Below are positions 1 to 33,877 of a stretch of DNA of 33,877 nucleotides, one piece after another. The DNA is from Desulfovibrio sp. (GTDB lineage Bacteria > Desulfobacterota > Desulfovibrionia > Desulfovibrionales > Desulfovibrionaceae): contig JAFTCE010000059.1 in assembly GCA_017454855.1 (NCBI GenBank), forward strand, positions 1-33,877. Direction: 5' to 3'. The notes under the pieces are model-generated. The model made no database searches and had not been told where the DNA came from. It saw nothing but the letters and a program-made list of their open reading frames with translations. Position 1 is the stretch's first letter. Each line of letters begins with the position of its first letter. A program made the position numbers and the translations under genes.

Positions 1-1
1 C

Positions 2-427
2 ATGCGCATGGGCACGGCCAAGGCCGACACCCTGACGGGAACAGTCAACAGCGACATCTTTTACGGCGGCAAGGGCAGCGACAGCATTACGGGCAAGAAT
101 GGTCGCGATGTGGCCGTCTACGACACAACGGCCTGGGGCAAGGACAGCATTGCCAAGACCAACGGCACTATGACCCTGCTTTTCAATGGACTCAAGGCCA
201 GTGACATTGTGCAGAAGCTCAGTGGGACGACCATGACCATTTCCAAGAAGAGCGACGGCAACCAGAAGATTACCGTGCAGGGCTGGAGCGACTCGACGCA
301 CAATATCGTCTATGCCAGCGGCATGACGGCGTTCAACGCATACATCAAGGCGGCTTCGCCCACGGCGACACAGACCACGGCGGCCCGCAACGAGGTCTTT
401 AAGAAGGCCGGACTGGCGTCGGCCTAG
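2..427 (+). CDS. C-terminal fragment of an RTX/AIDA-type secreted adhesin (5' end outside window)
   Basis: The reading frame is open at the window edge, so this is the 3' part of a larger gene. The 141 visible residues begin with an RTX-like stretch (GGKGSDSITGKNGRD) and end in a module (TVQGWS, THNIVY, KAASPT, TAA) that aligns almost end to end with the last 140 residues of the adhesin at 29166-31829. Such glycine/aspartate-rich, cysteine-free C-termini without an N-terminal signal peptide are typical of type I secretion substrates. The C-terminal module is therefore probably the export signal, although no type I secretion genes lie in this window. A good intrinsic terminator follows. The paralogy is seen directly; the secretion route is inferred. 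Confidence 0.8.
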   Translation: MRMGTAKADTLTGTVNSDIFYGGKGSDSITGKNGRDVAVYDTTAWGKDSIAKTNGTMTLLFNGLKASDIVQKLSGTTMTISKKSDGNQKITVQGWSDSTHNIVYASGMTAFNAYIKAASPTATQTTAARNEVFKKAGLASA

Positions 428-457
428 CGCCTTTTCTTCTCTGTTTTTAGTGACACG

Positions 458-482
458 CCCCCGACAGTGGTCGGGGGTTTTT
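458..482 (+). terminator. Rho-independent terminator after the adhesin fragment
   Basis: A perfect 8-bp stem (CCCCCGAC / GTCGGGGG) with an AGTG loop is followed directly by five T residues, 31 bases after the adhesin stop codon. It separates the adhesin from the ATPase gene that starts at 496. Confidence 0.9.
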
Positions 483-495
483 GTGATGCGCCAAC

Positions 496-2151
496 ATGAA
501 AAATCTGCACTGCCACGCCTATATTGGCGACGAACTCCAAACGCAATTACTGCCTGTTCGCAGGATGCCAGAAAAAAGGGTTTTTTTCCCGAAATTACTT
601 GATTTCCTCCATCGCGAAGACGCCAATGTGGCCATAATCTATGGCCTGCGACGCACGGGCAAAAGTACGCTCATGCGCCAAGCCATACTAGCCTTGCCTC
701 CTGAAGAACAAAAAAAATGCGCTTTGTTTCTCATTCGCAAAATAGGAAATTCGCTATGGCAACTGATCAGCGATTGCGAAGTGTTGCGAAAAGAAGGATA
801 TCGCTATGTTTTTGTCGATGAAGCCACGCGCCTCGAAGATTTTTTGGATGGGGCATCCACGTTAGCCGATGAGTTGGCTTCGACAGGGCTGCGCATAGTC
901 CTCACGGGCACGGATTCTCTCAATTTTGACAACGCGCTTTACGACGCCCTCTTGGGGAGAACGGAAATCTTCAGGACATCTTGGCTTCCGTGGCACGAAT
1001 GGTCACGGATCATGAACGTAACAGACATAGATATCTTCGCTAGGAGAGGCGGCATACTAGGATTCGGCGAACAAATTGAAGACGTATTTTTCCATGATGG
1101 CGGACGGCGTTATACGCAAACGGCCATAGCGGAAAATATCCAGCATGCCATTACCAATGCCGGACCTACGAAATTTGCCGGTTCTTTGCTTGAACTTTAT
1201 GAAAATGACCAATTGACCGGTCTGATCAACAGGATTGTTGAGGATATTAATCACAGAACAGCGGTTGGGGTATTGCGTAGAACTTTTTCCTCGTCTGACT
1301 TTGGGAGTCTCTGCGACATGTTGGACAAGGATTTGCGCAAGGCGCGAGCAAAAAAATTCCGTGGAGCAGATACATTCAATGCATTTTTGCGCGAAGGCGC
1401 TGTTTCGGCGATGGATGATGATGCCATTGCGCAGGCATTGGCGCGCAAGCTTGGTATTTCCAGCGCATGTGATCTGCCAGAACTCACAGAAAATCAGGCT
1501 GATGCCATTGAAGATTTCCTTTGGCGTGCGGATTTGCTGCGTACATCCTGTGTGCGTGGGCTTGCCGTCAAGGATGGCAAGGAGAGAGAAATCGAGTCCT
1601 CGCGCACACTCGTTGTCCAGCATGGCATGCGTTTGGCGCAAGCCTCACTGCTCATACGGGCAATGGGCAAGGATCCTGTTTTTTCGTCATTATTTCCTCT
1701 GGACAAAAGGGGGCTCATACAGAGATTATTGTCGGATGTCTGTGGGCGTGTCATCGAAGAAATCGTTTTGATGGAGGCACAAGAAGCAGGAAAAAACACA
1801 CGAAATTCTTTCGACATCTTTACTTTCAGGACGAGGGGGAGTTTGGAGGTTGATATGGTGATACGGGATATAAACAACAATGAATTGCATCTGTTTGAAA
1901 TCAAACATGCCAAAACATTCTCTGAAGTCCAGGCAAAACACATAAAAAATCCTGTGGTAATTAACGATTTGCGAAAAATTACCTCAAATGCTGACATAAA
2001 AACACAATGCGTTCTCCTCAATAATGAACTTGATGTTCCAAAGGAAATTTCTGGAATACTGTATTGCAGTATACGGTCTTTTCTACAAATGTGTAAGGAT
2101 GGACTCAAAACGGCAATGAAAAATTTTGCTGTGGACTTCAAAACGCCATAA
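496..2151 (+). CDS. P-loop ATPase with C-terminal PD-(D/E)XK-like domain (DUF4143-type architecture)
   Basis: This is a 551-residue protein. A Walker A motif (GLRRTGKST, residues 50-58), a Walker B motif (YVFVDEA, 104-110) and a sensor-like strand (RIVLTGTD, 133-140) mark an N-terminal AAA-type ATPase of the bacterial/archaeal ATP-binding family. The C-terminal part holds D453 in EVDMVI and E468-x-K470 in FEIK, the layout of a PD-(D/E)XK nuclease-like core seen in DUF4143/DUF234 relatives. Those relatives are mostly uncharacterised and often mobile. The gene is clearly AT-richer than its neighbours, especially in its 3' third, and stands alone between a terminator and trmFO, which suggests acquisition by transfer. 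No good ribosome-binding site precedes the ATG. Function is unknown; nuclease activity, defence or a selfish role are possible but unproven. Confidence 0.75.
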   Translation: MKNLHCHAYIGDELQTQLLPVRRMPEKRVFFPKLLDFLHREDANVAIIYGLRRTGKSTLMRQAILALPPEEQKKCALFLIRKIGNSLWQLISDCEVLRKEGYRYVFVDEATRLEDFLDGASTLADELASTGLRIVLTGTDSLNFDNALYDALLGRTEIFRTSWLPWHEWSRIMNVTDIDIFARRGGILGFGEQIEDVFFHDGGRRYTQTAIAENIQHAITNAGPTKFAGSLLELYENDQLTGLINRIVEDINHRTAVGVLRRTFSSSDFGSLCDMLDKDLRKARAKKFRGADTFNAFLREGAVSAMDDDAIAQALARKLGISSACDLPELTENQADAIEDFLWRADLLRTSCVRGLAVKDGKEREIESSRTLVVQHGMRLAQASLLIRAMGKDPVFSSLFPLDKRGLIQRLLSDVCGRVIEEIVLMEAQEAGKNTRNSFDIFTFRTRGSLEVDMVIRDINNNELHLFEIKHAKTFSEVQAKHIKNPVVINDLRKITSNADIKTQCVLLNNELDVPKEISGILYCSIRSFLQMCKDGLKTAMKNFAVDFKTP

Positions 2152-2197
2152 TGACGACAAATACCATAAAAAATTGGTATCATAATTGGGAGCAGAC

Positions 2198-3553
2198 ATG
2201 CAAACATTGTCCGTCGCCATTGTCGGTGCAGGGCTTGCCGGCTGCGAATGTGCCCTGCGCCTAGCCCGCGCAGGCCATCAGGTCACCTTGTTTGAACAGA
2301 AGCCTGGGGCACGTTCCCCGGCCCACGTCAGTGACGGGCTTGCCGAACTCGTCTGTTCCAATTCCCTGCGTTCCGATGAGCGTACCTCCGGCGTGGGCCT
2401 GCTCAAGGCGGAGATGCGTGCCTTGGGCAGTGATTTCATGGCCGTTGCCGATGCCTGCCGCGTGCCCGCCGGTAAGGCCCTGGCCGTGGATCGGAAGGAA
2501 TTTTCCCGACAGATGACGGAACGCATCCAGGCGCAGAACAACATCCGTCTGGTGCAGCGGCAAATCCAAGGGCTGGACGACGATGCACTCACGCCCTTCA
2601 CGGGCGAAAAGGGCCTGGTGATCCTTGCCGCTGGCCCGCTGGCCGCAGAGGCTCTTTCGGCTTCGCTGGCCGCTGTGGTGGGGGCGGCGCATTGCTATTT
2701 TTATGATGCCATAGCGCCTATTGTCTGGACACATTCTCTGAACATGGACGTGGTCTTTCGTGCGTCGCGCTATGGTCAGGAACATGGGGAAGCGCCGGGG
2801 CAGGGCGATTATCTTAACTGCCCCATGAACCGGGAAGAATATGAAGCCTTCTACCAGGCATTGCTGACGGCGCAAAGCGTCGCAGCACATGCCTTTGAGC
2901 AGGAACGGCATTTTGAGGGCTGCATGCCCATAGAGGCTTTAGCCCGACGCGGCCCGGCCACACTGACCTTCGGGCCGTTCAAGCCTGTGGGCTTTGTGGA
3001 TCCGCGTACGGGCAGACGGCCCTGGGCAGTCTTGCAGTTGCGTGCGGAAAACGTGAATGGCGAAACCTGCAATCTCGTGGGTTGTCAGACCAAGCTCATT
3101 CAGGGGGAACAAGCCCGCGTGTTCCGCCTTGTGCCAGGGCTGGAGCGGGCGGAATTCGCACGTTTCGGCAGTATGCACCGCAATACCTATGTCAACGCGC
3201 CGCAGGCCCTAGGCCCGGATCTCGCTCTCAAAGCCCGTCCAGGAGTTTTTTTGGCTGGGCAGATTACCGGCGTGGAAGGCTATGTGGAATCCGCAGCCAG
3301 CGGTTTGTGGTTGGGCCTGCTGCTCGCACAGCGCGCCGCCGGGCGTGATATTGTTCCACCGCCACCGGAAACGGCATTGGGCGCGCTGCTCTTGCATTTG
3401 CGCAGGCCGGTTCGGCATTTTCAGCCTTCCAATGTCCATTTTGGTCTCATGCCTGAACTGGAAGAAAGAGCGCGCAAGAAAGAGCGCAAGGCGCTCTATG
3501 CCCGACGTGCGCAGGACGCATTTGCCGCCTGGGCCGCACGCTTTGTCCAATAG
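2198..3553 (+). CDS. trmFO: Methylenetetrahydrofolate-tRNA (uracil-5-)-methyltransferase TrmFO
   Basis: The 451-residue flavoprotein makes 5-methyluridine at position 54 of tRNA, using 5,10-methylenetetrahydrofolate and reduced FAD. The N-terminus carries the FAD-binding fold (VAIVGAGLAG, residues 6-15). Two cysteines stand in the family-typical contexts ELVCSNSLRS (C53) and FEGCMPIE (C242), matching the two functional cysteines known from Bacillus TrmFO. Length is normal. I chose the ATG at 2198 because GGGAG lies 5 bases upstream; an in-frame TTG at 2186 would add four residues without a ribosome-binding site. The next gene on the same strand starts about 90 bases downstream. The cytoplasmic role fits the other tRNA uridine-modifying gene nearby (mnmA). 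Confidence 0.96.
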   Translation: MQTLSVAIVGAGLAGCECALRLARAGHQVTLFEQKPGARSPAHVSDGLAELVCSNSLRSDERTSGVGLLKAEMRALGSDFMAVADACRVPAGKALAVDRKEFSRQMTERIQAQNNIRLVQRQIQGLDDDALTPFTGEKGLVILAAGPLAAEALSASLAAVVGAAHCYFYDAIAPIVWTHSLNMDVVFRASRYGQEHGEAPGQGDYLNCPMNREEYEAFYQALLTAQSVAAHAFEQERHFEGCMPIEALARRGPATLTFGPFKPVGFVDPRTGRRPWAVLQLRAENVNGETCNLVGCQTKLIQGEQARVFRLVPGLERAEFARFGSMHRNTYVNAPQALGPDLALKARPGVFLAGQITGVEGYVESAASGLWLGLLLAQRAAGRDIVPPPPETALGALLLHLRRPVRHFQPSNVHFGLMPELEERARKKERKALYARRAQDAFAAWAARFVQ

Positions 3554-3607
3554 CCCAAGGGGAAAAAAGCCGAGGGCAGCCTGCAAACAGCTTTTCCTTT
3601 TCCGGCT

Positions 3608-3624
3608 CTGGACAAGTTGTCCAG
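3608..3624. promoter_or_regulatory. 17-bp perfect palindrome between trmFO and the GGDEF/TPR gene
   Basis: CTGGACAA-G-TTGTCCAG is an exact 8+1+8 dyad, 21 bases before the start codon at 3645. Its centre is too tight for an RNA hairpin and no T-run follows, so it looks more like a binding site for a dimeric repressor or activator. The protein that would bind it is unknown. Confidence 0.45.
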
Positions 3625-3644
3625 GGCACACTAGACTGGAACGC

Positions 3645-6131
3645 ATGAACGCATCTTCACCCCCCCTTGTTCTGCTTCGCGAAGACCTGATTGACATGGA
3701 AGGCATGCTCTGCGCAGAGCTGGCAGCCTTTATTGCCTATACCGGGCACGCACTCTATTTCCCTACCGATGGCGCAGGGCAGGAACCCCGCTTGCTGGCG
3801 CGCGAGCATCGTTTGCAATTGCCCCTGTGCTGGCAGGGGAAATTGCTCGGCGTGTGTATGCTGCACGGTGTCAAGGTGCGCGAGGTGCGGCCCTTGTTGC
3901 CGGTCTTGCCAGCCGTGACGGCCCTTTGTCTGCAAAATATGGCGCGTGCGCGGGCCATGCGTACGGATGCGCTTACGGGCCTAGCCACGGAAGAAACGCT
4001 CCTTGCCCACATGGACGAAGCCGCCGCACGCTTGCGCACGTATCTGGAGTCCCCAAGTTTGGCCGATGCCGGGCCAGCTCCCCTACATTTGTTGTGCATG
4101 GGACTGGTGATTCTGCGCCTGGTGAATGGGCCATCCCTGGTGCGCGAAGGCGAATACGCCTTTGCCCAGAGCTATGTGCGTGCGCTGGCGGATGCTTGTC
4201 GCAATAGTTTGCCTTCAGACGTGAAGGCAGCCAGGGTCGGGCGCTGGGAATTTGCCCTGCTTTTCCCAGCCGGTGGGCGTGAAGCGTGCCGCAAATTGGC
4301 CGAATCGGTTTTGGCGCGTATGGACAGCGTGTGCATGACATCCCCCCTGCTCAAGAAGGACGTGCGACCGCAGCTCTGCGTCGGTCACGCCCTCTATCCC
4401 CAGGATATGCTGGGAGTGGAACTCAAATTGGACATGTTTGATCAGTCCCGACGCTGCCTGGACAGGGCGCGCTTGGCTGCGGATGTAGCGGAGCAGCGTT
4501 CGCACGGTGGGCGAATGCCGGAGTTGCGCGTTATGTCCTTTGCTCGTATCCTCCAGGAGGGCGGCGTGGTTGTAGAAACTCTGGCCCAAGGCCGCTTGCG
4601 CGTCAGTGTGGGGCGGCGCGCCAAGGCTCGCGAAGGCCAACGTTTCGCGCTCTGGAGCGGTAGTGGACAAAGCCGCTACAAGGGCGAAGTGGTCATATTG
4701 CGCACACGAGATACGGACTCCATTGCCGAGGCCCTGCATGTGGCGGAGGCGGCGAGTCCGCCGCAGGCCGGGGACAGGCTGCTCCTGCTGGGCGAAACGC
4801 CCGTGCTTGATCCCGGTTTGACGGGCGGTGATGAGCAAGTGACCTGGCCCTTGCGCAATATGACCATGGAAGATGTGGCCGCATTAGAGGCCAAAGGAGC
4901 GATCGGACAGGACGGACAGGACACTGCTGCCCCGCGCTTTCTCCCTGATCCGCCTGCTGTGGAGCGGGCTGATGGCCTTTGCAGCCACGGTGGCTTTTTG
5001 CACCGTTTCGCCCTTGAGGCCGAAAACTGCCATGCGTTTACCCTTGCGCTGCTAAGGCTGGAGGACTGGCAAGGACAAGAGGTTTCCAGCGTTGACGATC
5101 CTGGCTTGGAGGCCGTACTCTCCCTGTGGAGGGCATCGCCTCTGGCAGTCGGTAAGGGCGCTCCTCTGGTTGGTCTTTACGGGAGCAACTGTCTTATTGT
5201 CTACCATCCGGAGTGTGGAGGGGACAGCCTTGCGCCCGACTATGTCAGCCTGTGCGAAGAGATCAGCAAGCGCGGCGGTACGCTGGCCGTCGGTCTGGCA
5301 GGCTATCCTTTTTTGCGCTACGGCAAGGCCGAAATGCCAGATTGCGCGCTGAAAGCCCTTGAATATGCCCGTCTGCTGCCCCAGCCAAGGGTCGGCCTGT
5401 GCAATTCCCTGGCCCTGAATATCAGCGCGGACAGGCGCTACAGCTTGGGCGATGTCTTTGGCGCCATAGAAGAATACAAACTGGCCCTAGTGCTCGATGC
5501 TGACAATGGCATGGCCAGGAATTCCTTGGGCGTGTGCATGGCGGCCCTGGGCAGGAACCACGAGGCCCGACGCTATTTTCTCGATGCCCTGCGCCGCAAG
5601 CCGGACAAGACAACGCAGGAGCAACTCTGCTACAACCTCGGTTCGGTATGCCAAAATCTGGGCGATCGGCGTGCGGCGGTACGTCATTACCGACAGTGCA
5701 TTCAGCTCAATCCTGAGCATCTCTTTGCCCACATTCGCTTGGGCCAGCTCTACGAGTCCGGGGGCAAACGCAGTGAAGCGCGGCGCTATTACGAACGAGC
5801 CGCTGTTCTCGAAGACAAAACCCCGGATACGCCCGGCGTGGCCCGACGTCACTTGGCCCGTGTTGCTGTTCGCCAACGCAAGGGACGGGAGGCGCGCGAA
5901 CTGTTGCACGAGGCTCTGACCCGCAATCCCCAGGACGCGGCATCCATGTTGCTTTTGGCCAATATTTACTTGGATAGCAAGGAAGATCCGGCCATAGCCG
6001 AAATGCTGGCGCGCAAGAGTGCCGGGCTGCGCGATAGGCCCGAAGCTTGGCAAACCTTGGCCCGCGCCTTGCGAGCCTTGCATCGTGAGGAGGATGCGCG
6101 CAGAGCCGAAGCCAGGGCTGTGCTGTCCTGA
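3645..6131 (+). CDS. GAF-like / tandem degenerate GGDEF / TPR multidomain protein
   Basis: The protein has 828 residues from the ATG at 3645 (MNASSPPL). The same frame is open further upstream, inside trmFO, but that part looks non-coding. Residues 1-105 resemble a GAF-type sensor fold. Residues 105-275 form a GGDEF-like domain starting at DALTGL (108-113), with the signature degraded to GRWEF (199-203). Residues about 285-400 look like a beta-rich linker. Residues about 440-590 look like a second GGDEF fold, with LYGSN (511-515) in the signature position and an ending that resembles the LAVGLAGYP...ALEYA part of the fold. From about 600 onward there are TPR repeats (for example RRAAVRHYRQCIQLNPEH). 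Neither domain keeps the active-site signature, so c-di-GMP synthesis is unlikely; a sensing or scaffold role is inferred. No signal peptide is visible. Only 12 bases separate it from the convergent mnmA. Confidence 0.75.
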   Translation: MNASSPPLVLLREDLIDMEGMLCAELAAFIAYTGHALYFPTDGAGQEPRLLAREHRLQLPLCWQGKLLGVCMLHGVKVREVRPLLPVLPAVTALCLQNMARARAMRTDALTGLATEETLLAHMDEAAARLRTYLESPSLADAGPAPLHLLCMGLVILRLVNGPSLVREGEYAFAQSYVRALADACRNSLPSDVKAARVGRWEFALLFPAGGREACRKLAESVLARMDSVCMTSPLLKKDVRPQLCVGHALYPQDMLGVELKLDMFDQSRRCLDRARLAADVAEQRSHGGRMPELRVMSFARILQEGGVVVETLAQGRLRVSVGRRAKAREGQRFALWSGSGQSRYKGEVVILRTRDTDSIAEALHVAEAASPPQAGDRLLLLGETPVLDPGLTGGDEQVTWPLRNMTMEDVAALEAKGAIGQDGQDTAAPRFLPDPPAVERADGLCSHGGFLHRFALEAENCHAFTLALLRLEDWQGQEVSSVDDPGLEAVLSLWRASPLAVGKGAPLVGLYGSNCLIVYHPECGGDSLAPDYVSLCEEISKRGGTLAVGLAGYPFLRYGKAEMPDCALKALEYARLLPQPRVGLCNSLALNISADRRYSLGDVFGAIEEYKLALVLDADNGMARNSLGVCMAALGRNHEARRYFLDALRRKPDKTTQEQLCYNLGSVCQNLGDRRAAVRHYRQCIQLNPEHLFAHIRLGQLYESGGKRSEARRYYERAAVLEDKTPDTPGVARRHLARVAVRQRKGREARELLHEALTRNPQDAASMLLLANIYLDSKEDPAIAEMLARKSAGLRDRPEAWQTLARALRALHREEDARRAEARAVLS

Positions 6132-6143
6132 ATATCCTGTGCG

Positions 6144-7235
6144 CTAGAGCATGTCTTCTATGATGCCGGCCGCCAGCAGGCGGCCATCCTCGGCGTACAC
6201 AGCCGCAATCTGGCCAGGAGCTGTGGGGAAAAGCCGTTCTGGCAGGACAATGCATAGATTGCCTGCCTCCAGACTGACCTTTGCCGACGTTGGGCGGTGT
6301 CGGTAGCGCAAGCGCACCAGAAGTCGGCTAGGCCAGAGTTCCTGTGGCACAGCTATGTTGGCCGGGCCGGTATGGCAGGCCGTGATGCCCAGTGCTGCGC
6401 GTGGGCCAACCACAAGCGTATTGCTCTCTCTGTCTTTGGCAAGGACAAAGAGAGCTTCGCTCCAGGCAATGCCGAGGCCCCTGCGTTGGCCCTCGGTAAA
6501 GCGCCAGAGTCCATTGTGGCATGCGATGGGCTGTAGGGAGCCGTCTGCCTTGCGCAGGACTACCTGTCCGGCTCCTGGGGGAGAGATGTTACATTGCCGC
6601 CAATGCCGTTCCAGAAAGGAGCGGTAGCCTTCGTCTCCGCTTCTCGCCCCTAGCTGCGGCGCAAAGCAGATATCTTGGCTTTCATGGGGCAGGGGAATAT
6701 CCAGCCCGGCAGCGGCCACGACCTCGCGGCAACGGGCCTTGCTCATATCTTGCAGGGGGAAGAGTGCGTGGCGTAGGCGCTCTTGCGGGACAAGGGAGAG
6801 AAAATAGCTTTGATCCTTGGCCGTGTCGCTGGCTGTTGCCAGTACCAAGGCATTCTGCCTGGCGTTCGGAACGAGGCGCGCATAGTGTCCGGTGGCAAAA
6901 AATTGCACACCCAGGGCCAAGGCAGCATCCTGCAAGACACCGAACTTGATGGCTCGATTGCACAGTGCGCAGGGATTGGGGGTGCGCGCTTGGGCATAGG
7001 CTTTGGCAAAGGGCGTCATGACCTTATTGTAGAATGTCTCGCGTACGTCTACCACATGCAGGGGAATGTGGAGCGTCTTACAGGCCCGAACCAGGCCCTG
7101 TGGCGGTTCCTCGGCCTCGGGGAGGAAGAGACCGTGCAGGGCAAGGGGGCGTAGGCCAGCCTTTTGCAGTAGGATGAGGGCGCAAAGGCTGTCCACGCCG
7201 CCACTCACTGCCACGGCTACGCGGAAGGATGTCAT
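6144..7235 (-). CDS. mnmA: tRNA-specific 2-thiouridylase MnmA
   Basis: The 363-residue cytoplasmic enzyme makes 2-thiouridine at the wobble position of Lys, Glu and Gln tRNAs, activating the base with ATP and taking sulfur from a persulfide relay. The PP-loop motif SGGVDS is at residues 11-16. The catalytic cysteine pair is C92 (in NPCALCNRAIKFG) and C190 (in SQDICFA), the equivalents of C102 and C199 in E. coli. Length is normal. The start codon lies three bases after the stop of the ABC ATPase gene, with no clear ribosome-binding site of its own, so translation is probably coupled to that gene. Its place at the end of an amino-acid importer operon is unusual. Confidence 0.95.
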   Translation of the reverse strand: MTSFRVAVAVSGGVDSLCALILLQKAGLRPLALHGLFLPEAEEPPQGLVRACKTLHIPLHVVDVRETFYNKVMTPFAKAYAQARTPNPCALCNRAIKFGVLQDAALALGVQFFATGHYARLVPNARQNALVLATASDTAKDQSYFLSLVPQERLRHALFPLQDMSKARCREVVAAAGLDIPLPHESQDICFAPQLGARSGDEGYRSFLERHWRQCNISPPGAGQVVLRKADGSLQPIACHNGLWRFTEGQRRGLGIAWSEALFVLAKDRESNTLVVGPRAALGITACHTGPANIAVPQELWPSRLLVRLRYRHRPTSAKVSLEAGNLCIVLPERLFPTAPGQIAAVYAEDGRLLAAGIIEDML

Positions 7236-7238
7236 GGT

Positions 7239-8051
7239 TTAGAGAATTTGATTCAGAAATTGGCGCAGTCGGGGGTGGCGCGGAGACGTGAAGAGCGTTT
7301 CTGGCTTGCCCATTTCCACAATCTGGCCTTGATCCATGAAGATAAGGCGGTCGGCCACGGTGCGGGCAAAGCCCATTTCATGGGTGACGCAAATCATGGT
7401 CATGCCTTCTTCGGCCAGGCCCACCATAACGTCCAGCACTTCGCCCACCATTTCCGGATCCAATGCGGACGTGGGTTCGTCAAAGAGCATGATGGATGGC
7501 TGCATGGCCAGGGCGCGGGCAATGGCCACGCGCTGCTGCTGACCGCCGGAAAGCATGGCCGGGTAGACATTGGCTTTGTCGCTGATACCCACTTTTTTCA
7601 GGAGGGACAGGGCGCGCGTTTCGGCCTCTTCGCGGGAGAGCTTGCGCAGATGGCGCGGCGCCAGCGTGATGTTTTGCAGCACGGTCTTATGCGGAAAGAG
7701 ATTGAATTGCTGAAAGACCATGCCCAGATTTTGGCGCATTTCGTTAATATTGTTTTCGTCGCTCTGGATATTCTTGCCCTGCACCCATATGCTGCCCATG
7801 TCTATCTGTTCCAAGCGGTTGATGGAACGCAGCAAGGTGGATTTGCCTGAGCCGGAAGGCCCGATGATAACCACGCGTTCACCAGCATCAATGGTCAGAC
7901 AAACGTCCTGCAGGGCAGGAAGGGAGCCGAAGTATTTCCACACATGATCAATGACGATGGCCTGTTCCGCTTTCTGTCCCTTGCTGCTGGCGGCGTTGTC
8001 AGCACGAAAGACTTCGCCCTTAGTATCTTCGGGGAAATTACTTTGCGTCAT
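7239..8051 (-). CDS. Polar amino-acid ABC transporter ATP-binding protein (GlnQ/HisP type)
   Basis: The 270-residue ATPase powers a polar amino-acid importer at the inner face of the membrane. It shows Walker A (GPSGSGKST, 64-72), Q-loop (FQQFN), ABC signature (LSGGQQQR, 167-174), Walker B (IMLFDEP, 187-193) and the switch histidine in CVTHEM (H224). An N-terminal extension of about 30 residues precedes the conserved fold, which makes the exact start uncertain. The ATG at 8051 overlaps the end of the permease gene by 14 bases, typical of translational coupling. Together with the permease and binding protein upstream it forms a complete importer; mnmA follows three bases later. Substrate cannot be read from this subunit. 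Confidence 0.95.
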
Positions 8052-8838
8052 AGTAATTCAGCCTGGATTCCATGATGCTCACGGCTTTGGAGAGCAGCAG
8101 GGTGATGATGAGATAGAGCAGTGCCACCATGGTGTAGGTTTCAAAATAGAGATAGGTGGTGCCCACGAAACTGCGAGCGCGCTGCATCATGTCCGGCACG
8201 GCCATAATGGAGACGAGGGAGGTGTCCTTGAGCATGGCAATGCACTCATTGCCCACGGGCGGCAGTATGGTGCGCATGGCCTGGGGCAAGATGACCAGGC
8301 GCATGGTTTGGAAGCGATTGAAGCCCAAGGAGCGCGCGGCCTCTGTCTGTCCCTTGTTGATGGCGGAAATGCCCGCACGAAAGACTTCTCCCATGTACGC
8401 GCCATAGCAGAAACTGATGGCCACCACGGCCGAGGTGATGCCGCTGACCTGGATAAAGCGCGAGAGTGCGTAATAGATATAAAATATCTGCACCAGCAGG
8501 GGAATGCCGCGGATGATTTCCACATAGGTCGAGGCGAGCAGATTGATGCAGCGGTTGCGAGAAATGCGACCCAGGCCAGTGATAAGCCCCAGGGGGACGG
8601 CGCAGCAAATGGCCAGCAGGGTTATCTTGAAGGTAATCAGGATGCCGTCCGGTAGATAGAGCAGAATGCGCAGATAGGAATCCGGCCAGACGACACACAG
8701 GGTGCAGAGAAGGCCAATGGCACCCATGAGGGCAATGGACCAGGCATTGATGATGCGCCATTCCCGTGGATCAGGGACTGAAGCCCCGTCCGTAACCATG
8801 ACGATATTGGCTTTACTGCCGTCTTTCTTCTCTTCCAT
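8038..8838 (-). CDS. Polar amino-acid ABC transporter permease (HisM/GlnP family)
   Basis: The 266-residue inner-membrane protein has several hydrophobic spans and the EAA loop that docks on the ATPase ([20 protein letters not shown]). I chose the ATG at 8838 (MEEKKDG) because AAGGA lies at a good distance upstream; the frame stays open for another 29 codons without signals. The N-terminal 35 residues are hydrophilic, and the first membrane span begins near [10 protein letters not shown]. Such permeases form homodimers or heterodimers; as no second permease is present, a homodimer is likely. It is the middle gene of the importer operon, 133 bases after the binding-protein gene. Confidence 0.93.
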
Positions 8839-8971
8839 TGCTGTCCTTCGCTGGGTGCGGATTCCTTGGTCGTATACTCGCTTGCCTTGGAACCCCGTCG
8901 ATTCCCGACAGCGCACCTTGGGCAAATGACGGTCAAGGTGACCTCAGGGCATCGGCGGGGTAAAGGCGGAC

Positions 8972-9715
8972 TTACTTGCTCGACCCCATCCATTTTTCGG
9001 CGATTTGACGTTCAACGCCGGATTCCTTGAGAATCTTGATGCCCTTGTTCAGTTTTTCCAACAGATCCTTGCGGCCCTTCTTGACCACAAAGCCATAATA
9101 TTCCTTTTCCTGGGTTTTGAAGGAAATGTTCAGCTTGCCGGCCGTGTCTGTTTTCTTATTGACATAGTACAGCGCCACGGGATCATCGCAGACCACAGCG
9201 TCCAGACGGCCCTGGAGCAGGTCTTCGATGGCCAGGCCCACATCGTCATATTCCTTGAGATCCGCGCCCACATTGGCATTACGAACCACAAAGATGCCCG
9301 TAGTGGCTATCTGACCGCCGACCTTTAAGCCCTTGAGATCTTTGAGGCTCGTGATCTTCTTGCCTGCGGGCAGCAATACGGCCTGCACTACTTCATAGTA
9401 GGGATCGCTGAAGTCAAACTGCTTCTTGCGTTCCTCGGTAATGGTCACGGAAGAAGCCACGATGTCGTACTTGCCGGTGGCCACACCGCCCAGGATACCG
9501 TCCCAGGCGACGTTGCGTACTTCGATTTCAATGCCCACGGCCTTGGCCAGGGCTTTCAGATAGTCCGGGGAATAGCCCGTGGGTTGCTTGTTTGCATCCA
9601 TCAATTCCATGGGAGGCCAATAGCAATCGGCGGCTGCGACATATTTTTCCGCAGCGTGTGCCGGGGCACAGAGCAGGGTGAACAGCAAGAGACCCAGAGT
9701 AAGGCGATGCAGCAT
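8972..9715 (-). CDS. Periplasmic amino-acid-binding protein of the ABC importer (SBP_bac_3 family)
   Basis: The 247-residue protein has an N-terminal signal peptide (LTLGLLLFTLLCAPAHA, cut before AEKYV). The rest is a family 3 solute-binding fold: YWPPMELMDANKQPTGYSPD near the start, GKYDIVASSVTITEERKK, the hinge-proximal DFSDPYYE, and LLQGRLDAVVCDDP. It captures a polar amino acid in the periplasm and delivers it to the permease. GGAGGA lies five bases before the ATG and fixes the start. It is the first gene of a unit that continues into permease, ATPase and mnmA. The ligand is unknown; arginine, glutamine and cystine binders all share this fold. Confidence 0.94.
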   Translation of the reverse strand: MLHRLTLGLLLFTLLCAPAHAAEKYVAAADCYWPPMELMDANKQPTGYSPDYLKALAKAVGIEIEVRNVAWDGILGGVATGKYDIVASSVTITEERKKQFDFSDPYYEVVQAVLLPAGKKITSLKDLKGLKVGGQIATTGIFVVRNANVGADLKEYDDVGLAIEDLLQGRLDAVVCDDPVALYYVNKKTDTAGKLNISFKTQEKEYYGFVVKKGRKDLLEKLNKGIKILKESGVERQIAEKWMGSSK

Positions 9716-9809
9716 ACATATCCTCCAAGAGACATTCCTTCCTGCGTGTCATGCCAGCAGAAGAGGCACACAGGAAGCAGGTACAAGAAAATGATGTAAC
9801 GTTATTTTG

Positions 9810-9838
9810 TAAGTAGCCCAAGGCATGGTTGGCGTCAA
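9810..9838 (-). promoter_or_regulatory. Candidate sigma-70 promoter of the ABC importer/mnmA operon
   Basis: On the minus strand, TTGACG (9833-9838) is followed after 17 bases by TACTTA (9810-9815), about 95 bases upstream of the binding-protein start. The -35 box is good but the -10 box is weak. Confidence 0.35.
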
Positions 9839-9861
9839 GGGCCATACGTTACATTTGCCCC

Positions 9862-10443
9862 TCATGCACTGCCCTGGGCACCCTCAGTCTCTTCATTTTT
9901 TTCCTCGCGCAGAGCCTGCTGCAGAAACCAGTCTTCTCGGATGCGCCAAGAGGAGGCCGACGCGCCTTGGGAAGAGGCATGGCCTGACGCAAGGACGAGT
10001 GTGCGCCTGGCGTGTTCCTGCAAGCGGATGACCAGGGGAGTGAGATCCATGTCGGCGAAAAGGATGATGAATTCGTCAAAATGCGTGGCATGGCAGAGAT
10101 CATCCATGCAGTCCATGACCACGCGCAGCTCCACACGGGTCTTGCCGTGTGCCCCCTGGGCCGGGCAGTCAATGACTTGAAAGGCGCTGCGCGTAAAGGC
10201 TGAACGGAATTCCTGGTAGCGCTGCGTATTCATGTAACACATGCGTTTCAGGATGCGACGGCGTACACCTTCGCCGTAAAGGATGCGCAGCGCATGGTTT
10301 TCAAGCCAGCGCAGCCAACGGTGCGGAGCAAAGCAAAATGTCCGTGCGGCCTCCGGATCGATCTCCTGAAAACGGGCGTAAAGATTATCAAAATCCACAT
10401 ACAATGCGCTGTACACTTCCTCAAAGCCGGATAGTTTTACCAT
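9862..10443 (-). CDS. NYN-domain (LabA/DUF88-like, PIN-fold) protein
   Basis: The 193-residue soluble protein has the pattern of NYN-domain proteins: an early acidic strand motif (YVDFDNLYARF), a central basic-acidic helix (KTRVELRVVMDCMDDL) and a later acidic strand (FIILFADMDLTPLVIRL) followed by LVLASG. In this family the conserved aspartates coordinate metal for RNA cleavage, so an RNase role is plausible but not shown. The ATG at 10443 (MVKLSG) is preceded by TGAGG at good spacing; a further upstream ATG at 10455 has no such site. The C-terminus is rich in Glu, Ala and Ser. A strong promoter precedes it. It is monocistronic and divergent from the O-antigen ligase gene. Confidence 0.75.
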   Translation of the reverse strand: MVKLSGFEEVYSALYVDFDNLYARFQEIDPEAARTFCFAPHRWLRWLENHALRILYGEGVRRRILKRMCYMNTQRYQEFRSAFTRSAFQVIDCPAQGAHGKTRVELRVVMDCMDDLCHATHFDEFIILFADMDLTPLVIRLQEHARRTLVLASGHASSQGASASSWRIREDWFLQQALREEKNEETEGAQGSA

Positions 10444-10477
10444 AGAAAGCCTCATATATTGCTAATGTACTAGATGT

Positions 10478-10506
10478 AGTATATTTTGCTCAAGGTTGTA
10501 ATGCAA
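10478..10506 (-). promoter_or_regulatory. Sigma-70 promoter of the NYN-domain gene
   Basis: On the minus strand, TTGCAT (10501-10506) and TATACT (10478-10483) are separated by exactly 17 bases, placing the start of transcription some 30 bases before the ATG at 10443. The surrounding DNA is AT-rich. Confidence 0.6.
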
Positions 10507-10543
10507 GGTTTTCAGGCGGTGAAATTTGTGTTTTGTAGTTAGG

Positions 10544-10557
10544 GCGCAGGTCTGCGC
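10544..10557. promoter_or_regulatory. Short dyad upstream of the O-antigen ligase gene
   Basis: GCGCAG-GT-CTGCGC is a perfect 6+2+6 inverted repeat 34 bases before the GTG start at 10591. It could be a protein-binding site; the evidence is the symmetry only. Confidence 0.25.
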
Positions 10558-10590
10558 ACGCAACGACGTCAAACGGGGAGGGACGCTGCC

Positions 10591-11991
10591 GTGCAGATGA
10601 TCGCAGATGGTTTCAGGCAGTGTGCGACGTGGTTCAGGAGTTTGTTTTCGCATGTTTCCGCCCTGCCTGCGGGCGAACGGTGGCATATGTGCCTCTTCTG
10701 GTCCTTCTGGCTTTCCCTGGCGACATTCCCCATAGGCTATGGCGCACGCGAAGTGCTGCCCGTGGTGAGTTTCTTGTTTCTCATCCTCTATTACCGCGAG
10801 GCTTGGCAGGACAGTGTGCTTGCCAGGCTGCGCGTGCGTCCTTTGTTTTATTGCCTGTGGGCCATGATTGGCATAGGCGTGTTGCTTTCGGAAGATATCT
10901 GGGCATCTCTGCTCCATGCGGGTACGGGCATCAACAAAGGATTCATCCTGCCCTTCATTGCCATGGAGTGCGTTCGAGATGAAAGGAGCCTGCGGCGTCT
11001 GGTCTGGGCTTGCGTCCTGGCCTGTTTTTGGCAAGGTCTGGACGGTCTGTACCAAGCCCTTACAGGCGCGGATCTCTTCTTTGGCTATGTCCGCAACGAT
11101 GGCAGGCTTACGGGCAGCCTGGGCGATTATTGCGTGGGCAATTACATCGCCCTGGCGCTTATACCGGCCTTTGCGCTTTGGTTTATTTTGCGCCGGACGC
11201 TGTCGTCGGCTGCAACGGTACTGCTCTGGATTGCCGTCCTCTGGCCCGGTTTCTACCTGCTGGCCGGTGCGTCCAGCCGCAGCGGAGCCTTGGCCGTGGC
11301 GGCAGCCTTGGGCTTGTGGGCTATCTTGCGCGGGCGCGGGGACATGGTAAGGCGGTTGTTTGTAGCCCTTGGCGTCGTGGCCGTCCTGCTGTTGGCCTTG
11401 CTGGTCTTGCAGGGCCGCGCTGATATGCAGGCCGTTGGCGATGACGGTCGCTGGAGCCTGTGGCGGCTGGGCTGGAGCGTTTTTTTGGAACATCCCTGGT
11501 TTGGGGCCGGAGCCGGGCGCTACAATGCGGCCTTTCGTGCCCTGGGCCTTGTGCCGGAGCAGGATCTCATCACCATCAGTCATCCGCACAACCTCTATCT
11601 CGATATGCTCTATGCCCACGGTTTGGTGGGCTTTGGGTTGGGCATGACCTTTCTGATGGGCTTTTTGTACTGGGGTTGGCGGCATATCCATCCGCGTGTG
11701 CAGCTGGAAACTGCAGGAAATTCAGGCCGTATCTACTGGCGTTTGACAGCCTGGTTTTGGATCGGCTATGCCGGATGGCTGGTGAATGGCATCTTTGGAC
11801 ACGATTTTTACCGCATCTGGTGGCTTGCGCTGGCCATGAGCCATCTCGGTGTCATGATCGGTGCCGTAACCAACGGACTGGAGACAGAAAACCCTGATCC
11901 GACAGCAGCACAAGAGACGCAATCTGAACCACAGAAAACGTGCGCCTCGTCCTTGAAATCTTGCGACGGCGTTTATGGAAAAGAGGCATGA
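10591..11991 (+). CDS. O-antigen ligase / Wzy-type polymerase family membrane protein
   Basis: The 466-residue protein is hydrophobic almost throughout, with roughly ten or more membrane spans. It carries the Wzy_C pattern: a periplasmic loop with ASSRSGALAV, then HPHNLYLDMLYAHGLVGFG, as in WaaL-type ligases that join O-antigen or a related glycan to lipid A-core in the periplasm. The C-terminal 40 residues are polar and low in complexity. I chose the GTG at 10591, which has GGAGGG eight bases upstream; an ATG six bases further in is possible. It stands alone on its strand, divergent from the NYN gene and convergent with the flagellar accessory cluster. WaaL, Wzy and glycoprotein ligases cannot be told apart by sequence alone. 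Confidence 0.8.
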   Translation: MQMIADGFRQCATWFRSLFSHVSALPAGERWHMCLFWSFWLSLATFPIGYGAREVLPVVSFLFLILYYREAWQDSVLARLRVRPLFYCLWAMIGIGVLLSEDIWASLLHAGTGINKGFILPFIAMECVRDERSLRRLVWACVLACFWQGLDGLYQALTGADLFFGYVRNDGRLTGSLGDYCVGNYIALALIPAFALWFILRRTLSSAATVLLWIAVLWPGFYLLAGASSRSGALAVAAALGLWAILRGRGDMVRRLFVALGVVAVLLLALLVLQGRADMQAVGDDGRWSLWRLGWSVFLEHPWFGAGAGRYNAAFRALGLVPEQDLITISHPHNLYLDMLYAHGLVGFGLGMTFLMGFLYWGWRHIHPRVQLETAGNSGRIYWRLTAWFWIGYAGWLVNGIFGHDFYRIWWLALAMSHLGVMIGAVTNGLETENPDPTAAQETQSEPQKTCASSLKSCDGVYGKEA

Positions 11992-12032
11992 CCGAAGTCC
12001 GCTCCGTCGACGCTGCTGCAGAGATTGAAGGT

Positions 12033-12359
12033 TTACTGCAACAGAGCATGTCCTATGGAGTTGTGATACCCTCGCATGCGTCTGCGTTCCACGCGTGCCC
12101 GCTGAAGATGTGCCTTGATGTCACTGTAGGCACTTGTGGCGCGCGCTGTCAGCGTCCGTTGCAGGACAGCCAATTTTCCCAGTGTGGTTCTGTAGTGTTC
12201 AGCATCACTGCCGTCATACATTTTCCAAGCCATGCCGGTGACGGCATTGCGCCTTTCGGCGAGCGCTACAGCTCTGTCATAGGCGCCGTCTTCCAATGCT
12301 GTCGCTTCCTGTCGTGCCAGATCCAAGGCTTCATCCAGAAGACTCAATCCCTGACTCAT
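12033..12359 (-). CDS. Small helical protein, FliT/FlgN-like flagellar chaperone candidate
   Basis: The protein has 108 residues and is nearly all predicted helix (LLDEALDLARQEATALEDG, then YDRAVALAERRNAVT), rich in Ala, Leu, Arg and Glu, with no signal peptide or membrane span. This is the size and texture of FliT/FlgN-type export chaperones, which hold late flagellar subunits in the cytoplasm. The assignment rests on texture and context, not on a signature motif. GAGG lies six bases before the ATG. It is the last gene of a minus-strand flagellar accessory group and lies 155 bases after the previous gene, a gap filled by inverted repeats. Confidence 0.5.
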   Translation of the reverse strand: MSQGLSLLDEALDLARQEATALEDGAYDRAVALAERRNAVTGMAWKMYDGSDAEHYRTTLGKLAVLQRTLTARATSAYSDIKAHLQRARVERRRMRGYHNSIGHALLQ

Positions 12360-12387
12360 ATGTGCCTCGCCATGTAGAGCATGTTAG

Positions 12388-12491
12388 GTGACGCTAAGGA
12401 CGTCACACACGTTGCTTTTGCTTCGGGGAAAAACGCGGTTCCCCCCCCTCGCTTACGGCGCGGTTGCTGCTATCGGAGCCACCCGCGCCGT
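12388..12491. repeat. Cluster of three hairpins in a 155-bp intergenic gap
   Basis: Three inverted repeats lie in a row. GTGACG/CGTCAC is at 12388-12393 and 12401-12406. GGGGAA/TTCCCC (as read on the minus strand) lies within about 12425-12444. A perfect 9-bp stem ACGGCGCGG/CCGCGCCGT is at 12455-12463 and 12483-12491, with a 19-base loop. None is followed by a T-run on the minus strand. They sit between the two last genes of the flagellar accessory group and could stabilise or attenuate the mRNA. Confidence 0.5.
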
Positions 12492-12514
12492 TCCATTCTT
12501 TGTATGTGACAGAT

Positions 12515-13120
12515 TTAATGGGCCAAAAGACCGCTTACTTGCACATGCAGGTTTTCACTGATGACACGCCAATCTTCACATTGGGGGATAAATTCGTATT
12601 CCAACAGGTCTGCCAGAAGAATCCAGTCCTCATTTTCCAGCACATCGCCCATTTCGGAAAGGAGGTTAGAGAATGTTGTGGTCATCTCTGTAAAATTCTC
12701 CAGGCTGGCCGTGGCATATCTATTGCGCAGCTCGTTGAGCATGCCCATGAAATCTCGGGTAACATCCAAAAGATCCTGAAGAAGTTCAAGTGCATCCGTA
12801 TCCTCGGCCTGACGGAACAGGCGGGAGACCTGGCGGGCACCATGCTCCATCATCTGGGCGACCTTGCCCATTTCCGCAGACATTTCAACAGCCATCTCCG
12901 AAAGCGGTACGGAGCGCACTTCAACGGATGTGATGTCTGAGCTTTCAATATCCTCTGCCTGGTGCGGATATATTTCGGAAAAGGCTTCGTTGTTGACCAG
13001 AACGTCCGTCACGACGCGATTTTCCATCTTTTCATCCTGCATGACGTCTGTGAGAATTTCTTCAAGGTTGGCAAAGGCAGAGATATTCTTTTCACTCCGG
13101 GTACCGTCTACGATAATCAT
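12515..13120 (-). CDS. Unknown helical protein of the sigma-54 flagellar accessory group
   Basis: I do not recognise a characterised family in this 201-residue protein. The first 75 residues are acidic and mixed (MIIVDGTRSEKN). From about residue 80 on it is one long run of amphipathic helices, ending in LADLLEYEFIPQCEDWR. It has no signal peptide or membrane span. The start at 13120 is well set by GAGGAGG seven bases upstream; the frame extends further but without signals and into the promoter. A near-consensus sigma-54 promoter lies about 60 bases upstream. The helical half resembles the C-terminal tail of the neighbouring GT9 protein. A role in flagellar assembly or in binding a flagellar protein is inferred from context only. 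Confidence 0.7.
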   Translation of the reverse strand: MIIVDGTRSEKNISAFANLEEILTDVMQDEKMENRVVTDVLVNNEAFSEIYPHQAEDIESSDITSVEVRSVPLSEMAVEMSAEMGKVAQMMEHGARQVSRLFRQAEDTDALELLQDLLDVTRDFMGMLNELRNRYATASLENFTEMTTTFSNLLSEMGDVLENEDWILLADLLEYEFIPQCEDWRVISENLHVQVSGLLAH

Positions 13121-13175
13121 GGATATTCCCTCCTCATCCCCAAGGGGAAAGTTTTTCATTCTGTGCCTAGTAATT

Positions 13176-13191
13176 AGCAAACTATGTGCCA
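13176..13191 (-). promoter_or_regulatory. Sigma-54 (-24/-12) promoter
   Basis: On the minus strand the sequence reads TTGGCACATAGTTTGCT, with GG and GC separated by exactly ten bases, which is essentially the sigma-54 consensus. Transcription would begin near 13164, about 44 bases before the ATG at 13120. It overlaps the stop codon of the GT9 gene, so the two downstream genes get a promoter of their own. Confidence 0.8.
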
Positions 13192-14810
13192 AGGGTGAAA
13201 AATTCCCGCCATTGGGCCAAATGTCGATGCAGAATGACGGTAAGTTCCTGGAAATCGTCCATGTGTGCGCCACGTTCCTGACGCAGTTCGCGCCAAAAAC
13301 CGCCTAGGGAACGGAGTTCCGTGCAGGCATCCAGCACGGTTTGCAGGCGCTGGCAATTGCGGAGCAGAAGTTGGCCAGCCCTGGCGCTTTTGCCCACAAG
13401 CTGACATTGTTCCGTCAGCATGGCGAGCAAGGCCAGGGCTTGATCTAGGGCTACTGTGAGCCTTTGGACAAAGTCGGTGGAATACGCGCTTGCCGTGAAA
13501 CCTTTTGGGTCTTTTTGCCCGCTTGCTATGGGCTGATCAGGTGCGGCCATATCGTCAAGCAATTGACGCCAGAAGATACGCTGCTGCCCAAGCCAAAGGG
13601 TACGGTCATCCGGCGGCTGTAAGCTCAAACGGCGCACAAGAGCAAATCCCTGGGCATCCTGGGCAGTAATCCAAACCCTGGCCTCATTTTCTATGGCGGC
13701 AAGACGGGCTGTTTCCCATTGCCCCTGGCCCAGTCGGGACACGACGAGATCCCCGACGCTTGACGGGCTGATGCGGCGCAGACAGGCGAGATCGTTGGGA
13801 CAAGGGCTGTTGTACGGGCAGGGATGGCAGGGGAGGGCTGGTTCCAGGCAGCAACAGTCAGGCAGATAGGGTCCAGTGTCGCAGGGTTGGGCCGTAGCGA
13901 GAAAAAGGGCAAGGCAGGGTACCTCCAGGCCAGCGGCCAAATGCATAGTGCCCGTATCGTTGGTGATGAGCAGACGTGAATACTGCACCAGGGCAGCCAG
14001 GGTCTCCAGGTCGGTTTTGCCAATGGCGTTGACGCAGGGAGCGCTGCTGACGTGCCTGTATGCGTCGGCCAAGGCTGTCTCCGAGGTGGAACCCAGAAGG
14101 ATGGGGCAGAGGCGCATTTCCCGCCACAGACGCTCCCCCACTGCGGCAAAGGAGCCAGTAGGCCATTGCCGACGCCTGTCGCTGGCGCCCAGTTGCATGC
14201 CCACATAGCCTTGAACTCCCTGCGGGGCTTCAGCCAGGAGAGACCTGGCCCGGGCAAGGGCTGGCGCAGACGGAGAAGCCAGGCGCAAGCGTGGTACGTG
14301 CGCTGCATGTGGCCTGCCGTGGGGATTGCCAATCATGCGGAAGATGTCTACGAGATTAAAAGGAGAACTCAGGCGATTGGCCGTGGCGCCATTGAGAAAG
14401 GAGGCCCAAATGCCATGATTGCGGCCAAAGCCGTCGGGATCAAGGCAAAATCCGAGCGTATGGGCCTTTGCGACGTTGAAAAGCCGTGACAGCAGCCGGG
14501 CAGGCAGGGTCGTTGAGAGATTGATGACCTGTTGTGGTTGTACCGTGTCTCGAATGTCGCGGGCAAATTGTAAAAGGCGTGCAGCGGCAATGCGCCAGTC
14601 CCTGTCCATGTCGGCCATGAGACGCGCGCCAGGCAGGGGCCAGACGCGCTCCACATGACGCAGTAGAGGAAAGGCGCCGGAAAAATTCTCTAGACAGACC
14701 AGATGAACGCGACTGCCCAGCTCGTGGAGTTCCTCAAGAAGCGGCTGGCACTGCAGCAGATCTCCGAAGCGGGCCAGATTGATGACAATTGCAGTGCCCT
14801 TGGCAGTCAT
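13182..14810 (-). CDS. Glycosyltransferase family 9 (heptosyltransferase-like) with helical C-terminal extension
   Basis: The protein has 542 residues. Residues 1-370 follow the GT-B fold of ADP-heptose:LPS heptosyltransferases: INLARFGDLLQCQPLLEEL at the N-terminus, QLGASDRRRQWP in the middle, and the nucleotide-sugar motif ITNDTGTMHLAAGLEVPCLALF near residues 278-300. A cysteine-rich loop (CCC, CHPC, CPNDLAC) follows, more cysteine-dense than usual. The last ~170 residues are a helical tail not found in ordinary LPS heptosyltransferases. Position inside a flagellar sigma-54 group suggests that it may modify a flagellar protein rather than, or as well as, LPS; this is inference. It starts 32 bases after the lysozyme-like gene and is probably co-transcribed with it. 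Confidence 0.8.
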   Translation of the reverse strand: MTAKGTAIVINLARFGDLLQCQPLLEELHELGSRVHLVCLENFSGAFPLLRHVERVWPLPGARLMADMDRDWRIAAARLLQFARDIRDTVQPQQVINLSTTLPARLLSRLFNVAKAHTLGFCLDPDGFGRNHGIWASFLNGATANRLSSPFNLVDIFRMIGNPHGRPHAAHVPRLRLASPSAPALARARSLLAEAPQGVQGYVGMQLGASDRRRQWPTGSFAAVGERLWREMRLCPILLGSTSETALADAYRHVSSAPCVNAIGKTDLETLAALVQYSRLLITNDTGTMHLAAGLEVPCLALFLATAQPCDTGPYLPDCCCLEPALPCHPCPYNSPCPNDLACLRRISPSSVGDLVVSRLGQGQWETARLAAIENEARVWITAQDAQGFALVRRLSLQPPDDRTLWLGQQRIFWRQLLDDMAAPDQPIASGQKDPKGFTASAYSTDFVQRLTVALDQALALLAMLTEQCQLVGKSARAGQLLLRNCQRLQTVLDACTELRSLGGFWRELRQERGAHMDDFQELTVILHRHLAQWREFFTLGT

Positions 14811-14842
14811 TGCAAGTACCTTGCGGCGTGGATCCGAGAGGA

Positions 14843-15982
14843 TCAGGCCAATGTGGAGGTTTTGCCGCCGTCCAGCATGTTCAGGGCAATGTTTTTTTCC
14901 TCCTTGAAGCGGTTGGCCACGGCAGCCTGCACCCTGCTCGTGGAAGAACCAAATTGGCCTACGCGTATCTTGTAGACATTGGAAATGAGGTTGCGCTCGT
15001 AGGACGGGTCACTCGGCTTGCCGCTCAAGGCATCGGCCCGGGCAAAGATGCGTGCCGCGCCAGCCGGTCCATGCTGCACGGCCGTACTCCAGATAACTTC
15101 GCGCATGGCCGTGGACAGGGTGCTTTCCGTGAGACCTGTGCGCTGTACGATGGACTCCAGGGCGGGCTTGTAGTGGCTTTGATGGATAAAGTCCTCTTGC
15201 AGTTGCTCAAAGCGCTCAGGTTGCTCGCTGGCGATACTTCGCCATGTATCGGGCATGGAGCCATGACGACTGCCCGTATTGCCAGGACCAGAAGCGCGTA
15301 GGCGTCTGGAAATGTCTGGCGCTTCCGTATCTAAATACTTCAGAAAATCCGAGAGGCTGCCAGCCCGTGAGGAGACTTGATACTTGCCATAGGACGTGCC
15401 GCCGTTGCGGTCATAGCCCACTGCGGCAACGCCGTCGCTACCCGACTCAAAGCGGGCGGAAAGCTGTCCTAGACTCGTATCGTCAACATGGTGCGCTGGC
15501 TTGGTGCGCATCTTGCTCTTGTCCCCCTTGCCGCGGGCATGGATAAAATCGCCCATATTCAGTCCGCGAAAACGGCTGTCCATGCTTCCGGTCAAGGTTC
15601 CGAGGCTGCGGGCCGCCCCCATGCTGCGCGCCAAATCCAAAGTCGAACCCGTACTCGCCAGGCTTTGCTCCATGAAGCTTTCCATGACCTGGCTCTGCCG
15701 CAAATCAGCTTCGCTCCGAGAGAGAAGCTGTGCGCGCATAAGATCGCTGGGAGTGCGTCCGACCAGCACGAAATGACGCTGACTGGACAATAGTGAGGGC
15801 ATGAGCGCGGGCTGTGCCCCGCCGACGCTGGCCTTGCTGCCCGCAGGCGCATTTTGACCGTTCACAAGATGGGCAAAGGTCGAGGGACTTTCTGCCTGCG
15901 CTGCCGCCATGCGGCGGGACGCGCCCGCATGCTTTTGCGCCGATGCTGCCGGTGGACGGATGAGAACGTTGGAAAGCGCCAT
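14843..15982 (-). CDS. Lysozyme/chitosanase-like peptidoglycan hydrolase, probably flagellar
   Basis: The protein has 379 residues. The first 165 are low in complexity (Ala, Ser, Arg, Gln). The C-terminal half looks like a lysozyme-superfamily fold: SARFESGSDG with a candidate catalytic glutamate (E179), YDRNGGTSYGKYQ (190-202), then a helical part with WRSIASEQPERFEQLQ and VIWSTAVQHGPAGAARIFARA. Related 'Vgr-related' proteins occur in Desulfovibrio. It would cut peptidoglycan, perhaps to let the flagellar rod through, as FlgJ does elsewhere, but no typical Sec signal peptide is visible. AGGAGGT four bases before the ATG at 15982 fixes the start. A sigma-54 promoter lies just upstream, and the GT9 gene follows in the same unit. 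Confidence 0.65.
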   Translation of the reverse strand: MALSNVLIRPPAASAQKHAGASRRMAAAQAESPSTFAHLVNGQNAPAGSKASVGGAQPALMPSLLSSQRHFVLVGRTPSDLMRAQLLSRSEADLRQSQVMESFMEQSLASTGSTLDLARSMGAARSLGTLTGSMDSRFRGLNMGDFIHARGKGDKSKMRTKPAHHVDDTSLGQLSARFESGSDGVAAVGYDRNGGTSYGKYQVSSRAGSLSDFLKYLDTEAPDISRRLRASGPGNTGSRHGSMPDTWRSIASEQPERFEQLQEDFIHQSHYKPALESIVQRTGLTESTLSTAMREVIWSTAVQHGPAGAARIFARADALSGKPSDPSYERNLISNVYKIRVGQFGSSTSRVQAAVANRFKEEKNIALNMLDGGKTSTLA

Positions 15983-16024
15983 AAGTACCTCCTGCGGGAC
16001 ATGACTTTCCGCAATCGTTCTCAA

Positions 16025-16040
16025 AGCAACAACGATGCCA
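16025..16040 (-). promoter_or_regulatory. Sigma-54 (-24/-12) promoter of the lysozyme-like/GT9 unit
   Basis: On the minus strand the sequence reads TTGGCATCGTTGTTGCT, with ten bases between GG and GC and a TTGCT -12 box. Transcription would start about 30 bases before the ATG at 15982. The DNA just upstream (about 16040-16075) is very AT-rich, as expected for IHF-assisted activation. Confidence 0.75.
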
Positions 16041-16143
16041 AAATAAGATAATTCAATAAAATTACAATGTTAAGCACGAGATATCGTCCCTGGGTCAAGA
16101 CATTGACAGCTCTCACCCTTGGAGTTCTCGTACGCCTTGCTGT

Positions 16144-16773
16144 TCAGTTGCGCGTTTTTTTCTGTTTTGTGTTTTTGGCCTCGTGCAGGGCGCAGGCCAA
16201 TTCGCTTGCCAATGTCTCCATCATAAAGGACGTTATGCCTTCATCCAGGTTGATTTCCTGGGGTGTCAGCAGGCCAATGCGCATTTGGCTATTGGCCACG
16301 GCATTGCGTCGGGAAATATTTTTGAACTTGACCCTGTCCGGCTGCTTGGCAGCGGGTATCTGGCGCTGCACCAGAAGCACGTCGGCCACGATCGCCGTAC
16401 TGCCGCCGCCGGTAAGGGTGGATTTTGCGCCGTAGCCGCTGTCAACCACGGAACGGGCATGTTCCTGGGAGGTCACGCCCGCTGCCAGGACGACGATTTG
16501 CAGGATGTAGCCTGCCTGGCTGGGATTGTCCACTGTGGTGTAGCCCAGAAGGCGCAGGCTGGCCTCGGTGTGGGCCTGCAGCGATGCGGCGCGCTGGTTG
16601 GTATTGTCGCGGACGTTGATGTAGACAATAGGGTGAACATCCTCGTGCGAGGCTGCAAGGTGACCGTGGCGCAGTATTTCCGTCTCTACAGAGCTGGATT
16701 TCTGGCGCATGCAAGCGGGAAGGAGCAGAAAATGCAGGCAAAGCAAGACAAGTAGGGAGCGTGATAGCGGCAT
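16144..16773 (-). CDS. TraT-like outer-membrane lipoprotein
   Basis: The 209-residue precursor has a lipoprotein signal (LLVLLCLHFLLLPAC, lipidated C21). The mature part lines up with the TraT family: VYINVRDNTNQ followed by a helix, then a GYTTVDNPSQAGYILQIVVL stretch, later IVADVLLVQR, and an ending like TraT's (INLDEGITSFMMETLASEL). Plasmid TraT proteins are outer-membrane lipoproteins for surface exclusion and serum resistance; chromosomal relatives are of unknown role. The glycine-rich membrane segment of TraT is reduced here to a short loop (GYGAKSTLTGGGS). GGGAGG lies five bases before the ATG. It lies upstream of, and on the same strand as, the flagellar accessory unit, which has its own promoter. 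Confidence 0.65.
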   Translation of the reverse strand: MPLSRSLLVLLCLHFLLLPACMRQKSSSVETEILRHGHLAASHEDVHPIVYINVRDNTNQRAASLQAHTEASLRLLGYTTVDNPSQAGYILQIVVLAAGVTSQEHARSVVDSGYGAKSTLTGGGSTAIVADVLLVQRQIPAAKQPDRVKFKNISRRNAVANSQMRIGLLTPQEINLDEGITSFMMETLASELACALHEAKNTKQKKTRN

Positions 16774-16927
16774 AGAGACCTCCCGAAGTTTGGCGCTTGC
16801 GTTGTTCTATTTCAAGTAAAATAGCCTAAATGACCGCCGCTGTCTAGCTGTGGAGCAGGTTAATAGAGCCTCTTTTCACGCCGCAGGAAAGGAATGACGT
16901 GCTGCATCCGAGTCGAGACCAAAAGCC

Positions 16928-16956
16928 TTGACATAAGAGCCTTGGCTGGACATGCT
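16928..16956 (+). promoter_or_regulatory. Candidate sigma-70 promoter of the lipoprotein phosphatase gene
   Basis: A perfect TTGACA (16928-16933) is followed after 17 bases by CATGCT (16951-16956), about 85 bases before the ATG at 17042. The -10 box matches only half of the consensus. The rest of the 268-base gap back to the TraT-like gene shows only a short stem (CTATTT/AAATAG near 16807-16826). Confidence 0.35.
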
Positions 16957-17041
16957 GCCAGAGGACAAACGGCACCTTGGTAGACAAAGTCAGCCAAATC
17001 CGAAAATCGTGAAAGACAACCATATTTTCTGGAGTATCGTC

Positions 17042-18208
17042 ATGAAACATCCTTATCTTGTTGTTTTGCTTGCCTTAGTACTCTGTGGCTGTTCGACAGC
17101 CCAGCATAGGGTAGACATGGCAGATATCGACGTGCCCACAAGAGACCAACTCGCCCAGATTTCCGTGAATGCAAATGGCAACAATTTTCACTATTGGAAC
17201 AAAAACGCCATTTCTTTTCAGAAGCTCACGTCCTATGTGCGAGAGGTCACAAATCCGGCAAGCCCGCATTACATTCCCGTAGAGGACAGGATTGCCGTCT
17301 TCGATCTGGATGGAACCCTCATTTGTGAAACAACACCTTCGTATTTTGAGTGGATGCTTTACCTTGAGCGGGCTTTAAACGATCCCACCTACAAGCCCAC
17401 ACCCAAGGAAAAGGCTTACGCCAACATGGTGAAGGCCGGAATCTATCACATCGGCATTCCTAACCCAGTAGCGGGAACGGGACTGGAATCAAGTCCTCAT
17501 GGAGTCGGTTTCAAGGCCCCCAAGGAGCTTCCCAAAGACCTCTCCAGGGAAGAGGCCAGAGCGCAGGAAACCGCCTTCGCAGGCATGTCCCTCAAGGATT
17601 ACGATGCCTATGTAAAACGCTTTATGAAGACACCTGCCGAAGGGATGAGAAATCTTTTGCGCGGCGACAGTTTCTATCTTCCCATGGTTGAAGTTCTCTC
17701 CTATCTTGCTGCCAATAACTTCAAGCTCTTCATAGTTTCGGGTTCCGACCGCCAGACAGTGCGCATCTTGGCACATGGCGCACTTCCCGTGGACTCCGAC
17801 AACATCATCGGAACGGACGTGAAAGCGTATGCATCGCATCAGGGAACGACAGACGGACTCGACTACAGGCATACTGGAGAAGATGTCATCCTGCGCGGAG
17901 AGTTCATTGAGAAAAATTTACAAATGAACAAGGTTTCGAGTATCGTTCGTGAGATAGGCAAACAACCTGTCCTTGCCTTTGGCAATTCGTCAGGCGATTA
18001 CAGTATGTTTAGTTACACGGTCACAAACAATAAGTACAAAGCTTTGGCTTTTGCCCTCCTCTGCGATGACACGGAACGTGAACTTGGCAATCCTGGAAAG
18101 GCCGAAAAAGTTCGTGCTGCCTGCGAAGCACAGGGATGGATTCCCGTTTCTATGAAGAATGATTTCCGCCTCATCTACGGTCGTCATGTGACAAGGGCAG
18201 ACAAGTAG
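17042..18208 (+). CDS. HAD-superfamily phosphatase exported as a lipoprotein
   Basis: The 388-residue precursor has a lipoprotein signal (YLVVLLALVLCGC, lipidated C17). The HAD motifs are complete: motif I DLDGT (88-92, nucleophile D88), motif II IVSGS (S233), a lysine for motif III near 291-301, and motif IV GNSSGDYSM (314-322, with D319). A large cap lies between motifs I and II. The order and spacing resemble phosphoserine phosphatase-like haloacid dehalogenases. Here the enzyme would work on the periplasmic side of the envelope, cleaving an unknown phosphate ester. GGAG seven bases before the ATG at 17042 sets the start; the open frame upstream is not coding. Base composition is lower in GC than that of neighbours, hinting at transfer. 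Confidence 0.85.
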   Translation: MKHPYLVVLLALVLCGCSTAQHRVDMADIDVPTRDQLAQISVNANGNNFHYWNKNAISFQKLTSYVREVTNPASPHYIPVEDRIAVFDLDGTLICETTPSYFEWMLYLERALNDPTYKPTPKEKAYANMVKAGIYHIGIPNPVAGTGLESSPHGVGFKAPKELPKDLSREEARAQETAFAGMSLKDYDAYVKRFMKTPAEGMRNLLRGDSFYLPMVEVLSYLAANNFKLFIVSGSDRQTVRILAHGALPVDSDNIIGTDVKAYASHQGTTDGLDYRHTGEDVILRGEFIEKNLQMNKVSSIVREIGKQPVLAFGNSSGDYSMFSYTVTNNKYKALAFALLCDDTERELGNPGKAEKVRAACEAQGWIPVSMKNDFRLIYGRHVTRADK

Positions 18209-18231
18209 CTTTCGAGCGGGGGAAAATGCGC

Positions 18232-18260
18232 TTGACGGACGGCCAATGCCTCCCTATCGT
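18232..18260 (+). promoter_or_regulatory. Sigma-70-like promoter before the small exported-protein genes
   Basis: TTGACG (18232-18237), a 17-base spacer and TATCGT (18255-18260). It would give a leader of about 180 bases before the ATG at 18449. Confidence 0.45.
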
Positions 18261-18448
18261 ACCTTCATAATCTTCTGGGAAGGTCGAATGGCTTCTCTCC
18301 ACCGGTGGCGAAGCCTGGAGCCGCCTGTGGATGGAACCATACCCCCTGCACGTATGTGGGGTACCATGTGGGCAATGTGTCGCTCGCCAAGCGTGCTGAA
18401 CTTTGTAGGCGACAAAACATTTTCAAAAGGATTCCCGAGGAAATGCAG
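18261..18448 (+). other. Structured 5' leader of unknown type
   Basis: The stretch has no gene but holds several stems: ACCTTC/GAAGGT (18261-18266, 18279-18284), the palindrome CCACCGGTGG near 18299-18308, TACCCC/GGGGTA (18340-18345, 18358-18363), and TGTCG/CGACA (18378-18382, 18410-18414). I could not match it to a known riboswitch. It may be a cis-regulatory leader. Confidence 0.3.
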
Positions 18449-18898
18449 ATGAAACGTGCTTTTTTGCCTCTTGCCCTGTGCTGTGTACTTGTCCTCTGCG
18501 CTACCGTTGTCACTGCTGCGGACAAGGCTGGCGACGCTGACCCAACTCACGTCGAAGCTGCCGGCAATGTGGTGGATCAACTTACCGGCACGCTGTGGCA
18601 GAAGTCCACGCTCACGGAAAAATTGGCTTTTTTGCTCGGCGTGGAGACAGCCATCACGGTGGAACACTTCGTCAATGACAAGGTCAAGGAACATGTCGGC
18701 AAAACGGGCAAGAAACCTATCTCCAACCTGTCCCCGTTTGAAAAGGGCTGGATGACCGTTTTCAAGGATACACCGCGCTCCTCCATCGCCCAGCTCGTGG
18801 ATGACTGGTATGCCGCGCATCCTGACCACCTTGAACGTCCGGTCATGGGCGTCATCTGGTTTGAGATCATTGCGCCGCAGCTCCCGGCCAACAAATAG
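18449..18898 (+). CDS. Small exported protein of unknown function
   Basis: The 149-residue precursor has a clear signal peptide (MKRAFLPLALCCVLVLCA, cut near VVTAA-DK). The mature ~125 residues are mostly helical and charged (LTEKLAFLLGVETAITVEHFVNDKVKEH), with a C-terminal hydrophobic stretch (VMGVIWFEIIAPQL). I do not recognise a family. The start at 18449 has GAGG eight bases upstream; another ATG at 18443 is too close to that site. It is followed after 15 bases by a glycine-zipper lipoprotein gene, so the two probably form an operon working in the periplasm or at the outer membrane. Confidence 0.8.
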   Translation: MKRAFLPLALCCVLVLCATVVTAADKAGDADPTHVEAAGNVVDQLTGTLWQKSTLTEKLAFLLGVETAITVEHFVNDKVKEHVGKTGKKPISNLSPFEKGWMTVFKDTPRSSIAQLVDDWYAAHPDHLERPVMGVIWFEIIAPQLPANK

Positions 18899-18913
18899 CC
18901 GAAGGAAGTGCAT

Positions 18914-19144
18914 ATGAACAAGGTTCTGATGAGCGGATTGCTGGCCGTCCTCTGCCTGGGCGGCCCTGTGGGCTGCACCAATATGAGCAAGACACAGCAA
19001 GGCGTTGCCAGCGGCGCGGTTATCGGCGCGTTGGGCGGCGCGGGCATTGCTGCCATTGCCGGCGGCTATGCCGGCTGGGGTGCCCTGGCCGGTGCCGGCG
19101 TGGGCGCACTGGCCGGGGGCATTGTGGGGCATGCCAAGCGCTAG
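18914..19144 (+). CDS. Glycine-zipper lipoprotein
   Basis: The 76-residue precursor has a lipoprotein signal peptide ending GGPVGC. The mature part is a single glycine zipper: GAVIGALGGAGIAAIAGG, YAGWGALAGAG, VGALAGGIVGHAKR, with small residues every four positions. OsmB- and SlyB-like proteins have this form and insert into or stiffen the outer membrane, often under envelope stress. AAGGA seven bases before the ATG at 18914 sets the start; an in-frame GTG six bases upstream is less likely. It follows the exported-protein gene closely and probably shares its transcript. Confidence 0.82.
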   Translation: MNKVLMSGLLAVLCLGGPVGCTNMSKTQQGVASGAVIGALGGAGIAAIAGGYAGWGALAGAGVGALAGGIVGHAKR

Positions 19145-19192
19145 CACATCTTCGGGCGCAAATTTGGGCTTTACGCAAGAGCTAGGAGCGCT

Positions 19193-19414
19193 GTGACGGG
19201 TTTTCTCCTGTGGATAGACACACTTGTGGATGACCGTCAGAGCGTGATGACCCCGTACGTCCGAGGCCAGAGATACTTTGCGTTCTCAAACGCATGCGCC
19301 ATCGCGTATGCGTTTGAGGCGTTGTCCAAGTCCAAGGGGGAGATCGAGACTGCGACAAAAATTTTTTTGACACAGCGCACGGCTCTCCTCGCTTCCGGCA
19401 AAAATTTTGCATGA
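19193..19414 (+). CDS. Possible small protein upstream of fliR (weak)
   Basis: A 73-codon frame begins with GTG at 19193, has AGGAG just upstream, and stops 9 bases before the fliR start codon, so it could couple translation into fliR, which lacks a ribosome-binding site. The product (MTGFLLWIDTLVDDRQ... ending KNFA) has no family I recognise. The reverse strand here also carries a plausible 64-codon frame (19237-19431), and a strong inverted repeat lies inside, so coding is doubtful. Confidence 0.3.
   Translation: MTGFLLWIDTLVDDRQSVMTPYVRGQRYFAFSNACAIAYAFEALSKSKGEIETATKIFLTQRTALLASGKNFA
19285..19318. repeat. Perfect 11-bp inverted repeat upstream of fliR
   Basis: CTCAAACGCAT (19285-19295) and ATGCGTTTGAG (19308-19318) are exact reverse complements around a 12-base loop. 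No T-run follows on the plus strand. It may be an mRNA hairpin or an operator in the 279-base gap before fliR. Confidence 0.55.
19396..19411 (+). promoter_or_regulatory. Candidate sigma-54 promoter immediately before fliR
   Basis: CCGGCAAAAATTTTGCA has GG and GC separated by exactly ten bases and a TTGCA -12 box. The start of transcription would fall only a few bases before the ATG at 19424, giving an almost leaderless mRNA, which lowers confidence. Confidence 0.35.
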
Positions 19415-19423
19415 TCTGCGCGC

Positions 19424-20215
19424 ATGGACATCTTTCATTATGATCCTGCCAGCATGCTCAGCCTCCTGCTCACGCTTATGCGCGTGAGCATCGTCATGTT
19501 CATGCTGCCCATCTTTTCCACGAATAACATTCCCGTGCAGGTCAAGGCCGCCGCCACCTTGGTACTTACCCTGGGCATCTGGCCGTATCTCTCGTTTAAT
19601 GCGGCCTACATGCCAGCGCATCCCTTTGACGTGGGCATCATGATTCTGGGGGAATTGGTCATGGGGCTCGTGCTGGGCATGGCCGTCAATTTTCTGTTCA
19701 TGGGCATCCAGTCCGGCGGGGAATTGCTCGGATTTCAGATGGGTTTCACCATGATCCATTTTGCCGACCCGCTCTCTGGCAATCAGACGGGGGCATCGTC
19801 TTTCTTCCTCTGGATGGTTTCGTCTCTGGTATTTTTGACTCTGGACGGTCATTTATACATGATCAAGGGCTTTGCCGGTTCCTTTGCCCTGATTCCCCCT
19901 GGCGAACTCTTTCTCGGTCGCCTGGTCCTGGATCAGGTGCTTTCCTTGTCTGCCCAAGTCTTTATCCTGGCACTGCAGATCGCGGCGCCGGTCATGGTGG
20001 CGCTCTTCTTGGTGGAAGTGACATTGGCGCTCATGGCGCGCACATCCCCACAGGTACACATCATGGAATTTGGCTTTCCACTCAAGATCATCGTCGGCTT
20101 TTTTTTTCTCGGCTTGCTCATGAGCATCATGAGCGAGCGCATCGCGGAATTCATCCAGGGCATGGATGCCCTGTTCGGCAATTTGCTCAGGGCCATGAGT
20201 CCCCCGAAACTCTAG
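19424..20215 (+). CDS. fliR: Flagellar type III export protein FliR
   Basis: The 263-residue inner-membrane protein has about six membrane spans. It belongs to the FliP/FliQ/FliR export gate at the base of the flagellum, which passes rod, hook and filament subunits. FliR-type features are the start MDIFHYDPASMLSLLLTLMR, the segment GELVMGLVLGMAVNFLFMGI, GGELLGFQMGF, and the end with SPQVHIMEFGFPLKIIVGF. Length is normal. No ribosome-binding site is visible, but the start matches the family. FliP, FliQ and FlhB are not next to it, so the gate genes are split in this genome. A terminator follows at 20251. Confidence 0.94.
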   Translation: MDIFHYDPASMLSLLLTLMRVSIVMFMLPIFSTNNIPVQVKAAATLVLTLGIWPYLSFNAAYMPAHPFDVGIMILGELVMGLVLGMAVNFLFMGIQSGGELLGFQMGFTMIHFADPLSGNQTGASSFFLWMVSSLVFLTLDGHLYMIKGFAGSFALIPPGELFLGRLVLDQVLSLSAQVFILALQIAAPVMVALFLVEVTLALMARTSPQVHIMEFGFPLKIIVGFFFLGLLMSIMSERIAEFIQGMDALFGNLLRAMSPPKL

Positions 20216-20250
20216 GCTGTGTGGAATACTTCAGAAAGAGAGATGCACTG

Positions 20251-20286
20251 CCGTTCCTGAAGTGAGCGCACTTCAGACGGACTTTT
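20251..20286 (+). terminator. Probable intrinsic terminator after fliR
   Basis: CTGAAGTG/CACTTCAG forms a perfect 8-bp stem with an AGCG loop, extended across a two-base bulge by CCGT/ACGG, and is followed by ACTTTT. It lies 36 bases after the fliR stop. Confidence 0.6.
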
Positions 20287-20360
20287 ACTGTGGTCAGGCT
20301 CCAAGGGCAAGGCGTGCTTGACCTTTTGATGGCAATGAACAGCCTACATTGAGGCATGAC

Positions 20361-23009
20361 ATGGCGACGAGGCAGCAAAGAGAAATAAGACTCTCCCCTG
20401 GGGGCTATTTGCGTTTTGAGGATGGCCCGGGAACGGACTGGCAAGAGCAATGGTTCTTGCTAGGCGCACAACGGAGGCGGGAAACGGATGCGGTACGGGC
20501 CTTTTGGCATGGCGTCAGCGCGAGCTGCATAACGGCCCTCTGCCATGTGGCCTCCCCGGACATTGCCCTAGACGAGGAGATCCGGCGCATCCCGGCCATT
20601 CCCCTTCCCGAGGCCGCTGAACAATGGCTGGATGCTGCACCTCCCATGCCCGGCGGCGAGTACCTGTCTTTGGAGATGCTGGCAAGGCTGTGGGTTAAAT
20701 TGCTCGCCTGGTGTGCCCAGGCCGTGTCCGTACGCGGCGGCATTGCGACTTTCCTGCAAGAATGCGCCCCCCAATGGCAACATGTGGGACGAATTTTTTT
20801 TCATCTTGCCGAGAACAGGATGGATGCGGCACGTCCCTTTGCCTTTCTGGCCACCTACGCCATAGGACTCAATGAACATGGCCAACCTCGCCATGTCCCG
20901 CTGTCCAACGCTTTGCGCCAGTATGCTGCGGCCAAGGATAAGCCCGCCCTCCTGCATCTCCTGGAGCCTCTGCACAAGGCGGCACAACAGCTACCCTGGG
21001 TGCGGGCCATGGTTGACGACAATTCCATTTATCAGCCTTGGCCTTGGCAGGCACGTAAGGCCCATGACTTCCTCAAAAGCGCGGAGACCCTGGAATCCTG
21101 TGGCATAGGCGTGCGGCTGCCCAACTGGTGGCGGCAGCGCCGCCACCCCGTGGTTCATGCCGTGTTCAACATGCGCACATCCGCGCACTTGGGAGCGCAG
21201 TCTCTGGTCGATGTGGATCTTCGCGTTGCTCTGGGCGAAGAAGAGTGTTCGACACAGGAGCTGCAGCGCTTGTTGGAGCAAGGTGAAAGCGGCCTTGTCC
21301 TCTTCAAGGGGCAATGGATTGAGCTGGACAGGGACAAGCTGCAACAGGCCCTGGCCCACTGGAAACACGTTGAAAAACAGGCAGCGGCAGGCAATTTGGG
21401 CTTCGCGCAGGGCATGCGCCTTCTCGCCGGATATGCCTGTGGGGCCGAAGATACGCTAACCAGCGTCGATGAAGAAGTGCAGACATGGTCCTCCCCTGTA
21501 GCGGGCACGGGCTTTAGGGAGCTGATGAGCGCCGCACGCACCGAGGCCGTGGACAGCATCCCTGGCCTGCGCGCCACCTTGCGACCGTATCAGGCCCGCG
21601 GCGTGGCCTGGCTTGCCTTTCTCGATAGGCTCGGCCTAGGCGCCTGCCTTGCCGACGACATGGGCCTGGGCAAGACCATGCAGATTCTGGCCTTGTTGCT
21701 GCGGGAGCGCGGCCACGGCCCCAGCCTGCTCGTTGCTCCGGCCTCACTCCTGGGCAACTGGCAGGCCGAAGCGCGAAAATTTGCCCCGGACTTGCGCCTT
21801 CTCGTCCTGCATGGCCAGAACAGGAAGGCCCTGGCCGCCAACCCCGACGAGGGCGTTTTGGACGACGTGGATCTTGTCCTGGTCAGCTATGCCGGCTTGG
21901 CAGGCATGTCCTGGCTGGCCAAAAGATCTTGGCGCCGCGTCATTGCTGACGAGGCCCAGGCCATCAAGAATGCGGGCACGCGGCAAAGCAAATCCGTGCG
22001 GGCATTGCAGGCCGCTGCCCGCATTGCCCTTACGGGTACGCCCGTGGAAAATGGCCTTTCCGATCTGTGGGCGCTCTTTGACTTTCTCAATCCCGGCTTG
22101 CTGGGGTCGGCCAAGGTTTTTGCCGCAGCCGTCAAGCGTATGCAGAGTTCTTCTGCTCGTTTTGCGCCCCTGCGCAAGCTGACGGCGCCCTACATTCTGC
22201 GGCGCATGAAGACGGATAAGACCGTCATTGATTCCCTGCCCGACAAGACGGAAGTACCCCTGTACTGCCAGTTGACCAAGGCGCAGGCGCGGCTTTACTT
22301 GGGCGTAACCAGCAAGCTGCAGCAGGCATTGGAAGACCTGGATGACTCCACTGAAGCCAAAAGACGTCGTCGCATACTTATTTTGCAGAGCCTCATGTTG
22401 CTCAAGCAAATCTGTAACCATCCTGCTCAAGCCCAGGGAGGGGACTTTGCAGCGGAGGCATCGGGAAAATTCCAAGCCGTTGCCGCATTGTGTACCACCT
22501 TGGCCGCTCGTCAGGAAAAACTCTTGGTCTTCACGCAGTTTCGGGAAATTGTCGATCCTCTGGCGCAATGCCTTGCTGGGATTTTCCATGCCCCGGGCTT
22601 GACGCTGCATGGCGGCATTGCCGTGGGCAAACGTCAGGCAGTGGTGGATGCCTTCCAGGCAGAAGACGGGCCGCCCTTTCTCGTCCTCACGCTCAAGGTT
22701 GGCGGCACTGGACTGACACTGACCGAAGCCGGTCACGTCATACACTTTGACCGTTGGTGGAATCCGGCCGTGGAAGATCAGGCAACGGATCGTGCCTACC
22801 GCATCGGCCAAAAAAAGAATGTCCTCGTACACAAATGCATCACCAGGGGCACGTTGGAAGAAAAAATTGACGATTTGATCCGCAGCAAAAGAGAACTTGC
22901 GGATGAAATCCTCGGCAGTGGCGCTGAAGTCAATATCACGGCCTTGAGCGACGAAGAAATTCACAATCTCCTGCGTCTGGACATGGAGCATATAGCGGGG
23001 CAGGCATGA
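20361..23009 (+). CDS. SNF2-family helicase-like ATPase
   Basis: The protein has 882 residues. The C-terminal half is a complete SNF2/Rad54-type motor: motif I DDMGLGKT (432-439), motif II DEAQ (530-533), motif III LTGTPVENGLSDLW, motif V VGGTGLTLTEAGHVI and motif VI RAYRIGQ (811-817), in the HepA/RapA-like bacterial group. The first ~400 residues resemble the N-terminal region found in bacterial SNF2 proteins that pair with SWIM proteins. It should translocate on double-stranded DNA, remodelling protein-DNA complexes; its true target is unknown. GAGG seven bases before the ATG at 20361 sets the start. It overlaps the next gene by four bases (ATGA), so the two products are made together and probably act together. 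Confidence 0.93.
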   Translation: MATRQQREIRLSPGGYLRFEDGPGTDWQEQWFLLGAQRRRETDAVRAFWHGVSASCITALCHVASPDIALDEEIRRIPAIPLPEAAEQWLDAAPPMPGGEYLSLEMLARLWVKLLAWCAQAVSVRGGIATFLQECAPQWQHVGRIFFHLAENRMDAARPFAFLATYAIGLNEHGQPRHVPLSNALRQYAAAKDKPALLHLLEPLHKAAQQLPWVRAMVDDNSIYQPWPWQARKAHDFLKSAETLESCGIGVRLPNWWRQRRHPVVHAVFNMRTSAHLGAQSLVDVDLRVALGEEECSTQELQRLLEQGESGLVLFKGQWIELDRDKLQQALAHWKHVEKQAAAGNLGFAQGMRLLAGYACGAEDTLTSVDEEVQTWSSPVAGTGFRELMSAARTEAVDSIPGLRATLRPYQARGVAWLAFLDRLGLGACLADDMGLGKTMQILALLLRERGHGPSLLVAPASLLGNWQAEARKFAPDLRLLVLHGQNRKALAANPDEGVLDDVDLVLVSYAGLAGMSWLAKRSWRRVIADEAQAIKNAGTRQSKSVRALQAAARIALTGTPVENGLSDLWALFDFLNPGLLGSAKVFAAAVKRMQSSSARFAPLRKLTAPYILRRMKTDKTVIDSLPDKTEVPLYCQLTKAQARLYLGVTSKLQQALEDLDDSTEAKRRRRILILQSLMLLKQICNHPAQAQGGDFAAEASGKFQAVAALCTTLAARQEKLLVFTQFREIVDPLAQCLAGIFHAPGLTLHGGIAVGKRQAVVDAFQAEDGPPFLVLTLKVGGTGLTLTEAGHVIHFDRWWNPAVEDQATDRAYRIGQKKNVLVHKCITRGTLEEKIDDLIRSKRELADEILGSGAEVNITALSDEEIHNLLRLDMEHIAGQA

Positions 23010-24124
23010 GTTACGAATTTTTTGAATATGTCCCTGTGGAGGAAAAGGAAAAACGCGCCAGCAGGATGCTGGCCAAACTGCAAGGCAAAGGCACGCAGGT
23101 GCAGCCCATCTTGGCATTTACGGGAGCCCTGGCCAAAACCTTCTGGGGCAAAAGCTGGTGCCAGAATCTAGAACTCTATGCCGACTACGCCAACAGGCTG
23201 TCCAGGGGCCGCAGCTATGTGCGCCACGGTTGTCTGTGCCATCTGGAGATAGCCGCTGGTCAGGTGAAGGCAAAGGTGATGGGCAGCCGTCTGTATCAAG
23301 TCAGGATAGACATTGCGCCGCTGGCAGCCGAGCGTTGGCAGGCCGTCTGCGCCAGATGCCAAGGCCAGATTGCTACGCTCATCGAATTGTTGCAGGGCAA
23401 GCTGTCGCGTGAGGTCATGGGCGTCATCTGCGATCCGGAAAAAGGCATTTTCCCGGCCCCTAAGGAAGTGCGTTTCTCCTGCTCCTGCCCGGACAGCGCC
23501 AACATGTGCAAGCATGTGGCTGCCACACTCTATGGCGTCGGACGGCGCCTGGATGACGCCCCGGAGCAGATTTTCACCCTGCGCTGCGTCAATGCCGATG
23601 CCCTGCTGCCGCAGATACTGGAAGTGAGCGCACACGAAAGCGCCGCGACCTTACATGTGGACGACATGGGCGCGCTTTTTGGCATCGATCTTATCCTGGA
23701 TGGTACGGCGGATGCATCTATGCATGGACGCGCAGTTGCGCCCGCTGCTGCGCACACGGACATGCCCGCGTCTGGATGCGCCAACGAAGGCCCGCAGAAA
23801 TGCCAGGTTGAAGGCACAAAACCGCCAGCCCCTGCCCTGCCACAATCGTGCGCTTCGTCGATCGGGACAATACCTGTCAGGCCAGGCACACGGCCACGCG
23901 GGCTGCTCAAGCCCCAAAAGCCCACAGGGATGGCCGTCTGCAACCTGCACCGCCTTTCAGGGTTGAGTGCCGCTGCCTTCGCCGCTGCCCTTGGCGTCAC
24001 AGTCGTCACGGTGGAGCGCTGGGAAGGCATACGCGGAGCATTGCGGCTCAAGGCCGATTCCCTGCAGGCGCTGCTGCGCTTTCAGGAACAGCTTTTGCAA
24101 AAACTCAACCTCGGCGCGTCGTAA
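23006..24124 (+). CDS. SWIM zinc-finger protein with C-terminal HTH-like domain
   Basis: The protein has 372 residues. Residues 40-155 match the N-terminal part of bacterial SWIM proteins (TFWGKSWCQNLE, YANRLSRGRSYVR). The SWIM finger is complete: C159-x-C161-x6-C168-x-H170 (FSCSCPDSANMCKHVAATLYG), expected to bind zinc and DNA or protein. Residues about 240-305 are a Pro/Ala-rich linker. From about 310 on there is a helix-turn-helix that resembles HigA/YgiT-like antitoxin DNA-binding domains (LSAAAFAAALGVTVVTVERWEG). The SWIM plus HTH fusion is unusual. It is coupled to the SNF2 gene by a four-base overlap, and likely brings that motor to DNA. No terminator is visible before the convergent thiE. 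Confidence 0.88.
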   Translation: MSYEFFEYVPVEEKEKRASRMLAKLQGKGTQVQPILAFTGALAKTFWGKSWCQNLELYADYANRLSRGRSYVRHGCLCHLEIAAGQVKAKVMGSRLYQVRIDIAPLAAERWQAVCARCQGQIATLIELLQGKLSREVMGVICDPEKGIFPAPKEVRFSCSCPDSANMCKHVAATLYGVGRRLDDAPEQIFTLRCVNADALLPQILEVSAHESAATLHVDDMGALFGIDLILDGTADASMHGRAVAPAAAHTDMPASGCANEGPQKCQVEGTKPPAPALPQSCASSIGTIPVRPGTRPRGLLKPQKPTGMAVCNLHRLSGLSAAAFAAALGVTVVTVERWEGIRGALRLKADSLQALLRFQEQLLQKLNLGAS

Positions 24125-24162
24125 ATTGCGCGAAGCGGAAACATGCGCTGTCGCGGTGCGCG

Positions 24163-24804
24163 TCACAGGCCCGCGTGCATGGCCCGGCGCACTTCCTCCA
24201 CGCGTACGCCAATGTCCGGCGCCGCCACGAACTCGCTGACCAGGGCGCAGCAGCGTGCCCCGTGGCGAGCCACTGTACCAATATTGTGTCTTTTTATGCC
24301 GCCGATGGCCACAAAGGGTATGTCCAGATTGCCCACCACCCAGTCCAGGTAGGCATGGCCCACCGGAGCAACCACATCGGCCTTGGTGCGAGTCGCAAAG
24401 ATAGGACCCACGCCGATATAGTCCGCGCCCGCATGGTGCGCGGCCAAGGCTTGCGCGGGTTCATGGGTGGACAGGCCGATGAGCATGGACGAACCCACAA
24501 GCGCGCGGACGTCAGGCACGGGCAGGTCTTCTTGGCCCACATGAACGCCGTCTGCCTGTGCCAGCAGGGCCAAGTCCACATGGTCATCCACAATGAAACA
24601 GGCGTTGAACTCAGCCGTCAGGCGGCGCAGCAGACGGCATTCCTCCAGCATGGCGCCGTCCTTAAGTTTCTTTTCTCTGTATTGAAGGATGCGTATGCCG
24701 GCCGCCAGCAAGGCTCCGGCGACTTCTTCAAGAGAACGTCCCTGCGAAAGTCCCGCATCAGTGATGGCATACAAATCCGTTTCACCAGGCAATATTCTCG
24801 ACAT
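24163..24804 (-). CDS. thiE: Thiamine-phosphate synthase ThiE
   Basis: The 213-residue TIM-barrel enzyme joins hydroxymethylpyrimidine diphosphate and thiazole phosphate to thiamine phosphate in the cytoplasm. Family motifs are DLYAITD at the start, ILQYREK, FIVDDHVDLALLAQADGVHVGQEDLP, IGLSTHE, DYIGVGPIFATRTK and FVAIGGI. I chose the ATG at 24804 (MSRILPG) because AGAGG lies five bases upstream; the frame runs a further 20 codons without support. No other thiamine genes are next to it and no TPP riboswitch is visible. It lies 56 bases after the DUF362 gene on the same strand and may be co-transcribed with it. Confidence 0.95.
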   Translation of the reverse strand: MSRILPGETDLYAITDAGLSQGRSLEEVAGALLAAGIRILQYREKKLKDGAMLEECRLLRRLTAEFNACFIVDDHVDLALLAQADGVHVGQEDLPVPDVRALVGSSMLIGLSTHEPAQALAAHHAGADYIGVGPIFATRTKADVVAPVGHAYLDWVVGNLDIPFVAIGGIKRHNIGTVARHGARCCALVSEFVAAPDIGVRVEEVRRAMHAGL

Positions 24805-24860
24805 GACAGCCTCTTTGAACGTCGTTTTTGCATAGCAATCTTTGCACAGCGCTGTGAACA

Positions 24861-25853
24861 TCAATGGCGCAAGGCCGCCAACATACGCCGCAGGCAGCTT
24901 TGTAGGAAGCGTGCGGGATGGAAAGACGTGTGGGCAAGATGGGCCGGAAGGCGAAAGTCTGCCGTGTTGAAGTCCTCTGGCCGTTGCAGGGGGTAGAGAA
25001 CCTTTGTTCCTGCTGCCGCGCTCCCCAAGGCTCTGCGCCGTGCCAATGCCGCCCCCAGGGGCACGGCCTCAGGCTGCAAGCCGAGCAGGGTGTAGATGGC
25101 CTCGTCCAGGGCCACGGCTGAGGTGCTGGCTCCTAGGAGGCCAAGAGGAAAGGGTTCACCCTTGGAAGGCCCGGTCACATGCATGGCCGTGATGCCGTCG
25201 GCCAGACCGGCCACAGGAGGCAGGACGGCCCACAGGGCGGCCAGGCAGTCGGCAAAGAGACGGGGATTGCGTCCTTCTCGGGCATGCGCCACGGCCTTGT
25301 ATAGTCCCGGGACGCAGCCAAAGCAATTCTTGACGGCCAGAGTCAGCAGCATTTGGCCATGTGCCTTGACCCGCGGCACGGAAAGCAAAACATCGCTTTC
25401 CAGGGCAAGCCGGGCCACGGGAAATTGTACTCTTCGGCCATGCTCGGCAAGCAGGGGCAAGGGTACGGCAACCGTAGCCCCCATGCTTTCCACGGATAAT
25501 CCCAGGGGACGCAGCGCTTCTGCCAGTCCCACGCGTTTGGCCACATGTCTCGCGCTGCCGAAGCCCGGCGCATCGGCAACCCGGACGCGCAGGCCATTGT
25601 CCAACAGCCAGGCACAGGCTGCGGCAACGACCTGGGGGGATGTGCAGGCCAGGGGTTTGGCCATGAGCAGATTGGGCTTGACCAAGACGTGGCAGCCGGG
25701 CCGCAGGGAACCAGCCAGGCGCACAGCGTCCAGCACGACACCCACGGCCTCATGCAGGCCGCTGAGACCTTCCTGCCGCAGCAGGGCCACAGGGATGGAT
25801 TCGGCACATTGTGCGCAGAACCCGCTAGTGGCGCTTTTCCTCGGTGTTTCCAT
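24861..25853 (-). CDS. DUF362 family protein
   Basis: The protein has 330 residues. It shows the DUF362 pattern: VLVKPNLLMAKP near the start, VRVADAPGFGS, then VPRVKAHGQMLLTLAVKNCFGCVPGLYKA, and ADGITAMHVTGPSKGEPFPLGLLGASTSAVALDEAIY. Members are often linked to iron-sulfur proteins, but here no ferredoxin CxxCxxC motif is present, only a single C-x-x-C (FCAQC) near the N-terminus. No signal peptide. The start at 25853 (METPRK) lacks a good ribosome-binding site and is a guess by length. It is divergent from the MscS gene and precedes thiE. Function is unknown. Confidence 0.82.
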   Translation of the reverse strand: METPRKSATSGFCAQCAESIPVALLRQEGLSGLHEAVGVVLDAVRLAGSLRPGCHVLVKPNLLMAKPLACTSPQVVAAACAWLLDNGLRVRVADAPGFGSARHVAKRVGLAEALRPLGLSVESMGATVAVPLPLLAEHGRRVQFPVARLALESDVLLSVPRVKAHGQMLLTLAVKNCFGCVPGLYKAVAHAREGRNPRLFADCLAALWAVLPPVAGLADGITAMHVTGPSKGEPFPLGLLGASTSAVALDEAIYTLLGLQPEAVPLGAALARRRALGSAAAGTKVLYPLQRPEDFNTADFRLPAHLAHTSFHPARFLQSCLRRMLAALRH

Positions 25854-25896
25854 GCTGGCAGTATGCCGTTTCAGAGGCAATGTGTAAAGAGATGCC

Positions 25897-25925
25897 TTTC
25901 CAAATGGGCAATCTTGACGTATACT
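25897..25925 (+). promoter_or_regulatory. Sigma-70 promoter candidate of the mechanosensitive channel gene
   Basis: TTTCCA (25897-25902), 17 bases, then TATACT (25920-25925), about 50 bases before the channel gene. A TTGACG also occurs inside the spacer and could serve a second start site. Confidence 0.4.
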
Positions 25926-25977
25926 GGGTCGCAAATACCACTCGGAGCTGTTTCCAGTGAGTCAATGGGAAAGATGC

Positions 25978-28554
25978 ATGCTTGAGAACATCGTGCGTAG
26001 TTCTTTCGTTCGCTGCCTTGTCACCTTCCTTGTGGCGGCCTGGGTCTGTCTGCCGCTCAGCACTCTGGCGGCGTCTCCGCCTGCTGCCAAAAGCCAGGTT
26101 GCGGCCCAGGAGGACGACGGATCCACCACGGCACACAATGACGGCAATGGTGGCGCCAGGGAGCAAACAGCCCTTTCTTCCACCCCCAACGCGGACGCGC
26201 AGCATGAAGAAGACGTGCTGACCCCCTTGAACGATGAAACTTGGGAGGCTGCCTGGAGCGCACAGACGGCCAATCTGGATGAAATCAGTGTCAAAGTCCA
26301 GGCCATGGGCGAAGCTTTTTTCCGCGAAAATGCCAATTTGGAGGCAAAAATCAAGCCCTACACGGAAGAAGCACGCAGGCTCATGGTGCTGGCTACTACC
26401 TACAAAGACTGGCCCAATCCCATGGAGGCCGTCAGGCGACGTATAACGGTGACGGTACACAATATCAGCAAGGAGCTGGAAGTTGGCCTTGGCATCCGCA
26501 AGGAAGCGCAAAGCCTGCTGGAACGCCTGGGCTACATGGCCGACAGCCTGCCGGAAGATATGAATGACGAGAATCTGAGCAAGGAGATGCAGGCATTTAC
26601 CCGCAAGCTGATGCTGACCCGTCTGCGCCTTATGGCTGTGCAAGCCCGCGTAGATCTTGCCCTGGCTTCTTCCCTGGCACTTGTTGATCGGCTGAAAAAG
26701 GCACAGGCCGACATAGGGGAACAACTGCCCCTGCTGTGGAAAAATTACTACATGCAGGATCCGCTTCCTTGGCTTAGTCCTGACACCTGGAGCGATTTCG
26801 TGCGGCGTATGCGCTATACCCTGCAAGGACTGGCCCTGCGTATGCCAGTGGAAATCCCCGTCACCCTGAAAGACTGGGGCACAGCTCTGCTGCGCTGCAC
26901 CGTCTGCCTGCTGGTCACGGGCATCCTCTCCATGTTGCTCTACCGTCGGCTGGCTGCAGATGATATGAACGCCACAATGCGTCATATTTTTCGCGTCAGT
27001 CTGCCGTGGATTTGCTCGGGCTTGGCACTGCTGCTCAGCTCCCTATCCGCTACGGGCGACGTGTTTCGCCTCTTTCTTGCCCTGGGCAATCTCTGCCTGA
27101 TCATTGGCCAGATACACTTGGCCTGGGATTTGCGCCTACTCAGCCACCAGGATGTGCCAGCGCAACAATCCCCCCTTGTTACCCTCATCCAGCCCACGCT
27201 CTGCTCCTATGTCCTGCTCTATCTGCCGCTGACCCAAGTCCTCGTTTTGCTCATTTGGCTTGGCGTTATCATTGTCTCCATCGTGCGCCAGCATCGCCGC
27301 CGCCGACAAAGTCTCGGTTCCCTGCATGTGGAAACGAGCATCCTGGAATGCGAACCATTGGTACTCTGGGTCTGCCTGCTGCTGACCCTGGCTGGACTGC
27401 ACATCTACAGCATGGTATTCTACTTGTGCTTTGTCTCTTGCGCCCTGGCCCTGCAACTTTGCCTGGGGGGCATGTCCCTGGTCAGTCGCCTCAGTGACAA
27501 CTTGCCCAAGGAGGGTGCACATGCCGTGCTTGCCCATCTGGGAATAGCCTTGGCTGCGCCACTCGTGCTGGTTGTGGTTATCCTGGGCGTCTTGCAATGG
27601 GTGGGCACACTGCCGGGCGGCATGTACCTCCTGCAGCGTTATGTGCTGCGCGGCATCTCTGTGGGAGAGACGCAATTCAATATTCTGCATATCTTGTTGA
27701 TCATCACGCTGTTCTATGTCACGCGCACAGCCGTCAGCATGGGCACGCGCTTTCTGGCCAGGCTGCCACAGCAGGGCGTGGCCATCGACGCCACGCTTAT
27801 CCAGCCCCTGCAGACGGCCTTTACCTATGCCGCCTGGTGCTGCTTCGCCTTATTCACCCTGCGCGCACTGGGCATGGAGTTGAGCAATCTCGCCATGGTG
27901 GCCGGAGGTCTTTCCGTGGGCATCGGCTTTGGCATGCAGAATATCGTCAACAACTTTCTCTCCGGTCTCATCCTCATCTTCAGTCGCACGCTCCAGACGG
28001 GCGATGTGGTGGAAGTGGGCGGCACCCAGGGCCGTGTGCGCAAGATCAGTGTGCGCGCCACCATGGTGGAGACGTACGACAATGCGCTGATCATCGTGCC
28101 CAATTCGGAATTTATCTCCAACAGGCTCATCAACTGGACGCGCAACAGCCGTACCGTGCGGCGGGAAATTGCCGTGGGCGTGGCCTACGGCACCGATGTG
28201 TCCAAGGTCATGGCCATCCTGACAGCCGTGGCCAAGGCCCACGGTAATATCCTCAAATATCCGCAACCCGTGGCCGTCTTCAACAATTTTGGCGATAATA
28301 CCTTAGACTTCCTGCTCCGTTTCTGGGTGCGGGACTACGACATGGCCGTGTCCACGGCTTCAGACCTGAGACAGGCCATTGAAAGAGAATTTCGTGAACA
28401 CAATATCGAGGTTGCCTTTCCACAGCTGGATCTGCACATCAAAGATGTGCCCTTTCGTCCGATTTCTCGCTTCCCTCAGGAGACGCTGCGCCGTACCCAA
28501 CGCAGCGCACGCAGACCGCGCAGAGCTGGAACCGTCAGACGGAGTCAGGCATAG
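25978..28554 (+). CDS. Large MscS-family mechanosensitive channel (MscK/KefA-like)
   Basis: The product has about 858 residues from ATG 25978; a GTG at 25957 is also possible. An N-terminal signal peptide (VTFLVAAWVCLPLSTLAA) leads to a ~270-residue, helical periplasmic domain (NLDEISVKVQAMGEAF and following). Next come about ten membrane spans (roughly residues 290-640), and then the MscS core: the pore helix GGLSVGIGFGMQNIVNNFLSG (near 641-661) and the cytoplasmic beta domain (TLQTGDVVEVGGTQGRV, TYDNALIIVPNSEF). It opens on membrane tension and releases solutes after osmotic downshock. The ending is basic (RRTQRSARRPRRAGTVRR). A cupin gene follows on the same strand after a strong hairpin. 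Confidence 0.93.
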   Translation: MLENIVRSSFVRCLVTFLVAAWVCLPLSTLAASPPAAKSQVAAQEDDGSTTAHNDGNGGAREQTALSSTPNADAQHEEDVLTPLNDETWEAAWSAQTANLDEISVKVQAMGEAFFRENANLEAKIKPYTEEARRLMVLATTYKDWPNPMEAVRRRITVTVHNISKELEVGLGIRKEAQSLLERLGYMADSLPEDMNDENLSKEMQAFTRKLMLTRLRLMAVQARVDLALASSLALVDRLKKAQADIGEQLPLLWKNYYMQDPLPWLSPDTWSDFVRRMRYTLQGLALRMPVEIPVTLKDWGTALLRCTVCLLVTGILSMLLYRRLAADDMNATMRHIFRVSLPWICSGLALLLSSLSATGDVFRLFLALGNLCLIIGQIHLAWDLRLLSHQDVPAQQSPLVTLIQPTLCSYVLLYLPLTQVLVLLIWLGVIIVSIVRQHRRRRQSLGSLHVETSILECEPLVLWVCLLLTLAGLHIYSMVFYLCFVSCALALQLCLGGMSLVSRLSDNLPKEGAHAVLAHLGIALAAPLVLVVVILGVLQWVGTLPGGMYLLQRYVLRGISVGETQFNILHILLIITLFYVTRTAVSMGTRFLARLPQQGVAIDATLIQPLQTAFTYAAWCCFALFTLRALGMELSNLAMVAGGLSVGIGFGMQNIVNNFLSGLILIFSRTLQTGDVVEVGGTQGRVRKISVRATMVETYDNALIIVPNSEFISNRLINWTRNSRTVRREIAVGVAYGTDVSKVMAILTAVAKAHGNILKYPQPVAVFNNFGDNTLDFLLRFWVRDYDMAVSTASDLRQAIEREFREHNIEVAFPQLDLHIKDVPFRPISRFPQETLRRTQRSARRPRRAGTVRRSQA

Positions 28555-28581
28555 GAAAGGCTCTTTCTCGCATCAGCGCCT

Positions 28582-28605
28582 TCCTCGGGCAATCGTGCCC
28601 GAGGA
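28582..28605. repeat. Perfect 10-bp hairpin between the channel and cupin genes
   Basis: TCCTCGGGCA (28582-28591), loop ATCG, then TGCCCGAGGA (28596-28605). No T-run follows on either strand, so it is not a classical terminator. It sits about 10 bases before the AAGGAG of the cupin gene and could control its translation or mRNA stability. Confidence 0.6.
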
Positions 28606-28629
28606 GGCAAAACATAAGGAGTACTGGCC

Positions 28630-28986
28630 ATGATCACGCGTACCAATGCATTGGATGTCTTTGACAAAGAACTTTTCGGCGGCCCGGGGTACGTCACGTT
28701 CACCAAGATTGTGGACGCCCAAGCCTTGGCTGGCAATGGTCGCCTGTTCAACATCGCGACGCTCAAGCCAGGTCATGCCATTGGCTATCACGAACACAAG
28801 GGCGAACTGGAAATCTATTACATTCTGGAGGGCGAGGGCACTTACAACGACAACGGCGTCGAGTCGATCGTCAAGGCCGGAGACGTCACCGTCTGTCAGG
28901 ATGGGGAGGGGCATGGCATGATCAATACGGGCCAAGCAGACCTCAAGATGGTGGCCCTGATCTTGTTTACCGATAGGGGAAAGTGA
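28630..28986 (+). CDS. Small single-domain cupin protein
   Basis: The protein has 118 residues forming one cupin barrel. Motif 1 is GYHEHKGELEIYYILEGEG, whose two histidines and glutamate bind a metal; motif 2 is AGDVTVCQDGEGHGMINTG, with the second histidine. No signal peptide. AAGGAG lies eight bases before the ATG. Small cupins of this type serve as sugar-phosphate isomerases, dioxygenases or ligand sensors, so the reaction cannot be named. It may share a transcript with the MscS gene 75 bases upstream. Confidence 0.88.
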   Translation: MITRTNALDVFDKELFGGPGYVTFTKIVDAQALAGNGRLFNIATLKPGHAIGYHEHKGELEIYYILEGEGTYNDNGVESIVKAGDVTVCQDGEGHGMINTGQADLKMVALILFTDRGK

Positions 28987-29094
28987 GTTTCCTTCGATGC
29001 CTGGCGGTAGCCCACGCACGTCGGGGCCAGCCTTGGTATCACGGAGAAATATCCTGCGCAGCTTGCAAAGACCGAGTACACAGGCGAAACGTTT

Positions 29095-29123
29095 TTGACA
29101 GTATGATAAGGTATAGATTATGC
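29095..29123 (+). promoter_or_regulatory. Sigma-70 promoter of the adhesin gene
   Basis: A perfect TTGACA (29095-29100) is followed after 17 bases by TTATGC (29118-29123), or after 18 by TATGCA. The leader to the ATG at 29166 is very AT-rich, unlike the flanking genes. Confidence 0.5.
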
Positions 29124-29165
29124 AAGAAATATAAAGCGTAAATTCATTAAAGGAGGGAAGAGTAA

Positions 29166-31829
29166 ATGTCGTATACAAAAGATGTCACTACATATGTGGT
29201 TAGTGAAACACTTGAGTCAACCGGGGATGTGCAGAATGTCCTCGCCGGTGGCATTGCTCACTCTACAACGATACTAGCGGGCTATCAGTATGTCTCCAAG
29301 GGCGGCCTGGCAAGCGAAACAATCATGTCGGGCGCGTCGCATCAGGAGGCGTTTCAAAGGGTTTCTTCGGGTGGTAAAGCCGTAAGTACCACGATTGGCA
29401 TCAGTGCTGCCCAGTATGTGGATTCTGGGGGTGTGGTTTACTCTACCGTTATTGATTCGGGAGGGCATCAGCGTATCTTTTCCGGAACCGCGTACAATAC
29501 CATCGTCAACTCCCGAGGCGTGCAGTACATCAATCCGGGCGGTATCGCAGACCAAACCTACGTCAATGGAGGCACTCAGGAAATATACGCTGCCCAGTAC
29601 GGCGGGGGTATTGCCAGAAATACGCGCGTCGTCAACGGCGCACAGAACATATCCGGATATTACGACAGCGCGACCAATACTTCCAGCTCCGGCGTAGCGA
29701 GCAATACCTATCTCGGGAGCAGAGGCGTTCAGAGTATCACGTCATTGGGCAAAGCCAGTCAGACCTATATCAGCAGCGGCGGTGTGGCGCATGTCCTCGA
29801 TGGCGGCAGCGCCATTTTGGCCTATGTCAGCAGGGGAGGCTCGCAGCTAGTCAGCTCCGGTGGCTATGCAACAAAAACCACCATACGCAGCGGTGGCCTG
29901 CAAAATATTTTGGCCAACGGCAAAACCGTCAGCACGATCGTGAGCAGAGGCGGTTTGGAAACAGTTTTGGCCAGTGGGGTCGCATCAAAAACCCACATCC
30001 GCACGGGCGGCAGCCAGGTAGTGAACTCAGGTGGCAGTGCCATGGCATCCATCGTGAGCGGCGGCGGCTCCCAGATCGTGAATGCCGGAGCCCTTGCCCA
30101 GAAAGGTACGGTGAATGTGGAAGGTTTTCAATTGGTGAACGGCGGGATGGCCAATGCCATTACCGTCAAAGGATGGCAAGAGGTGCTGAGCGCTGGCGTT
30201 GCCAGCAATTGCCTGATTGCCTCCGGCGGAAGCCAGAACGTCCTCACCAATGCGACCGGTTCAGCTCTGGATACGAGGATTGATGCTGGCGGTTCGCAAA
30301 TCGTGGAATCGGGAGCCGTGGCCTACCGCACCCAGGTTCGGATCAGCGGCTCGACAGCTACGGCCAAAGCGTATCAAATCGTCAGCGAAGGCGGCATCGC
30401 CAGCGACACCATTGTCAGCAGCGGCGGCGTGCAGGATATTGTTTCCGGCGGATATGCGGCCAATGCCAGAATCCGTTCCGGCGGCTCCCAGGTCGTCCGC
30501 CGTGGTTTCTTTTGGGATAGCGAGGGCATCGCCAGCGGCACGATTCTCAGCGGCGGTGTACAGATCGTCAGTTCCGGTGCCCTGGCGCAGGAAACAACCG
30601 CAAGCCAGGGCGGCAGGCAGCATGTCAAGAGCGGAGGCTCTGCGGAAGGCATTGTGCTGCGACGCGGATCCGCGCTGATTTCCAGTGGCGGTATGGCCAA
30701 TGACATCCTTGTCTCCAGCGGCGGCGTACTCATCGTCAACAAGAACGCCCAGGTCACCGGCGTGACGGTCTCCAACGGAGGTACCGTGAGAGGACTTTCC
30801 GTTATGGCTGGCGATCAACTTGATATCCAGAAAGGCGGTACTGCGTCGTCCATCACCGTTCCTCTGAGTGCTTCCGTAACAATTTCCGCAGGAGGCATCC
30901 TTAAAGGCTCGAACGTGGTCAGTGCGGGCACCGTGAGCGGCAACGCCACTCTGGCCAAGGGGGCCACGCTGCAAGTCAGCTCCGCATCAATGTCCTCGCT
31001 GACCCTCACGGCCAGCGGTGCGAATCTGACAGTAGGGAAGGGAAGTTCTGTACTCAAAAAGCTCGTCACCGATGCCAACACGACGACCACATTTGACATC
31101 CGATCTGTCAGCGCCAATAACAGCAAGCCCCTGCTGTCACTCAAGACAAGCCAGACGCAAAAGGGAAAATACGCCGTCACGGTCAAAAAGGGCCAAACTC
31201 TGGGGACATACACACTTACGAACAATCTCCTTTTGGCGGACAAAACGGCCTTTACGATCAATCTTGTAAACGGCAGTTCGCCCACATCTGTTGCCCCCAC
31301 GCTCAATGACACAACGAAATCCATGCATGGCGTCAAGTATGGGGTCATCAGCTTCAAGCAAAGTGGCGCGACGCGCAACGCTCTTGTGCTGACCCCGGTG
31401 CTGGGGAATGTCCTCAAGACCACAGGCACGAATAATTGTGACGTTTTCCTTGGCGGCCAGGGGGCAGCAGGCAAGACAAATACCTTTACGGGGAAGGATG
31501 GTCGGGATGTACTCATCTATACGGGCGCTCCCACAAACAAGGTCAACGACGTCATCAAGGCCACAAACGGCACCATGACAATCCTGTTCAATGACCTGTC
31601 CTCAAGTCAGGTGAAGGCCAAAACAAGCGGTGACACCAGAACCTTCACATTCACGAATGGCGCTACATTGACTGTCCAGGGCTGGAGCAATGAAACACAC
31701 AATATTGTGTATAACTCCGGTGCTTTGAATGCCTTTAGTAGTTATGTGAAAGCGGCTTCGCCCACCACTACGCAAAAAACGGCAGCTGTCGCTCAGGTAT
31801 GGCGTGCTGCCAAGCTGGCCGCTGTGTAA
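29166..31829 (+). CDS. AIDA-repeat adhesin with RTX/type I-like C-terminal module
   Basis: The protein has 887 residues. There is no signal peptide (MSYTKDVTTYVVSETLES). Residues about 25-600 are degenerate repeats of about 19 residues with the AIDA-type consensus GGxAxxTxIxSGGxQxV, expected to fold as a right-handed beta-helix stalk. Residues about 600-745 are Ser/Thr-rich beta. The last 140 residues (TGTNNCDVFLGGQG, then DGRDVLIY, NGTMTILFND, TVQGWSNETHNIVY, YVKAASPT) match the fragment at 2-427. There is no autotransporter barrel, so export by a type I system is more likely than self-transport. AGGAGG nine bases before the ATG sets the start, and a terminator follows at 31852. The role is presumably surface adhesion or biofilm. 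Confidence 0.88.
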   Translation: MSYTKDVTTYVVSETLESTGDVQNVLAGGIAHSTTILAGYQYVSKGGLASETIMSGASHQEAFQRVSSGGKAVSTTIGISAAQYVDSGGVVYSTVIDSGGHQRIFSGTAYNTIVNSRGVQYINPGGIADQTYVNGGTQEIYAAQYGGGIARNTRVVNGAQNISGYYDSATNTSSSGVASNTYLGSRGVQSITSLGKASQTYISSGGVAHVLDGGSAILAYVSRGGSQLVSSGGYATKTTIRSGGLQNILANGKTVSTIVSRGGLETVLASGVASKTHIRTGGSQVVNSGGSAMASIVSGGGSQIVNAGALAQKGTVNVEGFQLVNGGMANAITVKGWQEVLSAGVASNCLIASGGSQNVLTNATGSALDTRIDAGGSQIVESGAVAYRTQVRISGSTATAKAYQIVSEGGIASDTIVSSGGVQDIVSGGYAANARIRSGGSQVVRRGFFWDSEGIASGTILSGGVQIVSSGALAQETTASQGGRQHVKSGGSAEGIVLRRGSALISSGGMANDILVSSGGVLIVNKNAQVTGVTVSNGGTVRGLSVMAGDQLDIQKGGTASSITVPLSASVTISAGGILKGSNVVSAGTVSGNATLAKGATLQVSSASMSSLTLTASGANLTVGKGSSVLKKLVTDANTTTTFDIRSVSANNSKPLLSLKTSQTQKGKYAVTVKKGQTLGTYTLTNNLLLADKTAFTINLVNGSSPTSVAPTLNDTTKSMHGVKYGVISFKQSGATRNALVLTPVLGNVLKTTGTNNCDVFLGGQGAAGKTNTFTGKDGRDVLIYTGAPTNKVNDVIKATNGTMTILFNDLSSSQVKAKTSGDTRTFTFTNGATLTVQGWSNETHNIVYNSGALNAFSSYVKAASPTTTQKTAAVAQVWRAAKLAAV
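29238..30975 (+). repeat. AIDA-type tandem repeats inside the adhesin gene
   Basis: Degenerate units of about 19 codons (57 bases) recur, built on GGC/GGT-rich codons (AGCAGCGGCGGT-like cores). Protein-level units include SGGVQDIVSGGYAANARIRS and SGGSQVV. Copies vary in sequence, so recombination is possible but not extreme. Confidence 0.8.
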
Positions 31830-31851
31830 AAAACTGTAACAAATAAAAACA

Positions 31852-31893
31852 GCCGTCGTCTTCACCGCATGCCAGGAGAAGACGGCGGCTTTT
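31852..31893. terminator. Strong terminator after the adhesin, possibly bidirectional
   Basis: GCCGTCGTCTTC / GAAGACGGCGGC form a 12-bp stem with one G-U pair and a 14-base loop, followed by TTTT. On the other strand the stem is followed by TGTTTTTAT, so it could also stop transcription coming from flgE. Confidence 0.85.
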
Positions 31894-31926
31894 CCCTTGC
31901 CTCGTTTTGCCTTTTAGGACAACGAA

Positions 31927-31956
31927 TGGCGCGCCAGCCTCAAGACTGGCGCGCCA
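31927..31956. repeat. Perfect 11-bp inverted repeat between adhesin and flgE
   Basis: TGGCGCGCCAG (31927-31937) and CTGGCGCGCCA (31946-31956) with an 8-base loop. Each arm contains the palindrome GGCGCGCC. No T-run follows. It belongs to a series of hairpins between the convergent adhesin and flgE genes. Confidence 0.65.
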
Positions 31957-31998
31957 TCTGATACGGAAAAGACTGTGCAGCGCTATCCCCAACGCTGC

Positions 31999-32017
31999 CG
32001 GGGGCATGTGGCCCCCG
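31999..32017 (-). terminator. Hairpin just downstream of flgE
   Basis: CGGGGGC / GCCCCCG, a 7-bp stem with a 5-base loop, 18 bases after the flgE stop. It has no T-run on the minus strand, so it may only assist termination together with the stronger stems beyond it. Confidence 0.4.
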
Positions 32018-32034
32018 ATCTTCCATCTACTCGC

Positions 32035-33792
32035 TTATCTCTTCATGCCGATGACGGTTTCCATCATGGTATCCGTGGTGGTAATGGCCTTGGAGTTGGC
32101 TTGAAAGCCGCGTTGTGTGCTGATCATATGTACAAATTCCTTGGCCATGTCCACGTTGGATTGTTCAATGTTATATGCCTTGGTCGATCCAAAGCCGTTT
32201 TCTCCGGGTACGTCTTCTCTGGGGTCGCCAGATTCCATGGTGGCTGAGAAGAGGTTGCCGCCCTGACGATAGAGTCCTTGTTCGCACTTGAAGTCATACA
32301 TGGCTATTTGGTACAAGGGCAAGGATTCGCCGTTAGAGTACATGCCATAAACGATGCCGTTATCAGTGATGTTCACGTTGTTGAGTATGCCTGAGGGAAA
32401 GCCGTCCTGATTGGCGTCCTGCACGGTGGGGGAGACGGCATTGGCCGCAGAGGCGTATTCTTGGACTGATGGTTCCTTCATTAAACGCAAACTAGAGTAC
32501 TGTACAGAAGGCTCTTCGCTCTCTTCTGCAATGGACAGATCGGCCAGGCTGCCGCCTTCCGCGCTCCAATCCGTGTTTACATTCCTGACGCCAAAATCCA
32601 GCTCTATAATATGCTCGTCGGCTTCTGCTTCACTGACGCTGTTGGCCAGGTGAAACCCTTCAAAATTGGGGGTGAATGTTGGAAGACCGTTGTTGGAAAA
32701 CTTGGTAGGCTGCCACGATTCCAGGGCGGTAGGATCAAGTTCTGAACGTGCATTGTCAGCCAGTTCTTGTTGCGCCCCATAGGTGTACCCTGTCTGATTG
32801 ACAAGCTCGCCACTGGCATTGAAGATGAGATGTCCGGTCATGAGCATGCCCGCCATCTTGGTGTCACTGAACTTGGTTTCGCCGCTCAGGATGCCGGTAC
32901 TGGCATCGTAGGTACCACCATAGGAGCGCTTGTCGTCGGCTGGCGGCATGGTGACCACATATTCGTAGACGGTGTAGCCAGCGGGCAAACCTTCTATCTT
33001 ATATGTGGTTGCGCCGGTGCTGTCTGTCTTACTGCTGTTGACCTTGTCATAGTAGACGGTGAGTTCATGTGCATTGCCGCCCTGGTCATAGACATTGATG
33101 CTGGATTGCGCTGCATAGGCCGAATCAGGCATGGGCGGATCGTTGGTGCCGTCCCACTGGTTGAAAAGCGCCGTCATGGGATTTGTGGTACTGGAACATC
33201 TGTCACTGTTGTCGTCGTTGGTCAGCCCCATGGTTACGGTGACATTGGTTGTCTGTTGCGGGGGGACGTTCCAGCTATCCAGGACAATGTCTCCAGGAGT
33301 GCCATAGCCCACGAAGGACGACTTGCTGGGATTGCTCGAACCTACGGCGGTAGAGCCGTCATTAAAGGAAATGGACTTGTGGTTGTTCACCTTCCAACCC
33401 TGCAGCAGCAGACCGTCGGGATTTTGCAGCTCTCGGTCGGCATTGAAGTAAAAATCGCCGGCGCGGGTGTAAAACTTATTGCCGCTCTTGGGGTCGCAGA
33501 CCCTGAAGAAACCATTGCCGTCAATGGCAATGTCGGTGACGGAATTGGTGGATTCGAGCGATCCCTGAGAAAAATCTCCAATAAGAGTCATAGTGGCCAC
33601 GCCTTGGCCAATCTGCGTACCTCCGGTATAGGTACTTGCGCCCACATAGAGGTAATCGCAAAAATCTGCACGCTGGGCCTTGAAGCCTAAGGTACTCACG
33701 TTGGCAAGATTGTTGCCTACGACATTCATCTTATTACCGTGCGTCACTAAGCCGGAAACGCTTGTCCACATACTGGCTGAAAGTCCGCTCAT
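32035..33792 (-). CDS. flgE: Flagellar hook protein FlgE
   Basis: The 585-residue protein is the subunit of the flagellar hook, exported through the flagellar type III channel and assembled outside the cell. The N-terminus has the rod/hook family signature (MWTSVSGLVTHGNKMNVVG, then NNLANVSTLGFKAQRADF) and the C-terminus the matching helix (NVDMAKEFVHMISTQRGFQA, then NSKAITTTDTMMETVIG). Between them lies a large, variable, surface-exposed domain, which explains a length well over E. coli FlgE (about 400). I chose the ATG at 33792 (MSGLSAS), which has GGAG seven bases upstream; an in-frame start 25 codons earlier is unlikely. The sigma-54 or other promoter must lie beyond the window edge, since none is visible in the last 85 bases. 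Confidence 0.95.
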   Translation of the reverse strand: MSGLSASMWTSVSGLVTHGNKMNVVGNNLANVSTLGFKAQRADFCDYLYVGASTYTGGTQIGQGVATMTLIGDFSQGSLESTNSVTDIAIDGNGFFRVCDPKSGNKFYTRAGDFYFNADRELQNPDGLLLQGWKVNNHKSISFNDGSTAVGSSNPSKSSFVGYGTPGDIVLDSWNVPPQQTTNVTVTMGLTNDDNSDRCSSTTNPMTALFNQWDGTNDPPMPDSAYAAQSSINVYDQGGNAHELTVYYDKVNSSKTDSTGATTYKIEGLPAGYTVYEYVVTMPPADDKRSYGGTYDASTGILSGETKFSDTKMAGMLMTGHLIFNASGELVNQTGYTYGAQQELADNARSELDPTALESWQPTKFSNNGLPTFTPNFEGFHLANSVSEAEADEHIIELDFGVRNVNTDWSAEGGSLADLSIAEESEEPSVQYSSLRLMKEPSVQEYASAANAVSPTVQDANQDGFPSGILNNVNITDNGIVYGMYSNGESLPLYQIAMYDFKCEQGLYRQGGNLFSATMESGDPREDVPGENGFGSTKAYNIEQSNVDMAKEFVHMISTQRGFQANSKAITTTDTMMETVIGMKR

Positions 33793-33877
33793 GTTCTTCT
33801 CCGTATCGTGAAAGTTGTTCTGTTCTTGCGGGGAGGCACGGATGGGGATATGTGCCTTGCCCGACAAATGTTTTTTC

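Follow-up and report, generated by a model that had tools for sequence, protein, structure and literature searches.

The locus analysed here raises the question of what a SNF2-family motor, which pulls on double-stranded DNA, does together with a SWIM protein that ends in a helix-turn-helix (HTH). Both genes lie in the window (the whole 33,877-nt stretch of Desulfovibrio sp. DNA that was analysed). SNF2/SWIM pairs are present in many bacteria, and no settled role for them was found in the literature searched. The paper that first described SWIM reportedly dates from 2002. The association with SNF2 motors is itself already in print, since SWIM-associated SWI2/SNF2 ATPases (SsoRad54) are a named prokaryotic family in the available part of PMC5512222. 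No description of HTH or H1-like tails on SWIM proteins was found in the open-access literature, most subscription journals lying outside it. Our reading, held with little more than even confidence, is that the pair forms a two-part DNA-remodelling machine with a tethered motor, whose role is most likely accessory chromosome maintenance and not anti-phage defence. The tethered-motor mechanism is held more firmly than the repair role.

The SNF2 motor and its SWIM partner

The SNF2 gene (20361..23009, + strand) starts with ATG at position 20361 and encodes 882 amino acids. Three domains scored above their Pfam cut-offs: DUF3670 (residues 224-354; 21030..21422), the SNF2-related N-terminal motor lobe with its GLGKT, DEAQ and TGTP motifs (residues 410-689; 21588..22427) and the Helicase_C lobe (residues 708-816; 22482..22808). 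That is, the protein has the two motor lobes, Walker A motif, DEAx box and TGTP motif of an SF2 double-stranded DNA translocase, and is predicted to be a complete SNF2 motor. The DUF3670 match is strong (PF12419; 103 bits against a cut-off of 27.6, and 106 bits in the genome search) and its position upstream of the motor is that of the DUF3670 subgroup of SNF2 proteins. In this respect the protein resembles the DUF3670-type helicases with a SWIM protein described in NCBIfam as the SCO1167/SCO6262 family, from which it nevertheless differs in scoring 511.1 against the cut-off of 1200 of model NF058637 and in having an HTH on its SWIM partner. By sequence, the top solved motor was the Rad54-like snf2/rad54 helicase of PDB entry 1z63 (E = 5.5e-115 over residues 402-874; solved chain of 500 residues), which we take to come from Sulfolobus. 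The best structural matches of the modelled protein included chromatin remodellers, Mot1 and CSB/Rad26, in a fold search that barely probed the N-terminal part.

The SWIM gene (23006..24124, + strand; 372 amino acids) begins within the last codons of the SNF2 gene, the tetranucleotide ATGA at 23006..23009 being shared by the SNF2 stop and the SWIM start. The core of the SWIM protein spans residues 1-230 (23006..23695), as delimited with an HMM of 23 relatives and by pLDDT blocks, which were 70-98 up to residue 200 and 55-58 over residues 201-230. Searched by profile against the PDB, the protein gave five weak matches, every one to the HTH and none to the core. The core contains the zinc-finger motif C159-x-C161...C168-x-H170 (23480..23515), whose four ligands were invariant in 64 rows. 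Together with a PF04434 match that is only just above its cut-off (20.2 versus 19.6 bits), this CxCx(n)CxH motif identifies the protein as a SWIM zinc-finger protein by sequence, with putative zinc binding. With A173, the same residues also fit the extended motif CXC...CXHXXA given for the Shu2/SWS1 recombination family in the available part of PMC6316741. Whereas the partners described for Shu2/SWS1 proteins are RAD51 paralogues, the conserved gene neighbour of the SWIM protein studied here is the SNF2 motor.

The original prediction of a fixed SNF2/SWIM pair with a four-base overlap was borne out. In 109 of 116 rows a SNF2 gene had the same orientation as the SWIM gene and lay within 300 bases of it; of the other seven, three lacked a SNF2 match in the sequence retrieved and four had one at a greater distance. 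Distances between SNF2 proteins correlated with those between SWIM proteins (r = 0.83, 93 loci), and nearest neighbours by SNF2 sequence shared the HTH state in 85 of the 93 loci. Judged from these sequences, the SWIM partner is encoded beside the motor in nearly all SWIM rows, and the two appear to diverge in step. The same genome also encodes a SWIM-SNF2 fusion (L240:3543-6857, 1104 amino acids) that, like the pair, combines a SWIM-type Cys/His cluster with a SNF2 motor. The fusion differs from the pair in being one polypeptide, with SNF2_assoc and no DUF3670 match.

Two kinds of tail on the SWIM protein

Downstream of the core, residues 231-302 (23696..23911) form a variable linker rich in Ala, Pro and Thr (mean identity 0.22 among 39 HTH rows), predicted to be disordered (pLDDT blocks of 42-51 over residues 231-300). 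It is followed by a Cro/C1-type (Xre, HigA2-like) HTH tail at residues 303-371 (23912..24118), modelled at pLDDT 96-98 over residues 311-360. When the C-terminus was scanned alone, Xre-like HTH models matched, all under their cut-offs. The nearest HTH structures were antitoxins and repressors. In a search of viral structures, nothing was found at E ≤ 0.001 and most rows covered the HTH alone. dN/dS values in 12 pairs were 0.08-0.29 for the core and 0.14-0.58 for the HTH, which indicates purifying selection on both. Both the Pro/Ala linker and the antitoxin-like HTH had been predicted from the sequence, and both are upheld: profile matches and the predicted fold agree that the C-terminal HTH is real, and the tail is most simply described as a folded and selected domain behind a disordered linker. 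The likeness to HigA2/MqsA-type antitoxins extends to sequence profile and fold. Unlike these antitoxins, however, the HTH is part of a SWIM protein and has no toxin gene beside it in the window, and the tail scored 18.4 against the cut-off of 61.8 of the type II antitoxin model TIGR03830 (HigA/MqsA). The HTH profile matched at four places in the own genome, and the SWIM-SNF2 fusion is not among them. Another SNF2 protein of this genome combines a Cro/C1 HTH at its N-terminus with a NOV_C domain.

Among the matches listed, 52 of 108 non-duplicate relatives carry an HTH after the SWIM core, 39 have instead a Lys/Arg-rich tail, and nine have another tail. The remaining eight have a tail shorter than 30 residues, so a tail is not essential. 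In our reading of their composition, the Lys/Arg-rich tails resemble those of histone H1. For two relatives (L027 and L096), no HTH was found downstream in any forward frame. The sample leans towards the window's own type because the genome_contigs loci in it are the best 80 of at least 577 confirmed. By record titles, the HTH rows among the matches listed come from about ten phyla, mostly as metagenome-assembled genomes (Thermodesulfobacteriota, Pseudomonadota, Planctomycetota, Verrucomicrobiota, Kiritimatiellota, Acidobacteriota, Ca. Binatota, Bacillota, Hydrogenedentes and Sericytochromatia). A quick tree of the 108 cores requires six changes in the HTH, at least three of them forced by starred branches. 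A single clade of HTH rows was rejected with five rows dropped (103 rows, p_AU = 1.2e-31). When 13 tail-less, distant or partial rows were dropped, the remaining 95 rows required two changes and one HTH clade was not rejected (p_AU = 0.32). The pattern agrees with an old HTH branch that has since undergone losses, the dropped rows having been picked after the tree was seen.

The disordered linker and the HTH or basic tail together would most plausibly serve as a DNA tether. The occurrence of two tail kinds provides a direct handle on whether the SWIM partner tethers the motor to DNA, and the HTH bears on whether bacteria own site-targeted remodellers.

Distribution and gene neighbourhood

At family level, 13 of 149 genomes gave a relative of the SWIM protein; at phylum level, a profile search with a threshold of E ≤ 1e-20 picked up relatives in 36 of 297. 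Some SNF2 match was present in all 79 genomes of the genus. A match reaching the N-terminal part of this SNF2 protein was counted from the listing in 20 of them, fragments included; in five further genomes (G154, G156, G164, G188 and G200) the match ran from residue 199 onward, inside a longer protein. Among the control genomes, B. subtilis, S. elongatus and M. acetivorans each had both DUF3670 and SWIM matches at the genome level, and in C. glutamicum DUF3670 was found and a SWIM match was not. SWIM-like matches occurred in 129 of 72,556 plasmid records, all below 60% identity, and in seven IMG/VR loci. Among 50,697 phage records a single one matched, covering 48% of the query at 31% identity. 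In five loci of the basic-tail type, the pair is adjoined by members of a gene family that includes a serine recombinase (one member checked). Together, the recombinase-type neighbours and the plasmid matches suggest that the pair is probably mobile.

In the window the pair is flanked by fliR and thiE. Neighbourhoods vary from genome to genome, and among 102 loci no third gene was shared by more than five. A search for an empty site at 29 fliR loci of other genomes of the genus (1500-base flanks) gave no matches to the window's neighbouring genes. The original prediction had left open a function in defence, repair or nucleoid remodelling. For defence, we used PADLOC to survey genes near the pair (within 2.5 kb) and far from it (5 kb or more). 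Genes of 150-900 amino acids in loci L111-L185 were eligible, 205 of them near and 130 far (411 and 243 over all loci), and 100 were sampled from each set. No recurring defence family was detected beside the pair. Ranked by number of members and not of proteins hit, so that the near/far difference is no measure of enrichment, families reached at most two members near (PDC-S01, QatD) and one far, with single members such as REase_II, DrmD and RT near, and GajB, PD-Lambda-3_B and MTase models far. Likewise, Pfam families in the near gene set had no more than two members. The defence proposal is thus not supported by this sampled survey.

For repair, the neighbourhood yielded a thin lead. In 4 of the 20 pair-bearing genomes of the genus, genes for SbcD and SbcC lie downstream of the pair and on its strand; they follow it immediately in G187, G183 and G178, and come after a GGDEF gene in G181. 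SbcC models scored 312-528 bits, under their curated cut-offs; SbcD passed TIGR00619 in all three scanned proteins and SbcD_C in the fourth. By our own reading of the loci, 8 of the 20 genomes have a contig that breaks off no more than about 2 kb downstream of the pair, so that linkage is not visible there, and a different gene lies downstream in G185. SbcD itself is an accessory gene of the genus: judged by the SbcD_C domain, 22 of the 79 genomes have it, among them 10 of the 20 with the pair and 12 of the other 59 (p = 0.019, with no correction for kinship). The linkage points to double-strand-break processing as the first phenotype to look for. Against a maintenance role, it is confined to these four genomes of the genus.

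Candidate roles of the pair

In the mechanism that we propose, the SNF2 protein would pull on double-stranded DNA and the SWIM core would dock onto it, as their families suggest, and the tail, whether HTH or H1-like, would bind DNA beside the motor and keep the complex loaded. The pulling force could then clear obstacles such as stalled RNA polymerase, bound proteins or joined recombination intermediates; chromosome maintenance would here comprise replication-transcription conflicts and recombination. B. subtilis, which holds a DUF3670 protein, encodes YwqA, which we take to be a probable relative or orthologue of the SNF2 protein, and YwqB, presumably its SWIM protein. In the available parts of the respective papers, YwqA was pulled down with PcrA as bait, alongside RNA polymerase subunits (PMC3797733), and is stated to interact with RNA polymerase (PMC7385302, PMC10804225); loss of ywqA made PcrA-depleted cells about 8-fold less viable and had little added effect with MMS or H2O2 (PMC7385302). 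By analogy, the YwqA data and the Shu2/SWS1 signature would favour genome maintenance.

The same YwqA data could also speak for an RNA polymerase recycler that, like RapA/HepA or Mfd, backtracks or removes stalled polymerase with its tail on adjacent DNA, and CSB/Rad26 and Mot1 are among the motor's best structural matches. We consider this unlikely, however: the motor scored 33.9 bits against the cut-off of 576 of the NCBIfam RapA model, the patchy presence of the pair (20 of 79 genus genomes) is unlike that of a core transcription factor, and YwqA is no more than a presumed orthologue. Patchiness would suit an anti-phage defence or conflict system, in which the motor would act with a DNA-sensing partner by a logic akin to that of the Zorya and DISARM helicases. 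PADLOC models for ZorD and DpdE match the motor, the PADLOC candidate family PDC-S62 weakly matches the SWIM protein (E = 1.7e-5), and the plasmid records with SWIM-like matches point the same way, as does one close copy whose contig also carries part of a terminase and a GmrSD_N gene, a contig of equal length being listed in IMG/VR. A conflict reading would also agree with the available part of PMC5512222, which describes SWIM-associated SNF2 ATPases as widespread among mobile systems in phages. Yet the motor scored 271.5 against 1500 for Zorya ZorD (NF041790) and 93 against 950 for DISARM DrmD (NF038318), so far under the NCBIfam cut-offs that such matches reflect the shared motor only, and both the scattered PADLOC families and the absence of a gene repeated in more than a few loci argue against defence, which we regard as clearly unlikely.

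Other readings concern the HTH. The original prediction, in which it could direct the complex to an address on the DNA, is reasonable as an inference from sequence, and a tentative, rather doubtful version of it would have the HTH pick chromosomal sites and load the SNF2 motor there, with the H1-tailed relatives as a non-specific counterpart. Of the 90 upstream regions examined, with duplicate loci counted, 65 showed no inverted repeat with arms of at least 7 bases, and given the H1-like tail of the 39 relatives, tethering is indicated as much as sequence-specific addressing. These upstream regions also bear on a third possibility, that the HTH is a local, antitoxin-like repressor by which the SWIM protein would shut its own operon without guiding the motor. 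The nearest HTH structures would agree with this, as would a palindrome at 20257-20276, upstream of the SNF2 gene, whose arms are 8 bases long (1 of 50 shuffles was as good), and some inverted repeat in the other 25 of the 90 regions, one of which (L137) has arms of 17 bases. It seems very unlikely, though, since the regions without a repeat include those of L016, L088 and L027, the closest relatives among the matches listed, the flanking genes include no toxin, and the basic-tail relatives would have no counterpart. Finally, differing neighbourhoods, the recombinase family beside five copies and missing tails could mark the pair as selfish or decaying cargo, mobile and without a fixed host function. 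This is hardly credible in view of the purifying selection on core and HTH and of the spread across about ten phyla.

A palindrome upstream of the SNF2 gene

Upstream of the SNF2 start lies a palindrome (20257-20276 of the window) with arms of 8 bases and a gap of 4 bases, the half-site of which is repeated once more at 20228-20235. No comparable repeat was found upstream of the pair in the closest relatives (L016, L088 and L027).

Surroundings of the pair in related loci

In three loci from the genus, small, mutually related proteins are encoded immediately 5′ of the SNF2 gene (L089:11090-11707, L090:7707-8168 and L096:3734-4276); that of L089 matches Ada_Zn_binding (Pfam) and that of L090 the sunset domain (NCBIfam). 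Five loci in which the SWIM relative carries a basic tail (L160, L187, L188, L189 and L190) share a single protein family adjoining the pair, and a scan of one member, from L188, identified it as a large serine recombinase.

The pair has a close copy on a contig of G087 (C39, locus L016) that also bears a terminase fragment and a gene for GmrSD_N, and the IMG/VR contig IMGVR_UViG_2899440089_000003 is of the same size as this contig (19389). At L027 (G076) no HTH was found 3′ of the SWIM gene, where the DNA resembles, as judged by eye only, a piece of an acetyltransferase gene. A distant, tail-less SNF2/SWIM pair of ~40% identity (L103:3677-10584, G194) adjoins thiE, MscS and cupin genes that resemble the window's own neighbours, although, compared with the window, the pair lies on their other side and in opposite orientation.

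An HTH and an SNF2 motor in one protein, and other window genes

A contig of the source genome (C117) encodes an SNF2 helicase of 1212 aa (L239:1375-5013) with a Cro/C1 HTH at the N-terminus (HTH_3, 5.8e-10) and a NOV_C domain at the C-terminus. This is a single polypeptide uniting an HTH with an SNF2 motor. In the window itself, 14843-16024 codes for a protein whose C-terminal domain is VgrG3-like, and 29166-31829 for a large AIDA-stalk repeat protein.
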